Source: Bradyrhizobium barranii subsp. apii (GTDB lineage: Bacteria > Pseudomonadota > Alphaproteobacteria > Rhizobiales > Xanthobacteraceae). Taken from it: a stretch of DNA of 64,000 bases. Below are positions 1 to 64,000 of this stretch, one piece after another (the stretch's first letter is position 1; the number at the start of each line of letters is the position of its first letter). Location of the stretch: NCBI RefSeq assembly GCF_011516635.5, contig NZ_CP096255.1, forward strand, positions 8,505,501 through 8,569,500, written 5' to 3'. Below the pieces are notes generated by a model. The model saw nothing but the letters and a program-made list of their open reading frames with translations, had not been told where the DNA came from and made no database searches. The position numbers were made by a program, and so were the translations under genes.

Positions 1-2
1 GC

Positions 3-131
3 GCCGATTTCGTGCTGGTCGGCGATTTCGTCTGGTCCGATCCGCGCGGTCCCAAGGCCGCGCTGATCGAGGTCGACGCTGAGATCAAGAAGGCCCATGC
101 GGCTGCGCTTGCGGGTCAGGAGCACGGCTAG
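3..131 (+). CDS. C-terminal fragment, probably thiamine phosphate synthase family
   Basis: The window opens inside a gene; 42 codons remain before TAG at 129-131. The fragment reads ADFVLVGDFVWSDPRGPKAA and ends in an Ala-rich helix. 'GADFV.VGD.(V/I)W' resembles the last TIM-barrel strand and phosphate-binding turn of ThiE-like proteins, which couple HMP-pyrophosphate to thiazole phosphate in thiamine synthesis. The Sel1 gene starts 8 nt downstream on the same strand, so the two are probably cotranscribed. The identification rests on a short tail and on remembered gene order in Bradyrhizobium, so it is tentative. Confidence 0.5.
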   Translation, partial: ADFVLVGDFVWSDPRGPKAALIEVDAEIKKAHAAALAGQEHG

Positions 132-139
132 CGCCCGAC

Positions 140-1222
140 ATGAAGCTCCCGCGCATCACCATCCTGGCCACGCTGCTGCTGACGGCGCCCGCGGCCGCGC
201 AGCTCCAGATCACGCCGCCGGTGGCCACGCCGAGCGCTGTGCCTGAGAAACAAAAGCCCAAGCCGCCTCCGGCCGCCAAGAAGAAGGAGGCCGCGCCGGC
301 GCCAAAACCTTCGGCCTCGCCCAAGCCGGCCGCCTCGCCCAAGCCGGCGCTGCCCGCAACCGTGATCCCCGCACCGGCAACCGACAATCCCAATGTCGAT
401 CTGGTGTTCGGCGCCTATCAGCGCGGCCAGTACAAGACGGCGTTCGATCTTGCCACCGCCCGCGCAGAAGCGGGCGATCCCAAGGCGATGACCATGCTCG
501 GCGAGCTCTATTCCAACGCCATGGGCATCCGCCGCGACTACGCCAAGGCGCTGGAATGGTACAAGCGCGCCTCCGATGCCGGCGACCGCGAGGCGATGTT
601 CGCGCTCGCCATGCTGCGAATTTCCGGCCGCGGCGGCTCGGTCGACAAGAGCGAGGCGGTGAAGCTGATGGCTTCCGCCGCCAAGCTCGGCGAGCCCAAG
701 GCGGCCTATAACCTCGCGCTGCTTTACCTCGACGGCCAGACCCTGCCGCAGGACGTCAAGCGGTCCGCCGAGCTGCTGCGTCAGGCCGCCGACGCCGGCC
801 TGCCCGAGGCGCAATACGCGCTGGCGACCTTCTACAAGGAAGGCACCGGCGTGCCGAAGGACCCGGAACGCGCGGTGCGGCTGCTCCAGGCGGCTTCACT
901 GGCGGACAATGTCGATGCCGAGGTCGAATATGCCATCGCCATGTTCAACGGCACCGGCACGGTGAAGAACCAGCCGGCCGCCGTCGCGTTGCTCCGCAAG
1001 GCCTCCCGCCAGGGCAGCGCGATCGCGCAGAACCGCCTGGCCTGGGTGCTGATCAACGGCATGGGCACGTCCGTGGACAAGGTCGACGGCTTTAAATGGC
1101 ACCTGGTGGCGAAAACCTCCGGCAAGGGCGATCCGGAGCTCGACAAGCAATTGTCCGACCTGCCGGCCGAGGACCGGGGCAAGGCCGAGGCCGCCGCCAG
1201 AAAATGGCTCGGGACCAAATGA
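140..1222 (+). CDS. Sel1/TPR-like repeat protein, secreted
   Basis: 360 aa. Residues 1-20 are a typical Sec signal peptide with an Ala-rich cleavage region (TAPAAAQ). A Pro/Lys/Ala-rich linker with repeated 'SPKPA' units follows to about residue 80, and the rest is a run of Sel1 repeats (for example 'AMTMLGELYSNAMGIRRDYAKA' type blocks, 'YNLALLYLDG', 'YALATFYKEG'). Sel1 solenoids are protein-protein scaffolds, so a periplasmic adaptor role is likely, but the partner cannot be read from the sequence. The ATG at 140 lies 8 nt after the upstream stop, and the inositol monophosphatase gene follows 84 nt downstream. The linker is low-complexity and gives long spurious reading frames on the opposite strand. 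Confidence 0.88.
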   Translation: MKLPRITILATLLLTAPAAAQLQITPPVATPSAVPEKQKPKPPPAAKKKEAAPAPKPSASPKPAASPKPALPATVIPAPATDNPNVDLVFGAYQRGQYKTAFDLATARAEAGDPKAMTMLGELYSNAMGIRRDYAKALEWYKRASDAGDREAMFALAMLRISGRGGSVDKSEAVKLMASAAKLGEPKAAYNLALLYLDGQTLPQDVKRSAELLRQAADAGLPEAQYALATFYKEGTGVPKDPERAVRLLQAASLADNVDAEVEYAIAMFNGTGTVKNQPAAVALLRKASRQGSAIAQNRLAWVLINGMGTSVDKVDGFKWHLVAKTSGKGDPELDKQLSDLPAEDRGKAEAAARKWLGTK

Positions 1223-1306
1223 CTTGACGCAAAGGCCCTCGCAGGGCACCCCATCCTTCAAACAGGCGCGATTTCGCGCCATTTCCCCCGATCAAGACCA
1301 GAGCAC

Positions 1307-2092
1307 ATGCTGTATTCCGCCACTATCAACGTCATGGTCAAAGCCGCGCGCCGCGCCGGCCGCAGCCTCAAGCGCGATCTCGGCGAGATCGAGCATCTCC
1401 AGGTCTCGCTGAAGGGGCCGGCCAATTTCGTCTCACTGGCCGACAAGCGCGCCGAGGAGATCCTCTATCAGGACCTCGCCAAGGCCCGCCCCGGCTACGG
1501 CTTCATCGGCGAGGAAGGCGGCACCCGCGAAGGCAGCGACAAGAGCCACACCTGGATCGTCGACCCGCTCGACGGCACCACCAACTTCCTGCACGGCATC
1601 CCGCAATTCGCGATCTCGATCGGCCTCGTGCGCGAGGGCACGATCATTGCGGGCGTGATCTACAACCCCGCCAATGACGAGCTCTACATCGCCGAGCGCG
1701 GCAAGGGCGCCTTCCTCAACGACCAGCGACTGCGCGTGGCCGGCCGCCGCCAGCTCAACGAATGCGTGGTGGCCTGCGGCCTGCCCCATATCGGCCGCGG
1801 CGACCACGAGGAATTCCGCCGCGAGATGACCGCGATCCAGGACCGCGTCGCGGGCCTGCGCCGTTTCGGCGCCGCCTCGCTCGACCTGGCCTTCGTCGCC
1901 GCCGGCCGCCTCGACGGCTACTGGGAGCGCAATCTGCAATCCTGGGACATCGCCGCCGGCATGATCATGGTGCGCGAGGCCGGTGGCACGGTGAGCGACA
2001 TCGCAACGCCGGGTGACGCGCTGGTGACCGGGCATGTCGTGTGCGGAAATGAGTTCGTGCACGGGGAGCTGGTGAAGATTTTGCGGAAGTAG
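1307..2092 (+). CDS. suhB: Inositol monophosphatase family protein
   Basis: 261 aa, the usual size for the family. The Mg2+-dependent phosphatase signatures are intact: 'GEEGG' (metal ligand Glu) near residue 67, 'WIVDPLDGTTNF' near residue 84 and 'WDIAAGMIMVREAGG' near residue 213. Family members hydrolyse inositol-1-phosphate and related sugar or nucleotide phosphates in the cytosol; SuhB-type members also act in rRNA antitermination. The exact substrate is not decided by sequence. It follows the Sel1 gene on the same strand and ends just before a palindromic intergenic repeat. Confidence 0.92.
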   Translation: MLYSATINVMVKAARRAGRSLKRDLGEIEHLQVSLKGPANFVSLADKRAEEILYQDLAKARPGYGFIGEEGGTREGSDKSHTWIVDPLDGTTNFLHGIPQFAISIGLVREGTIIAGVIYNPANDELYIAERGKGAFLNDQRLRVAGRRQLNECVVACGLPHIGRGDHEEFRREMTAIQDRVAGLRRFGAASLDLAFVAAGRLDGYWERNLQSWDIAAGMIMVREAGGTVSDIATPGDALVTGHVVCGNEFVHGELVKILRK

Positions 2093-2125
2093 GCTTAGGG
2101 CGCCCCCTACGCTTCACACTCCGCC

Positions 2126-2245
2126 GTCATCACCCGCCTTGTGCGCACTTGCGCACTGGAGCGGGTGATCCAGTATTCCAGAGACGTTTGTTGGATACGG
2201 AAGGGCCGCGGCGTACTGGATGCCCCGCCTGCGCGGGGCATGACA
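2126..2245. repeat. Intergenic palindromic repeat, family A (copy 1)
   Basis: A segment between suhB and the RND gene whose two arms carry inverted matches, GATCCAGTA and TACTGGATG; each arm is itself a hairpin (for example CCCCGC...GCGGGG). The same arrangement, with GATCCAGTATTCCAGAG and CCGCGGCGTACTGGATGCCC, recurs at 48568-48683. It has no convincing coding content. The two flanking genes converge on it, so it may also act as a bidirectional terminator. Confidence 0.7.
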
Positions 2246-2252
2246 GCTCGCC

Positions 2253-5200
2253 TTATGGCTTCACCGGCGCGGGCGGCCCATACGTCTCGCCTTCCTTCGC
2301 TGCCTTCGGCTCCCGGTCGCCCGCGAGCACGCGCTGCACCGAGACGAAGAACACCGGCACCATCAGCAGCGCCAGGATCACCACCGCGATCATGCCGCCC
2401 ATCACGATGCTGCCGAGCGCTTGCTGGCTGGCGCCGCCTGCGCCGTGTGCGATCGCCATCGGCAGCACGCCGCAGATGAAGGCAAGGCCGGTCATCAGGA
2501 TCGGGCGGAAGCGCAGGCGGCATGCTTCGATGGTCGCTTCCACCAGCGGCTTGCCTTCTTTCCGCAGATCCTTGGCGAACTCGATGATCAGGATCGCGTC
2601 CTTTGCCGCGAGGCCGATGATCGTGATCAGGCCGACGGTGAAATAGACGTCGTTGGGCAGGCCGCGCAGCATCGCCGCGGCCACCGCGCCGACGATGCCG
2701 AGCGGCACCGTGAGCAGCACCGCGAGCGGAACGGTCCAGCTCTCGTAGAGCGCGGCAAGACACAGGAACACCACGAACACCGACAGCGCCAGCAGGAACG
2801 GCGCCTGCGAGCCCGACAGTTTTTCCTGGAGCGACTGTCCGGTCCATTCATAGCCGAAGCCGCGCGGCAATTTGCCGGCAAGCCGCTCCATCTCGGCGAT
2901 CGCGTCGCCCGAGGTGAAGCCGGGTTTCGCCTCGCCGGAGATGCGCACTGCGGGATAATAATTGAAGCCCGCGATCTGCGTCGGGCCGCGCGCCCATTCG
3001 ACCGTGGCGAAAGAGGAGAACGGCACGAGCTGGCCACGGCTGTTCTTGACGTTGTAGTTGAGGATGTCCTCGGTCCGCATGCGGTCGCGGGCATCCGCCT
3101 GCACCACGACGCGCTGCATGCGGCCGCGGTTCGGGAAGTCGTTGATGTAGTTCGAGCCGAGATTGGTCGAGATCGTGTTGTTGATGTCCTCGAAGGTGAC
3201 GCCGAAGGCGCCGGCCTTCTCGCGGTCGATCACGAGATTGACCACGCCGGCCTCGGGCAGGCCCTCGATATAGACCTTCTGCAGCACGGAACTGGCATTG
3301 GCCTCCGCGATCAGCTGATCGGCGGCGCGCATCAATGCCGGATAGCCTTTCTGGCCGCGGTCCTGAAGGCGGAACGAGAAGCCCGAGGAGTTGCCGAGAT
3401 TGTCGATCGGCGGCGGCTGGAGCGCGGAGATCTTTGCATCGCGGATCGACGACGACAGATCGCGGTTGATGTCGTTGACGATCGCAGCGGCAGAGTCCTT
3501 CGGCCCGCGCTCCGACCAGTCCTTCAGCGTGATGAAGGCCTGCGCGGTGTTCATGCCCTGACCGGAGAAGCTGAAGCCGGTGAGGAAGGTGACATCCTTC
3601 ACACCCGGCCGCTCGGCGAGATATTTCTCGACCTTCTCGATGACGGCCTCGGTGCGGGGATACGACGAATCCGACGGCGTCTGCACGTCGGTGGTGACGA
3701 AGCCCTGGTCGTCGATCGGCAGGAAGCCGCCGGGCAGGCTGACGAAGGCCCAGGAGAGACCAACCAGCAGCGCGACATAGACCAGCATCAGGCGGCCGGT
3801 CCGCTTCAGCGAGAAGCCGACGGTGCGGGAATAGCCCTCCTTGCCGCCTTCGAGCATGCGGTTGAACCAGCCGAACACGCCCCGCTTCGCATGGCCGTGG
3901 CCGGCCGCGACGGGCTTCAGAATCGTCGCGCACAGCGCCGGCGTCAGCGACAGCGCGAGGAAGGCGGAGAAGCCGATCGCAGCGACCATGGTCACCGAGA
4001 ACTGGCGGTAGATGATGCCGACCGAGCCGGGGAAGAACGCCATCGGCACGAACACCGCCATCAGCACCAGCGTGATGCCGATGATGGCGCCCGATATCTG
4101 CGCCATCGCCTTCCGCGTCGCTTCCTTCGGCGGCAGGCCTTCCTCGGACATGATGCGCTCGACGTTCTCGACCACGACGATGGCGTCGTCGACGAGGATG
4201 CCGACCGCGAGCACCATGCCGAACATCGAGAGCATGTTGATGGAATAGCCGGCGAGCAGCAGCGTGGTACACGCGCCCAGCAACGCCACGGGCACCACGA
4301 TGGTCGGGATGATGGTGTAGCGGATGTTCTGCAGGAACAGGAACATCACCACGAATACCAGCACCACGGCTTCGACCAGCGTCGTCAGCACCTTCTTGAT
4401 CGAGGCCTCGACCACGGGCGTGATGTTGTAGGGGATCTCGTAGGAGATGTTGGCCGGGAAGAAGCGCGACAGCTCCTTCATCTTCTCCTCGACCGCGCTC
4501 GCGGTCGCCAGCGCGTTGCCGGTCGGCGACATCAGCACGGAGAGGCCCGCGGTCGGCTTGCCGTTCAGGCGCGTGTTGAACTGATAGCTGAGGCCGCCGA
4601 CCTCGATGCGTGCGACGTCGCGCAACCGCACGGTCGAACCGTCGGCATTGGCGCGCAGGATGATGGAACCGAATTCGTCCGGGGACGAGAGCTGGCCCTT
4701 GACCAGCACCAGCGAGGAGGTGCGCTGGCTCGAGGTCGACGGCTCGGCGCCGATGCTGCCCGAAGCGACCTGTGCGTTCTGCGCGGCGATCGCCTTGTTG
4801 ACGTCGTCGGCGGTCAGCCCGTAGCCGACCAGCTTTGCCGGATCGACCCAGACGCGCAAGCTGCGTTCGGTCGAATAGAGCGTGGCGCGGCCGACGCCGG
4901 GGATGCGGCGGATCTCGCCGAGCACGTTGCGGATCATGAAGTCGCCGAGGCCGACTTCGTCGAGGCTGCCGTCGGTCGAGTTCAGCGTGATGATCTGCAG
5001 CACGGCGCTCGAGGCTTCCTCGATCAGGATGCCCTGCTGGATCACCGCGCGCGGCAGGCGCGCTTCGACGCGCTTGATGCGGTTCTGCACCTCGACGGAG
5101 GCGGCGCTGGTATCGGTGCCCGGCTGGAAATTGGCGATGATCTCGACCTGGCCGAGCGAGTCGCTGGTCGATTCGAAATTGAGGATGCCGGAGGCGCCGT

Positions 5201-5408
5201 TGAGCTCCTCCTCGATCAGCCGCGTGACGCTGTTGTAGAGGTTTTCGGGCGAGGCGCCGGGATAGCTGGTCGAGATCGAGATCGAGGGCGGCGCGATGAT
5301 CGGATATTGCGCGATCGGCAGCAGCGGGACCGCAATCGCGCCGATCAAGCAGATGAACAGCGCGACCACCCAGGCGAAGATCGGCCTGTCGATGAAGAAA
5401 CTCGCCAT
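2253..5408 (-). CDS. RND multidrug efflux permease, HAE1 (AcrB) family
   Basis: 1051 aa, full length for an inner-membrane resistance-nodulation-division pump. It starts MASFFIDRPIFAWV as AcrB-type proteins do, has 12 predicted TM helices around two large periplasmic loops, and carries the TM4 proton-relay aspartates in 'GILVDDAIVVVENVERI' near residue 405. It would exchange protons for hydrophobic drugs taken up from the periplasm. The membrane-fusion lipoprotein gene lies immediately upstream with only 6 nt between them, so they form one transcript. No outer-membrane channel gene or regulator is adjacent, so a TolC-like partner must be encoded elsewhere. Confidence 0.95.
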   Translation of the reverse strand: MASFFIDRPIFAWVVALFICLIGAIAVPLLPIAQYPIIAPPSISISTSYPGASPENLYNSVTRLIEEELNGASGILNFESTSDSLGQVEIIANFQPGTDTSAASVEVQNRIKRVEARLPRAVIQQGILIEEASSAVLQIITLNSTDGSLDEVGLGDFMIRNVLGEIRRIPGVGRATLYSTERSLRVWVDPAKLVGYGLTADDVNKAIAAQNAQVASGSIGAEPSTSSQRTSSLVLVKGQLSSPDEFGSIILRANADGSTVRLRDVARIEVGGLSYQFNTRLNGKPTAGLSVLMSPTGNALATASAVEEKMKELSRFFPANISYEIPYNITPVVEASIKKVLTTLVEAVVLVFVVMFLFLQNIRYTIIPTIVVPVALLGACTTLLLAGYSINMLSMFGMVLAVGILVDDAIVVVENVERIMSEEGLPPKEATRKAMAQISGAIIGITLVLMAVFVPMAFFPGSVGIIYRQFSVTMVAAIGFSAFLALSLTPALCATILKPVAAGHGHAKRGVFGWFNRMLEGGKEGYSRTVGFSLKRTGRLMLVYVALLVGLSWAFVSLPGGFLPIDDQGFVTTDVQTPSDSSYPRTEAVIEKVEKYLAERPGVKDVTFLTGFSFSGQGMNTAQAFITLKDWSERGPKDSAAAIVNDINRDLSSSIRDAKISALQPPPIDNLGNSSGFSFRLQDRGQKGYPALMRAADQLIAEANASSVLQKVYIEGLPEAGVVNLVIDREKAGAFGVTFEDINNTISTNLGSNYINDFPNRGRMQRVVVQADARDRMRTEDILNYNVKNSRGQLVPFSSFATVEWARGPTQIAGFNYYPAVRISGEAKPGFTSGDAIAEMERLAGKLPRGFGYEWTGQSLQEKLSGSQAPFLLALSVFVVFLCLAALYESWTVPLAVLLTVPLGIVGAVAAAMLRGLPNDVYFTVGLITIIGLAAKDAILIIEFAKDLRKEGKPLVEATIEACRLRFRPILMTGLAFICGVLPMAIAHGAGGASQQALGSIVMGGMIAVVILALLMVPVFFVSVQRVLAGDREPKAAKEGETYGPPAPVKP

Positions 5409-5414
5409 GGCGCG

Positions 5415-6608
5415 TTACCGCGTCAGCTTCTGGGCGTGCCGATTGTCCGCGGTGGCGTCCGCTTCCGACCAGGATTGCGGCTTCACCTTGTCGCCGGCGG
5501 CGAACTTCTGGAAGCCTTCGACCACGACCTTGTCGCCGGCCTTCAGGCCCTCGGTCACGAACCAGAGTCCGTCCTGCACCGACCCCGTGCGCACCGGCTG
5601 CACGGCGATGTGGTTGTCGTCCTTGACGACGAACACCTCGCTGCCGCCGCCGCCATTACGCTGGATCGCCTGCTGCGGCACCGCGATCGCGTCGCTGTCG
5701 AGACCCTGGTCGATCCGGACGCGGACATACATACCCGGCAGCAGCTCGCGCTTGGGATTACGGAATTCGCCGCGCAAGGTCACCTGGCCGGTATGAGCGT
5801 CGACCTTGGCATCCGAGAACAGCAGCTTGCCATCGAGCGAATAAAGGGTGTTGTCGTCGAGCACGAGGCGCACCTTGGCGGCATCGGCCGCGATGCGCTC
5901 GAGGTCGCCGCTCTCGAAGGCGCGGCGGAGCTGGTTGAGCTCGGTCACCGACTGGGTGAAGTCGGCATAGATCGGATCGAGCTGCTGGATGCTGGCGAGG
6001 TTGGTCTCGTTCTGCACCGCGAGCGCACCCTCGCTGACCAGCGCCGCACCGACGACGCCGTCGATCGGCGCGCGCACGGTGGCATAGTCGAGATTGAGTT
6101 TGGCGCGCGCGAGTTCCGCCTTGCGGCCTTCGACCTCGGCATGGGCCTGACGCTCGGCCGCGATCGCCTTCTCGTTCTCGGCTTCCGGGGCAGCGCGATC
6201 CTTGGTGAGGGTGGCGATGCGGTGCGCCTGCTGCCTCGCCTGCATCAGCCCGGCCTCGGCCTTGGCGACGGCGGCCTCGGTGGCCATCACCTCGACCTCG
6301 AACGGACGCGGATCGATGCGATAGAGCGCATCGCCGGCCTTCACCTCGCTGCCCTGGCGGAACAGGCGCTCGACCACGATGCCGGAGATCCGCGGCCGCA
6401 CGTCGGAGACGCGCGTCGGCGCGATGCGGCCCGGCAGCTCGCGCACCACGGCGCGCGGCTGCGGCTTGACGATGACGATGCTGACGTCAGGGTCGGCGGG
6501 CTGGGCAGCGGACACCGCAGAGACGGATTCGTCGCAGCCCGCGAGCAGCGGCGTAAGGGCCGCGAGCATCATTGCAACGCATGCCGATCGCGCGCGAAGT
6601 CCTGACAT
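5415..6608 (-). CDS. RND efflux periplasmic adaptor (membrane fusion) lipoprotein
   Basis: 397 aa when started at ATG 6608. This start places a lipoprotein signal directly at the N terminus (MSGLRARSACVAMM...LLAGC, lipidated Cys at 25); a longer frame to 6695 would bury the signal. The order is a barrel-sandwich (lipoyl-like) half, a long alpha-hairpin ('AAVAKAEAGLMQARQQAHRI' region), the second lipoyl half ('VRAPIDGVVG'), and beta-barrel and membrane-proximal domains. It links the RND pump encoded next in the operon to an outer-membrane channel. The 328-bp region upstream should hold the operon promoter. Confidence 0.93.
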   Translation of the reverse strand: MSGLRARSACVAMMLAALTPLLAGCDESVSAVSAAQPADPDVSIVIVKPQPRAVVRELPGRIAPTRVSDVRPRISGIVVERLFRQGSEVKAGDALYRIDPRPFEVEVMATEAAVAKAEAGLMQARQQAHRIATLTKDRAAPEAENEKAIAAERQAHAEVEGRKAELARAKLNLDYATVRAPIDGVVGAALVSEGALAVQNETNLASIQQLDPIYADFTQSVTELNQLRRAFESGDLERIAADAAKVRLVLDDNTLYSLDGKLLFSDAKVDAHTGQVTLRGEFRNPKRELLPGMYVRVRIDQGLDSDAIAVPQQAIQRNGGGGSEVFVVKDDNHIAVQPVRTGSVQDGLWFVTEGLKAGDKVVVEGFQKFAAGDKVKPQSWSEADATADNRHAQKLTR

Positions 6609-6936
6609 GAAGTTAAGTGCCCCGATGTTGTTGAAACTGAAATCACGCTCCGCGCGAGCCCGTTCTGGGCGATTCCATGCGGCTGATGCCGTCAAGATAG
6701 AAGGTACTTGCTGCGACGCAACGCATTGCGCGGGCGGCTCAATGCCACATGACCTATCATGCTGAGTTCAGGGCGCTTTTCGGGACTCACCGGATTGTGA
6801 GTCGGGTTCCATCACCGCGAGCTGCGACAGAAGATCGCAACGGATCGTTACGAGGGTGTGTACCCATAAAGACGATCAAAGCGTTACTGCGCGTGATCCG
6901 AAGCCGACGTCACCCGCGAGAGCAACGCTCGCTCGA
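6609..6936. other. Non-coding region upstream of the RND operon, with a perfect inverted repeat
   Basis: No convincing gene is seen in these 328 bp. They lie between the RND adaptor start (minus strand) and the end of the hemerythrin gene (minus strand). The notable feature is the perfect inverted repeat GACTCAC-N6-GTGAGTC at 6784-6803, about 180 nt upstream of the adaptor start. It could be an operator or the hairpin of a weak terminator for the hemerythrin transcript; the sequence alone does not decide. Confidence 0.45.
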
Positions 6937-7500
6937 CTAATGTCGGCCGGCTTCAGCCTCCTGCTCTAACTGCAAGATCCGTGCTCGTAGCGTGTCAAAG
7001 GTTTCTTCGGCAGCCTCGCTAAACAGCGGGTCCTCATGATTGATTGAAGCAGAAGCGATCTCGGTCCAATCCTGAGGCTCTAAAGCCTTGAGGGCGGCAG
7101 GAAAGAAATCACGATCTTCCATCATGATGTGACGCCGCTCGCTCTCTATGAAATCGCGAACGACCTTGTCCACATTTTGCCGCAGGATTTCACGATCCGC
7201 GAGGACGTAATCGACCGCTTGAGCGACGCGGCGCAAACGCTCGGTCCCCTTCTGGTGCTCAAGTGTGAGGTTACCGATCTTTGCAGCCGCAGCGGGATCG
7301 CGACGTTTTAGCTTGGCGAAGACCAGCTCCTCAAGAGGATGATGGTACATCTCGGGATAGAGTTCGAAATAGCTGATAACCGCGCGAATAACTTCGTAGT
7401 CAGGGCGGTCCCCGCGATCGAAAATTTCCAGCTCGCGCTCGAGGACGGCGAGCAGTGTCTCGATATTGCGATGTTCTCGGGACAAGCGCTCAATGATCAT
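6937..7500 (-). CDS. Hemerythrin HHE-domain protein
   Basis: 187 aa from ATG 7500, chosen because GGAGG lies 6 nt upstream; an upstream ATG at 7521 lacks this. The four-helix-bundle diiron ligands are visible in order: REHRNIETLL near the N terminus, YPEMYHHPLEE near residue 60, LEHQKGTERL in the middle, and ERRHIMMEDRDFFPAAL. Bacterial hemerythrins bind O2 or NO and serve oxygen sensing, delivery or nitrosative protection in the cytosol. The promoter carries a FixK2-type box at 7561-7574, which suggests induction under low oxygen. It is transcribed alone. Confidence 0.9.
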   Translation of the reverse strand: MIIERLSREHRNIETLLAVLERELEIFDRGDRPDYEVIRAVISYFELYPEMYHHPLEELVFAKLKRRDPAAAAKIGNLTLEHQKGTERLRRVAQAVDYVLADREILRQNVDKVVRDFIESERRHIMMEDRDFFPAALKALEPQDWTEIASASINHEDPLFSEAAEETFDTLRARILQLEQEAEAGRH

Positions 7501-7533
7501 TGCAGCCTCCAATGAAGTCATTGAGAAAAAATT

Positions 7534-7539
7534 ACATTA
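7534..7539 (-). promoter_or_regulatory. Putative -10 element of the hemerythrin promoter
   Basis: Minus-strand TAATGT. If the FixK2-type box acts at -40.5, the start site falls near 7527, which puts this hexamer at about -7 to -12, the expected place. The leader would be about 27 nt and end in the GGAGG site before ATG 7500. Confidence 0.45.
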
Positions 7540-7560
7540 GCGTGAAAACATCTCAGCGCT

Positions 7561-7574
7561 TTGCGCTAGATCAA
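7561..7574 (-). promoter_or_regulatory. FixK2/FNR-type box upstream of the hemerythrin gene
   Basis: TTGCGCTAGATCAA matches the Bradyrhizobium FixK2 consensus TTG(A/C)-N6-(T/G)CAA at every defined position. Its centre is 67 nt upstream of the hemerythrin ATG, and a -10-like hexamer sits where a class II activator would require it. FixK2 activates microaerobic genes downstream of FixLJ. The match is seen directly; regulation is inferred. Confidence 0.6.
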
Positions 7575-7802
7575 ACCCGGGCCGGAAAGGGAAAAGACGT
7601 TATGTCATTGACCAGGGGTCAGTGGGTCACAATGGCTTTCCTGAGGCATTCAGATGTGTTGGCGCCGCGCAGCCTCATCACATTCACCCGCCTTTTGGAC
7701 CCAACCCGGACCTCTGGCGAGGTCCGCTATTGCGCCTATCAGGGGCGCCGCGAACCTCATACCCTTCCCTGATCTTCGGCGCGAAATTGACGTGTACGCG
7801 CC

Positions 7803-8828
7803 CTAACCCGCCTTCATCCGGTAGTGGCTGACACCCCATTCGCTGCCATCGGCGTAGCCGAACAGTCCTGATGTCGCGAGGAAGAACCAGCGCCAGCGTC
7901 GTATCCACAAAGCGGTCTCCTCGCCATAGACTTTGCGCAGGGACGCTTCGATCGTGTCGCGATGCGCATCGAAATTGGCGAGCCAGTCGTTCGCGGTGCG
8001 CTGATAGTGCGTTCCGCTCCAGCACCATTCCTTCTCGATCCTGAAGACGTCGCCGAATTGCCTGACGAGGTGATGGCTCGGCATCAATCCATCCATGAAG
8101 ACATGCTGCGCGATCCAGTCCTCGCGATTGGCGCGGTCGAACAGATGAGAGCCGGAGCGATGGGTGACGATGTGCGTGAAGAAGCGCCCGTCAGGCGCGA
8201 GCCAGGACCGTACGCGCGTCATCAGCTTGCGCCAGTTCATCATCTGCTCGAACATCTCGACCGAGACGATGCGGTCGAACTGCCCATCGGGCGCGAACAC
8301 GTTCATGTCCGCGGCGACCACGCGCAGGTTCAACAGCCCGCGCAGCCGCGCCTGCTCCTCGACATAGGCGCGCTGGGCCTGCGAGCTCGACACCGCCGTC
8401 ACCTTCGCGTGCGGGAACCGCCGCGCCATCCACAGCGACAGCGAGCCCCAGCCGCAGCCGAGCTCGAGGATGGTCTGGCCGTCGGCGAGACCGGCGTGCT
8501 CGACGGTCTGGCGCAGCGCCTCCTCCTCCGCCTCCTGCAACGTGCTCGCATCGGACTTGTAGAAGCAGGACGAGTATTTGCGGTTGGGGCCGAGCACCTC
8601 GGCAAAGAACGCCGCGGGCACCTCGTCATGCCCGGCATTGACGGCATCCGCGTCCCCGGCGATCGGCCGCAGGATCATCCGCCCGGCGAAGGCGGCATCG
8701 TCGGCCGCGCCCAGCGCGGACATGCGCGTCGCCGTGCGCGAGCACAGGCGCTGGATCGCAGCGCGGATCACGACGTCCGGCAGCGGCACGCGTTCGGCAG
8801 TCCCGAAGATCGCGGAAACGACGCTCAT
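7803..8828 (-). CDS. SAM-dependent methyltransferase, cyclopropane-fatty-acyl-phospholipid synthase family
   Basis: 341 aa. The class I methyltransferase fold is clear: YSSCFYKSDASTLQEAE precedes motif I LELGCGWGSLSLW near residue 122, followed by VTAVSSSQAQ, the acidic loop VVAADMN and FDRIVSVEMFEQM. The family resembles CFA synthase (methylene transfer to lipid acyl double bonds), but this branch, common in rhizobia, is shorter and its substrate is not established. The ATG overlaps the stop of a small upstream reading frame (ATGA at 8825-8828), suggesting translational coupling. Between it and the hemerythrin gene (7501-7802) I see only the FixK2 box and promoter. Confidence 0.87.
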   Translation of the reverse strand: MSVVSAIFGTAERVPLPDVVIRAAIQRLCSRTATRMSALGAADDAAFAGRMILRPIAGDADAVNAGHDEVPAAFFAEVLGPNRKYSSCFYKSDASTLQEAEEEALRQTVEHAGLADGQTILELGCGWGSLSLWMARRFPHAKVTAVSSSQAQRAYVEEQARLRGLLNLRVVAADMNVFAPDGQFDRIVSVEMFEQMMNWRKLMTRVRSWLAPDGRFFTHIVTHRSGSHLFDRANREDWIAQHVFMDGLMPSHHLVRQFGDVFRIEKEWCWSGTHYQRTANDWLANFDAHRDTIEASLRKVYGEETALWIRRWRWFFLATSGLFGYADGSEWGVSHYRMKAG

Positions 8829-9010
8829 GCGATCACTCCGTTGATCAGGTCTCGTTGTGGCGGCGGCGGAAGGAACGGGCAGGTTCGGGCGTTGCCACCC
8901 GCCCGGCGGGCTCTGAGGTCCAGGCAGGATCGACGGCGCCGCAGATGCTGCCGCGCCACCCGGGCGAGCGCCATCCAGACCGCGAGCAAGAGCGCGATGA
9001 CGGCCATTCC
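8825..9010 (-). CDS. Possible small one-helix membrane protein coupled to the methyltransferase gene
   Basis: A frame of about 60 codons from an ATG near 9010 to TGA at 8825-8827. It begins MAVIALLLAVWMALARV, one hydrophobic helix, then turns strongly basic (RQHLRRRR) and ends PPPPQRDLINGVIA. Its stop overlaps the methyltransferase start as ATGA, which favours real translation. Against it, the ribosome site is poor and the tail has no recognisable domain. The rest of 9011-9198 shows no gene. Function unknown. Confidence 0.35.
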   Translation of the reverse strand, partial: GMAVIALLLAVWMALARVARQHLRRRRSCLDLRARRAGGNARTCPFLPPPPQRDLINGVIA

Positions 9011-9198
9011 CCAGGATTCGTCACCATGCAAAAAATCCGACCTAAGCCTGCGGAATGCCGAAGTTTTGCAAATTGCGCCTCTATCAAAGCGCGGTTTCGG
9101 CTTTGGGTTCCGAGAGCTCTCCACGAAATCGGCGCATCCGGCGCTTTTTTTGGGCTGCCGCTGTGCCATAGTGCGCCCCGCAAGCAAGTTCGTAACGG

Positions 9199-10232
9199 AT
9201 GATACCGGCCATGCCGCCAGGCGCCTCGCCCCGCTCCCCCATCGATATCGAATATACCAAGCTATCCTCACCCAGCGTTTTCCTGGTGCGGATGCTGGTC
9301 TTTCTGGTGCTGTGCACCCTGGTCGGCGTGGTGCTCTACAAGCAGATCATCCTGGCCTTCTTCGCCAATCCCGGCCTCAATGCCCTGATCGGCGGCGTGC
9401 TGTTCATCGGCATCATCCTGGCCTTCCGCCAGGTCATCCGGCTCTACCCCGAAGTCTCCTGGGTCAACAATTTCCGCATCGCCGATCCCGGCCTGGCGCC
9501 GTCCCGGCACCCGAAACTGCTGGCGCCGATGGCCATGATCCTCGGCGGCGAGCGCACCGGGCGGATGACGATCACCCAGACCACCATGCGGCCCTGCTCG
9601 ATTCGATCGCGACCCGCCTGGACGAGGCCCGGGACATCTCCCGCTACATGACCGGCTTGCTGGTCTTCCTCGGCCTGCTCGGCACCTTCTGGGGCCTGAT
9701 CGAGACGGTCGGCTCGGTCGGCAAGGTGATCGACGGGCTCAAGGTCGGGGGCGATTCCGGCGCCCTGTTCGACACGCTGAAGGAGGGCCTCGCCGCCCCG
9801 CTCGGCGGCATGGGCATCTCGTTCTCGAGCTCGCTGTTCGGCCTCGCCGGCTCGCTGATCCTCGGCTTCCTCGATCTGCAATCGAGCCAGGCCCAGAACC
9901 GCTTCTACACCGACCTCGAAGACTGGCTCGCCACCACCGTGCGCGAATATGGCCACGGCGAGGTTGCGGTCGCAGCCGCCGGTGGCGGCGGCGTTGCCAG
10001 CGGCGAGCTCCAGGCCGCCGTCGAGCGCTTACGCTCCGTGCTCGAGGAAGGCAGCGCCAGCCGCGGCACCACGGCGGCAATGGCGAGCCTTGCCGAAGCC
10101 ATCCAGGCGCTGGTCTCGCACATGCGGACCGAGCAGCAGATGATCCGCGAATGGGCCGACGGCCAAGGCGAGCAGAACCGCGAGATCCGCCGCCTGCTGG
10201 AGCGCATCGCGCGCCAGCCTGAGAAGGGCTGA
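9199..10232 (+). pseudogene. MotA/TolQ/ExbB-like proton channel protein, broken by a single-base frameshift
   Basis: The N-terminal half (9199 to about 9588) encodes two TM helices (VFLVRMLVFLVL..., GLNALIGGVLFIGII) and ends in frame at GRMTITQTTMR. The protein continues in another frame from about 9591 with ALLDSIATRLDEARDIS, then MTGLLVFLGLLGTFWGLI, the MotA/ExbB core helix, and MGISFSSSLFGLAGSLILG. One missing base in the codon after ATG 9586-9588 explains this. Repaired, the protein is about 344 aa with a C-terminal coiled-coil tail. It would pair with the OmpA/MotB-like protein encoded next as a proton-driven inner-membrane motor or energiser. Either a real mutation or a sequence error. 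Confidence 0.85.
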
Positions 10233-10248
10233 GGACACGACGAAGGTT

Positions 10249-10376
10249 TCGTGCCCCGGACGCGATGCAGCACGAAGTGGTGCATCGCTGAGCCGGGGCC
10301 CAGAGCCTTCACCGAGACAAATAGGTCCCGGCTCTGCGCAGCAGCGTTGCACGCTGCAGCGCGTCCGGGACACGAG
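10249..10376. repeat. Intergenic palindromic repeat, family B (copy 1)
   Basis: Lies between the two channel genes. Its ends are inverted: CGTGCCCCGGACGCG at the left and CGCGTCCGGGACACG at the right, with internal AGCCGGGGCCCAGAGCC and CCGGCTCTGCGCAGCAGC elements. Related copies occur at 15441-15499 (half unit) and 37065-37220. The transcript would form a long hairpin between the two cistrons. Confidence 0.7.
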
Positions 10377-10391
10377 AGAACGGAGACGACA

Positions 10392-11420
10392 ATGGCTCTA
10401 GCCCGCGGCCGCCGCAGCGAAGCCGGCTTCAACTACTGGCCCGGATTCGTCGACGCGCTGTCGACGCTGGTGCTGTCGATCGTGTTCCTGCTGTCGGTGT
10501 TCCTGGTCGTGCAGTTCTTCCTGTCGCAGGAGGTCACCGGCAAGGACAAGGCGCTGGAGCAGCTCAACGCCAAGATCGCCCAGCTCAACGAACTCTTGTC
10601 GCTGGAGAAGCTCGGCAAGCTCACGCTGGACGACCAGGTCTCGCAATTGAAGGCGGGCCTCGCCTCGGCCGAGACCGAGCGCGATCGCATCAAGGGGCTC
10701 TATGACGGCCTCGCCGCTGCCGGCAGCGACGCCCAGGGCAAGACCACCGAGCTCGGCAAGGCGCTGGACTCGGAGAAGGCGGTCTCGGCGCGGGCGCTGG
10801 CGCAGATCGAGGTGCTGAACCAGCAGATCAGCGCGCTGCGGCGGCAACTGGCGGCGCTGGAGGAGGCGCTCGACGCCAGCGAGAAGCGCGACAAGGAATC
10901 GCAGAACCGCATCGCCGATCTCGGGTCTCGCCTGAATGTTGCCTTGGCGCAGCGCGTGCAGGAATTGTCGCGTTATCGCTCGGAGTTCTTCGGCCGCCTG
11001 CGCACCATTCTGGGCAATCGCCCTGACATCCGCATCGTCGGCGACCGCTTCGTGTTCCAGTCCGAAGTGTTCTTCGACACCGGCCAGGCGACACTTCTGC
11101 CCGAGGGCCGCGCCGAGCTCGACACATTGGCGACCGCGCTGATCGATCTCGACAAGAAGATCCCGAGCGAAATCCCCTGGGTGCTGCGCGTCGACGGCCA
11201 CACCGACATACGCCCGGTCAGCGGCGCGAATTTCAAGTCCAACTGGGACCTGTCCGCGGCGCGCTCGATCTCGGTGGTGCAATATCTGATCTCGCTCGGC
11301 GTGCCGGCCCAGCGCCTGGTCGCCGCCGGCTTCGGCGAATTCCAGCCGCTCGACGCCGCCAACACGGAAGAGGCCTACAAGCGCAACCGCCGCATCGAGC
11401 TGAAGCTGACGGAGCGGTAG
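10392..11420 (+). CDS. OmpA/MotB-type peptidoglycan-binding membrane protein
   Basis: 342 aa from ATG 10392, which has GGAG 8 nt upstream; a longer frame to 10251 reads through the repeat and is rejected. One TM helix lies at about residues 20-45 (ALSTLVLSIVFLLSVFLVVQ), a long coiled coil at about 50-195, and an OmpA_C domain at the C terminus with FDTGQATLLPEG, HTDIRPV, LSAARSISVVQYL and NRRIELKL. This is the architecture of MotB/TolR-like stators anchored to peptidoglycan. It follows the MotA-like gene, so they probably form one complex. The flagellar MotB plug region is not evident, and no flagellar genes are nearby. Confidence 0.9.
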   Translation: MALARGRRSEAGFNYWPGFVDALSTLVLSIVFLLSVFLVVQFFLSQEVTGKDKALEQLNAKIAQLNELLSLEKLGKLTLDDQVSQLKAGLASAETERDRIKGLYDGLAAAGSDAQGKTTELGKALDSEKAVSARALAQIEVLNQQISALRRQLAALEEALDASEKRDKESQNRIADLGSRLNVALAQRVQELSRYRSEFFGRLRTILGNRPDIRIVGDRFVFQSEVFFDTGQATLLPEGRAELDTLATALIDLDKKIPSEIPWVLRVDGHTDIRPVSGANFKSNWDLSAARSISVVQYLISLGVPAQRLVAAGFGEFQPLDAANTEEAYKRNRRIELKLTER

Positions 11421-11866
11421 TGAGCGCCCTCCACCTCCGCCCCTATCGCCCCGAGGACGAAGCCGCCGCGATCGACCTCTGGCATCGCACCTGGCAGCAG
11501 GCCTATCCGCAGATCGATTTCGCCGCGCGGCTGGAGTGGTGGCGCGAGCGCTGGCGCAAGGATCTGGTGCCGAAAGCCTCGATCGTGGTCTCGGAAGCGG
11601 ACGGCGTTCTGACCGGCTTCGTCACCATCGACGGCGAAGGCTATCTCGACCAGCTCGTGGTCGATCCCGCGCACTGGGGCTCGGATGCGGCCAGGCTGCT
11701 GGTGGATGAGGCCAAGCGCCTGTCACCGTCAGGCGTCACGCTGCTCGTCAACAAGGACAATGCCCGCGCCATCCGATTCTACGAGCGCAACGGCTTTGCC
11801 CATGCCGGCGACGATTTGAACCCGACCTCGGGACGGCCGGTGCTGAAGATGACATGGCGGGCGTGA
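11420..11866 (+). CDS. GNAT family N-acetyltransferase
   Basis: 148 aa. The start is GTG at 11420, overlapping the previous stop as TAGTG, so it is translationally coupled to the OmpA-like gene. The fold runs from LHLRPYRPEDEAAAIDLW through GYLDQLVVDPAHWGSDAARLL (acetyl-CoA pyrophosphate-binding region) to NKDNARAIRFYERNGF, the standard GNAT C-terminal motif. It transfers an acetyl group from acetyl-CoA to an amine; the acceptor is unknown. The end converges on the ABC exporter gene. Confidence 0.9.
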   Translation: MSALHLRPYRPEDEAAAIDLWHRTWQQAYPQIDFAARLEWWRERWRKDLVPKASIVVSEADGVLTGFVTIDGEGYLDQLVVDPAHWGSDAARLLVDEAKRLSPSGVTLLVNKDNARAIRFYERNGFAHAGDDLNPTSGRPVLKMTWRA

Positions 11867-11920
11867 CGAGGTTTGCTGCCGACCCCTGACACCGTCAGTG
11901 AGGCGACAGTCAGGAGCCCC

Positions 11921-13765
11921 TCACGCGCCCTCGAACTGCAGCCTCGCCAGCCTCGCATAGAGCCCGTTCGCAGCAACGAGCTCGGCGTGCGTGCCCTGCT
12001 CGACGATCTTGCCTTGGTCCATCACCAGGATGCGGTCGCAGGACAGCACGGTGGCGAGACGATGGGCGATCACCAGCGTGGTGCGGTGACGCATCAGCTC
12101 TTCGAGTGCGGTCTGGACCAGCGTCTCGCTTTCGGCATCGAGCGCGGAGGTCGCTTCATCGAGCAGCAAGAGCGGCGCATCGCGCAGGATGGCGCGGGCG
12201 ATCGCGATGCGCTGGCGCTGGCCGCCGGAGAGCGTGACGCCGCGCTCGCCGAGCGGGGTCTCGAAACCTTCGGGCAGGCGACGGATGAACTCGGCGGCAT
12301 GCGCGAGCTCGGCGGCACGCTCGACCTCGGCATCGGTCGCATCGGGCCGGCCGAAGCGGATGTTCTCGCGGGCGCTCGCGGCGAACACGTTGGATTCCTG
12401 CGGCACCAGTGCGATGCGCAAGCGGAAATCGCGCGGGTCGGCGGATTTGACCGGCACGCCGTCGAGGGAGATCGCGCCGCCCCGCGGGTCGTAGAAGCGC
12501 AGCAGGAGATGGAAGATGGTGCTCTTGCCTGCGCCTGAGGGGCCGACGATCGCGACCTTCTCGCCGGGGCGCACGGTGAACGACACGGCATCGAGCACAT
12601 TGACGTGCGGCCGCGCCGGATAAGCGAAGCTGACCTGGTCGAAGCCGACCTCGCCGCGCGCCGGCACGGGCAGCGCGCGCGGTGACGCCGGCGCGGTGAT
12701 CTCGGGCTGCACATGCAGGATCTCGAACAGGCGCTCGGCGGCGCCGGAGGCGGCCGAGACCTCGCCCCAGACCTCGCTGAGCTGGCCGAGGCCGGCCGCG
12801 GCAAAGGCCGCATAGAGAACGAACTGGCCGAGCCGGCCCGGCGAGATCGTGCCGATCAGGACGTCATGCGAGCCGATCCAGAGGATCGCGACCACGCTCG
12901 CGAACACGATGAAGATGATGATCGCGGTGAGCACGGCGCGGGCCTGCGTGGAGGTGCGCGCGGCTTCATAGGCCTGCTCGACCTCGCCGCCAAAACGCTT
13001 CTCGGCTAGCCCTTCGCTGGTATAGGCCTGCACAGTGCGGATGGCGCCGACCAGCTCGCCCGCATAGGCGGAGGCTTCGGCGAGCGTGTCCTGCGCATTG
13101 CGCGACAGACGCCGCACCCAGCGCCCGAACGCGACCAGCGGCAGCACGATCAGGGGAATGGCGAGCAGCACGAAGCCGGAGAGGCGCGGGCTGGTGATCA
13201 CCATCATCGCCGCCGCACCGAAGAACATCATGAGATTGCGCAGCGCGATCGAGACGGAGGCACCGACCGCGGACTTGATCTGGGTGGTGTCGGCCGTGAG
13301 CCGAGACACCAGCTCACCGCTGCGCGCGGAATCGAAGAAGGCCGGCGAGAGCGAGAGCAGATGCGCGAAGACGTCGCGCCGGAGGTCGGCGACGATGCGC
13401 TCGCCGATCGTCATCACGAGGTAGTATCGCGAGGCGCTGGCAAGCGCGAGCACGGCGACGACCGCGATCATCACCGAGAAGTAGCTGTTGATCAGTGCGA
13501 TGCCTTCCGGCGTCAGGCCGAAATCGATCATCCGCCTCACGGCGATGGGCACCAGCAGCGTGGTCAGCGCCGCGACCGTGAGCGCGACGAAGGCGAGCGC
13601 CGCGCGGCCGCGATAGCGGGCCACATAGGGCGTGAGCGCCAGCAGCGGCCGCAGCTTGGCGCGGCTCTTCGCCGGCGCCTCGATCAACTCGGCTTCGATC
13701 GACGGGACCTCAGGCGCGGCATGCTTGTCGCGGTACTGGTCGTCAAGCCGTTCCACAGCGCTCAT
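11921..13765 (-). CDS. ABC exporter, fused membrane and ATPase domains
   Basis: 614 aa from ATG 13765; a GTG 11 codons upstream is possible. Residues about 50-340 form a six-helix type IV exporter domain, followed by the nucleotide-binding domain with Walker [12 protein letters not shown], signature [14 protein letters not shown], and Walker [16 protein letters not shown]. It works as a homodimer or with a second half-transporter to export lipids, drugs or peptides from the inner membrane. The substrate cannot be assigned. The gene is alone on its strand; rpmE diverges from it. Confidence 0.92.
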
Positions 13766-13965
13766 GAGATCGGACCCAAGAAGACAGATTAGCTCCACAT
13801 AGGCCGCTGCGGGGGGAGTGGCAAATCCGGGATGTCCCTTAGGGGACGGCCCGGTTCTCCTTTGCCCACAATGGCTTGTTTTAAAGGGGCCTGTGGGGTA
13901 TAGACCCCGCCAAATCCGTCATTCGATAGCCACTCAAGACAGGCGCCGGGCGCCGAGGAATTGCC

Positions 13966-14193
13966 ATGAAAGCCGAAATTCATCCGAATTATCATACGAT
14001 TAAGGTCGTGATGACCGACGGAACCGAGTACCTGACCCGCTCCACCTGGGGCAAGGAAGGCGACACGCTGAACCTCGACATCGACCCGAAGTCGCACCCG
14101 GCCTGGACCGGCGGCAACGCCCAGCTGATGGATCGCGGCGGCCGCGTCTCGCGCTTCCAGAAGAAGTTTTCGGGCTTTCTCAAAAAGGATTGA
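13966..14193 (+). CDS. rpmE: 50S ribosomal protein L31
   Basis: 75 aa, [20 protein letters not shown]..., with GAGGAA 6 nt before the ATG. The residues after the N-terminal strand lack the zinc-binding CxxC pair of the C+ form, so this is the zinc-independent (C-) type. L31 sits at the subunit interface of the ribosome. A strong terminator follows 27 nt after the stop. Confidence 0.97.
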
Positions 14194-14216
14194 TCCCGCC
14201 CGCAAGGCTGGACACG

Positions 14217-14249
14217 AAAAACGCCCCCGGTCAGACCGGGGGCGTTTTT
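14217..14249 (+). terminator. Rho-independent terminator of rpmE
   Basis: A 10-bp perfect stem ACGCCCCCGG / CCGGGGGCGT with a 5-nt loop (14221-14245), preceded by AAAA and followed by TTTT, so the stem extends and ends in a U-tract. Confidence 0.9.
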
Positions 14250-14265
14250 GTTTGTGGCGAGACCA

Positions 14266-14353
14266 GTAGGGTGGCGAAGCGTGCCCACCATTCCTTCTAC
14301 GATCCGGAAAGCAAAATGGTGGGCACGGCGCTTTGCGCCTTTGCCCACCCTAC
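14266..14353. repeat. Intergenic palindromic repeat, family F
   Basis: Starts GTAGGGTGG and ends CCACCCTAC. The arms GTGCCCACCAT and ATGGTGGGCAC are inverted around a short centre. It lies between the rpmE terminator and rcdA. The 'GTAGGGTGGGCAAAGGCGC' type of element is familiar from Bradyrhizobium and Rhodopseudomonas spacers; no second copy was seen in this window. Confidence 0.6.
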
Positions 14354-14381
14354 GAGACCTGTGACTACGGCACCTGGGTGC

Positions 14382-14891
14382 TTACCGCTCGAACGCGGCC
14401 TTCAGCGCGTTGAGCTGCGGCACCAGCGGGTTGCCGATCGCCACGTATTCGACCGGCGGGGTGTGGATGGTGGTGTCGAGGCGGCGCACGCGGGTCTGAA
14501 GGCTCATCGAGCGGTGGATCAGGTCCTGGAGCTGCGAGGGCAGCTTCTCGACGGTATCGGACGGGCCGGGATCGGCGGCGCTGAGCTTGACCTTGGTCTT
14601 CTCGCGATTGGCTTGGCTCAGCGTCATCTCGCCTTCCTTCACCGCGCGGTGCAGCAGCAGCCACGAGGCAAGCTGCATCAGGCGGGTGGTCAGACGCATG
14701 CTCTCGGTCGCATAGGTGAGGCTGACGGCGCGATCGAGCGCCTTGGCCTCGGTGCGGCCGGCGCCGTCGAGATAGGCGGCCGTCTCTTCCACCAGGTCCA
14801 TGCCCTCACGGAACAGGACGCCGAACGCCGCAGAATTGGTGAACCGCTCGCTGAGTTGAACGAGAGCACCTTCGGCTTGCAAACGTTCCAT
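14382..14891 (-). CDS. rcdA: DUF1465 protein, RcdA-like CtrA-degradation adaptor
   Basis: 169 aa, helical, with the alphaproteobacterial DUF1465 pattern (VQLSERFTNSAAFGVLFREGM..., ATESMRLTTRLMQLASWLLLHRA). In Caulobacter the family member RcdA works with CpdR and PopA to hand the cell-cycle regulator CtrA to ClpXP. Family membership is recognised from sequence; the same job here is an inference. No domain is missing and the gene stands alone, with repeat elements on its 3' side. Confidence 0.85.
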   Translation of the reverse strand: MERLQAEGALVQLSERFTNSAAFGVLFREGMDLVEETAAYLDGAGRTEAKALDRAVSLTYATESMRLTTRLMQLASWLLLHRAVKEGEMTLSQANREKTKVKLSAADPGPSDTVEKLPSQLQDLIHRSMSLQTRVRRLDTTIHTPPVEYVAIGNPLVPQLNALKAAFER

Positions 14892-15052
14892 GGTTAACGC
14901 CCCTTACGCAACTGTCTGACTGTCCGGCTTTGGCGCCGGCTTATGATGAACAAATCATTGCGCGGGCGGGACGCGGAGTCCAGCGACAAGCGCGGATATG
15001 GTTTCCGCGCGTCTTTCCTCGGAATTCAACCGGAACGGGACCCAAAAAGGCA

Positions 15053-15080
15053 AAAAAAGAGCCGCCGGAGACCGGCGGCT
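15053..15080 (-). terminator. Strong rho-independent terminator, minus strand, with no gene directly upstream
   Basis: On the minus strand a 9-bp stem AGCCGCCGG / CCGGCGGCT with a 3-nt loop (15060-15080) is followed by a run of seven T. The next minus-strand gene, DUF1192, ends about 435 nt upstream, so either a long 3' UTR or an unannotated small transcript ends here. Confidence 0.65.
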
Positions 15081-15259
15081 TTGAAAGTTGATAACAGGGA
15101 GGCGTCAAACAGAGTGGACAGGAGCCACTCGGTGTCCAAACGAGGACAGCTCCAGTCATAAACCCGAAAGCTTAATTGGGGGTAAACGAGCTAGTTTTTT
15201 GAGAGTTCGTTAGCCATGTCGGTCACTGGCCGAGGGGGCGGCGGAACAAACTCTCCACT
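15081..15259 (-). other. Spacer that may encode a small RNA, otherwise no gene seen
   Basis: Between the orphan minus-strand terminator at 15053-15080 and repeat family E. It has AT-rich stretches unlike the flanking coding DNA. Only short or contradictory frames occur on either strand, so no protein is called. A transcript of roughly 100-170 nt ending at the terminator is possible. Confidence 0.25.
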
Positions 15260-15422
15260 CGTCATTCCGGGGCGCCACGAAGTCGCGAGCTTTGATGCGC
15301 AATTGCGCATCTGAGAATCCATAGCCACAGGCGAATGCGGTGGCCCGGCTCAGTCTGCCCGTTTCAACTGCCCGTGATTATGGATTCCGGGCTCGGCGCT
15401 GCCCGCCGCCCCGGAATGACGA
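15260..15422. repeat. Intergenic palindromic repeat, family E
   Basis: Begins CGTCATTCCGGGGCG and ends CGCCCCGGAATGACG, a perfect terminal inverted repeat of 15 nt, with further inverted elements inside (GCGCAATTGCGC). It lies in the 624-bp gene-poor stretch 14892-15515 together with a half copy of family B. Confidence 0.65.
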
Positions 15423-15440
15423 CGCGAGATAGTTTTGCGC

Positions 15441-15499
15441 GAAGCATGGGTCCCGGCTCTGCGGAGCAGCGACGCGCTGCACCGCGTCCGGGACACGAG
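15441..15499. repeat. Intergenic repeat, family B (half unit)
   Basis: Contains GGGTCCCGGCTCTGCGGAGCAGC and ends CGCGTCCGGGACACGAG, matching the right half of the copy at 10249-10376. The left arm is absent. Confidence 0.6.
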
Positions 15500-15515
15500 A
15501 GGTGAGCGCCGGGCC

Positions 15516-15707
15516 CTACTTCTTGAAAAAACTATCCGCCGCATCGCGCGAGGCGCGCTTCTTGGTGGCAGCTTCCTCGAGCCTTGCGATCTCGGTGTTG
15601 AGCAGCACCACGCGCTCGGTCAGTTCCTCCACTGACAGGAGTGAGAGATCCTGTCCGATTTCATGGCTGACCTTCTTGCGCGGCTTGTCGTCGTCCTCGA
15701 TGGCCAT
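15516..15707 (-). CDS. DUF1192 family small protein
   Basis: 63 aa, MAIEDDDKPRKKVSHEIG..., with GGAGG 5 nt before ATG 15707, which fixes the start; upstream frame extension is not supported. The middle (LSLLSVEELTERVVLLNTEIARLEEA) matches the short coiled-coil DUF1192 family found across Rhizobiales. It is acidic at the N terminus and lysine/arginine-rich at the C terminus. The function of the family is unknown. It diverges from the MetRS gene. Confidence 0.85.
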   Translation of the reverse strand: MAIEDDDKPRKKVSHEIGQDLSLLSVEELTERVVLLNTEIARLEEAATKKRASRDAADSFFKK

Positions 15708-15895
15708 GTGTCCTCCCGGGCAGTCCTGTCCTGAACGACGCCGATCTGGCGCTTTCCGAGCCGAAATGGTATCGCTTCTGCACAAGGAGAATTTGCAGTG
15801 ACTTTCGCGAGCGCGCAACACCTGACGCGAATGCCCCGGCCCGACCGCAAGGAGGTTGACCGGACGGGATAAGCGCGCGTCCACGCGCGTGAGGC

Positions 15896-15950
15896 ATGAG
15901 CCGACCCCAAGCCCTTCCGATCATGCGGGAGGGCTTTTGATTTTTCGTCG
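15896..15950 (+). promoter_or_regulatory. Possible attenuator with a 14-codon leader frame upstream of the MetRS gene
   Basis: A hairpin AAGCCCTTCC...GGGAGGGCTT at about 15909-15937 is followed by TTGATTTTT, a terminator-like arrangement ending about 35 nt before the MetRS ATG. A short frame, MSRPQALPIMREGF (15896-15940), runs through the hairpin. This could be ribosome-mediated attenuation or simply a terminator for readthrough transcripts. No T-box features were recognised. Confidence 0.4.
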
Positions 15951-15982
15951 GTCGGCATCACCAAACGCGAAAGACCGCAGTC

Positions 15983-17662
15983 ATGACCAAAATTCTCATC
16001 ACCAGCGCCCTTCCCTACGTGAACGGCGTCAAGCATCTCGGCAATCTCATAGGCTCGCTCCTCCCTGCCGATGTCCATGCCCGCTTCAGGCGGCAGATCG
16101 GCGACGACGTGCTCTTCATCTGCGCCACCGACGAGCACGGCACGCCGGCCGAGCTCGGCGCCGTTCGCGCCGGACAAGATGTCCGCACTTTCTGCGACGC
16201 GCAGCACGCAATCCAGGCCGACATCTACCGCCGGTTCGGCCTTTCCTTCGACCATTTCGGGCGAACCAGCTCGCCACAGAACAGCGCTCTGACGCAGCAC
16301 TTCTATCGCAGGCTCGACGATGCCGGACTGATCGAGGAACGTAAGCTGCCGCAGGTCTGGTCACCCACGGACGGCCGCTTCCTGCCGGACCGCTACGTGC
16401 TCGGCACCTGCCCGCATTGTGGCGACCCGTCCGCGCGCGGTGATCAATGTGACCAATGTGGCGCGCTGCTCGATCCGCCCGAACTGATCGACCCGCGATC
16501 TGCGCTGTCGGGCGACCGGGCGCTGGAGGTCCGCGAAAGCCGCCATCTGTTCCTGCGCCAGTCGCAGCTTGTGTCCGCGTTGAGTGCCTGGATCGACAGC
16601 CGCTCAGGCTGGCCCTCCTTCGTGGTATCGACCGCGAAAGGCTGGCTGACAGCCGATCTGCGCGATCGCTGCATCACGCGCGATCTGGCCTGGGGCATCC
16701 CGGTTCCGCGACAGGGATTCGCCGACAAGGTCTTCTATGTCTGGTTCGACGCGCCGATCGGTTACATCGCCGCCACCCAGGAATGGGCCGTCGCCGCGCC
16801 GGGCCGCGACTGGCGAAAATGGTGGTGGCAGGCCGATGACGTCCGCTACGTCCAGTTCCTCGGCAAGGACAACATCCCATTCCACACCGTGAGCTTCCCG
16901 GCGACGCTGATCGGCTCGAACGAGCCCTGGAAGAGCGTGGACGTGATCAAGGGATTCCACTGGCTCAATTACGAGGGCGGCAAGTTCTCGACCAGCCGCA
17001 ATCGGGGCATCTTTACCGACCAGGCCCTGGAGGAATTGCCCGCCGATCTCTGGCGCTGGTGGCTGGTCGCCAACGCGCCCGAGAGCGCCGACACCGATTT
17101 CAACGTTGCCAGGTTCGTCACCGACGTGAACAAGGATCTCGCCGACATCTTCGGCAACCTCGTCAATCGCATTGTGAGCTTCGCCCATCGGGCCTTCGAC
17201 GGCCGGATTCCGGAAGGCGGCGCTCCTGACGAGGCCGAGCACCTACTCGCACGGGAACTGGAGCAGCGTATCGCGACGCTGCGACGCCATCACGAGGCGC
17301 TCGAGTTTCGTGCCGCGGCCGCCGCAACGCGTGCGATCTGGGATGTGGCGAACGCTTACCTGCAGCATGCCGCGCCGTGGACGGCCATCAAGTCCGATCG
17401 GCTTCGCGCGGCGATCGTGACGCGAACCGCCCTCAATCTGGTCCGCACCTGCGCCGTGCTGGCGTGGAGTATCGTACCCAGCCTGTCGGAAAATGTGCTG
17501 CACGCCCTCGGTGGCGAAGATGCCGCGCCACGCTGGCGCGGTGGCCCAATCGCGGACCTGCTCGACGGCGGCGCCGGCACAGCGATCGCGCCGATCGGTC
17601 CACTGGTCGAAAAAATCTCTCCCGAAAGAGCAAGCCATCTGGCGGCGCGGTTCGGGCCTTAA
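15983..17662 (+). CDS. metG: Methionyl-tRNA synthetase, archaeal/eukaryote-like subclass
   Basis: 559 aa. Class I synthetase: HIGH-type motif as PYVNGVKHLGN (residues about 10-20), CATDEHGTPAE, a two-knuckle zinc insertion CPHCGDPSARGDQCDQCG near residue 145, FYVWFDAPIGYIAATQ, and a KMSKS-type loop as KFSTS near residue 340. The anticodon-binding helical domain follows. There is no C-terminal EMAPII/Trbp111 domain. It charges tRNA-Met with methionine. The HLGN and FGRT motifs and the KFSxS loop are closer to archaeal and eukaryotic MetRS than to the usual rhizobial enzyme, so it is probably a second copy. The upstream leader may attenuate it. Confidence 0.88.
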   Translation: MTKILITSALPYVNGVKHLGNLIGSLLPADVHARFRRQIGDDVLFICATDEHGTPAELGAVRAGQDVRTFCDAQHAIQADIYRRFGLSFDHFGRTSSPQNSALTQHFYRRLDDAGLIEERKLPQVWSPTDGRFLPDRYVLGTCPHCGDPSARGDQCDQCGALLDPPELIDPRSALSGDRALEVRESRHLFLRQSQLVSALSAWIDSRSGWPSFVVSTAKGWLTADLRDRCITRDLAWGIPVPRQGFADKVFYVWFDAPIGYIAATQEWAVAAPGRDWRKWWWQADDVRYVQFLGKDNIPFHTVSFPATLIGSNEPWKSVDVIKGFHWLNYEGGKFSTSRNRGIFTDQALEELPADLWRWWLVANAPESADTDFNVARFVTDVNKDLADIFGNLVNRIVSFAHRAFDGRIPEGGAPDEAEHLLARELEQRIATLRRHHEALEFRAAAAATRAIWDVANAYLQHAAPWTAIKSDRLRAAIVTRTALNLVRTCAVLAWSIVPSLSENVLHALGGEDAAPRWRGGPIADLLDGGAGTAIAPIGPLVEKISPERASHLAARFGP

Positions 17663-17729
17663 TGTCGTTTCACTTCGGCGGAAAAAGGCGATATGCCATC
17701 CGCCGAATTCATTCATCCAAGGACACATC

Positions 17730-18728
17730 ATGGACAAGCTGCCCGCGCAAATGACCGTGGTCGCCATCTCCAAGCCCGGTGGACCGGAGGTGCTGGTGCC
17801 GGAACAACGTGACGTTCCGCAGCCCGGTCCCGACGAGATCCTGGTCAAGGTGCAGGCCGCGGGCGTCAACCGGCCCGACGTCGCGCAGCGTTCCGGCGCC
17901 TATCCGCCGCCGCCCGGCGCCAGCGACCTGCCGGGGCTCGAGATCGCCGGCGAAGTGGTGGCGGTCGGCAGCAACGCCAAACGGCACAAGATCGGCGACA
18001 AGGTGATGTCGCTGGTCGCCGGCGGCGGCTATGCGCAGTACTGCATCGCGCAGGACGCCCAGGCGATGAGCGTGCCGCCGGCACTGTCGATCAAGGAAGC
18101 CGGCGCGCTGCCGGAAACCCTGATGACGGTCTGGCACAACGTGTTCGAGCGCGGCGGCCTGAAGGCCGGCGAGACGCTGCTGATCCATGGCGGCTCCTCC
18201 GGCATCGGCACCATGGCGATCCAGCTTGCGAAAGCCTTCGGCGCGAAAGTGTTCGTCACCGTGGGATCGCAGGACAAGATCGATGCCTGCCTCAAGCTCG
18301 GGGCCGACCGCGCCATCAACTACAAGACCGAGGACTTCGTCGCCGTGGTCAAGGAAGAGACCGACAAAGCCGGCGTCAATCTGATCCTCGACATGGTCGC
18401 CGGCGAGTATGTCGACCGCAACTATGATGCCGCGGCGGTCGACGGCCGCATCGTGCAGATCGCAACCCTCAACGGCCCCAAGGTCAGCGTCAACATCGCC
18501 AAGGTGATGGTGAAGCGCCTGACCCATACCGGCTCGACCCTGCGCCCCCGTAGTAATGCGGACAAGGCGGCCATGGTGGCCGCAATCGAGGCGAAAGTGA
18601 TGCCGCTGTTGCGCGAAGGCCGCGTCAAGCCGCTGATGGACAGCAGTTTCCCGCTGGAAAAGGCATCCGATGCGCACCGGCGCATGGAGACCTCGGCACA
18701 TATTGGCAAAATTGTGTTGGAGGTCTAG
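17730..18728 (+). CDS. NAD(P)H:quinone oxidoreductase, zinc-independent MDR family
   Basis: 332 aa from ATG 17730 with AAGGA 6 nt upstream; a frame extending into metG is rejected. N-terminal GroES-like domain (VVAISKPGGPEVLVPEQ, RPDVAQRSGAYPPPPGASDLPGLEIAG) and Rossmann domain with LLIHGGSSGIGTMAIQLAK near residue 150. This is the PIG3/QOR branch, which reduces quinones with NADPH in the cytosol. The catalytic zinc cysteines of alcohol dehydrogenases are absent. It follows the MetRS gene by 67 nt and may be cotranscribed. Confidence 0.9.
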   Translation: MDKLPAQMTVVAISKPGGPEVLVPEQRDVPQPGPDEILVKVQAAGVNRPDVAQRSGAYPPPPGASDLPGLEIAGEVVAVGSNAKRHKIGDKVMSLVAGGGYAQYCIAQDAQAMSVPPALSIKEAGALPETLMTVWHNVFERGGLKAGETLLIHGGSSGIGTMAIQLAKAFGAKVFVTVGSQDKIDACLKLGADRAINYKTEDFVAVVKEETDKAGVNLILDMVAGEYVDRNYDAAAVDGRIVQIATLNGPKVSVNIAKVMVKRLTHTGSTLRPRSNADKAAMVAAIEAKVMPLLREGRVKPLMDSSFPLEKASDAHRRMETSAHIGKIVLEV

Positions 18729-18828
18729 GCCAACGGCCCATCAGGCAAGGCGGAAACCCTTTGATTTTCCTCGCTTTCGTGGCATCTATCGCGAGGCGCC
18801 GAACCATCTTGTTCCGTTCGGAAAACGC

Positions 18829-18852
18829 CTTGCACTGACCATCTTGCACTGA
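18829..18852 (+). repeat. Short direct repeat upstream of the GGDEF-EAL gene
   Basis: CTTGCACTGA occurs twice, at 18829-18838 and 18843-18852, in the 154-bp spacer before the TTG start at 18883. It may be a tandem binding site or a chance duplication. Confidence 0.35.
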
Positions 18853-18882
18853 AGAGTTTGCGTCGAACGCGGAGAACCGACC

Positions 18883-21759
18883 TTGCGTCTGATCAGGTGC
18901 CTCGCGCCCATAGCGCTGGGCCTCATGATTCTCGTCGCCGCGTCCCCAGCGCGCGCGCTGGATGCCGTCAGCGTCCGCGGCGACGCGCCCGCGATCGACC
19001 TCACCGGCGTGCTCGAGCATCAGCGCAGTGACGCCGATCGCATCCAGGTCTCCACTGCGCCCGGCACCGACGGCATCGTCCGCCGCATCGAGGTGCGCGC
19101 CCGCGAGGGCGGCCAGAACTGGGTGGTGTTCGCGCTCGCCAACAACACCGACGACCAGCTCGACCGCCTGATCGTCGCCCCGCATTACCGCATCGTCTCG
19201 TCGGGCCTGCTGTGGCCCGACCTCGGGCTGTCGCGCATCGCGACCATCACGCCGTCGATCGGCGACCGCCCGGAGCGCCAGGAGAGCGCGACGGCCGACG
19301 TGTTCCGCATCACGCTCGATCCCGGCGCCGTCGTCACCTTTGTCGCGGAACTGCGCACCGACAAGCTGCCGCAGCTCTATCTGTGGGAGCCCGAATCCTA
19401 CAAGGACAAGGTCAATTCCTTCACGCTCTACCAGGGCATCGTGATCGGCATCTCCGGGCTTTTGGCGCTCGTGCTCACCATTCTGTTCGTGGTGAAGGGC
19501 AGCATCATGTTCCCGGCCGCCGCGGCGCTGGCCTGGGCGGTGCTGGTCTATATCGGTGTCGATTTCGGCTTCTGGGGCAAGGTGCTCGATATGTCGAACA
19601 ACGCCGAGCGCATCTGGCGCGCGGCGGGTGAAGCGATATTGGCGGCGACGCTGCTGGTGTTCCTGTTCGCCTATCTCAACCTCAGTCGATGGCACGTGCG
19701 CTATTCGCACATTACGGTGCTCTGGCTTGCCTTCCTGGGTTCGCTGGTGGCGCTCGCCTTGTTCGACCCGGCGGTGGCTTCCGGCATCGCCCGCATGTCG
19801 CTGGTGCTGATCGCCTTCGCGGGCTTCGCGCTGATCGTCTACCTCTCCACCCACGGCTTCGACCGCGCGGTGCTGCTGATCCCGACCTGGTTCCTGCTGG
19901 TGGTCTGGGTGGTCGCGGCCGGCATGACGGTCGCGGGCTCCGTCACCAACGACATCGTCGGCCCGGCTCTGCTCGGCGGCCTCGTGCTGATCGTGATGCT
20001 GATCGGCTTTACGGTGATGCAGCACGCCTTTGCCGGCGGCAGCGCCAGCACCGGCGTCGTCTCCGACATCGAGCGGCGCGCGCTGGCGCTGGCCGGCTCC
20101 GGCGATCTGATCTGGGACTGGGACGTCTCCGCCGACAAGGTCTTCACCAGCCCCGAGACCGAAGCCCTGCTCGGCCTCAAGCGCGGCACGCTGGAAGGCC
20201 CGGCCGCCTCATGGCTTGAGGTGCTGCACCCGCTCGACCAGGACCGGTTCCGCGCCGCGCTCGACAGCGTGCTCGACCAGCGCCGCGGCCGCCTGGTGCA
20301 GGACTTCCGGCTGCGCACGCCGGACGGTCATTTCATGTGGTTCGCGCTGAAGGCGCGCCCGGTGGTCGGCTCGGACGGCGAGGTCTCGCGCGTGGTCGGC
20401 ACGCTCACCGACGTCACCGAGCTGCGCAACGCCGAGGAGCGCCTGCTGCACGATTCCGTGCATGACAACCTCACCGGCCTGCCCAACCGGAAACTGTTCA
20501 TGGATCGGCTCGGCGCGGTCGCGCATTTCGCCAAGACCATGCCGACGCTGCGGCCGACGCTGATGGTGATCGACCTCGACCGCTTCAAGCAGGTCAACGA
20601 TTCCGTCGGCATCGCGGTCGGCGACTCGATCCTGCTGACGCTGGCCCGCCGCCTCACCCGCATCCTGAAGCCGCAGGACACGCTGGCGCGGCTTGCCGGC
20701 GACCAGTTCGGCCTGATCCTGCTCTCGGAGCAGGACCCGGCCCGCATCACCGCCTTCGCCGAGACCATCCGCAAGACCATCCGCGCCCCGATCGCCTTCA
20801 ACGACCGCGAGATTTTTCTCACCGCCTCGATCGGGCTCGCGCTCTCCGATCCGCAGACCCAGTTGACGGACGAGATCATCAAGGACGCCGAGCTTGCGAT
20901 GTATCATTCCAAGCGCATCGGCGGCGACCGCATCGACGTCTACAAGCCGGCGATGCGCGCGCGAAAGACCGACCGCCTGACGCTGGAGAGCGAGTTGCGC
21001 CGCGCCATCGAGCGGCAGGAGCTCACGATCCTGTACCAGCCGATCGTACGGCTGGAGGATCGTTCGATCGCCGGCTTCGAGGCGCTGGTGCGCTGGGATC
21101 ATCCGAAGCTCGGACGCATGGCTCCGTCGGAATTCATCAGCATCGCGGAAGAGACCGGCCTGATCGTCGACCTCGGCATGTTCGTGCTCGACCAGACCGC
21201 AAAGCAGCTTTCGGTGTGGCAGCGCGCGATGCGCTCGCGCGAGCCGATCTTCGCCTCCGTCAACGTCTCCTCGCGGCAATTGCTGCGCCACGATCTGATC
21301 CACGACATTCGTACCGTGCTGTCGCGCTCCTCGGTGGCGCGCGGCACGCTGAAGCTGGAATTGACGGAATCGCTGGTGATGGAGAACCCGGAGCACGCAG
21401 CCCAGATGCTGACGCGCATCCGCGAGCTCGGCACCGGGCTGTCGCTCGACGATTTCGGCACCGGCCATTCGTCGCTGGCCTATCTGCAGCGCTTCCCGTT
21501 CGACACCATCAAGATCGACCAGTCCTTCGTGCGCACCACCAACCGCGGCACCCGTCCGGTGATCCTGAAGTCGATCATCGCGCTCGCGCATGATCTCGGC
21601 ATGGACGTGGTCGCGGAAGGCGCCGAGACAGACTCCGACGCGGTCGAGCTCTACCAGATGGGCTGCGAATACGCGCAGGGCTTCGCCTTCGGCGAGCCCA
21701 TGGACGCGGACGCGGCGATGCGTCTGCTCACGGAAGTGCGGCTGGAAGCGGCGAGCTAG
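18883..21759 (+). CDS. Membrane PAS-GGDEF-EAL protein, probable c-di-GMP phosphodiesterase
   Basis: 958 aa from TTG 18883, which begins a signal peptide (residues about 1-25, ending ASPARA). A periplasmic beta-rich region of about 150 residues and seven TM helices (to about residue 385) resemble the 7TMR-DISM sensor layout. Then come PAS (DLIWDWDVSADKVF), GGDEF and EAL domains. The GGDEF signature is degenerate (AGDQF near residue 607), so cyclase activity is unlikely. The EAL motifs are intact: EALVRW, DDFGTG, KIDQSFV, VAEGAE. It would degrade c-di-GMP in response to an envelope signal. The stop TAG (21757-21759) spans the boundary of mobile element copy 1. Confidence 0.9.
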   Translation: MRLIRCLAPIALGLMILVAASPARALDAVSVRGDAPAIDLTGVLEHQRSDADRIQVSTAPGTDGIVRRIEVRAREGGQNWVVFALANNTDDQLDRLIVAPHYRIVSSGLLWPDLGLSRIATITPSIGDRPERQESATADVFRITLDPGAVVTFVAELRTDKLPQLYLWEPESYKDKVNSFTLYQGIVIGISGLLALVLTILFVVKGSIMFPAAAALAWAVLVYIGVDFGFWGKVLDMSNNAERIWRAAGEAILAATLLVFLFAYLNLSRWHVRYSHITVLWLAFLGSLVALALFDPAVASGIARMSLVLIAFAGFALIVYLSTHGFDRAVLLIPTWFLLVVWVVAAGMTVAGSVTNDIVGPALLGGLVLIVMLIGFTVMQHAFAGGSASTGVVSDIERRALALAGSGDLIWDWDVSADKVFTSPETEALLGLKRGTLEGPAASWLEVLHPLDQDRFRAALDSVLDQRRGRLVQDFRLRTPDGHFMWFALKARPVVGSDGEVSRVVGTLTDVTELRNAEERLLHDSVHDNLTGLPNRKLFMDRLGAVAHFAKTMPTLRPTLMVIDLDRFKQVNDSVGIAVGDSILLTLARRLTRILKPQDTLARLAGDQFGLILLSEQDPARITAFAETIRKTIRAPIAFNDREIFLTASIGLALSDPQTQLTDEIIKDAELAMYHSKRIGGDRIDVYKPAMRARKTDRLTLESELRRAIERQELTILYQPIVRLEDRSIAGFEALVRWDHPKLGRMAPSEFISIAEETGLIVDLGMFVLDQTAKQLSVWQRAMRSREPIFASVNVSSRQLLRHDLIHDIRTVLSRSSVARGTLKLELTESLVMENPEHAAQMLTRIRELGTGLSLDDFGTGHSSLAYLQRFPFDTIKIDQSFVRTTNRGTRPVILKSIIALAHDLGMDVVAEGAETDSDAVELYQMGCEYAQGFAFGEPMDADAAMRLLTEVRLEAAS

Positions 21760-21773
21760 AGCGTTTTCCGATC
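21759..21773 (+). repeat. Left terminal inverted repeat, element copy 1
   Basis: GAGCGTTTTCCGATC; pairs with the right end at 27969-27983 with two mismatches. The transposase stop codon (21772-21774) overlaps this repeat. Confidence 0.85.
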
Positions 21774-22718
21774 ACGTTGCGTCGTAACCAGCCGCGACGA
21801 GATAATTTTGACATTCCTCGGGTGAGAAGCGTTTGAGAGCGTTGGCGATTGCTTGCCAGAGATCGGGCATGGTGCGGGCTGCGGCGGTCCGCAACAGCGC
21901 TTTCAGTTTGGAGAAGGCCATTTCAATCGGGTTGAAGTCTGGACTGTAGGGCGGAAGATAGAGCAGGCTAGCTCCGACCGCCTGGATGGCCTCTCGAACG
22001 CCATGGACCTTGTGAGCGGGCAAGTTGTCCATGATAACGGTATCGCCCGGCCGCAGCGATGGGGCGAGCAATTGCTCGACGTAGGCCAGGAAAGCGTCGC
22101 CATCCATTGGACCGTCCAGAACAAGCGGCGCGATCAGACCGTCGGAGCGCAATCCAGCGGTGAACGTCGTCGTCTTCCAATGTCCGTGTGGGATAGCTGC
22201 ACGACATCGCTCGCCGCGTGGCGAGCGCCCGTAACGCCGCGCCATTTTGGTGTTGGCGCTGGTTTCGTCGATGAAGACGAGACGCTCAGGGTCAAGGTCG
22301 ATTTGCCCTTCGAACCACTCCTCACGTGCGGCATTTATATCGCCGCGCCGTTGCTCGGCGGCGTGCGCTGTCTTTTTTTAAGTGTGATCTTTCTGCGCTG
22401 GAAAAAACGCCAGAGCGACGCGATGCCAGTCGATATTCCACGACGTTTCAACAGTTCTCGCAACTCGGCAAGCGTGATATCCGGCCTCGCTGTCACCGCC
22501 TCCAGAATCAATTGCGAATGCGCTTCGATGCGCTGCGATTTGCGGTCACCGCCCTGGCGTTTAGGAACGATGTCGCCAACTTTCTTGAGGCGACCGCGCC
22601 AGCGGATTGCACTGGCCGCGCTGACACCAAAGCGCTCAGCAGCCTGTCGACAGGACATGCCACCGTCAATCGCGGCTACCACCCTTTGGCGAAGATCAAC
22701 CGAAAGCGCCCTGGCCAT
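21772..22718 (-). CDS. IS630-family transposase, two frames joined by programmed -1 frameshift (copy 1)
   Basis: Frame A runs from ATG 22718 ([20 protein letters not shown]) to a stop at 22335 and holds the helix-turn-helix DNA-binding part ([24 protein letters not shown]). Frame B continues to 21772 and holds the DDE domain: [21 protein letters not shown] and [16 protein letters not shown]. They overlap at a run of seven A on the coding strand (22373-22379), where a -1 slip gives [10 protein letters not shown] and a continuous protein of about 315 aa. This arrangement is known in IS630 elements. Asp replaces Ala of copy 2 in IDL(D/A)PERLV. Confidence 0.88.
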
Positions 22719-23417
22719 ACATGCTGGCCTCCCTCGCCAGCATGCAGCTTGAATCTGACTCGCGCCGTTTTGGGAATCTGGAGGGTTCTGTGAGGTCGCG
22801 CTCACGCGAGGGCGCGGCAGGCGCTTATGACGCGACCTCATTGAAGCCGGATTGAACGAAGGCGCGGGAGGCTATTCGCGGTTTTGCAGCTATGGGGATT
22901 GTTCGAGATCGCCATGCCCGATCTGCTGGCTCGGCGCGTGAGGCAGAGACACAGGAGTGCGCATCCTGGAAGAGTTGAGATCAGACGCGCTTCGCCTGAG
23001 ATCGCGATAGGCCTTTTGCTGCATCGGACGGTTGTTGTCGCGCAGTGTGACAGCACGGATTCGACATCGTCCGCGATGATCGAGACGCTGGGAGCGAAAT
23101 GACGAATGATGATCGTCGTGCACGACATGACTTGGCTCACGATGTGTCGCATCGGAACGGTGATGTTCGAGGGCTGGGGCGTCTGAAGCTATGTCGAAAG
23201 CGCTCAATGATGCGCATGACGCCACCACAATCGGGACAGGCAGGAACCTCGGCCCAGGTTTGAGCCTCCGAATCCACAGGCGACGGCTGGCCATCGTTTG
23301 GGGCTGTTCGCTCATGATCGAGAAGTTCGCGGCAAAGGGCGAGCTTGGCAGCGCGATGGCGGTTGGCCATGAAGCCGAAGTGGCGGATGCGGTGGAAGCC
23401 GTCAGGCGGCGTATGAA

Positions 23418-23424
23418 GCAGGAA
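23418..23424. repeat. Target site duplication of IS21, left
   Basis: GCAGGAA directly before the IS21 end; the same seven bases follow the other end at 26017-26023, and occur once at the matching site in copy 2. Confidence 0.85.
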
Positions 23425-23523
23425 TGCATATTTCAGTGATCGTGAGCAGCGATTTCGCGCGATCATGAGCGCCGAATTCAGACGATCGTGAGCAGCCTCG
23501 CTCCGGCCGAGGCGGTGATAGGG

Positions 23524-24285
23524 TCAGCGTTCTGGCTGCTCGTCAAGGGTGATGGTTTTGGCGTTGCGTTTTCGCATGCTTTCGCCAGCAAGCTGGAGGC
23601 GGTGAGCGTTGTGGACGAGGCGATCCAGAATCGCGTCGCCTAGCGTGGGATCTCCGATAACTTCGTGCCATGTGTCCACAGGGAGTTGGCTGGTTACGAT
23701 GGTGGAGGAGCGGCCATGGCGATCGTCAAGGATTTCCAGTAGATCGCGCCGCTCGGCAGCGGTGAGCACCGACAATCCCCAATCATCCAAAATCAGAACC
23801 TGGGCGCGGCCAAGGGTTTTGAGCAAGCGGGCATAACGTCCATCGCCCCGCGCGAGCCCCAACGCTTCGAACAATCTTGGGACGCGGTGATAGAGGACCG
23901 AGCGATTATCTCGGCAGGCCTTGTGGCCGAGGGCACAGGCTAACCAACTTTTGCCCAATCCGGTCGCCCCGGTTATGAGCAAATTCTCGTGGCGATCGAT
24001 CCAGTCGCCGCTGGCGAGCTTGGCGAAGACGGCCCGGTCGATACCCCGCGGCGTGCGCAAATCGACGTCCTCCACGCAGGCATTCTGGCGGAGCGAGGCC
24101 AGCTTGAGGCGCGTGGTGAGCCGCCTGGTGTCGCGTTCCGCCGCTTCCCGGTCGACCAGCAGGCCGATGCGATCTTCGAACGGCAAGGCTTCGAGATCAG
24201 GCGATCGTCGCTGCTCCTCGAAGGCCTTGGCCATGCCGCTCAAGCCGAGCTCGATCAGGCGTTCGTGGGTGGGATGGTTGAGCAT
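23524..24285 (-). CDS. istB: IS21-family helper ATPase IstB
   Basis: 253 aa. AAA+ ATPase with Walker A ITGATGLGKSWLACALG near residue 107 and Walker B VLILDDWGLS near residue 166. IstB chooses target DNA and stimulates IstA during IS21 transposition. The start lies 16 nt after the istA stop, the usual IS21 order. Confidence 0.93.
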   Translation of the reverse strand: MLNHPTHERLIELGLSGMAKAFEEQRRSPDLEALPFEDRIGLLVDREAAERDTRRLTTRLKLASLRQNACVEDVDLRTPRGIDRAVFAKLASGDWIDRHENLLITGATGLGKSWLACALGHKACRDNRSVLYHRVPRLFEALGLARGDGRYARLLKTLGRAQVLILDDWGLSVLTAAERRDLLEILDDRHGRSSTIVTSQLPVDTWHEVIGDPTLGDAILDRLVHNAHRLQLAGESMRKRNAKTITLDEQPER

Positions 24286-24301
24286 ACAGGTCTCCTTGGC
24301 T

Positions 24302-25843
24302 TCAGTGAAAATAATCGCGGCCGCGGATGTTGCCGTGGCGCAGGGGTTGGTGTTCGGAGGGCTCGTCGAGAAAGGTACGATCCAGACCGTTCTGGAGGAT
24401 GGAGCGGATCGAGGCGACGGATCGCGCCTTGATCAGAATGCCGCGCCGGCAGGCCGCTTCGACGCGCTCCGCGCTGTAGCTTTTGACCAGTGACAGAATG
24501 CCGAGGCAGGTGCGAAAGCCTTGCTCGGGATGCGGCCGGGCCGCGATCACGGCCTGGAAGAAGGCGGCGGTCGACGGACCGATCCGCTCGCCGGCGACGA
24601 TCACTCCGGCGGGCGTCCATTGACCGTAGCGCCGATGGGCGCTGGGCATATGGTCGGCGATGGTGGTGTGGCCCCGCCGGTTGGGCGCGCGGGCGTGGCT
24701 GGCGATCCTGCGGCCGTTGTGGAAGATCTCGACCGTTCTGTCATCGATGCGTGCGTCGACAAGCTCACGGATGAGCCGATACGGCGCGGAATACCAGTGT
24801 CCATCGATCTCGATATGATAGTCGGGGCCGATCCGGCATCGCTTCCAGCGTGCGAAAGCGTAAGCCTGGTCCGGCAGCTTTGTAAGCTTGGGCTTGTCGA
24901 GCTCGGCGAACAGTTCGGCGCGACTGGCGCCAAAGTCGCGCATCTGCCTTGCATTGAGTTCGACGACGAGTGTTTTGATGGCTGCGTTCAGCTCCGCCAA
25001 CGAAAAGAAGCGTTGGTTGCGCAGCCGCGCCAGAATCCATCGCTGGGCGACTTGCACCGCAACTTCGACCTTTGCCTTATCTTTTGGGCGCCGCGGCCGG
25101 GCTGCGAGAATGGCCGTGCCGTAATGGCTCGCCATCTCGGCATAGGTTCGGTTGAGGCCGGGATCGTGGCGGTCGGGATTGGTGACGGCGGCCTTGAGAT
25201 TGTCGCAGACTACGAATGTCGGCACGCCGCCGAGGAAGGCGAAAAGATTGATGTGGACCCGGATCCAGTCGGCGAGCCCCTCGCTTGGACAGGCCTCGGC
25301 ATAGGTATAGTTGGAGGCGCCCATCGCCGCGACGAACAGCTTCATCGACTGCACTTCCCCGTTTGAGGGATCGATGACGTCGATGGTGTCGCCGGCGAAA
25401 TCCACGAAAACCTTCTCGCCGCCCAGATGCGTCTGCCGCATCGAAGGCCGGGCTCGCCCCTTCCAGGCCTCGTACGTCGTGCAGAACCAGGTGTAGCCGA
25501 AGCCATCGGGATGGGTGGCGCGATACTCGTCCCACAGCAGCCGACGGGTCACGTTGCGTCGGCGCAGCTCCTTGTCGACATAGCCCCAGTCGGGAACGGC
25601 CCGCTGGGGGCTCTGCGACGCAGGCCTCGGCGCCGGGAAAAGCAGCAGCTCCAGGTCCTCGTCGCTCATTCCGGCCGGCAACGGCCACTTCAGCCCGGCA
25701 GCCCCGGCTCGGCGTAGATAGCTGTGCACGGCGCCGTTGCTGATGCCCAAGGTGCGCGCGATGGCTCGCTCCGGCAAGCCTTGAACATGTTTTAAGCGGA
25801 GAACCTCTTTGATCCGGCGCATCGACAATCTCTGGGTGGGCAT
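24302..25843 (-). CDS. istA: IS21-family transposase IstA
   Basis: 513 aa. N-terminal helix-turn-helix (LPERAIARTLGISNGAVHSYLRR), then the DDE integrase core: FVDFAGDTIDV, FVVCDNLKAAV and KDKAKVEVAVQ supply the two Asp and the Glu. C-terminal beta-barrel region as in other IstA proteins. It cuts and joins the element ends, together with IstB encoded next. Full length, apparently intact. Confidence 0.93.
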   Translation of the reverse strand: MPTQRLSMRRIKEVLRLKHVQGLPERAIARTLGISNGAVHSYLRRAGAAGLKWPLPAGMSDEDLELLLFPAPRPASQSPQRAVPDWGYVDKELRRRNVTRRLLWDEYRATHPDGFGYTWFCTTYEAWKGRARPSMRQTHLGGEKVFVDFAGDTIDVIDPSNGEVQSMKLFVAAMGASNYTYAEACPSEGLADWIRVHINLFAFLGGVPTFVVCDNLKAAVTNPDRHDPGLNRTYAEMASHYGTAILAARPRRPKDKAKVEVAVQVAQRWILARLRNQRFFSLAELNAAIKTLVVELNARQMRDFGASRAELFAELDKPKLTKLPDQAYAFARWKRCRIGPDYHIEIDGHWYSAPYRLIRELVDARIDDRTVEIFHNGRRIASHARAPNRRGHTTIADHMPSAHRRYGQWTPAGVIVAGERIGPSTAAFFQAVIAARPHPEQGFRTCLGILSLVKSYSAERVEAACRRGILIKARSVASIRSILQNGLDRTFLDEPSEHQPLRHGNIRGRDYFH

Positions 25844-26016
25844 CGGCCTTCCTCGTTCACTGACGAGGCAGTTCCTAAGCCGGTTGAGTTGTCGGCCGAA
25901 GCGGGCTGAGTTGCTGAAAAGCTGCTCACGATCCCGCGAAATCCGTGCTCACGATCGTCTGAAATCTCTGCTCACGATCCCCTGAAATCCGTGCTCACGA
26001 TCCCGCGAAACATGCA

Positions 26017-26023
26017 GCAGGAA
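26017..26023. repeat. Target site duplication of IS21, right
   Basis: GCAGGAA, second copy of the duplication at 23418-23424. Confidence 0.85.
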
Positions 26024-26982
26024 ACGGCGAATGAACTCATCGGGCTTGAGATTCATGATCTTTGTCGCGCTGTTTTGGCGATAGTCCTTCCATGAGAAGG
26101 CGACATGATCGTCGTCGAGTGCGACGAGCCGGCTGTTGGCGATCGCGACGCGATGGGTGTAGCGGCCGAGATAGGCCAGGACCTGTGCGGGTCCGCCGAA
26201 GGGCCGCTTGGCGTAAGCAACCCAGTTGATGCGTCGCATGGCGTCGAGGTGGGCCGCAAAGGCAGCCGGCTCGGCCAGAGCTCCGAGATCGCCGAAGAAA
26301 CGCAAGGCACCGGAGTTGAAGGCTGCCGACAGACGTTTGAGAAAAAGTGTGCGAAATAGTCTGGACAACGGTTTGACGGCCAGGAAGAAGTTCGGTCGGC
26401 AAGCGGTCCAGCGCGCGCCATCGGGCGAGAGGCCGCCACCCGGAACGACGCAATGGACGTGGGGATGATGCATCAGCGTCTGTCCCCAGGTGTGGAGGAC
26501 GGCGACGCCGCCGATCGCACCGCCGAGCCGGCGTGGATTGGCGGCGAGCGTCGTCATCGCCTCGGCGGCAGCCTTGAACAGGATGGCATAGACGACGGCC
26601 TTGTTCTGGAAAGCGATCGCGGCGATCGGTGCGGGAAGTGTAAAGACGACGTGGAAATAGGGAACCGGAAGCAGGTCGGCTTGACGCGCGGCGAGCCACG
26701 CGGCTCGGGCTCTCCCCTGACACTTCGGACAGTGCCGATTGCGGCAGGAATTATAGGCAACGCGTGTCGTGCCGCAGTCGTCGCAAGCCTGCATGTGGCC
26801 GCCGAGCGCCTCGGTCCGGCACGCAACGATCGCGCTCATCACGCGCCGCTCGACCCGCCCCAGATGACCGGCATGTACACGGCGATAGGCGTCGCCATGC
26901 CGGCGCAGAATATCGGCAATCTCGATGGCGGGCCTGTTGGAGCGGATGTCGGAGCGGGTCATGACCCGCATCCCGCTGCGGG

Positions 26983-27843
26983 TCATCCAGGTGGCGTCAC
27001 CTCCAGCGACAGGCGATCGAGCGGGCTCTGCGTCGCTCGGATCGTATCGGTGGCGACCTGCGTGTAGCGCGCTGTCGACGACAAATTATTGTGCCCGAGC
27101 AAGACCTGGATGATCCGGATATCGGTTCCGTTCTCGAGAAGATGTGTCGCGAAGCTGTGGCGCAGCGTGTGCAGCGTGACGCGCTTGGTCAGGCCCGCAG
27201 CCTTCACCGCCGACCGGCAGGCGGCATGCAGCACGGTCTGATCGATCGGATGATCTTCGTCACGACCAGGGAACAGATAAAGCCGCGGCCGGGCGAGCCG
27301 CCAGTAGGTGCGCAGGATGCCCAGCAGCTGGGGCGACAGCATCACGTTGCGATCCTTCGCGCCCTTGCCGTGGCGCACCTGGATGACGCCGCGGGCGCTG
27401 TCGATGTCTTCGATCCGCAGTCCCGCAACCTCCGAGGCCCTGAGCCCGGCCGCATAGGCGGTGGTGAGCGCGGCGCGGCTCTTCAGGCTCGATACCGCTT
27501 CAAGAAACTGAACCACTTCGTCGGCGCTGAGAACGACCGGCAGCTTGCGCGGTTCTCGCGCATAGGGAATGCGCTCTGGGATGAGCGCCTCGCCGAGCGT
27601 GACGCCGTAGAAAAACCGTAGCGCACAGACGATCTGGTTCAGCGCCGGCCATGAGATGCCGGTCGAGACCAAATGCACCTGGAAGGCGCGGACGTCTTCC
27701 AGCTCTAACCGGTCAGGCGATCGGCCAAAATAGCGGCTGAACTTCGAAACCGCGCTGATGTAGGATCTTTGCGTCGCCGGCGACAGATTGCGGACGGTCA
27801 TGTCTTCGATCATGCGGCGGCGAAGAGGGCTCAAATCGGCCAT
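26983..27843 (-). CDS. Tyrosine recombinase of the IS91-type element (copy 1)
   Basis: 286 aa from ATG 27843, which has GGAG 7 nt upstream. SAM-like N-terminal domain (LSPATQRSYISAVSKFSRYFG), then the catalytic domain with AAGLRASEVAGLR (first Arg), HTLRHSFATHLL (His-x-x-Arg), LLGHNNLSSTARYTQV (His and nucleophilic Tyr). The stop overlaps the HUH transposase start as ATGA. XerC-like integrases accompany some IS91 elements. Here Leu replaces the Pro found before HTLRH in copy 2 (base 27173), next to the catalytic box. Confidence 0.9.
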   Translation of the reverse strand: MADLSPLRRRMIEDMTVRNLSPATQRSYISAVSKFSRYFGRSPDRLELEDVRAFQVHLVSTGISWPALNQIVCALRFFYGVTLGEALIPERIPYAREPRKLPVVLSADEVVQFLEAVSSLKSRAALTTAYAAGLRASEVAGLRIEDIDSARGVIQVRHGKGAKDRNVMLSPQLLGILRTYWRLARPRLYLFPGRDEDHPIDQTVLHAACRSAVKAAGLTKRVTLHTLRHSFATHLLENGTDIRIIQVLLGHNNLSSTARYTQVATDTIRATQSPLDRLSLEVTPPG

Positions 27844-27968
27844 CTCGATACTCCTGTCTGAGGGGGTGGGCTCCAACACCCACATCCTCTCAGCCAGGAG
27901 GCGATCTATGCCACCTTGCCCCCTACGCCGCGGCAGCGGCTTCGTTCAATCCCCACCCGATTCTTTCC

Positions 27969-27983
27969 GGTCGGAAAATGCTC
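27969..27983 (-). repeat. Right terminal inverted repeat, element copy 1
   Basis: Reads GAGCATTTTCCGACC on the minus strand, 13/15 identical to the left end; TA follows at 27984-27985 within CTAG. Confidence 0.85.
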
Positions 27984-28214
27984 TAGCGCTTATCTTCTTC
28001 CGCTCTCCTCCCGGAAAGGGTCGCTCGCAAAGCGAGCGGGGTGCCGCACCGGCGCGCTTATGCCGGGCTTGATCCAGATCAATGGGCCCTGCTCGACCAC
28101 CATGAAAGATGGCACGCAGCATTCGATCCAGAACGGCTTCGTCATCGAGGTCACTGGGCTCGCAACTGTCGTTCTCAGAATGAGCAGACCACGCGTCTTT
28201 CTCAGGAGTCACGG

Positions 28215-28466
28215 ATGGCTCGGCACCTTTTCTACGCGATCGCCCTCATCGGCACCGGAGTGTTCCTCGCCTCATCGGCCGAAGCAGTGACAGCCGCACG
28301 ATGCGAGGATCGAGGCGCAAATTGCCTCGGCACATGTGCCGACTACACCGGCGGGGCCGGTGACGTTCGAGGGCGCCAGAACACATGCGTGCGCGTCTGC
28401 GACCGGCAGACGACCAGATGCCTGATACGAGCCCATGACGAACGCTGGCCCCATAATCGCCAATGA
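28215..28466 (+). CDS. Small secreted cysteine-rich protein, function unknown
   Basis: 83 aa from ATG 28215, with AGGAG 7 nt upstream. Residues 1-24 form a signal peptide (MARHLFYAIALIGTGVFLASSAEA). The mature part has six Cys in the pattern C-x7-C-x3-C ... C-x3-C-x6-C, which would allow three disulfides in the periplasm or outside. I do not recognise the family. It sits 230 bp beyond mobile element copy 1; the spacer 27984-28214 holds a short hairpin (CGCTCGCAAAGCGAGCG, 28022-28038) and no gene. Confidence 0.65.
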   Translation: MARHLFYAIALIGTGVFLASSAEAVTAARCEDRGANCLGTCADYTGGAGDVRGRQNTCVRVCDRQTTRCLIRAHDERWPHNRQ

Positions 28467-28534
28467 AGGCCGTGGTTCTACACTTGGGCTAACGCCCCCC
28501 GTCTCGCGCTTGCGGCGCACCGCGTCCAGCTGAC

Positions 28535-28783
28535 CTACCCTGGCTTGCGTCGTAGCCCCGCGACCAAACAAAACCCCACCACCAGCGAGATCGCGGCAAG
28601 ACCGCCCCAGACCATTCCCGCCTGTTCGAGATAAACATCCTGCGTTACAGGGTCGTAGCAGCGGCCGAGCTCGTTGAAGCAGTCGCGCCAGCGCCAGTAG
28701 CGGGCCTCGAAGGCGAGCGCGAACAGCACGCCTGTTGCAATCAGGGCTGCGCCAAAAATCCCCCTTAGCCAGCGCAGAATCAT
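28535..28783 (-). CDS. Small two-helix membrane protein, hypothetical
   Basis: 82 aa. TM helix near residues 7-27 (GIFGAALIATGVLFALAF), a short loop with two Cys (RDCFNELGRCYD), a second TM near 57-77 (WGGLAAISLVVGFCLVAGL) and a basic tail. No known domain. It follows the DUF7662-like gene on the same strand after 11 nt, so the two are probably cotranscribed. Confidence 0.65.
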   Translation of the reverse strand: MILRWLRGIFGAALIATGVLFALAFEARYWRWRDCFNELGRCYDPVTQDVYLEQAGMVWGGLAAISLVVGFCLVAGLRRKPG

Positions 28784-28794
28784 GCAGCGTCAGC

Positions 28795-29052
28795 TCACCT
28801 GCGCTGCTTCTTCTTGGTGAAGCGCACGCTCTGGCCGTCCGGCATCCGCGTCGCGACGAACCCCGCGGCGAGGCAGGCTTCGCGCTGGGGCATCTGGATG
28901 TCGGGGCTGCGGAGGCTGTCCCACCATGAGGCGCGATTCGCCGCCCGCGGCAGGGCCGAGCCGATGATCTCCTCGATCTGCTCGAAACTCAGCACGAATT
29001 CCGTTTGCTTCTGCCGCATCAGGTAATCCCGCAGCGCGCCGTAATCGTTCAC
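28795..29052 (-). CDS. DUF7662-like small protein
   Basis: 85 aa from GTG 29052 with GAGAGGA upstream; a longer frame from 29106 has no ribosome site. The pattern YGALRDYLMRQ...LSFEQIEEIIGSALPRAANRASWWDS is a small family seen in many bacteria, often beside restriction or stress genes, with no established activity. Basic C terminus (RFTKKKQRR). It is the first gene of a two-gene minus-strand unit that diverges from the diguanylate cyclase gene. Confidence 0.65.
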   Translation of the reverse strand: MNDYGALRDYLMRQKQTEFVLSFEQIEEIIGSALPRAANRASWWDSLRSPDIQMPQREACLAAGFVATRMPDGQSVRFTKKKQRR

Positions 29053-29189
29053 AATCGTCCTCTCGTCCCAGCTCCGCTGCCCAAAAGCGATGCCCGCGGA
29101 AACCAATTCTTAACTCATTGTGGCAGCGCCGTCCCGGCTTAAACACTACGCAAGATTTCGGGCGCATCCACTAGTGTCGGGAGCACTCG

Positions 29190-30686
29190 ATGCAGTCTGG
29201 ATGGCGCGACGTCACGACCCGCCGGCCGTGGCGGATTTCGGCGAAGCTGCTGATCATATCGTCCGTCGTGACGGTGATCGGCTTTTCCGCCATTTGCGTC
29301 AACGTCATGCTGGACATGCGCCGCGGCGAGGAGGCCCTCGCTCGCCAGACGCTGGACAATCTGGCCACCTCCATCGAAGCAGATATCAGCCGCAACATCG
29401 AGATCTACGATCTCTCCCTGAAGGCGGTCGCCAGCAACATGCTGCTGCCGGAGATCAACGCGGTCTCGAAGCCGATCCGTCACCTGATCCTGTTCGATCA
29501 CGCGACCACGGCGAGGCACTTCGGCGCCATCCAGGTGTTCGATGCCGAGGGCAGGCTGACCATCGACGCCTCCACGCTCGATCCCCTGCCGGAGAACCGG
29601 AGCGAGGAGGACTACTTCAGGGTTCATCGCGACGATCCCGACGCCGGCCTCTTCATCAGCCGTCCGATGCTTTTCCGCGGCGCCTATTCCATCGTGCTGA
29701 GCCGGCGCATCAGCGATACCGACGGCGGCTTCTTGGGGGTCGTCACCGGCTCGATCCGTTTCAGCTATTTCCACGAATTGTTCGAGCGCCTGAACCTCGA
29801 TCCCGACGATACCATCACCGTGCTGACGCGCGATCGCACCATCATGATGCGGCGGCCGTTCGATCTCGACGTCATCGGCAAGAATCTCGGGACGCAGCAG
29901 AGCTGGAAGGCCGACAATCTCAAGGCCGGCGGGTCCTATGCGGGCCAGGGTCCGGTGGACGCGACGCCGCGCCTCTACGTCCGCAGCACCGGCCCGGGTC
30001 CGCTGTTCGTGGTGGCAGGCAAGCCGCTCGCCGCCGTGTTCGAGCTCTGGCAGAAGGAAGCCTACCGCATCGGCGCCGTGGTTCTGGCGCTCATCCTGTT
30101 CATGCTGGCCTCGACGCTGGTGCTCGCCCGCGAGATCGGCCGACGCGCCGATGCCGAGCGCAAGCTCGAGGAGATGGCGACGACGGATGCGCTCACCGGC
30201 CTGAAGAACCGCCGCAAGTTCGACCAGGTCATCGACGTCGAATGGCGCCGCGCGATGCGTCAGAAGACGCCGGTCGCGCTGCGGATGATCGATGCCGATC
30301 ACTTCAAGGCCTACAACGACACGTTCGGCCATCAGGCCGGCGACCAGGTGCTGGTCGGCATCGCGATCTGCATTTCCGATTCGGTGCGGCGGTCCGGCGA
30401 CTGCGCCGCGCGCTATGGCGGCGAGGAATTCGCGGTGCTGCTGCCGAACACCTCGGCCGCCGAGGCCTTCAATGTCGCCGAGACGATCCGCGGCAAGGTG
30501 CAGGGCTGGTCCGACGACCAGGCGATGTCGACGGTCTCCTGCGGCATTGCGGGCTTGGTTCCTACCACCGGCCTGGACTGGCCGGTCCTGGTCGCCGCCG
30601 CCGACAAGGCGCTCTATGCGGCGAAAGCCGGTGGCCGCAACCAGTCCGTGGTCGCGAGCCTTCCGAAGCTATCGCTGGTGGCGTGA
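29190..30686 (+). CDS. Membrane diguanylate cyclase with periplasmic Cache-type sensor
   Basis: 498 aa. TM helix at about residues 18-40, a periplasmic sensor of about 240 residues (IEADISRNIEIYDLSLKAV, FISRPMLFRGAYSIVLSRRI) of the dCache type, a second TM near 290-310, and a GGDEF domain. The active-site signature GGEEF near residue 410 is intact and is preceded at five residues by RSGD, an inhibitory I-site (RxxD). It should make c-di-GMP and be product-inhibited, the opposite activity to the EAL protein ending at 21759. Confidence 0.92.
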   Translation: MQSGWRDVTTRRPWRISAKLLIISSVVTVIGFSAICVNVMLDMRRGEEALARQTLDNLATSIEADISRNIEIYDLSLKAVASNMLLPEINAVSKPIRHLILFDHATTARHFGAIQVFDAEGRLTIDASTLDPLPENRSEEDYFRVHRDDPDAGLFISRPMLFRGAYSIVLSRRISDTDGGFLGVVTGSIRFSYFHELFERLNLDPDDTITVLTRDRTIMMRRPFDLDVIGKNLGTQQSWKADNLKAGGSYAGQGPVDATPRLYVRSTGPGPLFVVAGKPLAAVFELWQKEAYRIGAVVLALILFMLASTLVLAREIGRRADAERKLEEMATTDALTGLKNRRKFDQVIDVEWRRAMRQKTPVALRMIDADHFKAYNDTFGHQAGDQVLVGIAICISDSVRRSGDCAARYGGEEFAVLLPNTSAAEAFNVAETIRGKVQGWSDDQAMSTVSCGIAGLVPTTGLDWPVLVAAADKALYAAKAGGRNQSVVASLPKLSLVA

Positions 30687-30697
30687 GGGGCCCCCTC

Positions 30698-30783
30698 CGT
30701 CATTGCGAGCGAAGCGAAGCAATCCAGACTGTCTCCGCGGAGGCAGCCTGGATTGCTTCGTCGCTTCGCTCCTCGCAATGACG
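30698..30783. repeat. Intergenic palindromic repeat, family D
   Basis: An almost perfect long hairpin: CGTCATTGCGAGCGAAGCGAAG and its inverse at the right end, with CAATCCAG / CTGGATTG inside and CCGCGG at the centre. It lies between convergent genes and ends 9 nt before the galU stop. Confidence 0.7.
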
Positions 30784-30792
30784 AGTGGAGCG

Positions 30793-31668
30793 CTACTGCC
30801 CCAGATACTTCTTCATCTCCGCAATGAGCCCATCGCGCAGTTCCGGCCGCTTCAGGCCGTAGGCGATGTTGGCGCGGAGGAAGCCGGGCTTGGAGCCGCA
30901 ATCATGGCGCTCGCCCTCGAACTCGACGCCGTAGAATTTCTGCGACTTGGCGAGGCCGATCATGGCGTCGGTGAGCTGGATCTCGCCGCCGGCGCCGCGC
31001 TCCTGGGTCTCCAGGATCTTGAAGATCTCCGGCTGGAGAATGTAGCGGCCGGTGATGGAGAGGTTGGAGGGCGCGGTGCCCTTGGCCGGCTTCTCGACCA
31101 TGCCGTCGACCTCGAACATCTTGCCGGTGCGCTTGCCGACGCCGCAGATTCCGTATTGATGGGTGAGATGGTCGGGCACCGCCTCGACCGCGATGACGTT
31201 GGATTTTTCGCCGAGCGTTGAAGCCGTCTCGATCATCTGCTTCAGGCAGCCGGTCGTGTTGAGCACGAGCTCATCGGGCAGCACCACCGCGAACGGCTCA
31301 TTGCCGACGATGTCGCGCGCACACCAGACCGCGTGGCCGAGACCGAGCGGCGCCTGCTGGCGGGTGAAGCTGACGGCGCCGGCCTCCGGCTGGTTCTGCG
31401 CCAGGATGTCCTGCTCGGCCTTCTTGCCGCGCGCGGCGAGCGTCGCGTCGAGCTCGAACATCTTGTCGAAATGATCTTCGATGACGTTTTTGTTGCGGCC
31501 GGTGACGAAGATGAAATGCTCGATGCCGGCTTCCCTCGCCTCGTCATAGACGTACTGGATCAGCGGCTTGTCGACGATGGTCAGCATTTCCTTCGGCATC
31601 GCCTTGGTGGCGGGCAGGACGCGGGTGCCGAGGCCGGCGACGGGGAATACGGCTTTGCGAATTTTCAT
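30793..31668 (-). CDS. galU: UTP-glucose-1-phosphate uridylyltransferase
   Basis: 291 aa from ATG 31668 (MKIRKAVFPVAGLGTRVLPATK); a frame extending to 31923 crosses the promoter region and is rejected. The nucleotidyltransferase signature GLGTRVLPATKAMPKEML and the later VEKPAKGTAPSN and GRYIL blocks match GalU. It makes UDP-glucose for exopolysaccharide, LPS and glucan synthesis in the cytosol. Single gene, divergent from the lytic transglycosylase gene with a 200-bp shared spacer. Confidence 0.95.
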   Translation of the reverse strand: MKIRKAVFPVAGLGTRVLPATKAMPKEMLTIVDKPLIQYVYDEAREAGIEHFIFVTGRNKNVIEDHFDKMFELDATLAARGKKAEQDILAQNQPEAGAVSFTRQQAPLGLGHAVWCARDIVGNEPFAVVLPDELVLNTTGCLKQMIETASTLGEKSNVIAVEAVPDHLTHQYGICGVGKRTGKMFEVDGMVEKPAKGTAPSNLSITGRYILQPEIFKILETQERGAGGEIQLTDAMIGLAKSQKFYGVEFEGERHDCGSKPGFLRANIAYGLKRPELRDGLIAEMKKYLGQ

Positions 31669-31868
31669 GGGACAGATCGAATACCTGAGGACGTGAAGGG
31701 AGCAATGGTATCTTGCTAGCTTGTTTGCAGCCGCTAACAAAGGCGGATGTGGGGCCTCGCGCTCACAGAGTTGAGAAAAAGGCTGACACCAAAATTTCAC
31801 CTTTGTTAAGCTATTGGCAACCGGTACCGGGCCTCCTGAAGGCGGATTTTCGGCCGGACAGGTAGGGT

Positions 31869-33254
31869 ATGATGCAATCAGTGGCAGCGCTGGCGAAACG
31901 TGCTGGATTTGTGACCGGCGCAATGATGCTTGCGGCCGCCGTGCTGCTGCCTGTCAGCGCGCACGCCCAGGCGCAGAACGGCTTGTCGAACCTGTTCGGC
32001 GGTATTTTCTCCGGCTCGAATCCGGCGCCCTCGCAAGCCCCGCCCGGCCCCGGCGGCGCCTTGCCATGGACCGGCGAGGACGGCGCCTCCGGCCACCCGT
32101 TGATGACGGCCGCCGCGATCCGCGAGGCCGCCTCCAACTTCAACAATTGCGTGGCGGGGATGTGGCCCGATGCCGCACGGCGCAACATCACGCAGGAGAA
32201 TTTCCAGCGCTTCACGGCCGGGCTGTCGCCCGATCTGCGCATCATGGACCTGATGGATTCGCAGCCGGAGTTCACCAAGTCGATCTGGGACTATCTCGAC
32301 ATCCTCGTGAACGACAACCGCCTCGCCAAGGGCCGCGAGGTCCTCGCCAAATACAAGGCGCAGTTCGACGCCACCGAGAAGGCCACCGGCGTCGACCGCT
32401 ACATCATCGCCTCGATCTGGGGCATCGAGTCCAATTACTCGACGCAGATGGGCGACCGCAGCGTGCTGCAATCGACCGCGACGCTCGCCTGCATCGGCCG
32501 CCGCCAAGCCTATTTCAGGGACGAGTTTCTCTCCGCGCTGGAGATCCTCAACCGCGGCGATCTCAGGCCTGAGCAGATGCGCGGCTCCTGGGCCGGCGCC
32601 TTCGGCCCGACCCAGTTCATGCCGACCGCGTTCAAGCGCTTTGCCGTGGATGGCGATGGCGACGGACGGCGCGACGTCGTCGACAATCCCACCGATCTGA
32701 TCGCCTCGACCGCCAACAATCTGAAGAAGGACGGCTGGCAGGCCGGCCAGACCTGGGGCTACGAGGTCGTGGTGCCGCAGGGCTTCAACTACATGCTGGC
32801 CGATCGCGCCAAGGCGATGACGATGGCGCAGTGGGAGAAGCTCGGGCTCAAGCGCCCGGCCAACCAGCCCTTCCCGCATCCGGCCGAGAAAGCCTATCTG
32901 CTGGCGCCCGCCGGGGCGCAGGGCCCGGGCTTCCTGATGCTGCAGAATTACCGCGTCATCATGAAGTACAACCCGGCCGAGGCTTATGCGCTGGCGATCG
33001 GCCATTTCGCCGACCGCCTGCGCGGCGGCCAGCCCTTCGTGCAGCCCTGGCCGCGGCAGGAGCGCGAGCTGTCCCGTACCGAACGGCTGGAACTCCAGCA
33101 GCTGCTGGCCCAGCGCGGCTTCTACAAGGGCACCCCGGACGGCCAGTTCGGCGGCCAGACCCGGGAGGCGCTGCGCAATTTCCAGGCCTCGATCGGGGTA
33201 CCGGCCGACGGGTTTGCCTCCTCCGACGCGCTGGAACGGCTGCGCGGGCGGTAA
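31869..33254 (+). CDS. Lytic murein transglycosylase, MltB (SLT_2) family with peptidoglycan-binding domain
   Basis: 461 aa. N-terminal signal sequence (hydrophobic stretch to about residue 34, VSAHAQA), a Gly/Pro-rich linker, the MltB-type catalytic domain with IWGIESNYSTQMG (catalytic Glu near residue 187) and SWAGAFGPTQFMPTAFKRFAVD, and a PG_binding_1 domain at about 397-461 (LQQLLAQRGFYKGTPDGQFGGQT). It cleaves glycan strands in the periplasm, leaving 1,6-anhydro ends. It has no lipobox, so it is soluble rather than an outer-membrane lipoprotein. Confidence 0.93.
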   Translation: MMQSVAALAKRAGFVTGAMMLAAAVLLPVSAHAQAQNGLSNLFGGIFSGSNPAPSQAPPGPGGALPWTGEDGASGHPLMTAAAIREAASNFNNCVAGMWPDAARRNITQENFQRFTAGLSPDLRIMDLMDSQPEFTKSIWDYLDILVNDNRLAKGREVLAKYKAQFDATEKATGVDRYIIASIWGIESNYSTQMGDRSVLQSTATLACIGRRQAYFRDEFLSALEILNRGDLRPEQMRGSWAGAFGPTQFMPTAFKRFAVDGDGDGRRDVVDNPTDLIASTANNLKKDGWQAGQTWGYEVVVPQGFNYMLADRAKAMTMAQWEKLGLKRPANQPFPHPAEKAYLLAPAGAQGPGFLMLQNYRVIMKYNPAEAYALAIGHFADRLRGGQPFVQPWPRQERELSRTERLELQQLLAQRGFYKGTPDGQFGGQTREALRNFQASIGVPADGFASSDALERLRGR

Positions 33255-33278
33255 GCACCGCCCGCCACAGCCGATCGT

Positions 33279-35066
33279 TCAGGAATCGACGTAGTTCACG
33301 ACGTCCGACAATTCGAACCTCGTCCCCTGGTACGACATGTCCTTGACCGTGGGCCGCCAGTTCGGATCCTGGACGAGATAGGACTGGTTGTCCGCGACGA
33401 CGAGGCCGATCAGGACCTCGGCGACGATGCGACCGCCGACGTCGCCCAGCCGACTGCCACCCAGCACCTGCGATGTCGGCTTTTCGTCCTCATCCTCGAA
33501 GTCGGTCTTGACCGCGTCGGCCAGCTCCGCCTCGCGCAGGATATAGTACCAGAGCGGTGCGTTCTCGTGCAGCTGCGCAGCGTTTTCCGTGAACATGTCG
33601 CGGCGTGCCTTCGCGGCGTCGTCGTCCAGATTGCCTTGATCGATCCAGAGCTGCTCGTCCGTCAGGGGCTTGAGACCCATGCGCCGTGCCACCGCCTGCC
33701 CGCTCGGCAGGCCCAGCGCGATGCCGCGCTGCAGGTTCAGGCTTGGCAACGACTTGCGATCAGGCCTCTTCTCGTTGCGCAGGTCCGGCAACATCGAGAG
33801 CGGATCGACCAGCATGGTGTCGATCCGATACGCCGGCTGCGGCCGCACGAACTGGTCGAACGGGAGCTCCGCCGTCGGCTCCGGCAGATCGCTTGCCACG
33901 TCCGGCAGGAAGAAGCTCCAGTCGATGCCCCATCCCGGGGGCAACGGACGGAAGCCGTTCAGGCTGCGCACGTCGTCGCAGCTGAAGTCCGGCTTGAAGA
34001 TCGGCAATCGGTCCAGCTTGTTCTTCGGCGCCCTCTGATGCGGTATCTCCGCGCTCAGCGAATAGCTCGGCCGGACCATGGAGTGGCCGAACCGATAGGC
34101 CGCGACCGAAAATTCGACCGGCATGAACGGATATTGCGCGTCCTCCGGCTTGTAGAAGTGGAGCTTCGGCTTGCCGCCGTTGTAGACCGCGTGGAACATC
34201 TTGTCGCCGACGATGCGCCGCACGAAGTCGTGCAAGACGACCCATTGATAGTGCCAGCGTACCTTGCGCTGGGCCGTATTGAAGGCTGCGAGGCCCGTGA
34301 TCCCCGGCCGCTCGTTTCCCGGCTCGGTCGACGGCCGCGCCAGGTCGAGCATGATCTTGTTGTGGAAGCGCTGCCACAGCTGGTGAATCTGCACGACGAT
34401 GTTGTTCTCGTCGTTGCGCTTGTCGCCGATGATGGCGCGTGGGCAATCCTGATGCTCATCGTCGACTTCACCGCTCTCGTCACGCGGCGCGCGTTGCACG
34501 TCGAAGAGCTTCTTCTTGCCCTTCAGATAGGCCGGCGTCTTGTCGAAGCCGAGCTTGATGGTGAGATCGGGATTGTAGAGGTAGGGCTGATCCGCCGGCC
34601 CCCGGCCGTAGATGCTGTCGAGATCCAGCCGCGCCGTGCGGAAATCCTGGGTCGCGTTGGGATCATTGTCACGGTCGAGATCGGAGGCGGGATCGAAGGT
34701 GATGTCGTGATCGATGAACTGGCCGAAATAGGTGTAGCCTGCCTTGATCTTCGGATTCTCGTCGGCCGGTTCCTCCTCGGTAATCGGCGCGCCGGTATCC
34801 CCCCGCTTGATCATGGTGTCGGCGATCGCATTCATGATCGCCTGTTCCTGCGGTAGGGTATCGCCGAAGCGGGCCCTGGCCAGCTCCGGGAACATGCGGC
34901 CGAACCGGCCAAAGCCTTCCGGCTGGTAAGCCACGGCGTCCAGGCCACGTTCGGATCGGCCATGGCCTTGCGGTCGCTTCGCTTTGGACTGCTCGGCCTG
35001 CGCGTCGAGCAATTTCTCGGCTTGCGCACGCGACTCGGCAACATCTTGCTTGGTGATGTCCTGCAT
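33279..35066 (-). CDS. Animal-type heme peroxidase family protein
   Basis: 595 aa from ATG 35066, preceded by GGGAG 8 nt upstream; starts at 35096 or 35099 are possible but lack this. The distal-side motif FGQFIDHDITFDP (His as in the DHD of myeloperoxidase) lies near residue 130 and the proximal-side motif YRFGHSMVRPSYS near residue 335, both as in the peroxidase-cyclooxygenase superfamily. No signal peptide is visible; the N terminus is charged and helical. Related bacterial enzymes oxidise halides or fatty acids with H2O2; the substrate here is unknown. The 294-bp spacer upstream contains no gene. Confidence 0.88.
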   Translation of the reverse strand: MQDITKQDVAESRAQAEKLLDAQAEQSKAKRPQGHGRSERGLDAVAYQPEGFGRFGRMFPELARARFGDTLPQEQAIMNAIADTMIKRGDTGAPITEEEPADENPKIKAGYTYFGQFIDHDITFDPASDLDRDNDPNATQDFRTARLDLDSIYGRGPADQPYLYNPDLTIKLGFDKTPAYLKGKKKLFDVQRAPRDESGEVDDEHQDCPRAIIGDKRNDENNIVVQIHQLWQRFHNKIMLDLARPSTEPGNERPGITGLAAFNTAQRKVRWHYQWVVLHDFVRRIVGDKMFHAVYNGGKPKLHFYKPEDAQYPFMPVEFSVAAYRFGHSMVRPSYSLSAEIPHQRAPKNKLDRLPIFKPDFSCDDVRSLNGFRPLPPGWGIDWSFFLPDVASDLPEPTAELPFDQFVRPQPAYRIDTMLVDPLSMLPDLRNEKRPDRKSLPSLNLQRGIALGLPSGQAVARRMGLKPLTDEQLWIDQGNLDDDAAKARRDMFTENAAQLHENAPLWYYILREAELADAVKTDFEDEDEKPTSQVLGGSRLGDVGGRIVAEVLIGLVVADNQSYLVQDPNWRPTVKDMSYQGTRFELSDVVNYVDS

Positions 35067-35360
35067 GAGTTCACTCCCGAAATTGGAATTGGTCATCAAT
35101 ATTGAGAGAGCGCTATTTCAGCGTGAAAATACCGTTAGACCGCCATTGAAGTTGTGAGATGGATCGCAATTGGGGGTGGATCACACCGTCGCACCGGATG
35201 ATCCGGCCCTCCGTTAACGGTTCCGGCCTGTTTCGGACCAATCGGCCTTGACCTCAGGACCCATCGGGCGATTTATGACAATAGAATTTGCCCGTTCGGC
35301 GCCTGATTCCGTTATTATATCGAGCCTATCCCGATCCCCATTGCGCGTGCCCGAGATCGC

Positions 35361-37016
35361 ATGTCGAAGCCCAGGCCCCAGTTCAAGTCCTTCTTCAAGG
35401 CGCTGACCGAGACCGGCCCGCTGATCGCGCTGGGGACGGCGCTTGCGATTCTGGTCTCCGTCGCGGGACCCGCCTCGGCGCAGTTCTTCAACTTCCCCGG
35501 CTTCGGCGGCCCGCCGCAGCCGCAGGCCCCGCCACCGCGGAACGGCGGAGGCGGCGGCTGGTTCGGCGGCGACTTCTTCGCGCCATTCCAGCAGCAGCAG
35601 GCGCCGCGCCAGGATTTTTCGCGCGCGCCGGCACCAGCCAAGCGCGACACCACGCCCGACAAGAACGTGCTGGTGATCGGCGACGCCATGGCCGACTGGC
35701 TCGCCTACGGCCTCGAAGACGCCTACACCGAGCAGCCCGACATGGGCGTAATCCGCAAGCACAAGACCACGTCCGGCCTGATCAAGTACCAGCCGAAGGG
35801 TGAGCCCGCGGACTGGGCGGCGGCAGCGAAGGGCATCCTCGAGACCGAGAAGCCTGATGTGATCGTCGTCATGCTCGGCCTCAACGACCGCATCTCGATC
35901 CGCGAGGCCGCGCCCGACAAGGCGACGGACAAGGACAAGAAGAACGACAAGGGCGCGCGCGCCAAGCCGCAAGGAAAGCCAGGCGACAAGCCCGGCGACG
36001 CCAAACCTGATTCCGCCGCCAAGCCGGACGACAAGCCCGCCGACACCGACCTGCCGCAGGACGATGCCGACAACGCCGACACGCCGGCGGTCACAGCGCC
36101 GGACAAGACCGCGCGCAATCCGAACGGCCTCTACGAATTCCGCGACGAGCGCTGGGTCGAGCTCTACGGCAAGAAGATCGAGGAGCTGGCCAACGTCCTC
36201 AAGTCCAAGGGCGTTCCGGTGCTCTGGGTCGGCCTGCCCGCGATCCGCGGCCCCAAGGGCACCGCGGACATGCTGTTCCTGGATTCGCTCTATCGCGAAG
36301 GCGCGGCCAAGGCCGGCATCACCTATGTCGATGTCTGGGACGGCTTTGTCGACGAAGCCGGCCGCTTCCTCCAGAAGGGCCCGGACTTCGAGGGCCAGAT
36401 CCGCCAGCTCCGCAGCTATGACGGCGTCTATTTCACGAAACCCGGCGCACGCAAGCTCGCCCACTATGTCGAGCGCGAGATCACGCGCCTGCTCGCCGGA
36501 CGCTCCGGCCCGATTGCGCTGCCGAGCGAGCCTGCGACCCCCGACACCAGCGCCGAGCCCGGCAAGCCCGCGCCGCGGCCGCTGGCGGGACCGATCGTGC
36601 CGCTGGTTGCGGCCTCGATCTCGGCCGATCAATTGCTGGGCGGACCGGGTTCGCGTCCCGCCGCCGTCGATGCGCTCGCCGCGAAGACGATGGTGAAGGG
36701 TGAGCCGCTGGCCGCGCCCGCCGGCCGTGCCGATGATTATGCCTGGCCGCGCCGCGAAGTCGGCCGCGAGCAAGCCAAAGGCGATACGCCGATGGCTGCT
36801 ACGACGCCGGATGGTGCTGCTGCTGCTCCCGGTACGCCAAGCGCTGCCGCCGCGATCGCGCCGCCCAGACTCGCGCCGAAGAAGCCGCCGGTGCAGCAGC
36901 CGCAGCAGCCGGCCCAGGCAACGCCGGCATTCCGCGATTTCTTCGGCTTCGGCTCTCCGCAGCCACCGCCGCGTCAATTCGCACCAGCGCCGCGTAATCC
37001 CGCGCCCGCCTGGTAA
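35361..37016 (+). CDS. DUF459 SGNH-hydrolase-like secreted protein
   Basis: 551 aa. Hydrophobic signal (residues about 18-41, ending ASAQ), a Gly/Pro/Gln-rich segment, then a SGNH-like core: block I VLVIGDAMADWLAYGL near residue 102, block III VMLGLNDR near 175, and WVGLPAI. A Lys/Asp/Pro-rich insert (about 190-245) interrupts the core, and a long Pro/Ala-rich tail follows. The usual Ser nucleophile of block I (GDS) is Ala here, so hydrolase activity is doubtful. Rhizobial DUF459 proteins are envelope-associated with unknown substrate; galU and transglycosylase neighbours fit an envelope role but do not prove it. Confidence 0.82.
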   Translation: MSKPRPQFKSFFKALTETGPLIALGTALAILVSVAGPASAQFFNFPGFGGPPQPQAPPPRNGGGGGWFGGDFFAPFQQQQAPRQDFSRAPAPAKRDTTPDKNVLVIGDAMADWLAYGLEDAYTEQPDMGVIRKHKTTSGLIKYQPKGEPADWAAAAKGILETEKPDVIVVMLGLNDRISIREAAPDKATDKDKKNDKGARAKPQGKPGDKPGDAKPDSAAKPDDKPADTDLPQDDADNADTPAVTAPDKTARNPNGLYEFRDERWVELYGKKIEELANVLKSKGVPVLWVGLPAIRGPKGTADMLFLDSLYREGAAKAGITYVDVWDGFVDEAGRFLQKGPDFEGQIRQLRSYDGVYFTKPGARKLAHYVEREITRLLAGRSGPIALPSEPATPDTSAEPGKPAPRPLAGPIVPLVAASISADQLLGGPGSRPAAVDALAAKTMVKGEPLAAPAGRADDYAWPRREVGREQAKGDTPMAATTPDGAAAAPGTPSAAAAIAPPRLAPKKPPVQQPQQPAQATPAFRDFFGFGSPQPPPRQFAPAPRNPAPAW

Positions 37017-37064
37017 CGTCGGGCGATCGGCGGAGATGTTCCGGTAGTTTTTCTGAATTGAGAT

Positions 37065-37220
37065 TTCGTGTCCCGGACGCGCTGCAGCGTGTAACGCTGC
37101 TGCGCAGAGCCGGGACCCAGCACTGCGAATTTCACCAAAGAATGGGCCCCGGCTCTGCAAAGCGGCGTTGCCGGACGATGCTACGCATCGCCTAGGCCGC
37201 ATTGCGTCCGGGGCACGAAA
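37065..37220. repeat. Intergenic palindromic repeat, family B (copy 3)
   Basis: TTCGTGTCCCGGACGCG at the left and the inverse GCGTCCGGGGCACGAA at the right, with GCAGCGTGTAACGCTGC and GAGCCGGGACCCAG inside. It fills most of the 220-bp spacer between convergent genes. Confidence 0.7.
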
Positions 37221-37236
37221 GAATTCGGGCGGTGGC

Positions 37237-37611
37237 TCAGCCGTAATAGCGCCAGCGCGGCGGCGGGCGACGGGCGGGACGCGACATCAGGAGCGCGAGT
37301 GCGAAGCCGATTCCGCCGGCGATCAGCAGCGCACCGAGCGGATTGTCCTGCACCTTCTTGGCAATCGCCTGCGAACCGTCGCGCAAGGTCTCGGCCGGCT
37401 TGTCGTAGGCGTCCTTGGCGTAGCCGGCCGCAGTCTCACCGGCGTCGCGCACGGCATCCTTGGCCTGGCCGTAGAGATTCTGCACGGTGCCGGCGGCTTC
37501 CCGCGCCTTGCCTGACGCCTGTGTCTGCGCATCGCCAGCGAGATCACCGACGGCGCCTTCTGCGCGCCCAGCGAATTCCTTGGCCGATCCGACGATCCGA
37601 TCCTTGTCCAT
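37237..37611 (-). CDS. CsbD-family stress protein with C-terminal membrane helix
   Basis: 124 aa. N-terminal CsbD pattern (MDKDRIVGSAKEFAGRAEGAVGDLAGD), a middle amphipathic alanine-rich region of repeated 'AG.A..A' segments, one TM helix near 95-112 (GALLIAGGIGFALALLMS) and a basic tail (RPARRPPPRWRYYG). CsbD proteins are induced by general stress; their molecular role is unknown. Confidence 0.85.
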   Translation of the reverse strand: MDKDRIVGSAKEFAGRAEGAVGDLAGDAQTQASGKAREAAGTVQNLYGQAKDAVRDAGETAAGYAKDAYDKPAETLRDGSQAIAKKVQDNPLGALLIAGGIGFALALLMSRPARRPPPRWRYYG

Positions 37612-37747
37612 GTTGCTCCTCCTCGGGGGTCAACCCAAGTAACCGATCAGGAGCAGCGCAGTTCCAAGCTTCTGCGAAAGTGTGTAGTCCGGACTACGCT
37701 TCCGCCTGCGCTCTTCGGGTTACGGCGGGCCAGTCGCTCCATCCGGG

Positions 37748-38485
37748 CTACAGGATGAGCCCGCCATCGACCACCAGCGTCTGGCCAATGATGTAGGACG
37801 ACAGCGGCGAGGCCAGGAACAGCGCCGCGCCCGCCATGTCAGCCGGCGTGCCCAATCGCCGCAGCGGAATGCGCGACAACGCGCCTTCGAGCCGCTTGGG
37901 ATTGTCGGTGGTCACCTTCGTCATCTTGGTGTCGACGAGTCCGGGCGCGATACCGTTGACGCGGATCCCATCCTCGGCCCAGGCCTCGCCCAGCGTCCGC
38001 GTCAATCCGACTGCGCCGGTCTTCGAGGCGTTGTAGGCGGGATTGCCCATGGTGGAATGATAGGCTGCGGTCGAGGACACCATGATCAGCGCGCCCTTGC
38101 TATCGCGCAGCATGGAGTGAAACCGCGTCGCGCAGGCCATCAGGCTCATCAGATTGACCTCGACGACCTTGCGGAAGCCGGCCATCTCGAACTCGCCGCG
38201 GCGATAGAGCACCGCGCCCTGCGCGAGCACGAGCACATCGAGACGATCGAAGGACGGCTTGAACGCTTCCACCGCGCCGGCGTTGCCGACGTCGAGCTGC
38301 GCATAGGAAAGACCCGTGAGATCGGAGCCTTCTTGCGCCGAATATTCCGCGGGATGAGCACGCGTGCCGCAGACTGCAACTTGCGCGCCCTTGGCGCGAA
38401 AGGCTTGCGCGATGCCGTTGCCGATACCGCTGGAACCGCCGACCACCAGCACCTGCTTGCCTGAGAAATCGAGCTCGTTCACCAT
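37748..38485 (-). CDS. Short-chain dehydrogenase/reductase
   Basis: 245 aa from ATG 38485, with GAGG 6 nt upstream (a frame to 38548 is rejected). Cofactor loop VGGSSGIGNGIAQ near residue 16, active-site Tyr-x-x-x-Lys as YNASKTG with Ser in MVSSTAAY, and the C-terminal GQTLVVDGGLIL. A cytosolic NAD(P)-dependent oxidoreductase of unknown substrate. It diverges from a second SDR 98 bp away. Confidence 0.9.
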   Translation of the reverse strand: MVNELDFSGKQVLVVGGSSGIGNGIAQAFRAKGAQVAVCGTRAHPAEYSAQEGSDLTGLSYAQLDVGNAGAVEAFKPSFDRLDVLVLAQGAVLYRRGEFEMAGFRKVVEVNLMSLMACATRFHSMLRDSKGALIMVSSTAAYHSTMGNPAYNASKTGAVGLTRTLGEAWAEDGIRVNGIAPGLVDTKMTKVTTDNPKRLEGALSRIPLRRLGTPADMAGAALFLASPLSSYIIGQTLVVDGGLIL

Positions 38486-38583
38486 CGCGGCCTCCCCTTT
38501 TGTTTTGCTTGTTTGACCTGTCTGCGGATCGATGCCAGCCTTGTCCATCTCATAACAAGAGCCAAGAGACGCGAGGAAACGGC

Positions 38584-39363
38584 ATGTCCGAATTCAAGGA
38601 GCTCAGCCGGTCGGTGAAGGGCCTGACCGTTCTCGTCACGGGTGCGGCGAGCGGCATGGGGCGCGCGACCGCGCGCTTGTTCGCCGCTGAAGGCGCGAAC
38701 GTCGCCGTCACCGACTTTGACGAGCAGGGAGCGCTGTCCGTTGCCAAGGAGATTGCCGCGAACGCCGGATCCGCGAAGGCGTGGAAGCTCGATGTCGCCG
38801 ATGGCGGCGAGATCAAGCGCGTCGTCGGCGATGTCGCGGCGCATTTCGGCGGGCTCGACATCATCGTCAACAATGCCGGCATCTCCGTGCGCGTCGCGAT
38901 CGACGACGAGACTTACGAAGACGCCTGGGCCAAGGGCATCGCCGTGATGCTGACGGCGCATCCGCGCATCATCCGCGCCGCGCTGCCGCACCTGCGCAAG
39001 TCGAAGAGCCCGCGCATCGTCAACATCGCCTCGACCGAGGCGCTCGGCGCCACCGCATTGCACAGCCCCTATTCGGCGGCGAAGGGCGGCGTGGCGAGCC
39101 TCACGCGCTCGCTCGCCGTCGAGCTCGGCCGCGAAGGCATCACCGTCAACTGCATCTGCCCGGGCCCGATCCGCACCGCCATCACCGACCGCATCTCCGA
39201 AGAGCACAAGACCATCTACGCCAAGCGCCGCACTGCACTGGGTCGCTACGGCGACCCCGAGGAGGTCGCGCATATGACGCTGAGCCTGTGCCTGCCGGCT
39301 GCGTCTTTCCTCACCGGCGCGGTGATCCCTGTCGACGGCGGCTTGATGGCGCGCAACGCGTGA
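38584..39363 (+). CDS. Short-chain dehydrogenase/reductase, paired with the TfdA-like gene
   Basis: 259 aa from ATG 38584, with GAGGAA upstream. Cofactor loop VTGAASGMGRATARLF near residue 20, NNAGIS, catalytic SPYSAAKGG and the terminal GAVIPVDGGLMARNA. The Ser of the usual Ser-Tyr-Lys triad is in NIASTEAL. It precedes the dioxygenase gene by 113 nt on the same strand, so it may process the same substrate family. Substrate unknown. Confidence 0.9.
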   Translation: MSEFKELSRSVKGLTVLVTGAASGMGRATARLFAAEGANVAVTDFDEQGALSVAKEIAANAGSAKAWKLDVADGGEIKRVVGDVAAHFGGLDIIVNNAGISVRVAIDDETYEDAWAKGIAVMLTAHPRIIRAALPHLRKSKSPRIVNIASTEALGATALHSPYSAAKGGVASLTRSLAVELGREGITVNCICPGPIRTAITDRISEEHKTIYAKRRTALGRYGDPEEVAHMTLSLCLPAASFLTGAVIPVDGGLMARNA

Positions 39364-39476
39364 GAGCCATGACGCTTAAGAGATATGCGCGCCGAGCGTT
39401 GACAACGCCGGTCGCGGGAGTAGCTTTTTCACCGGCAGAGCGGGACCAACCGCTCGCGGTTCGCGGGAGAAACACC

Positions 39477-40364
39477 ATGACGATCGCCATCCGGCAGCTT
39501 CAAAAACATTTTGCCGGCGAGGTTTCCGGCCTCGACCTGCGAAAGCCTCTCACCGAGGCCGAGGCGCGCGAGATCGAGGCAGCCATGGACAAATATGCGG
39601 TGCTGGTCTTCCACGACCAGGACATCACCGACGAGCAGCAGATGGCCTTCGCGCTGAATTTCGGCCAGCGCGAGGACGCGCGCGGCGGCACCGTGACCAA
39701 GGAAAAGGACTACCGGCTGCAATCGGGCCTCAACGACGTCTCCAATCTCGGCAAGGACGGCAAGCCGGTGGCGAAGGACAGCCGCGCGCATCTGTTCAAT
39801 CTCGGCAACTGCCTGTGGCATTCCGACAGCTCGTTTCGCCCGATCCCCGCAAAATTCTCGCTGCTGTCGGCGCGGGTGGTGAACCCGAAGGGCGGCAATA
39901 CCGAGTTCGCCGACATGCGCGCCGCCTATGACGCGCTCGACGACGAGACCAAGGCGGAGATCGAGGATCTCGTCTGCGAGCACTCGCTGATGTATTCGCG
40001 CGGATCGCTCGGCTTCACCGAGTACACCGACGACGAAAAGCAGATGTTCAAGCCGGTGCTGCAACGCCTGGTGCGCACCCATCCGGTGCATCGCCGCAAG
40101 TCGCTCTATCTCTCATCGCATGCCGGCAAGATCGTCAGCATGAGCGTCCCCGAAGGCCGGCTGCTGCTGCGCGATCTGAACGAGCATGCGACGCAAGGCG
40201 AGTTCGTCTACGTCCACAAATGGAAGCTGCATGATCTCGTGATGTGGGACAACCGCCAGACCATGCATCGCGTCCGCCGCTACGACCAGTCCCAGCCCCG
40301 CGACATGCGCCGCGCGACGGTGGCGGGGACAGAGCCGACGGTACAGCAGCAGGCGGCGGAGTAG
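39477..40364 (+). CDS. Fe(II)/2-oxoglutarate dioxygenase, TfdA-like
   Basis: 295 aa from ATG 39477. The iron ligands are CLWHSDSSF (His-x-Asp near residue 115) and QTMHRVRRYD (distal His, with the 2-oxoglutarate-binding Arg after it). The blocks GGNTEFADMRAAYDAL, EHATQGEFVYVHKW and LVMWDNRQTMHR line up with TfdA, the 2,4-dichlorophenoxyacetate dioxygenase, more closely than with TauD. TfdA-alpha-type genes are known from Bradyrhizobium, some outside herbicide-degrading strains. The reaction is probably cleavage of an aryl ether or related acid; the actual substrate is not shown. Confidence 0.85.
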   Translation: MTIAIRQLQKHFAGEVSGLDLRKPLTEAEAREIEAAMDKYAVLVFHDQDITDEQQMAFALNFGQREDARGGTVTKEKDYRLQSGLNDVSNLGKDGKPVAKDSRAHLFNLGNCLWHSDSSFRPIPAKFSLLSARVVNPKGGNTEFADMRAAYDALDDETKAEIEDLVCEHSLMYSRGSLGFTEYTDDEKQMFKPVLQRLVRTHPVHRRKSLYLSSHAGKIVSMSVPEGRLLLRDLNEHATQGEFVYVHKWKLHDLVMWDNRQTMHRVRRYDQSQPRDMRRATVAGTEPTVQQQAAE

Positions 40365-40392
40365 GCGGCATTGGAGTAGCCACAAATTCCGC

Positions 40393-40582
40393 CGTCGTCC
40401 CGGACAAGCGTAGCAAAGCGAAGCGCAGATCCGGGACCCATAACCACAGGCCGTGGTTTGGCGAAGACTAGTGGTGACCAGCCCGCTTCAACAACGACTT
40501 CCTGGGGTTATGGGTCCCGGATCTGCGCTCCATTCTGGACAACGCTACGCGCTGCCAGAAGCTCCGCTTGTCCGGGACGACA
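40393..40582. repeat. Intergenic palindromic repeat, family C (copy 1)
   Basis: Arms CGTCGTCCCGGACAAGCG and CGCTTGTCCGGGACGACAG are inverted; inside are GATCCGGGACCCATAACC and its inverse GGTTATGGGTCCCGGATC around a centre GTGGTTTGGCGAAGACTAG. A related unit is at 42253-42406. It separates the convergent dioxygenase and YqgE genes. Confidence 0.75.
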
Positions 40583-40601
40583 GCGGAGGTTGGCGCAACA
40601 G

Positions 40602-41246
40602 CTACGCGTGTCCCGCATCGTTCGAGAGCATGCCGGGATCGATGCCGATCTTGCGCAGCGCGCGTCCGTACTTCTCGTCGACATCGTCGCCGAAGATCAA
40701 ATCCGAATCCGCATCGCAATGCAGCCAGCCATTGCTCTGGATTTCGGTCTCGAGCTGGCCCGGCGCCCAGCCGGCATAACCAAGCGCGAGGATGGCGTGC
40801 TTCGGGCCGGAGCCGTTGGCGATCGCCCGCAGGATGTCGACGGTCGCGGTGAGGCAGACGCCATCGTCGATCCGGAGCGTCGCGTTCTCGATGTAGAAAT
40901 CGCTGGAATGCAGCACGAAGCCGCGGCCGGTATCGACCGGCCCGCCACGCAGCACCTTCATGCTTTCGGCGTTCTCCGGCAGCTTGATGTGCTCGCCCTT
41001 CTTGATGATGCCGAGCTGCTGCAACAGCTCGGGGAAGTCGATGCTGCCGGCGGGATGATTGACGATGATGCCCATCGCGCCCTCGGCGGAATGCGCACAG
41101 AGATAGATCACCGAGCGCTCGAAGCGCTCATCGCCCATCACGGGCATCGCGATCAGGAGCTGGCCGCCGAGATAGCCGGCCGAGCTGGGAAGCGCGGGGG
41201 CCGCGCTGCGGGTGCTTTCGCCCGTCCTTTTGCCTGTGGGAGCCAT
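40602..41246 (-). CDS. YqgE/AlgH family protein (UPF0301)
   Basis: 214 aa. After a Ser/Thr-rich N-terminal tail the family pattern is complete: [42 protein letters not shown] compressed in the first 70 residues, [17 protein letters not shown] near 120, and [17 protein letters not shown] near 165. AlgH was named for an effect on alginate in Pseudomonas, but a biochemical role is not established. Cytosolic. It diverges from the DsbD-N gene. Confidence 0.92.
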
Positions 41247-41388
41247 CGGTGAAGCACTCCGGTTTCGATTCCTATCCTGATGTCGGGCCGGGCTGCTGTC
41301 AAATCAAGGCTTGCATAGACTTGATTCAGGTGCATCCATCACAAGCAATTCAATGGTTTGCCCAGGGGCGACCCTGTAAAGACGTGCC

Positions 41389-42228
41389 ATGCTGACAAGA
41401 GTTCCCCTGCATGCGGCGTTTGGCGTCGCAACAACCCTGCTTGCGTCGTCGATGACGCTTGCAGCCCGCGCCGACGACGCTTCGCCCTGGCAGCGCGACG
41501 GTCATTCCGCAGTGCGATTGCTGGCGGGATCGCGCAGCGGCGCCATCCTGCTCGGCGGTATCGCCTTCCAGCTCCAGCAGGGATGGAAGACCTACTGGCG
41601 CATCCCCGGCGATTCCGGCGTTCCGCCGCGGTTCGATTTCTCCAAATCGGACAATGTCGAAGCGGTGACGGTGATGTGGCCGGCGCCGCTGAAATTCGAT
41701 GACGGCGCGGGCGGGCATTCGATCGGCTATCACGGCCAGATCGTGCTACCTCTGCGCATCGTGCCCAAGGCGCCCGACAAGCCGGTGACGCTGCGCGCCG
41801 AGATCAACTACGCCGTGTGCGAGAAGCTCTGCGTTCCCGTCGAGGCCAATGTCGAGCTCGGCTTCAACAACGTCGCCTCGACCGAGGACGCCAATCTGCG
41901 TGCCGCGCTCGACACCGTGCCGAAGCCTGCCACGATCGGTGATCCCAATCCGCTGACCATCCGCGACGTCAAACGTGACGGTCCCAAAAATGTCGTGGTC
42001 GACGTGGTCGTGCCTGATAGCCGCGGCGTCAATTTGTTCGTGGAAGGGCCGACGCTCGATTGGGCGTTGCCGATTCCGGCGCCGGTCGAGCGCAGCCCGC
42101 CCGGTGTGCAGCGATTTTCCTTCGAGCTCGATGGACTGCCGCCGGGCGCCAAGCCCGACGGAGCGGCGCTGAAGTTCACGCTCGTCGCGCCCGAGAAGTC
42201 GTACGAGTTCAATACGAATCTGGAGTGA
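41389..42228 (+). CDS. DsbD N-terminal-domain protein, periplasmic
   Basis: 279 aa. Signal peptide to about residue 29 (ASSMTLAARA), then an immunoglobulin-like DsbD-alpha domain with GWKTYWRIPGDSGVPP and the redox-type pair AVCEKLCVP (Cys-x-x-x-Cys near residue 144). In full DsbD this domain passes electrons to periplasmic partners, but the membrane and thioredoxin domains are absent here. Stand-alone proteins of this kind are common in rhizobia; a thiol-redox role is inferred from the Cys pair. Confidence 0.85.
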   Translation: MLTRVPLHAAFGVATTLLASSMTLAARADDASPWQRDGHSAVRLLAGSRSGAILLGGIAFQLQQGWKTYWRIPGDSGVPPRFDFSKSDNVEAVTVMWPAPLKFDDGAGGHSIGYHGQIVLPLRIVPKAPDKPVTLRAEINYAVCEKLCVPVEANVELGFNNVASTEDANLRAALDTVPKPATIGDPNPLTIRDVKRDGPKNVVVDVVVPDSRGVNLFVEGPTLDWALPIPAPVERSPPGVQRFSFELDGLPPGAKPDGAALKFTLVAPEKSYEFNTNLE

Positions 42229-42252
42229 GCCGGAGCTGTCGTCATTCTCCGC

Positions 42253-42406
42253 TGTCGTCCCGGGGCGCGCAACGCGCGAGCCCGGGACCCATAGCCACGG
42301 GGAGTGGTTTGGCGAAGACTCGGAGTTACCAGCCAGCGCAACATTTCTCCCTGGGGTTATGGGTCCCCGCCCCCCGTGCGCAATTGCGCACTAGGCGGGG
42401 ACGACG
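42253..42406. repeat. Intergenic palindromic repeat, family C (copy 2)
   Basis: Shares GGGACCCATAGCCAC, GTGGTTTGGCGAAGACT and GGGGTTATGGGTCCC with the copy at 40393-40582; the ends (GTCGTCCCGGGGCG... GGCGGGGACGACG) are a variant. Between the DsbD-N and flippase genes. Confidence 0.7.
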
Positions 42407-42546
42407 CCGGTGGCTGGAGCGGCAGCATGCCTCACCCAACCCAATCTTAACGAATGGTTGCTAATCCCCAAGGGCTAGCGCATCAGGCCTGCCGCAGCAT
42501 GCGGGACGCCTGATACGGACGCCCTGGGGATCTCGAATTGGCCGTG

Positions 42547-43905
42547 ATGGATGCAGAACCCGCAACGACCGGACCTGCCGGCCTCATCGCGCGGCTGCGC
42601 GCGAAGCTGATGGGCGGGTCGAACGAAGCGTCGCTGACGCGGCGGTTGGCCGGCACCATCTTCATCATCCGGGTGATCAGCGCGGGCCTCGCCTATTTCT
42701 CGCAAGTTCTGCTCGCGCGCTGGATGGGGACGTCCGACTACGGCATCTATGTCTACGTCTGGACCTGGGTGCTGCTGCTCGGCAGCATGATGGACTTCGG
42801 CATCTCGGCCTCCGCGCAAAAGATCATTCCGGAGTATCGCACCAGCGGCGAGCATGCGCTGCTGCGCGGCTTTCTCTCCGGCAGCCGCTGGCTGACCTTT
42901 GCCGTGTCCACGCTAGTGTCGCTGGGGCTCGCCGGTATCGTCAAGCTGCTCTCGCCCTGGATCGATCCGGCCGAGGTGCTGCCGCTCTATATCGGCTGCA
43001 TGACGCTGCCCGCCTTCGTCGTCGCCAACACCCAGGACGGCATCGCGCGCTCGCATGACTGGATGCAGCTCGGCCTGATGCCGCAATTCATCATCCGCCA
43101 GGCGCTGATCATCGGCATCACGGCCGCTGCCTTCCTGCTCGGCTATCACCTCGGCGCGGTCGCCGCGATGGTCGCGAGCGCAGGCGCGGTGTGGATCGCG
43201 ATGACCGGACAGATGGTGGTGCTGAACCGCAAGCTCGCCGATCACATCGAGCCGGGCCCCAAAACCTACGACATCGGCGGCTGGCTCGCCGTCTCGCTGC
43301 CGATCCTGCTGGTCGAGAGCTTCTACCTGCTGCTGTCCTATACCGACGTGCTGGTGCTTCAGCAGTTCCGCCCATCGGAGGAGGTCGGTGTCTATTTCGC
43401 GGTGGTGAAGACGCTCGCCCTGGTCTCGTTCATCCACTACGCGATGTCGGCGACGACAGCGCATCGCTTCGCCGAGTACAACGCGCTCGGCGACAAGGCG
43501 CGCCTGTCGGCCTATGTCGCGCATGCCATCAACTGGACGTTCTGGCCGTCGCTGGCAGCGACCATCGTGCTGCTTGCGCTTGGCAAGCCGCTGCTCTGGC
43601 TGTTCGGCCCGCAATTCACGGTCGGCTACGACATCATGTTCGTCGCCGCGATCGGCCTCGTGGTGCGCGCCGCGATTGGACCGGTCGAGCGCCTGCTCAA
43701 CATGCTCGGCCAGCAGAAGATCTGTGCGCTGGCCTACGCGCTGGCCTTCGTGATGAACCTCGTGCTCTGCATCGCGCTGGTGCCGCGCTTCGGCGGTCAC
43801 GGCGCCGCGGCCGCGACCTCGATCTCGCTGACATTCGAGACGGTGCTGCTGTTCTGGATCGTGCGCCAGCGGCTCGGCCTGCACGTGCTGGCGTTTGGCA
43901 AATAG
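42547..43905 (+). CDS. Polysaccharide flippase-like membrane protein (Wzx/MATE-like)
   Basis: 452 aa from ATG 42547; TTG 42538 or GTG 42544 are alternatives and no clear ribosome site decides. Twelve or more TM helices. The start of the fold, RRLAGTIFIIRVISAGLAYFSQVLLARWMGTSDYGIYVYVWT, is the oligosaccharide flippase (Polysacc_synt) signature, and paired helices with charged loops follow. It would move lipid-linked glycans across the inner membrane. No glycosyltransferases flank it, so the glycan is unknown. Confidence 0.85.
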   Translation: MDAEPATTGPAGLIARLRAKLMGGSNEASLTRRLAGTIFIIRVISAGLAYFSQVLLARWMGTSDYGIYVYVWTWVLLLGSMMDFGISASAQKIIPEYRTSGEHALLRGFLSGSRWLTFAVSTLVSLGLAGIVKLLSPWIDPAEVLPLYIGCMTLPAFVVANTQDGIARSHDWMQLGLMPQFIIRQALIIGITAAAFLLGYHLGAVAAMVASAGAVWIAMTGQMVVLNRKLADHIEPGPKTYDIGGWLAVSLPILLVESFYLLLSYTDVLVLQQFRPSEEVGVYFAVVKTLALVSFIHYAMSATTAHRFAEYNALGDKARLSAYVAHAINWTFWPSLAATIVLLALGKPLLWLFGPQFTVGYDIMFVAAIGLVVRAAIGPVERLLNMLGQQKICALAYALAFVMNLVLCIALVPRFGGHGAAAATSISLTFETVLLFWIVRQRLGLHVLAFGK

Positions 43906-44095
43906 GCGCTGCCACCCGGGTTGCCGGCCTGGAGAATGGCTGTTTCGCGCCTTGCGCGGCGGCGACTAAAACCCCCTCCCCGCCCGCCGCCTGTAGCAAG
44001 ATTTTTCTTATTCAACCGAAGCGGTTGCGCTTCAGGGAAATTTTATTCTACGTCATATTGCCCAACCGACGAGATAAACCTAAGATTCCCCAGAC

Positions 44096-44920
44096 ATGAT
44101 TGATCCGCTCTATGTCGCCTCCGGATTTGGCGTCGGCCTGCTTGTCGGGATGACCGGCGTGGGTGGCGGCTCGCTGATGACGCCGCTGCTGATCCTGCTG
44201 TTCGGCATCCACCCCTCCACCGCCGTCGGCACCGACCTGCTCTATGCCGCCGCCACCAAGACCGGCGGCAGCGTGGTGCATGGCTGGTCGCGGAGCGTGC
44301 ACTGGCCAGCGGTACTGCGGCTCGCCTGCGGCAGCATCCCGGCGAGTGCGCTGACGCTGCTCGTGCTGTGGAAGCTCGACCTCAGGAGCGATTCCGAGCG
44401 CAGCCTGGTCAATCTGGTGCTGTGCTTTGCACTACTGCTGACCGCGACCTCGCTGATCTTCCGCAAGGCCCTCATGGAGCGCTATCGCGGCCGGCTGGAG
44501 CGTGTCGACGATCGCACCACGGCGATCGCGACCGTCGTCACCGGCATCGTGCTCGGCGTTCTGGTGTCGATCTCGTCCGTCGGTGCCGGCGCGGTCGGCG
44601 TCACCGTGCTGCTGCTGCTCTATCCGCGCCTGCCGATGGCGACTATCGTCGGCTCGGACATCGCGCATGCGGTGCCGCTGACGCTGGTTGCCGGGGCCGG
44701 ACATTGGGCGCTCGGCGATGTGGATTGGGCCCTGATGGGCGTGCTGCTGCTGGGCTCGCTGCCCGGCATCATCGTCGGCAGTCTCAGTGCGACGCGCGTC
44801 CCCGAGACGGTGCTGCGCCTGACGCTTGCCTGCGTGCTGTTCGTGGTCGCCGGCAAGATCATGTTCGCGGAGCTGAACCTGTCCTCCGCGATCGTGACGG
44901 CGCTGGCCTGGACGCATTAG
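44096..44920 (+). CDS. TauE/SafE family sulfite or anion exporter
   Basis: 274 aa, about seven to eight TM helices. The family pattern is clear: YVASGFGVGLLVGMTGVGGGSLMTP at the start, with HPSTAVGTDLLYAAATKTGG, and the second half repeat SSVGAGAVGVTVLLLLYP and GSDIAHAVPLTL. Members export sulfite, sulfoacetate or related anions. The sulfate assimilation locus lies about 6 kb downstream, so sulfite overflow export would fit, but no operon link exists. Mobile element copy 2 is inserted 17 bp after its stop. Confidence 0.88.
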   Translation: MIDPLYVASGFGVGLLVGMTGVGGGSLMTPLLILLFGIHPSTAVGTDLLYAAATKTGGSVVHGWSRSVHWPAVLRLACGSIPASALTLLVLWKLDLRSDSERSLVNLVLCFALLLTATSLIFRKALMERYRGRLERVDDRTTAIATVVTGIVLGVLVSISSVGAGAVGVTVLLLLYPRLPMATIVGSDIAHAVPLTLVAGAGHWALGDVDWALMGVLLLGSLPGIIVGSLSATRVPETVLRLTLACVLFVVAGKIMFAELNLSSAIVTALAWTH

Positions 44921-44937
44921 GCCGGCCACCCACCCTA

Positions 44938-44952
44938 GAGCGTTTTCCGATC
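44938..44952 (+). repeat. Left terminal inverted repeat, element copy 2
   Basis: GAGCGTTTTCCGATC, identical to the left end of copy 1; TA at 44936-44937. Confidence 0.85.
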
Positions 44953-45897
44953 ACGTTGCGTCGTAACCAGCCGCGACGAGATAATTTTGACATTCCTCGG
45001 GTGAGAAGCGTTTGAGAGCGTTGGCGATTGCTTGCCAGAGATCGGGCATGGTGCGGGCTGCGGCGGTCCGCAACAGCGCTTTCAGTTTGGAGAAGGCCAT
45101 TTCAATCGGGTTGAAGTCTGGACTGTAGGGCGGAAGATAGAGCAGGCTAGCTCCGACCGCCTGGATGGCCTCTCGAACGCCATGGACCTTGTGAGCGGGC
45201 AAGTTGTCCATGATAACGGTATCGCCCGGCCGCAGCGATGGGGCGAGCAATTGCTCGACGTAGGCCAGGAAAGCGTCGCCATCCATTGGACCGTCCAGAA
45301 CAAGCGGCGCGATCAGACCGTCGGAGCGCAATCCAGCGGTGAACGTCGTCGTCTTCCAATGTCCGTGTGGGATAGCTGCACGACATCGCTCGCCGCGTGG
45401 CGAGCGCCCGTAACGCCGCGCCATTTTGGTGTTGGCGCTGGTTTCGTCGATGAAGACGAGACGCTCAGGGGCAAGGTCGATTTGCCCTTCGAACCACTCC
45501 TCACGTGCGGCATTTATATCGCCGCGCCGTTGCTCGGCGGCGTGCGCTGTCTTTTTTTAAGTGTGATCTTTCTGCGCTGGAAAAAACGCCAGAGCGACGC
45601 GATGCCAGTCGATATTCCACGACGTTTCAACAGTTCTCGCAACTCGGCAAGCGTGATATCCGGCCTCGCTGTCACCGCCTCCAGAATCAATTGCGAATGC
45701 GCTTCGATGCGCTGCGATTTGCGGTCACCGCCCTGGCGTTTAGGAACGATGTCGCCAACTTTCTTGAGGCGACCGCGCCAGCGGATTGCACTGGCCGCGC
45801 TGACACCAAAGCGCTCAGCAGCCTGTCGACAGGACATGCCACCGTCAATCGCGGCTACCACCCTTTGGCGAAGATCAACCGAAAGCGCCCTGGCCAT
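44951..45897 (-). CDS. IS630-family transposase with programmed -1 frameshift (copy 2)
   Basis: Same two-frame arrangement as copy 1: frame A from ATG 45897 to a stop at 45514 with the helix-turn-helix, frame B to 44951 with the DDE motifs, and the seven-A slip site at 45552-45558. It differs from copy 1 by one base at 45471, giving IDLAPERLV instead of IDLDPERLV just before the first catalytic Asp ([10 protein letters not shown]). Confidence 0.88.
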
Positions 45898-46315
45898 ACA
45901 TGCTGGCCTCCCTCGCCAGCATGCAGCTTGAATCTGACTCGCGCCGTTTTGGGAATCTGGAGGGTTCTGTGAGGTCGCGCTCACGCGAGGGCGCGGCAGG
46001 CGCTTATGACGCGACCTCATTGAAGCCGGATTGAACGAAGGCGCGGGAGGCTATTCGCGGTTTTGCAGCTATGGGGATTGTTCGAGATCGCCATGCCCGA
46101 TCTGCTGGCTCGGCGCGTGAGGCAGAGACACAGGAGTGCGCATCCTGGAAGAGTTGAGATCAGACGCGCTTCGCCTGAGATCGCGATAGGCCTTTTGCTG
46201 CATCGGACGGTTGTTGTCGCGCAGTGTGACAGCACGGATTCGACATCGTCCGCGATGATCGAGACGCTGGGAGCGAAATGACGAATGATGATCGTCGTGC
46301 ACGACATGACTTGGC

Positions 46316-47566
46316 TCACGATGTGTCGCATCGGAACGGTGATGTTCGAGGGCTGGGGCGTCTGAAGCTATGTCGAAAGCGCTCAATGATGCGCATGACG
46401 CCACCACAATCGGGACAGGCAGGAACCTCGGCCCAGGTTTGAGCCTCCGAATCCACAGGCGACGGCTGGCCATCGTTTGGGGCTGTTCGCTCATGATCGA
46501 GAAGTTCGCGGCAAAGGGCGAGCTTGGCAGCGCGATGGCGGTTGGCCATGAAGCCGAAGTGGCGGATGCGGTGGAAGCCGTCAGGCGGCGTATGAAGCAG
46601 GAAACGGCGAATGAACTCATCGGGCTTGAGATTCATGATCTTTGTCGCGCTGTTTTGGCGATAGTCCTTCCATGAGAAGGCGACATGATCGTCGTCGAGT
46701 GCGACGAGCCGGCTGTTGGCGATCGCGACGCGATGGGTGTAGCGGCCGAGATAGGCCAGGACCTGTGCGGGTCCGCCGAAGGGCCGCTTGGCGTAAACAA
46801 CCCAGTTGATGCGTCGCATGGCGTCGAGGTGGGCCGCAAAGGCAGCCGGCTCGGCCAGAGCTCCGAGATCGCCGAAGAAACGCAAGGCACCGGAGTTGAA
46901 GGCTGCCGACAGACGTTTGAGAAAAAGTGTGCGAAATAGTCTGGACAACGGTTTGACGGCCAGGAAGAAGTTCGGTCGGCAAGCGGTCCAGCGCGCGCCA
47001 TCGGGCGAGAGGCCGCCACCCGGAACGACGCAATGGACGTGGGGATGATGCATCAGCGTCTGTCCCCAGGTGTGGAGGACGGCGACGCCGCCGATCGCAC
47101 CGCCGAGCCGGCGTGGATTGGCGGCGAGCGTCGTCATCGCCTCGGCGGCAGCCTTGAACAGGATGGCATAGACGACGGCCTTGTTCTGGAAAGCGATCGC
47201 GGCGATCGGTGCGGGAAGTGTAAAGACGACGTGGAAATAGGGAACCGGAAGCAGGTCGGCTTGACGCGCGGCGAGCCACGCGGCTCGGGCTCTCCCCTGA
47301 CACTTCGGACAGTGCCGATTGCGGCAGGAATTATAGGCAACGCGTGTCGTGCCGCAGTCGTCGCAAGCCTGCATGTGGCCGCCGAGCGCCTCGGTCCGGC
47401 ACGCAACGATCGCGCTCATCACGCGCCGCTCGACCCGCCCCAGATGACCGGCATGTACACGGCGATAGGCGTCGCCATGCCGGCGCAGAATATCGGCAAT
47501 CTCGATGGCGGGCCTGTTGGAGCGGATGTCGGAGCGGGTCATGACCCGCATCCCGCTGCGGGTCAT
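46316..47566 (-). CDS. IS91-family HUH (Y2-type) transposase, intact
   Basis: 416 aa. N-terminal zinc-binding region CDDCG...CRNRHCPKC near residues 68-88, the HUH motif HPHVHCVVPGGG near residue 173, the tyrosine region YLGRYTHRVAIANSR near 270, and a C-terminal CPDCGG knuckle near 388. IS91 enzymes nick one strand and move by rolling-circle transposition. The ATG overlaps the recombinase stop (47563-47566). Val replaces Ala of copy 1 in NWVVYAKRPFGG (base 46797). Confidence 0.92.
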   Translation of the reverse strand: MTRSGMRVMTRSDIRSNRPAIEIADILRRHGDAYRRVHAGHLGRVERRVMSAIVACRTEALGGHMQACDDCGTTRVAYNSCRNRHCPKCQGRARAAWLAARQADLLPVPYFHVVFTLPAPIAAIAFQNKAVVYAILFKAAAEAMTTLAANPRRLGGAIGGVAVLHTWGQTLMHHPHVHCVVPGGGLSPDGARWTACRPNFFLAVKPLSRLFRTLFLKRLSAAFNSGALRFFGDLGALAEPAAFAAHLDAMRRINWVVYAKRPFGGPAQVLAYLGRYTHRVAIANSRLVALDDDHVAFSWKDYRQNSATKIMNLKPDEFIRRFLLHTPPDGFHRIRHFGFMANRHRAAKLALCRELLDHERTAPNDGQPSPVDSEAQTWAEVPACPDCGGVMRIIERFRHSFRRPSPRTSPFRCDTS

Positions 47567-48423
47567 CCAGGTGGCGTCACCTCCAGCGACAGGCGATCGA
47601 GCGGGCTCTGCGTCGCTCGGATCGTATCGGTGGCGACCTGCGTGTAGCGCGCTGTCGACGACAAATTATTGTGCCCGAGCAAGACCTGGATGATCCGGAT
47701 ATCGGTTCCGTTCTCGAGAAGATGTGTCGCGAAGCTGTGGCGCAGCGTGTGCGGCGTGACGCGCTTGGTCAGGCCCGCAGCCTTCACCGCCGACCGGCAG
47801 GCGGCATGCAGCACGGTCTGATCGATCGGATGATCTTCGTCACGACCAGGGAACAGATAAAGCCGCGGCCGGGCGAGCCGCCAGTAGGTGCGCAGGATGC
47901 CCAGCAGCTGGGGCGACAGCATCACGTTGCGATCCTTCGCGCCCTTGCCGTGGCGCACCTGGATGACGCCGCGGGCGCTGTCGATGTCTTCGATCCGCAG
48001 TCCCGCAACCTCCGAGGCCCTGAGCCCGGCCGCATAGGCGGTGGTGAGCGCGGCGCGGCTCTTCAGGCTCGATACCGCTTCAAGAAACTGAACCACTTCG
48101 TCGGCGCTGAGAACGACCGGCAGCTTGCGCGGTTCTCGCGCATAGGGAATGCGCTCTGGGATGAGCGCCTCGCCGAGCGTGACGCCGTAGAAAAACCGTA
48201 GCGCACAGACGATCTGGTTCAGCGCCGGCCATGAGATGCCGGTCGAGACCAAATGCACCTGGAAGGCGCGGACGTCTTCCAGCTCTAACCGGTCAGGCGA
48301 TCGGCCAAAATAGCGGCTGAACTTCGAAACCGCGCTGATGTAGGATCTTTGCGTCGCCGGCGACAGATTGCGGACGGTCATGTCTTCGATCATGCGGCGG
48401 CGAAGAGGGCTCAAATCGGCCAT
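47563..48423 (-). CDS. Tyrosine recombinase of the IS91-type element (copy 2)
   Basis: 286 aa from ATG 48423 with GGAG upstream. Catalytic residues as in copy 1, and the canonical VTPHTLRHSFATHLL, with Pro where copy 1 has Leu. Translationally coupled to the HUH transposase. In IS91 elements of this type the integrase role is not well established; resolution of circular or dimeric intermediates is one possibility. Confidence 0.92.
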   Translation of the reverse strand: MADLSPLRRRMIEDMTVRNLSPATQRSYISAVSKFSRYFGRSPDRLELEDVRAFQVHLVSTGISWPALNQIVCALRFFYGVTLGEALIPERIPYAREPRKLPVVLSADEVVQFLEAVSSLKSRAALTTAYAAGLRASEVAGLRIEDIDSARGVIQVRHGKGAKDRNVMLSPQLLGILRTYWRLARPRLYLFPGRDEDHPIDQTVLHAACRSAVKAAGLTKRVTPHTLRHSFATHLLENGTDIRIIQVLLGHNNLSSTARYTQVATDTIRATQSPLDRLSLEVTPPG

Positions 48424-48548
48424 CTCGATACTCCTGTCTGAGGGGGTGGGCTCCAACACCCACATCCTCTCAGCCAGGAGGCGATCTATGCCACCTTGCC
48501 CCCTACGCCGCGGCAGCGGCTTCGTTCAATCCCCACCCGATTCTTTCC

Positions 48549-48563
48549 GGTCGGAAAATGCTC
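48549..48563 (-). repeat. Right terminal inverted repeat, element copy 2
   Basis: Reads GAGCATTTTCCGACC on the minus strand, identical to the right end of copy 1; TA at 48564-48565. Confidence 0.85.
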
Positions 48564-48567
48564 TAGC

Positions 48568-48683
48568 TGTCGTCGCCCGGCTTGACCGGGCGATCCAGTA
48601 TTCCAGAGCCTAACGTTGGCGAACTCGCTCTTGCAACTTCCGCCGCGGCGTACTGGATGCCCCGGTCAAGCCGGGGCATGACA
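48568..48683. repeat. Intergenic palindromic repeat, family A (copy 2)
   Basis: Two hairpins, CCCGGCTTGACCGGG and CCCCGGTCAAGCCGGGG, flank inverted GATCCAGTA / TACTGGATG. Same layout as 2126-2245. It begins two bases beyond the CTAG at the right end of mobile element copy 2, so the element landed at its edge. Confidence 0.7.
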
Positions 48684-48690
48684 CCGGTCG

Positions 48691-49479
48691 TTACTCCGCC
48701 GTCCAGCCGCCGTCGATCGACAGGTTGGTGCCGGTGATCTGCGCGGCATCGTCGCCGCATAGGAACAGCGCGAGCGCTGCGACCTGCTCGGAGGTGACGA
48801 ACTCCTTGGTCGGCTGCGCGTCGAGCAGCACGTCGTTGATGACCTGCTCGCGCGTGAGGTTGCGCGCCTTCATCGTGTCGGGGATCTGCTTCTCCACCAG
48901 CGGCGTCCAGACATAGCCGGGGCTGATGCAGTTGCAGGTGATCTTGTGGGTCGCGACCTCGAGCGCCACGGTCTTGGTCAGGCCGGCGATGCCGTGCTTG
49001 GCCGACACATAGGCGGACTTGAAGGGCGAGGCGACCAGCGAGTGCGCCGACGCCGTGTTGATGATACGGCCCCAGCCCTTCTTCTTCATGCCGGGCACCG
49101 CCGCGCGGATGGCATGGAAAGCCGAGGACAGGTTGATCGCGATGATCTGGTCCCACTTCTCGACCGGGAATTCCTCGATCGGTGAGACGAACTGGATGCC
49201 GGCATTGTTGACGAGGATGTCGACCGAGCCGAACGACTTCTCGCCGAGCGCGATCATCCCGGCGATCTCGGCGGGCTTGGTCATGTCGGCCGGCGAATAC
49301 ACCGCCTTCACGCCGAAGTCGGACTCGATCTTGGCGCGCTCCTTCTCGATGTCCTCCGGCGAGCCGAAGCCGTTGATGACGACATTGGCGCCGGCGGCGG
49401 CGAAGGCGCGCGCATAGGCGAGCCCGATGCCGCTGGTCGAACCGGTCACGACGGCGTTCTTGCCTGACAGACTACCCAT
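48691..49479 (-). CDS. bdhA: 3-hydroxybutyrate dehydrogenase
   Basis: 262 aa SDR. VTGSTSGIGLAYARAF near residue 12, NNAGIQFVSPIEEFPVEKWDQIIAINLSSAF, catalytic SAYVSAKHG and the C-terminal GTNLSIDGGWTAE all match BdhA closely. It oxidises D-3-hydroxybutyrate to acetoacetate with NAD+, the step after polyhydroxybutyrate depolymerisation. It starts 1 bp after the patatin gene stop, so both are in one operon. Confidence 0.93.
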   Translation of the reverse strand: MGSLSGKNAVVTGSTSGIGLAYARAFAAAGANVVINGFGSPEDIEKERAKIESDFGVKAVYSPADMTKPAEIAGMIALGEKSFGSVDILVNNAGIQFVSPIEEFPVEKWDQIIAINLSSAFHAIRAAVPGMKKKGWGRIINTASAHSLVASPFKSAYVSAKHGIAGLTKTVALEVATHKITCNCISPGYVWTPLVEKQIPDTMKARNLTREQVINDVLLDAQPTKEFVTSEQVAALALFLCGDDAAQITGTNLSIDGGWTAE

Positions 49480-49480
49480 G

Positions 49481-50656
49481 TTATTCGCTCCTTTTTGGCG
49501 GGGGCGCGGTAACGTCCCCCGTGAGATCGTAGGTCACCATGGTCTCGCCGGACTGCGGCCGCTCGAGCCAGTCCTTATGGCGCATCGACAGATGCACGTC
49601 GCGCACGCCGGCTTCCCAATGCTCGACCATGGCGACATGCGAGAAGTCGTAATCCTTCGACGAGGATTCGTAGTTCTTGCTGCGATAGATCAGGTGCACC
49701 ACGGTGACGGTGCTTTCGCGCGAGACCTTCGCGAGGAATTCCACGGAAGGATCATTCTTCAGATAATCGGGCAATTTTGAAATCAGATCGCGCACGGCCC
49801 GGCGCGCATTATGGATCTGCTTGTTCTTGTCGGTGTTCATCCGCGTTCGGCTGGAGAAGCGGATGTCCTTCTCGCGCTCGGTCGCCTCGAGCAGCGAATT
49901 CGGCAGATCGCCGCGGGCGCTGAACAGGTCGACCTGGAAGATCAGCATGTCGCGAGCGACCTCGGCATCGAGCACGTAGTCGAGCGGCGTGTTGGAGGCG
50001 ATGCCGCCGTCCCAGTAGTGCTCGCCTTCGATCACGACGGACGGAAATCCCGGCGGCAACGCGCCGGAGGCCATGATGTGCTCGGGGCCGATGGTCTTGC
50101 CGAGCTTCTTGAACTCGTAATTGTCGAAATATTTGAAGTTGCCCGAGGTGACGCCGACGGCGCCGACCGACAGGCGCGTCTTCAGATCGTTGATGCGATC
50201 GAAATCGACCAGGCGCTCCAGCGTCTTCTTCAGCGGCGCGGTGTCGTAATAACTCTCGGCCTGCTTGGTGCCGGGCGGCCAGAGCGGCGCGGGCGGAATG
50301 CGCGGCGTGAAGAAACCGGGCACGCCGAAGGTCGCGATCAATGCGGCACTGGTCGAATTGAACAGCTCGCGGCTGTGATCGCTCTTGCCGATCGGCTTCC
50401 ACGGCACCGGCGCCGACACCATCTCCCAGAATTCCTTGAGCCGCTTGACGCGGGTCTGTCCCTCGTTGCCGGCGATGATGGCGGCGTTGACCGCGCCGAT
50501 CGAGATGCCGGCGACCCATTCCGGCTCGAAGTCGAAATGGCACAGCGACTGGTAGGCGCCGGCCTGATAGGAGCCGAGCGCACCGCCGCCCTGGAGGACC
50601 AGGACGCGCTGCGCCTTCGCGGGGACTGTTGCGACTTCCGGGCTATGATCTGTCAT
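49481..50656 (-). CDS. Patatin-like phospholipase family protein with DUF3734
   Basis: 391 aa. Oxyanion motif LQGGGALGSYQAGAYQSL near residue 21, nucleophile GISIGAVNAA (GxSxG) near 51, and the catalytic-dyad Asp in YWDGGIASNTPLD near 215. A DUF3734 C-terminal region follows. Patatins hydrolyse acyl esters; some bacterial relatives act on polyhydroxybutyrate. Being first in an operon with bdhA makes a role in PHB or storage-lipid turnover plausible, but phospholipase activity fits the sequence equally well. No signal peptide. Confidence 0.9.
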   Translation of the reverse strand: MTDHSPEVATVPAKAQRVLVLQGGGALGSYQAGAYQSLCHFDFEPEWVAGISIGAVNAAIIAGNEGQTRVKRLKEFWEMVSAPVPWKPIGKSDHSRELFNSTSAALIATFGVPGFFTPRIPPAPLWPPGTKQAESYYDTAPLKKTLERLVDFDRINDLKTRLSVGAVGVTSGNFKYFDNYEFKKLGKTIGPEHIMASGALPPGFPSVVIEGEHYWDGGIASNTPLDYVLDAEVARDMLIFQVDLFSARGDLPNSLLEATEREKDIRFSSRTRMNTDKNKQIHNARRAVRDLISKLPDYLKNDPSVEFLAKVSRESTVTVVHLIYRSKNYESSSKDYDFSHVAMVEHWEAGVRDVHLSMRHKDWLERPQSGETMVTYDLTGDVTAPPPKRSE

Positions 50657-50734
50657 CTGGAAACAATAGCAAAAGGCGAGCCACCGTGGCGACAGTCCGC
50701 CGCGGCGTCAATGCATCCCGGGATCAAGTCTGGC

Positions 50735-51238
50735 TTATCGGGGGTCGGTCGAGGCCAGGATCATGGTCCAGAACACCTTGTATTTGGTGCCGGGAGCATA
50801 GCCCGCCGCGATGCCCAGTTTTGTGACACCGCTCTTGAGCATGTTGGCCCGGTGCGGAGGCGAGTCGCGCCAGCCGGAAAACGCTTCCGCCAGCGTATGA
50901 TAGCCCGCCGAAACGTTCTCGACCGCCACCGTCGCCGGATAGCCGCCCGCGCTGAGGCGCTTGGCCAGCGGGGCGCGGACGTCATGGTCCATCTTGTTGG
51001 CCGCCGCCATGGCCTGGGACTGGGATTCGGCGAGCCGCATCAGATCGGGGTCGATCACGACGGTGCCGAGGGCGTTGTTCTGGCGGTATTGCGAGATCAT
51101 GATCGCTGCCGCCTGCGCATCGAGCTTGGTGCCCGGGACCGACATGTCGGCATACATCGACGGCTGCTGGACCGGTGCTTCGTTGCCGGCGCAGCCGGCG
51201 AGAAGCAAAGTGATGAGTATTGCGGCCGCAGCGCGCAT
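50735..51238 (-). CDS. CAP-domain lipoprotein
   Basis: 167 aa from ATG 51238, which gives an N-terminal lipobox MRAAAAILITLLLAGC (Cys 16). The CAP/SCP domain follows: IMISQYRQNNALGTVVIDPDLMRLAESQSQAMAAANKMDHD, then AENV-type VAVENVSAG, and GWRDSPPHRANML. CAP proteins bind lipids or ligands; bacterial ones are mostly uncharacterised. Outer-membrane or periplasmic anchoring is inferred from the lipobox. Confidence 0.85.
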   Translation of the reverse strand: MRAAAAILITLLLAGCAGNEAPVQQPSMYADMSVPGTKLDAQAAAIMISQYRQNNALGTVVIDPDLMRLAESQSQAMAAANKMDHDVRAPLAKRLSAGGYPATVAVENVSAGYHTLAEAFSGWRDSPPHRANMLKSGVTKLGIAAGYAPGTKYKVFWTMILASTDPR

Positions 51239-51334
51239 GTTCAGGGGCCCCCAAATGAGGGGCCGTTGTTGCATACCAACCGTGGCTGAAAGGTGAATAT
51301 TGAGGAAGATTTGAGCTTTCGGCCGAGGCGCCTA

Positions 51335-52358
<1,024 letters not shown>

Positions 52359-52369
<11 letters not shown>

Positions 52370-53270
52370 TTGCGTCGTGTCCTTCGTCGAGGTGACGTTC
52401 GAGAACGGTCTTGGCGATCAACGTGATCAGGGCCAGCATCGCCAGCAGCGAGGCGATCGCAAACGCAGCGACGAACTGGTACTCGTTGTAGAGAATCTCG
52501 ACCAGCAGCGGCATGGTGTTGGTCTCGCCGCGGATGTGTCCTGATACCACCGACACGGCGCCGAATTCGCCCATCGCGCGCGCGTTGCAGAGCAGGACGC
52601 CGTAGAGCACGCCCCATTTGATGTTGGGCAGGGTGACGCGGAAGAAGGTCTGCAAGCCGGAGGCGCCGAGCGAGATCGCGGCCTCCTCTTCCTGCGTGCC
52701 CTGCTCCTGCATCAGGGGGATCAGCGCGCGCGCCACGAACGGGAAGGTCACGAAGGTGGTGGCAAGCGCGATGCCGGGCACCGCGAACAGGATCTGGATA
52801 TCGTGATCCCTAAGCCAGCTGCCGAAATAGCCCTGTGCGCCGAACAGCAGCACGAAGACGAGGCCCGAGATCACCGGGCTCACCGAGAACGGCAGGTCGA
52901 TCAGCGTGATCAGGAAGGTCTTGCCGCGAAACTCGAACTTGGCGATGGCCCATGCCGCGACGAGGCCGAATACGAGATTGAGGCCGACCGAGATCGCCGC
53001 CACGATCAATGTCAGCTTGATTGCAGCCAGCGCTTCCGGCTCGGCAAGCGCAGAGAAATAGGCGAGAACGCCTCTCGAAAAGGCCTGCGCGAACACCAGA
53101 ACCAGCGGCAGCACGACGAAGACGCTGAGGAAGATCACCGCCAGCGCGATGATGGCGATACGTATTGCCGGCGGTTCGGTGCGGAGGCTGTCGCGTGCCG
53201 CAGTGGCGTGCGCACGTGCGCGCGCATCGGTCGAAGGCAGCGAGACGGAATCTGCGATCTGCATCGTCAT
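52359..53270 (-). CDS. cysW: Sulfate ABC importer permease CysW
   Basis: 303 aa. Six TM helices. The binding-protein-dependent permease (EAA) loop, '[27 protein letters not shown]', lies near residue 200 and contacts CysA. It begins 9 nt after the cysT stop. The N-terminal 30 residues are hydrophilic. Confidence 0.94.
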
Positions 53271-53279
53271 GATCTGCCC

Positions 53280-54116
53280 TCAGCGCGCCGGAATCCGGCT
53301 CTGCGCCCAGCGCTGGAGCCGGTTGACGGCGAAGATGATGACGAAGGAGACGACGAGCATGACCACGGCGATCGCGGTCGCGTCGGCATAGCGGAATTCG
53401 GACAGCCGGATCACGATCAGGAGCGGGGCAATCTCGGAGACATTAGGCAGATTGCCGGCGATGAAGATCACCGAGCCGTATTCGCCGACCGCGCGGGCGA
53501 AGGCGAGCGCGAGGCCGGTGAGCAGCGCCGGTCCGAGCGAGGGCAGGATCACGCGGATGATGGTCTGCCAGCGGCTGGCGCCGAGGCTGCCGGCGGCCTC
53601 CTCGATCTCGGGGTCGAGGTCCTGGAGCACCGGCTGCACGGTGCGCACCACGAAGGGGATGCCGATGAAGATCATGGCGACGAAGATGCCGATCGGCGTG
53701 AATGCCACCTTGATGCCGAGCGCGGCGAGCGGCGCACCCAGCCAGCCATTCTCGGCAAACAGCGCGGTCAGCGCGACGCCGGCGACCGCCGTCGGCAGCG
53801 CGAACGGCACGTCGACGATGGCGTCGAACAGCCGGCGTCCGGGGAAGCGGTAACGCACCAGCGCCCAGACGATGATGCTGCCCATGACGAGATTGACGCA
53901 GGCCGCCGCAAAGGCGAGGCCGAAGGAGACGCGCAAGGCGTTGAGGGTGCGGCGGCTGGACAGGATGTTCCAGAATTGCTCGGGGCTAAGCTCCAGCGAT
54001 TTCAGGAACAGCCCGGCGAGCGGAATCAGGATGATGATGGAGAGCCAGGAAAGCGTCAGTCCCATCGTGAGACCGAAGCCCGGCAATGTCCGTCGTCGTG
54101 CTGCAACTGCGCTCAC
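53280..54116 (-). CDS. cysT: Sulfate ABC importer permease CysT (CysU)
   Basis: 278 aa. Six TM helices and an EAA loop, 'EIEEAAGSLGASRWQTIIRVILPS', near residue 175. Starts MSAVAARRRTLPGFGLTMGLT in the usual CysT way. It forms the channel heterodimer with CysW. The binding protein gene lies 33 bp upstream in the same direction. Confidence 0.94.
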   Translation of the reverse strand: MSAVAARRRTLPGFGLTMGLTLSWLSIIILIPLAGLFLKSLELSPEQFWNILSSRRTLNALRVSFGLAFAAACVNLVMGSIIVWALVRYRFPGRRLFDAIVDVPFALPTAVAGVALTALFAENGWLGAPLAALGIKVAFTPIGIFVAMIFIGIPFVVRTVQPVLQDLDPEIEEAAGSLGASRWQTIIRVILPSLGPALLTGLALAFARAVGEYGSVIFIAGNLPNVSEIAPLLIVIRLSEFRYADATAIAVVMLVVSFVIIFAVNRLQRWAQSRIPAR

Positions 54117-54149
54117 CAGGCCCCCTGCTACTCCTAAGACGGCGCCCGA

Positions 54150-55151
54150 TCAGTTCTTGTAGATCTGATCAAAGACGCCGCCGTCGGCAAAATGTTCCTT
54201 CTGCGCCTTGGTCCAGCCGCCAAAAACGTCGTCGATCGTGAACAGTTCGACCTTGGCGAAGGAGTTTTCGTACTTCTTGGCGATCTCTGCGTCGCGCGGA
54301 CGGTAGAAATTGCGCGCGGCGATTTCTTGACCTTCCTTGGTATACCAATACTGGAGGTAGGCATCGGCCGCGTTGCGGGTGCCTTTTTTATCGGCAACCT
54401 TGTCGACGATCGCGACCGGCGGCTCGGCGAGGATCGATTGCGGCGGCGCCACGATCTCGAACTTCTGCGCACCAAACTCCTTCAGGGCGAGATAGGCCTC
54501 GTTCTCCCAGGCCAGCAGCACGTCGCCGACGCCGCGCTCGACGAAGGTCACGGTGGCGCCGCGCGCACCGGTATCGAGCACCGGCACCTGCTGGTAGAGC
54601 TTTCCGATGAAGTCCTTGGCCTTGTCGGCCGAGCCGTATTTCTTTTGGGCAAAGCCCCAGGCGGCGAGATAATTCCAGCGCGCCCCGCCGGAGGTCTTCG
54701 GGTTCGGCGTGATCACCGAGACACCGGTCTTGAGCAGATCGTCCCAGTCCTTGATGCCCTTCGGATTGCCCTTGCGCACCAGAAACACGATGGTCGAGGT
54801 ATAGGGCGATGAATTCTGCGGCAGACGCTTCTGCCAGTCGGTCGCGGTGAGGCCCTTGTTCGCGACGGCGTCGATGTCATAGGCAAGCGCAAGCGTCACC
54901 ACATCGGCCTGCAATCCGTCGATCACGGCACGCGCCTGCGAGCCGCTGCCGCCATGCGACTGCTTGATCTCGACGCTCTTGCCGGTTTCCTTCTGATAGG
55001 CATTCGCGAACGCCTTGTTGAACTCGGCATAGAGCTCACGCGTCGGATCGTACGACACGTTCAAGAGATTGATGTCAGCGGCGAGAGCCGAGCTTGCCAA
55101 CAATCCCGTCAAGAGCAGCCCTGCCGCGAGCGGAACGATACGGCGCATCAT
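54150..55151 (-). CDS. sbp: Periplasmic sulfate-binding protein
   Basis: 333 aa from ATG 55151, preceded by GGAG 6 nt upstream; ATG 55163 four codons earlier is an alternative. Signal peptide ends near LASSALAAD. The mature start [21 protein letters not shown] and the blocks [13 protein letters not shown] and [17 protein letters not shown] are diagnostic of Sbp/CysP. It delivers sulfate to CysTW. A 112-bp spacer separates it from cysH, so it may have its own promoter. Confidence 0.94.
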
Positions 55152-55275
55152 GTCCATCTCCATTCACCTCGACGACGTCATCGTCATCGATGGCACGCGG
55201 GCATAACTCGGGGCGAAACGCTCTCAAGTCAACGGAACCGGATTTTCTTGTTCGTAGCCGGACAGCTCGACTGTG

Positions 55276-56007
55276 CTACGAAGTCTTCATCGTGTGGATG
55301 CCGCATTCTGTCTTGGCTCGGCCGCGCCAGCGACCGGCGCGTGCATCCTCGCCCTCGGCCGTTCTGCTGGTGCAAGGCATACACCCAACCGACAGGAAAC
55401 CGGACTCCACCAACGGATGACGCGGCAATTTGGCGCGGACGAAGATGGCTTCGAGTTCCTCGCGCGAGACATTGGCAAAGGGGTTGAACTTCAACCGCGC
55501 GCCATCATCCTCGACCACCGGAATGTCGGTGCGCGCATTGCCCTGAAAGCGCTTGCGGCCATTGAGCCAGGCATCAAACGGCTTCAGTGCACGCGCCAGC
55601 GGCTCGACCTTGCGGATGCGGCAGCAGGCGTCTGGATCGGAGAACCAGAGGTCGCGGTCGGGGTCTTCGCGCGACAGCGTCTCCTCGGCAGGCTTGATCG
55701 AGCGGACGTCCTTCAAGCCCAGTTCCGCGATCAGCGTGTCGCGATAGGCCAGCGTCTCCTCGAACAGCCAGCCGGTGTCGAGGAAGATCACGGGGATCGC
55801 CGGATCGACGTCGGCCATGACCTTCAGCAGCGTCGCCGATTCCGTGCCGAAGGACGACACCAGCGCAAGCTTTTCGCGGCCGACCGCCTTCAGGGCCGCA
55901 GCGATAACCTCCGCGGGCGAAGCATCGCGCAACGCGCGATCGAGTTCCTCCGCCGAGGGCAGCGCGGACGCGGACACCGAAGCGACCTGAGGCGCGATTG
56001 CGCTCAC
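55276..56007 (-). CDS. cysH: Adenylylsulfate (APS-type) reductase
   Basis: 243 aa. PP-loop-like N terminus LALVSSFGTESATLL, then DACCRIRK (CC near residue 128), GCMPCT (CxxC near 211) and the C-terminal catalytic ECGIH. The CC...CxxC set binds a [4Fe-4S] cluster and marks APS reductases, which use APS rather than PAPS. It reduces APS to sulfite with thioredoxin. The start overlaps the DUF934 stop as ATGA. Confidence 0.93.
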   Translation of the reverse strand: MSAIAPQVASVSASALPSAEELDRALRDASPAEVIAAALKAVGREKLALVSSFGTESATLLKVMADVDPAIPVIFLDTGWLFEETLAYRDTLIAELGLKDVRSIKPAEETLSREDPDRDLWFSDPDACCRIRKVEPLARALKPFDAWLNGRKRFQGNARTDIPVVEDDGARLKFNPFANVSREELEAIFVRAKLPRHPLVESGFLSVGCMPCTSRTAEGEDARAGRWRGRAKTECGIHTMKTS

Positions 56008-56519
56008 GTGCCGACACCTTCGGAGTGACGCAGCTGCATCCGCCGGTGCAGCGCGGTGATGCGGCCGTCGCCGGTCGGCTGATAGAACACCGAATAGCGC
56101 TTCGCCGTCTGCATGAAGGCTTCCGCGTCGGCCTGCTTCTTGACGTCGAAGGAATCGAAGCCGGCACGCAGCATGAACACGAACTGATCGCGCAGCACCT
56201 GGCCGGTGGCACGCAAATCGCCGCGATAATTATAGCGCTCGCGCAGCAGGCGCGCCTGGCTGTAGGCGCGGCCATCGCGGAAGCTCGGGAACACCAATGC
56301 GACGACGGCGATCTTGCCGAGATAGGGCACGAGCTCGGCGATATCGCGATTGTTCGGCCAGATCACGCCGACCTTGCCGCCGCGCTTGAGCAGCGCGTCC
56401 GCATCACTGAGGAAGCGCTCGGCCGGCACCAGGATGTCGCCGCCCTCGGGCAGCGGCGTGTCGACGGCAAGCTTGACGAAGCTGTCGTCGGCGATTTTTC
56501 CGCCGTTAACGAGTGGCAT
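56004..56519 (-). CDS. DUF934 protein of the sulfite reductase operon
   Basis: 171 aa. The pattern LAVDTPLPEGGDILVPAERFL, VGVIWPNNRDIAELVPYL and FPSFRDGRAYSQARLLRERYNYRGDLRATGQVLRDQFVFM is the DUF934 family, which is consistently next to cysI and cysH in proteobacteria. Overlaps cysI by 14 nt and cysH by 4 nt, so the three are translated together. Its biochemical role is not known; helping CysI receive electrons is one suggestion from context. Confidence 0.9.
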   Translation of the reverse strand: MPLVNGGKIADDSFVKLAVDTPLPEGGDILVPAERFLSDADALLKRGGKVGVIWPNNRDIAELVPYLGKIAVVALVFPSFRDGRAYSQARLLRERYNYRGDLRATGQVLRDQFVFMLRAGFDSFDVKKQADAEAFMQTAKRYSVFYQPTGDGRITALHRRMQLRHSEGVGT

Positions 56520-58161
56520 AGACGCGCTCCTTGAAGGGTTCGACGCCGAGGCGCTTCACGGTGTCGACGAACGGCTCCTCCGGCCGCTCGCGCAGCGCCA
56601 GATAGGCTTCCACGATGTCCTCGACGACGTCAGCGACCTCGTCAAACTTGACGCCGGGGCCGATCAGATTGCCAAGCGCGGCGCTCTCGTCGGCACGGCC
56701 GCCGATGGTGATCTGGTAGACCTCCTCGCCGTTCTTCTCGACACCGAGAATGCCGATATGGCCAACATGATGATGGCCGCAGGCATTGATGCAGCCGGAG
56801 ATGTTGATATGCAGCCGCCCGATCAGATTGGCGAGCTCATGGTTGGCAAAGCGCCGCGTCAGCTCCTGCGCGATCGGGATCGAGCGCGCATTGGCCAACG
56901 AGCAATAGTCGAGCCCCGGGCAGGCGATGATGTCGGTGATCAGGTTGACGTTCGGCGTCGCCAGCCCAAGCTTGTCGAGCGCCTTCCACAGCGCCGGCAG
57001 GTCGCGCTTGGCAACATGCGGCAGCGCCAAATTCTGCTCATGACCGACGCGGATCTCGCCGAAGGAATATTTGTCGGCGAGATCGGCCAGCGCATCCATC
57101 TGCTCGGCGGTGGCATCGCCCGGAGGCGCGCCGATCGGCTTCAGCGAGATCGTGACGATGGAGTAGCCCGGGTTCTTGTGCGCGGCGACCGAGTTCTTGC
57201 GCCACGCCTCGAAATCGGGATCGGCCGCGGCCTGGCGCAGCTCGTCCGGCATGTGCGGCAGCTTCTCATAAGCCGGATAGATGAAGCGCGAGCGGATGTC
57301 CTCGATCACCTCGTCGTCGATCTGAAGCGAGGAGTTGCGGATATGCTGCCACTCCTCCTCGACCTCGCGGGAGAACTTTTCGATGCCGAGCTCGTGCACC
57401 AGGATCTTGATGCGCGCCTTGTAGATATTGTCGCGGCGTCCGTACTGGTTGTAGACGCGCAGGATCGCCTCGATATAGCTCAGGAGATCGCGGCCGTGGA
57501 CGAAGTGCTTGATGGTCTTGCCGATGAACGGCGTGCGGCCGAGACCGCCGCCGACCAGCACCTCGAAGCCGGTTTCGCCCTTCTCGTTCTTGATCAGCCG
57601 CAGGCCGATGTCGTGGACCTTGATCGCAGCGCGGTCGTGATCCGAAGCGGTGATCGCGATCTTGAACTTGCGCGGCAGGAACGAGAATTCCGGATGCAAC
57701 GTAGTATGCTGGCGGATCAGCTCCGACCAGATGCGGGGATCCTCGATCTCGCCCGGCGCGACGCCGGCCCACTGATCCGAGGTGACGTTGCGCATGTTGT
57801 TGCCGGAGGTCTGCATCGCGTGGATGCCGACCTCGGCAAGATCGGCCAGCGCATCCGGCAGGTCCGAAAGCTTGATCCAGTTGAACTGGATGTTCTGGCG
57901 CGTGGTGAAATGGCCGTAGCCGCGGTCATATTTGCGCGCGACATGGGCAAGCTGCCGCAACTGGTTCGACGCCAGCGTTCCGTAGGGAATCGCGACGCGG
58001 AACATGTAGGCGTGCAGTTGCAGATAGACGCCGTTCTGCAAGCGCAGCATCTTGAATTCGTCCTCGGTCAACTCGCCCGAGAGACGGCGTTGCACCTGGT
58101 CGCGGAATTCCGAGACGCGCTCGTTGACCAGCGTGCGATCGATTTCGTCGTAAGCGTACAT
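56506..58161 (-). CDS. cysI: Sulfite reductase hemoprotein (nitrite/sulfite reductase family)
   Basis: 551 aa. Two ferredoxin-like and two siroheme domains. Substrate-side GHFTTRQNIQFNW near residue 82, FEVLVGGGLGRTP near 200, and the [4Fe-4S]-siroheme ligands CPGLDYC and CINACGHH near 425-470. It reduces sulfite to sulfide with six electrons. No cysJ flavoprotein gene is in the locus, so it is likely ferredoxin-dependent. Preceded by the DUF2849 gene, 30 nt upstream. Confidence 0.94.
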   Translation of the reverse strand: MYAYDEIDRTLVNERVSEFRDQVQRRLSGELTEDEFKMLRLQNGVYLQLHAYMFRVAIPYGTLASNQLRQLAHVARKYDRGYGHFTTRQNIQFNWIKLSDLPDALADLAEVGIHAMQTSGNNMRNVTSDQWAGVAPGEIEDPRIWSELIRQHTTLHPEFSFLPRKFKIAITASDHDRAAIKVHDIGLRLIKNEKGETGFEVLVGGGLGRTPFIGKTIKHFVHGRDLLSYIEAILRVYNQYGRRDNIYKARIKILVHELGIEKFSREVEEEWQHIRNSSLQIDDEVIEDIRSRFIYPAYEKLPHMPDELRQAAADPDFEAWRKNSVAAHKNPGYSIVTISLKPIGAPPGDATAEQMDALADLADKYSFGEIRVGHEQNLALPHVAKRDLPALWKALDKLGLATPNVNLITDIIACPGLDYCSLANARSIPIAQELTRRFANHELANLIGRLHINISGCINACGHHHVGHIGILGVEKNGEEVYQITIGGRADESAALGNLIGPGVKFDEVADVVEDIVEAYLALRERPEEPFVDTVKRLGVEPFKERVYATR

Positions 58162-58191
58162 GATTAAAGTGCCTTACAGCCCGACCTGCGA

Positions 58192-58500
58192 TTAAACCGG
58201 CAAGTCGATGGTCACGCCATCGCGGCGGATCTGCTCGCGCAGATTTCCGGGCACGATCTTGCCGTCCTCGCCGATCTGGACCGGAGCGATATAGGGACCA
58301 ATCGCGCCGACGTCATCGGCCACGGCCTCGGCGAGCAACGCTTTCGCCTCATCGGAGTTTCGCACGATCGCGGCGTCTGCGAGGTCAGCCGACCAGCCCT
58401 TGGCAGCGGTGCGGTAGACGACGACGCCATCCCAGGTACGGTTAGCGGTCACGACGGAGGAATCGCTGATTTTAAGTTTCTTTTGCAAGGGAGAGGTCAT
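58192..58500 (-). CDS. DUF2849 protein of the sulfite reductase operon
   Basis: 102 aa. KISDSSVVTANRTWDGVVVYRTAAKGWSADL, AIVRNSDEAKALLAEA and VIGPYIAPV-like segments place it in DUF2849, a small alphaproteobacterial family found between cysG and cysI. Its start overlaps the cysG stop as ATGA. No known catalytic motif; an accessory role in siroheme or sulfite reductase function is inferred only from position. Confidence 0.88.
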   Translation of the reverse strand: MTSPLQKKLKISDSSVVTANRTWDGVVVYRTAAKGWSADLADAAIVRNSDEAKALLAEAVADDVGAIGPYIAPVQIGEDGKIVPGNLREQIRRDGVTIDLPV

Positions 58501-59921
58501 TCGGCAGCATCCAGGAGGTCAGAGATGATTTGTTTGGGTGTTTCGCGGCGAAGTGAACCGGCATGCCGGACCACGTCGCCGATGATGAGGATGGCGGGAC
58601 CGCCATGGGTCCGCCGCACGAGCTCGGGCAGGTCGCGCAGCGTGCCGATCGCGCCTTGTGCGTCCGGCCGCGTGACGCGGGCGAACACGCCGACCGGCGT
58701 CTCCGGCGAACGGCCGGCCGCGAACAGGCCTTCGCGGATCGCGGGGGCAGCGGTCATGCCCATGTAGACCACGACGGTCATCTTGGTGTCGGTCAGCGTC
58801 GACCAGTCCACATTCTCGGCATCGCGCGCCTTGTGCGCGGTGAGGAAGGTGATGCGGGTCGCCTCATGACGATAGGTGAGCGGCACCTCGAAATCGGCGG
58901 CGCCGCCGAGCCCAGCGGTGATGCCGGGAATGATCGAATAGGCGACGCCGGCCGCGCGCAGCGCTTCGACCTCTTCGCCGCCGCGGCCGAACACGAAGGG
59001 GTCGCCGCCCTTCAGCCGCACCACGCGCTGGCCGGATTGCGCGGCCTCGATCATGCGCTTGTTGATGGCGTCCTGGCCGATGCCCGGCTTGCCGACGCGG
59101 CGGCCGACCGGAACGCGCGTGGTGTCGCGGCGGATGCGGTCGAGAATTTCACCCGAGACCAGTTCGTCATGGAAGACGATGTCGGCATCCTGGAGCGCGC
59201 GCAGCGCCTTGATGGTGAGAAGGTCGGGATCGCCGGGCCCGGCGCCGACCAGCGCGACGGAGCCTTCCGGCTTGTCGGCACGCGCGAACGCGGACGGATC
59301 GGAGATCGCCTTGATCGCGGCGTCGGCCTCGCCCTTGCGGCCCGCGAGCACGGACGCGCCGATCGGACCGTCGATGACGCGCTCCCAGAAGCGGCGGCGC
59401 AGCGGAAACTCGGCGATGCGCTCGTTGATGGATTTGCGGAAGCCGCCGATGAACTCGGCAAGCTCGCCGATGCGGGCCGGCAGCAGCGCCTCGATCTTCT
59501 CGCGCACGCGCCGCGCCACCACGGGCGAGGTGCCGCCGGTGCCGACCGCGACCACCACGTCGCCGCGATCGACGATCGCCGGAAAGATGAAGCTGGAATG
59601 TTCGAGATCGTCCATGACGTTGACGGGCAGGCCGAGCGCCTTGGCGCGCGCCGACATGGCAACGCCGACATCGCCCGCGCCGGCGCAAACGATGGCAATG
59701 ACGCCCGAGAGATCGGCGGTGAGCGGATCGCCAGTGGCGATTTCAACCCGCGCAGCGTCTTCGGAACTGAGGCTCAGGTCCTGATTGCCGTCGATCGCAT
59801 GCACGCGGATGCGCGCACCGGCAGCAGCGAGCACGCGCAGTTTGGCGCGCAAAAGCTCACCCGCGCCGATGAGGACCACCGGACCGGCCTTGAGATCGAG
59901 GAACACCGGCAAGAACCGCAT
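58497..59921 (-). CDS. cysG: Siroheme synthase (fused dehydrogenase/ferrochelatase and methyltransferase)
   Basis: 474 aa. N-terminal Rossmann precorrin-2 dehydrogenase/sirohydrochlorin ferrochelatase (FLDLKAGPVVLIGAGELLRAK, VVAVGTGGTSPVVAR) and C-terminal uroporphyrinogen III methyltransferase (VGAGPGDPDLLTIKAL near residue 226, RLKGGDPFVFGRGGEEVE near 304). It makes siroheme, the cofactor of the CysI protein encoded two genes on. First gene of the minus-strand cys operon, divergent from cysD. Confidence 0.95.
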   Translation of the reverse strand: MRFLPVFLDLKAGPVVLIGAGELLRAKLRVLAAAGARIRVHAIDGNQDLSLSSEDAARVEIATGDPLTADLSGVIAIVCAGAGDVGVAMSARAKALGLPVNVMDDLEHSSFIFPAIVDRGDVVVAVGTGGTSPVVARRVREKIEALLPARIGELAEFIGGFRKSINERIAEFPLRRRFWERVIDGPIGASVLAGRKGEADAAIKAISDPSAFARADKPEGSVALVGAGPGDPDLLTIKALRALQDADIVFHDELVSGEILDRIRRDTTRVPVGRRVGKPGIGQDAINKRMIEAAQSGQRVVRLKGGDPFVFGRGGEEVEALRAAGVAYSIIPGITAGLGGAADFEVPLTYRHEATRITFLTAHKARDAENVDWSTLTDTKMTVVVYMGMTAAPAIREGLFAAGRSPETPVGVFARVTRPDAQGAIGTLRDLPELVRRTHGGPAILIIGDVVRHAGSLRRETPKQIISDLLDAAE

Positions 59922-59949
59922 GCGATACTCGCTTCCCCAACATCCGGGG

Positions 59950-59977
59950 TTGACTGGAATTATTTTCTATATATGTG
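59950..59977 (+). promoter_or_regulatory. Putative cysD promoter
   Basis: TTGACT at 59950-59955 and TATGTG at 59972-59977 with a 16-nt spacer, about 88 nt before the cysD ATG. The spacer contains the left arm of the inverted repeat. The -10 is a weak match, so this is tentative. Confidence 0.4.
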
Positions 59978-60038
59978 TCGTTTCGAGCGCGCAAAGAGAA
60001 AATTTTTTCTTCTCTTCTGCACCGCAACTATAGAAAAT
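59962..60038. promoter_or_regulatory. Inverted repeat pair in the divergent cysG-cysD promoter region
   Basis: ATTTTCTATA at 59962-59971 and its exact inverse TATAGAAAAT at 60029-60038, 57 nt apart, in AT-rich DNA between cysG and cysD. Spacing of about 67 bp centre to centre (six to seven helical turns) would suit a looping or two-site regulator controlling both directions. The regulator is not identified. Confidence 0.5.
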
Positions 60039-60064
60039 TCGCCTCCAAACGCAAAGTGGCAGAG

Positions 60065-60952
60065 ATGCATCTTCTCAGGACCGATTCCGGTGCAGATGGA
60101 CGGGACTTCCGGGCTCCCGTTTCCGAGCAAATTCCCGTCGGGCTGACCGCCCCCAGCATGGACCATTTGGACCAGCTCGAGGCGCAGAGCATCTACATTT
60201 TTCGCGAGGCCTTTGGCCGCCTGAAGAAGATCGCCCTGCTGTGGTCGCTCGGCAAGGACTCCAACGTCATGATCTGGCTTGCGCGCAAGGCGTTCTTCGG
60301 CCGGCTGCCGTTCCCCGCCCTCCACGTCGATACCGGCAAGAAGTTTCCGGAGATGTACCGCTTCCGCGACCATTACGGGAAGGAGTGGGATCTCGATTTG
60401 CGCGTCGAGCCCTGCCCGCCCATCGATGCCGTCGATCCAACGCTGCCGCCGGCCGCCCGTTCCGCCGCGCGCAAGACCGAAGGCCTCAAGATGGCACTCG
60501 GCAAATATGGTTTTGACGGCCTGATCGCCGGCATCCGCCGTGACGAGGAAGCAACCCGCGCCAAGGAACGCGTGTTCTCGCCCCGCGGCCTCGAAGGCAA
60601 TTGGGACGTCCGCGACCAGCCGCCGGAGTTCTGGGATCATTTCAATGCGTCGCCGCCGCAGGGCGCGCATTTGCGCATCCATCCGATCCTGCATTGGACC
60701 GAGGCCGACATCTGGGCCTACACCAAGCGCGAGAACATCCCGATCATCCCGCTGTATCTCGCCAAGGACGGCAAGCGCTACCGCTCGCTGGGCGATCAGG
60801 ACATCACCAATCCGGTCGCGTCGACCGCATCGAACATCGACGAGATCCTGGCCGAGCTCGAGCAGACCAAGGTGCCGGAGCGCGCCGGCCGTGCGCTCGA
60901 CCACGAGACCGAGGACGCCTTCGAGCGTCTGCGCGTCGCCGGCTATCTCTGA
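60065..60952 (+). CDS. cysD: Sulfate adenylyltransferase small subunit
   Basis: 295 aa from ATG 60065; a frame from 59975 would cover the promoter and is rejected. N-type ATP pyrophosphatase: LLWSLGKDSNVMIWL (PP-loop) near residue 57, LHVDTGKKFPEMY, GIRRDEEATRAKERVFSPRG and RIHPILHWTEADIWAY. With CysN it makes APS from ATP and sulfate. cysNC follows 20 nt downstream. NodP has the same fold, but the cys context favours CysD. Confidence 0.94.
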   Translation: MHLLRTDSGADGRDFRAPVSEQIPVGLTAPSMDHLDQLEAQSIYIFREAFGRLKKIALLWSLGKDSNVMIWLARKAFFGRLPFPALHVDTGKKFPEMYRFRDHYGKEWDLDLRVEPCPPIDAVDPTLPPAARSAARKTEGLKMALGKYGFDGLIAGIRRDEEATRAKERVFSPRGLEGNWDVRDQPPEFWDHFNASPPQGAHLRIHPILHWTEADIWAYTKRENIPIIPLYLAKDGKRYRSLGDQDITNPVASTASNIDEILAELEQTKVPERAGRALDHETEDAFERLRVAGYL

Positions 60953-60972
60953 TTCAAGGACGCAACGCGGCT

Positions 60973-62889
60973 ATGAACATGATCGTCACCCCCGCTTCGC
61001 CCGCCACTCCGAACGGCACCACGCGTCCTCAGGTCCGCATCGTGATCGTCGGCCATGTCGACCACGGCAAGTCGACGCTGGTCGGCCGCCTCCTGCACGA
61101 GACCGGCAGCCTGCCCGACGGCAAGCTCGAGATGCTGAAAGCCGTCAGCGCGCGGCGCGGCATGCCGTTCGAATGGTCGTTCCTGCTCGACGCGCTCCAG
61201 ACCGAGCGCGACCAGGGCATCACCATCGACACCACGCAGATCCGCTTCCGCACCAATTCGCGCGACATCGTGCTGATCGACGCGCCCGGCCATGCCGAAT
61301 TCCTGCGCAACATGATCACCGGTGCGTCGCAGGCAGACGGCGCGGTGCTGATCATCGACGCGCTCGAAGGCGTGCGTGACCAGACCCGTCGGCACGGCTA
61401 TCTCCTGCACCTGCTCGGCGTGAAGCAGGTCGCGATCGTCGTCAACAAGATGGACCGCGTCGACTTCTCCGCCGATCGCTTCCAAGAGATCAGCGACGAG
61501 ATTTCCGCGCATCTGCAGGGCCTCGGCGTGACGCCGACGGCGGTGATCCCGATCTCGGCCCGCGACGGCGACGGCGTCGCGGAGCGCACCGACCGCATCG
61601 GCTGGTACAAGGGTCCGACCGTGGTCGAGGCGCTGGACCAGCTCGAGCCGGCGCGTCCGCTGGAAGCCCTCGCCCTGCGCCTGCCGGTGCAGGCGATCTA
61701 CAAGTTCGACGACCGCCGCATCGTCGCGGGCCGCATCGAATCCGGCAGCCTCATTGCCGGCGACGAGATCGTGATCATGCCGGCCGGCAAGATCGCCAGG
61801 ATCAAGACGGTCGAAAGCTGGCCGGTAACGCCGGTCGCAGGACGGCAGGGCGCGGGCCGCTCGGTCGGCATCACGCTCGACCGCGAATTGTTCATCGAGC
61901 GCGGCGACATCGTCGCGCATGTCGGCTCCGCACCGCGCGAGACCCGCCGTCTGCGCGCGCGCATCTTCTGGCTGCACGACAAGCCGCTCGCCAAGGGCGA
62001 CCAGCTGCTGGTCCGCTGCGGCCCGAAGGAAAGCCGCGCCACCGTCGTCGCCATCGAGAAGGCGGTCGATCCCGGCGAGCTGTCGAGCGTCGAGAACAAG
62101 GCGATCGGCCGCAACCACGTCGGCGAGATCGACATTTCTCTTTCGAGCCCGATTGCCGCCGATCCCTACACCGAGAATCCGCGCACCGGCCGTCTCGTGA
62201 TCGAAGTCTCGGGGCGCATCGCCGGCGGTGGTCTCGTGCTGTCGGTCGATGCCGGCCAGCGCGCGGTGCCGGTCGACATCGTGCCGGTGGAATCGGCGCT
62301 GCGGCCCGACGAACGCTCCGCGCGCTACCGCCACAACGGCGCCGTGGTCTGGCTCACCGGCCTGCCGGCGTCCGGCAAGTCGACGCTGGCGAAGGCGCTG
62401 GAGCGGCGGCTGTTCACCAATGGCGGCTCGCCGATCCTGCTCGACGGCGACACGCTGCGCGCCGGGCTCAACAACGATCTCGGATTCTCCGCCGCCGACC
62501 GCAGCGAGAACATCCGCCGCCTCGCCGAGGTCGCGACCCATCTCGCCCGCAACGGCCACATCGCGATCGTCGCCGCCGTCTCGCCGGCCCGCGAGGACCG
62601 CGCGACCGCGCGCCGCATCGCCGACACCGCGTTCCGCGAGATCCATGTCGCGACGCCGGCAGAGGTCTGCGAGGATCGCGATCCCAAGGGCCATTACAAG
62701 AAGGCCCGCGCCGGCGCGCTGGTGTCGTTCACCGGCATCGGCAACGACTACGAGCGACCCGAGGCTGCCGAGCTCGTGATCGACACGTCGGCCCGCACGG
62801 TTGCGGACGCCGCGGACGAGATCGAACGGATGCTGAAGACCACCGGCGTGCTGTTCGACGAGCTCGTGGACCTCGCCGCGAATATTTGA
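60973..62889 (+). CDS. cysNC: Bifunctional sulfate adenylyltransferase GTPase subunit / APS kinase (CysN-CysC fusion)
   Basis: 638 aa. Translation-factor-type GTPase: GHVDHGKSTLVG near residue 27, DTTQIRF switch region, DAPGHAEF near 97, NKMD near 157. Two beta-barrel domains follow, then an APS kinase domain from about residue 450 with P-loop GLPASGKSTLAKAL near 463 and CEDRDPKGHYKKARAG. The N part drives APS formation by GTP hydrolysis with CysD; the C part makes PAPS. NodQ has the same fusion. PAPS supply alongside an APS-type CysH suggests use in sulfation. Confidence 0.94.
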   Translation: MNMIVTPASPATPNGTTRPQVRIVIVGHVDHGKSTLVGRLLHETGSLPDGKLEMLKAVSARRGMPFEWSFLLDALQTERDQGITIDTTQIRFRTNSRDIVLIDAPGHAEFLRNMITGASQADGAVLIIDALEGVRDQTRRHGYLLHLLGVKQVAIVVNKMDRVDFSADRFQEISDEISAHLQGLGVTPTAVIPISARDGDGVAERTDRIGWYKGPTVVEALDQLEPARPLEALALRLPVQAIYKFDDRRIVAGRIESGSLIAGDEIVIMPAGKIARIKTVESWPVTPVAGRQGAGRSVGITLDRELFIERGDIVAHVGSAPRETRRLRARIFWLHDKPLAKGDQLLVRCGPKESRATVVAIEKAVDPGELSSVENKAIGRNHVGEIDISLSSPIAADPYTENPRTGRLVIEVSGRIAGGGLVLSVDAGQRAVPVDIVPVESALRPDERSARYRHNGAVVWLTGLPASGKSTLAKALERRLFTNGGSPILLDGDTLRAGLNNDLGFSAADRSENIRRLAEVATHLARNGHIAIVAAVSPAREDRATARRIADTAFREIHVATPAEVCEDRDPKGHYKKARAGALVSFTGIGNDYERPEAAELVIDTSARTVADAADEIERMLKTTGVLFDELVDLAANI

Positions 62890-62937
62890 GCGCGCTCTGC
62901 GCTGGTTCACTCGCTGTAACAACGCATGCAGTGCGTT

Positions 62938-63081
62938 CCCTCCCCCCTTGCGGGGAGGGTTAGGGAGAAGGGTCCACACGGGGACTCTCTCCATCAGCGC
63001 GAGCACTCCGCTCCGTCGAATTCCGACACACCTTTTCCTGGGCTACCCCTCTCCCCTGCCCTCCCCGCAAGGGGGGAGGGA
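62938..63081. repeat. Intergenic palindromic repeat, family G
   Basis: Left arm CCCTCCCCCCTTGCGGGG with following GAGGGTTAGGGAGA, and its inverse near 63046-63080 (TCTCCCCTGCCCTCC...GGGGGGAGGG). Each arm is also a small hairpin around the TTGCGGGG core. It lies in the 391-bp spacer between cysNC and glcB; the rest of the spacer (63082-63280) holds two short GC hairpins (GCCCCGATTTTGGGGC and CGCCCCTTATGGGCG) in the glcB leader and no gene. Confidence 0.65.
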
Positions 63082-63280
63082 GCGCAGTTGTGCGCGTGGC
63101 GCTAAGCCGGGCTGAAGCGTTTGTAAAACGAGCCAGGACATTTTGACAACCTTTGGAGGCCTTCTCACGGCCCCGATTTTGGGGCTAATAGGCCCTGAAA
63201 GCCGCCCCTTATGGGCGCATTTTGCTGCTGTCGGGTCAAAAGCAGCCAAAAAACAGCCATTTCCAACAAGAAAGCCCATC

Positions 63281-64000
63281 ATGAAACGCGTCGACGCCCA
63301 CGGATTGAAGATCGCTCCCGTCCTGTTTGACTTCATCGCCAAGGAAGCGGCCCCGAAAACGGGGATCGCGCCGGATGCGTTCTGGGCCGGGGTCGCCGCC
63401 ATCATCAAGGATCTGGGGCCGAAGAACCGCGCGCGCTGGCGGTGCGCGACACGCTGCAGGCCAAGATCGACGACTGGCACCGCGCCAACAAGGGCAAGGC
63501 GTTCGACCTCGGCGCCTATACCGCCTTCCTGACGGAGATCGGCTATCTCGTCCCCGAGCCGGCGACGCAGAAGGTCGAGACCGCCAATGTGGACGAAGAG
63601 ATCGGCAAGATCTGCGGCCCGCAGCTCGTCGTGCCGCTCACCAACGCGCGCTATGCGCTGAACGCGGCGAACGCGCGCTGGGGCTCGCTCTATGACGCCT
63701 TCTACGGCACCGACGCGATTCCGCACGATCCTTCCGAGAGCGGCAAGGGTTACAACAAGGCGCGCGGCGACAAGGTGATCGCCAAGGCGAAAGCGTTCCT
63801 CGATGCCGCCGTACCGCTCGCGACCGGCAGCCACACCGACGTCACCGCCTATAGTGTGGTCGCAGGCCAGCTCGCCGTGAAGCTGAAGAGCGGCAACGCC
63901 ACCGCGCTGAAGAACGCCGATCAGTTCGCGGGCTTCCAGGGCGATGCGGCAGCGCCGTCCGCGGTGCTGCTCGCCAACAACGGCCTGCACGTCGAGGTCA
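63281..64000 (+). pseudogene. glcB: Malate synthase G, N-terminal part, frameshifted and cut by the window end
   Basis: ATG 63281 opens [29 protein letters not shown], the start of GlcB. After DLGPKNRA the frame is lost; the protein resumes one frame over with [20 protein letters not shown] at about 63436 and stays open to the window end ([47 protein letters not shown]). One deleted base at about 63430-63436, in a GCGCGCGC run, explains it. Malate synthase G joins glyoxylate and acetyl-CoA in the glyoxylate and glycolate pathways. The gene continues beyond the window. Confidence 0.9.

Follow-up and report, generated by a model that had tools for sequence, protein, structure and literature searches.

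Can an insertion sequence of one family carry a complete element of another as its cargo? The question is raised by positions 44938-48563 of the window (the whole 64,000-nucleotide stretch analysed here), a unit of 3,626 bp in which IS630 encloses a complete 2,574-bp IS91-type element. The answer that we reach is probably yes: an IS91-type element inserted in IS630, the enlarged unit then transposed, and the IS91 lineage repeats this process via its motif preference.

The nested unit and its two copies

The coordinates of the features (Table 1) place the IS91 genes between the IS630 transposase and the right end of the unit, as the original prediction had it, and the 3.6-kb unit with IS630 ends around a complete IS91 is present as described, with TA on both sides. 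The outer element has the HTH and DDE transposase, TA duplication and terminal inverted repeats of IS630-Tc1/mariner elements. In a profile search, its transposase shows the Pfam domains HTH_Tnp_IS630 and DDE_3 and matches NCBIfam IS630. A -1 frameshift at an A7 run (45552-45558) presumably links the two transposase frames, and the 947-nt span is a single annotated CDS in plasmid copies of the unit. The ends of the unit, GAGCGTTTTCCGATC on the left and GAGCATTTTCCGACC on the right (reverse complement), agree at 13 of 15 positions on visual comparison. A compound transposon, with two flanking copies of one IS, was rejected as there is a single IS630 frame only.

The insertion point of the inner element is defined by 41 exact IS91-free junctions of this IS630 in the genome, where the element without IS91 is 1,052 bp in length. 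IS91 entered on the upstream side of the transposase gene, 32 bp in from the right end, leaving the IS630 ends and transposase gene intact. Both borders of the IS91 carry the 4-nt repeat AATC, which is not separable from element sequence and makes the borders ambiguous to this extent. Like other members of the IS91 family, the inner element has an IS91 HUH transposase (435.2 bits against NF033538, cutoff 125), no visible terminal inverted repeat at its tips, and one border that abuts a fixed short target. Its tyrosine recombinase is integron-integrase/Xer-like, with scores below the NCBIfam cutoffs.

Table 1. Features of the nested unit (copy 2) and position of copy 1 in the window
Feature	Position	Strand	Remarks
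Left TA target duplication of unit	44936..44937		CTAG context; other copies: single TA in empty sites
IS630 left terminal repeat GAGCGTTTTCCGATC	44938..44952	+	
IS630 transposase, two overlapping frames	44951..45897	-	HTH part from 45897, DDE_3 part to 44951
First GAATC (GANTC) of paired motif	45930..45934	+	23 bp from second
Second GAATC, target sequence	45953..45957	+	Abuts IS91 left border
IS91-type element, complete	45958..48531	-	2,574 bp; delimited against IS91-free IS630 copies and other insertion sites
IS91-family HUH transposase	46316..47566	-	416 aa; NF033538; Y2_Tnp, Zn_Tnp_IS91
Tyrosine recombinase	47563..48465	-	300 aa; Phage_integrase 9.9e-41
IS630 right tip, includes terminal repeat (GGTCGGAAAATGCTC)	48532..48563	+	32 nt
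Right TA duplication of unit	48564..48565		
Copy 1 of unit, IS21 within its IS91 transposase gene	21759..27983	+	6,225 bp

Copy 1 has the ends and TA flanks of copy 2 at a different site; the flanks of the two differ, so that the claim of identical ends at two unrelated sites holds. Its extra length is due to an IS21 (istA 24302-25843, istB 23524-24285; 7-8 bp duplication), not mentioned in the original prediction, that sits in its IS91 transposase gene. Aligned in two pieces, the copies show 1 difference over 1,669 positions and 3 over 1,976, and their similarity ends within a few bases of the unit borders. With so few differences over two long pieces, and 13 such junctions in the genome, a chance repeat was rejected.

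The GAATC target and the GANTC pair

Across 265 genomes, GAATC precedes 116 of the 121 exact IS91 left ends. Of 29 site clusters, 21 have a further GANTC (the CcrM sequence) at exactly 23 bp upstream; among the 20 clusters that adjoin a transposase match, the number is 18. One representative was taken per cluster, and the 118 site readings include places fetched twice. Counted by distinct 50-nt flank, the proportion is 36 of 44. Relatives in other genera were sampled at 80 loci, and the end motif is present, with no more than 4 mismatches, at 38. After omission of two ends lying off the contig and five with exactly 4 mismatches and no GANTC behind, treated as unrecognisable (36 are readable if these are kept), 28 of 31 readable ends abut GANTC, 16 of these 28 with the exact 23-bp pair. 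GATTG, GATTA or GATTT is found instead at L221, L222 and L230. A preference of the IS91 lineage for GAATC, with another GANTC at a distance of 23 bp, is strongly supported.

It is quite possible, if on the doubtful side, that the 23-bp pair is merely a feature of IS promoters, and that IS91 reads GAATC alone and hits IS that are numerous or accessible. A GANTC at exactly 23 bp is missing from 8 of the 29 clusters and, of the 31 distant sites, from 13, and genome G006, which has no exact IS91 left end, has an IS91-free IS630 (L184) resembling that of the window (94.5% over 1,053 nt) that bears the pair. This explanation is opposed by the background rate of the exact pair (0/67 and 3/295), which is far below that at IS91 sites, and by near-23 spacings: the second GANTC is at 22 and 24 bp at two sites without a transposase match (L073 and L017), and at 22 bp at four distant sites.

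All 13 insertions in the IS630 of the window are at the paired site, with none at the other three sites; under the reading of a mobile unit, these represent one event.

Copies, borders and empty sites

The genome of the window contains 50 exact IS91 left ends, 40 of which lie in two host elements. The first is the IS630 described above, with 13 IS630::IS91 junctions, 11 of them in units with both IS630 ends. Each of these 11 units has TA on each side, at distinct sites and mostly in a CTAG context. The original prediction took a further site with the same borders as support for mobility; the count by ends gives these 11 units, and a search for full-length copies, over at most 40 scored candidates, gives at least 10, the IS21-bearing copy 1 not among them. 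Shared flanks and varying IS91 borders, which it had named as evidence against itself, were not found: the flanks differ, the left IS91 junction is identical in 13 of 13 cases, and the right junction is identical in all 11 units in which it is preserved. The exact IS630/IS91 junction had no matches in a genome-contig collection from which the window's own or near genomes were possibly left out.

Empty sites were sought in a genome of the same species (G011), in which the joined flanks of 8 of the 11 units were matched. The anticipated single TA is present at six, as exact empty sites without IS630; at the L001 and L008 sites, the G011 sequence has diverged at the junction and is unreadable. 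The joined flanks of L003, L007 and L009 had no match in G011. Unit mobility is well supported, and from the borders, duplications and empty sites we infer that the unit is moved by the IS630 transposase.

The second host element belongs to the IS5 family and accounts for 27 IS91 left ends, in a unit of 4,096 bp; its exact IS91-free junction had no matches in the same genome. A 6-bp duplication flanks six of the eight IS5-host copies with both ends, the other two lacking matching duplications, and 3 of the 11 copies fetched for this check are without a right end. In genome G091, where 15 of 30 exact IS91 left ends were read (those on fetched stretches), a different IS630::IS91 unit occurs in at least 10 copies, each flanked by TA on both sides. 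When host transposases were sought on the strand co-oriented with IS91, the lineage was often found just upstream of transposase genes of IS630, IS5, IS701 and IS66. The proposal that an IS630 moves the IS91 as cargo is upheld by the constant junctions and empty sites, with one amendment: a single IS630 with accidental cargo is rejected because the same IS91 is present in other hosts, and the nesting is recurrent.

Independent IS91 insertions at one strong target in numerous resident IS630 copies, with units that were never mobile, are an unlikely explanation. The insertion point is indeed the preferred GANTC pair, and haplotypes are common to, and shuffled among, units, IS91-free copies and other hosts. 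The IS630 haplotypes in units resemble those in IS91-free copies, and the two common IS91 variants (positions 840 and 1796) are found in every one of the four possible combinations, with three or four within each host class. Tracing the units by IS91 SNPs thus gave no answer, and no clean single lineage can be drawn; the SNPs of IS630 and IS91 have become mixed through gene conversion or repeated insertions. Against independent insertion, SNP 533G is present in two of 12 units (L077 left out) and in none of 35 IS91-free copies, these being the junctions among the 41 that aligned without gaps. The 27 IS5-host junctions with IS91 and none exact without it argue in the same direction, as do the six empty sites, at which repeated in-place insertion would require both IS630 and IS91 to have arrived since. 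So does the presence of the full unit, in near-identical form, on plasmids of three species (B. barranii, B. septentrionale and B. quebecense).

Segmental duplication, or homologous recombination from one IS copy to another, is very improbable as the way in which the copies spread. Several copies do have chimeric flanks (L013; L289, L294 and L295; L081 and L085): in the plasmid copies L289, L294 and L295, the left half of the unit is followed by different sequence after IS91; L291 and L292, also on plasmids, have the same right flank but different left flanks. The SNP mosaics likewise point to gene conversion. These chimeric plasmid copies, together with the IS5-host copies that lack matching duplications or a right end, indicate that recombination also moves borders; it is poorly compatible with 11 units that have different flanks and TA on both sides, and with six clean empty sites. 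That IS91 moved IS630 by one-ended, ISCR-like rolling-circle transposition is hardly credible: rolling-circle transposases can overrun termination and take adjoining DNA, according to a passage of PMC5714925, but all 11 units have an IS630 end at TA at both borders, and none is bounded by an IS91 end.

Proposed course and relation to known elements

Under the preferred reading of insertion followed by transposition, an IS91-type rolling-circle element would have entered IS630 at GAATC upstream of the transposase gene, and the enlarged IS630 would then have transposed as a unit to TA sites via its own DDE transposase. The same IS91 lineage would have repeated this nested insertion in other hosts (an IS5-family element and a different IS630 elsewhere), because the preferred GAATC/GANTC pair lies just upstream of the transposase genes of several IS families. 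The best reading is that this IS91 variant targets IS promoter regions and then hitchhikes. That each pair of host and IS91 recurs in many places as one unit points to a parasite of mobile DNA whose homing target is the control region of the host. The paired motif may be read by the IS91 transposase or by the recombinase, and read-through from IS91 may affect expression of the host transposase. The 23-bp distance could correspond to the -35 to -10 spacing of a promoter, and the GANTC pair may be a CcrM/GcrA-responsive transposase promoter. Passages of PMC8374602, PMC5714925, PMC7987155 and PMC3667746 contain no GANTC-to-promoter spacing, and a term search of the main text of PMC11514494 gave no mention of transposase or insertion sequence. 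More tentatively, an alphaproteobacterial IS91-type clade might have evolved to target DDE insertion sequences at their promoter, with its CcrM-methylatable GANTC pair, and to lie co-oriented between promoter and terminal repeat with the host IS still mobile; such a clade would be mainly a hyperparasite, borrowing spread, and possibly cell-cycle timing, from its hosts.

The classical IS91 target is GAAC/CTTG, and other IS91 members with recombinase genes exist. The element described here differs from the IS91 family in targeting GAATC, usually in a GANTC pair 23 bp apart and often beside IS transposase genes, and in bearing a tyrosine recombinase. The unit resembles IS630-Tc1/mariner elements in its DDE_3 and IS630 HTH domains and its TA duplication in a mostly CTAG context; it differs in that a complete foreign IS separates the right terminal repeat from the region upstream of the transposase gene. 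In transporter IS and nested or compound elements, one IS frame with extra genes moves as a unit. The present unit is similarly one IS frame with additional genes, but the passenger is a complete mobile element that occupies an equivalent place in several host IS families. In ISCR elements, an IS91-type transposase is linked to movement of adjoining DNA (as outlined in a passage of PMC5714925), whereas the mobile unit here is bounded by the ends of its neighbour, IS630, and not by an IS91 end. In searches of the open-licence literature, we found no description of an IS91 that targets GATTC/GAATC pairs or is nested in IS630. The locus is a natural example, recurring in several hosts, of mobile DNA that travels in other mobile elements, and a simple motif may explain how.

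The paired GANTC upstream of IS630, IS5, IS701 and IS66 transposases suggests that transposition in Alphaproteobacteria shares a control linked to methylation, much as Dam controls IS10 and IS50. In the genome of the window, the paired motif has 104 matches versus one for the reversed pattern; as a control this is weak, since CTAAG is probably uncommon in genomes of this kind. Matches number 3 to 56 in each of the other 264 genomes, so that only the excess in the genome of the window is due to IS copies.

Structure of the nested unit

The original prediction, that IS630 ends bound a 3.6-kb unit carrying an IS91-type element, holds for this stretch as part of a wider phenomenon: the coordinates are exact, the 15-nt ends match at 13 positions, and a second copy in the window has identical borders at a different site. 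All three of the claimed enzyme types are encoded (an IS630 transposase, an IS91-family HUH transposase and a tyrosine recombinase). The window's genome (10.58 Mb, 3 contigs) also contains 41 exact IS91-free junctions of the same IS630, hereafter host A, and these read GGGAATC/CCCACC at the target, which delimits the IS91-type element as listed below.

Coordinates of features in the window
Feature	Position	Remarks
Unit	44938-48563	3,626 bp, TA-flanked
IS91-type element	45958-48531	2,574 bp; borders ambiguous by 4-nt AATC
A7 run (transposase strand)	45552-45558	in overlap of two IS630 transposase frames
Second unit copy	21759-27983	IS21 additionally inside its IS91 transposase gene
IS21 (istA/istB)	23425-26011	7-8 bp duplication
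Repeat family, 52-54 nt	10324-10375, 15447-15498, 37066-37119	88-98% alike

The IS630 transposase of the unit comprises two overlapping frames. In near-identical plasmid copies the gene is annotated as a single CDS of 947 nt; as this length is not divisible by three, a -1 frameshift that would join the two frames is implied. The second unit copy consists of three insertion sequences, one within another. A short repeat family also occurs at three places in the window.

Evidence for mobility and recombination of the unit

Further copies were sought, and the window's genome proved to contain 11 units that retain both ends and have a TA at each border; two more (L011 and L077) have no readable right border within the stretches fetched. 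For an empty-site test, the 110 + 110 nt flanks of the 11 units were joined and searched against another genome of the same species, giving a match across the junction for eight units and no match for three. The single TA expected at an empty site was recovered exactly, with no IS630, in six of the eight matches; the other two had diverged at the junction. SNP 533G occurs in two of the 12 units read (L001 and L004) and in none of the 35 IS91-free copies aligned without gaps. That the 3.6-kb IS630::IS91 element moves as a unit is well supported.

Other sequence variants run against a simple story of unit mobility. The IS630 SNPs 129, 682, 835 and 849 are mixed between units and copies free of IS91. 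Within IS91, the variants at 840 and 1796 are common to host A, host B (an IS5-family element, described below) and others, in several combinations. The shuffled IS630 SNPs and common IS91 variants indicate that either gene conversion or repeated insertion has a part and, judging from these patterns, must have contributed. Near-identical IS630 copies (L041-L069) carry many combinations of the four mixed SNPs, a pattern suggestive of gene conversion among them.

TA-flanked units with both ends are also present on predicted conjugative plasmids of B. barranii subsp. apii 38S5, B. septentrionale 28S5 and B. quebecense 66S1MB; those of 38S5 and 28S5 have their right flank in common and different left flanks. 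In three other plasmid copies (L289, L294 and L295) the left half of the unit is preserved, and different sequence follows the IS91 right end. In these three and in L013, the left and right IS91 flanks derive from different host elements or places, the pattern expected from recombination between IS91 copies.

Host elements and target motif

The unit is one instance of a wider IS91 passenger lineage. Between 384 and 622 insertion sequences are predicted in Bradyrhizobium strains such as B. quebecense 66S1MB (PMC8374602), in whose main text the term IS91 has no match. Of the 50 exact IS91 left ends in the window's genome, 13 lie in host A, 27 in host B and 10 elsewhere. Host A carries three GAATC on one strand and one GATTC, and a single one of its sites is used by all 13 insertions. 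With its IS91, host B measures 4,096 bp (ends GTCGTCCGT...); 11 stretches were fetched, three of them without the right end, and a 6-bp duplication is present in six of the eight copies having both ends. An exact search of the window's genome, which would miss a mutated junction, returned no IS91-free host B junction, so the IS91-loaded form is probably what spreads. In another genome (G091), 15 of 30 exact left ends were fetched, and 10 of these belong to a single kind of unit, 3,630-3,631 bp long and built on a different IS630 (TA/GAGC...GCTC/TA), at different sites. The lineage has multiplied as a passenger in three or more host elements. Five relatives with the same left end in the same-species genome (L154-L158) show a transposase match only from about residue 80 and absent or weak recombinase matches (25-29%), so their neighbouring gene differs.

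The 265 genomes of the genus contain 121 exact left ends, distributed over 26 genomes; GAATC precedes 116 of these ends, spread over 24 genomes. The 118 site readings (some places were fetched twice) formed 29 clusters; a further GANTC lies exactly 23 bp upstream in 21 clusters, at 22 in one and at 24 in one (exactly 23 in 36/44 when counted by distinct flank). A transposase model adjoins 20 of the 29 clusters (12 IS5, 7 IS630 including host A, 1 IS701), as called by NCBIfam matches at E 0.001 or better, often under the curated cutoff owing to partial frames; the scan covered the IS91-co-oriented strand only. The exact pair is present in 18 of these 20 clusters versus three of the nine others. 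As background, GANTC stands 23 bp from GAATC in 0/67 cases elsewhere in the window and in 3/295 in the first 3 kb of distant loci. A marked preference of the lineage for a motif located beside IS transposase genes is strongly supported. The window's genome contains 104 occurrences of GAATC-N18-GAATC; in the 264 others the count per genome ranges from 3 to 56. One genome with no exact IS91 left end (G006) has the pair in a host-A-like IS630 that is free of IS91. A triple-GANTC motif (GAATCC..GACTC..GAATC) recurs in several Bradyrhizobium genomes (e.g. G001:C20:77909-77936 and G005:C1:2142827-2142854).

Of the 80 best-matching transposase relatives in named genomes (from at least 581), 31 could be read at a recognisable end. 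GANTC abuts 28 of these ends, and 16 of the 28 have another GANTC exactly 23 bp away. Two of the three relatives that do not abut GANTC (L221 and L222) also have one at 23 bp; in the remainder the second GANTC is at 22 bp in four, at 25 in one and not near in eight. Among the taxa in which the exact pair occurs are Mesorhizobium, Rhizobium, Sinorhizobium, Shinella, Methylocystis, Terasakiella, Roseospira, Microvirga and Pseudoxanthomonas. When neighbouring frames were scanned at 20 of the relatives' sites, a transposase model (IS630, IS5, IS701 or IS66) was found at nine of 12 with the exact pair versus two of eight without it, both IS66.

Gene order and a possible link to CcrM

Along the transposase strand, the recombinase is followed by the IS91 transposase, the IS91 end, GATTC, 18 nt, GATTC and the host transposase. 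This order places IS91 between the host terminal repeat and the region directly upstream of the host transposase gene, neither of which is disrupted. The 23-bp spacing is that usual between -35 and -10 elements, and GANTC is the sequence that CcrM methylates; the pair may form a methylation-dependent promoter. The window's genome encodes one protein with a RAMA domain, the C-terminal domain of CcrM, and has four GcrA-family matches; in a control search of 14 genomes, the RAMA domain was present in Caulobacter only.
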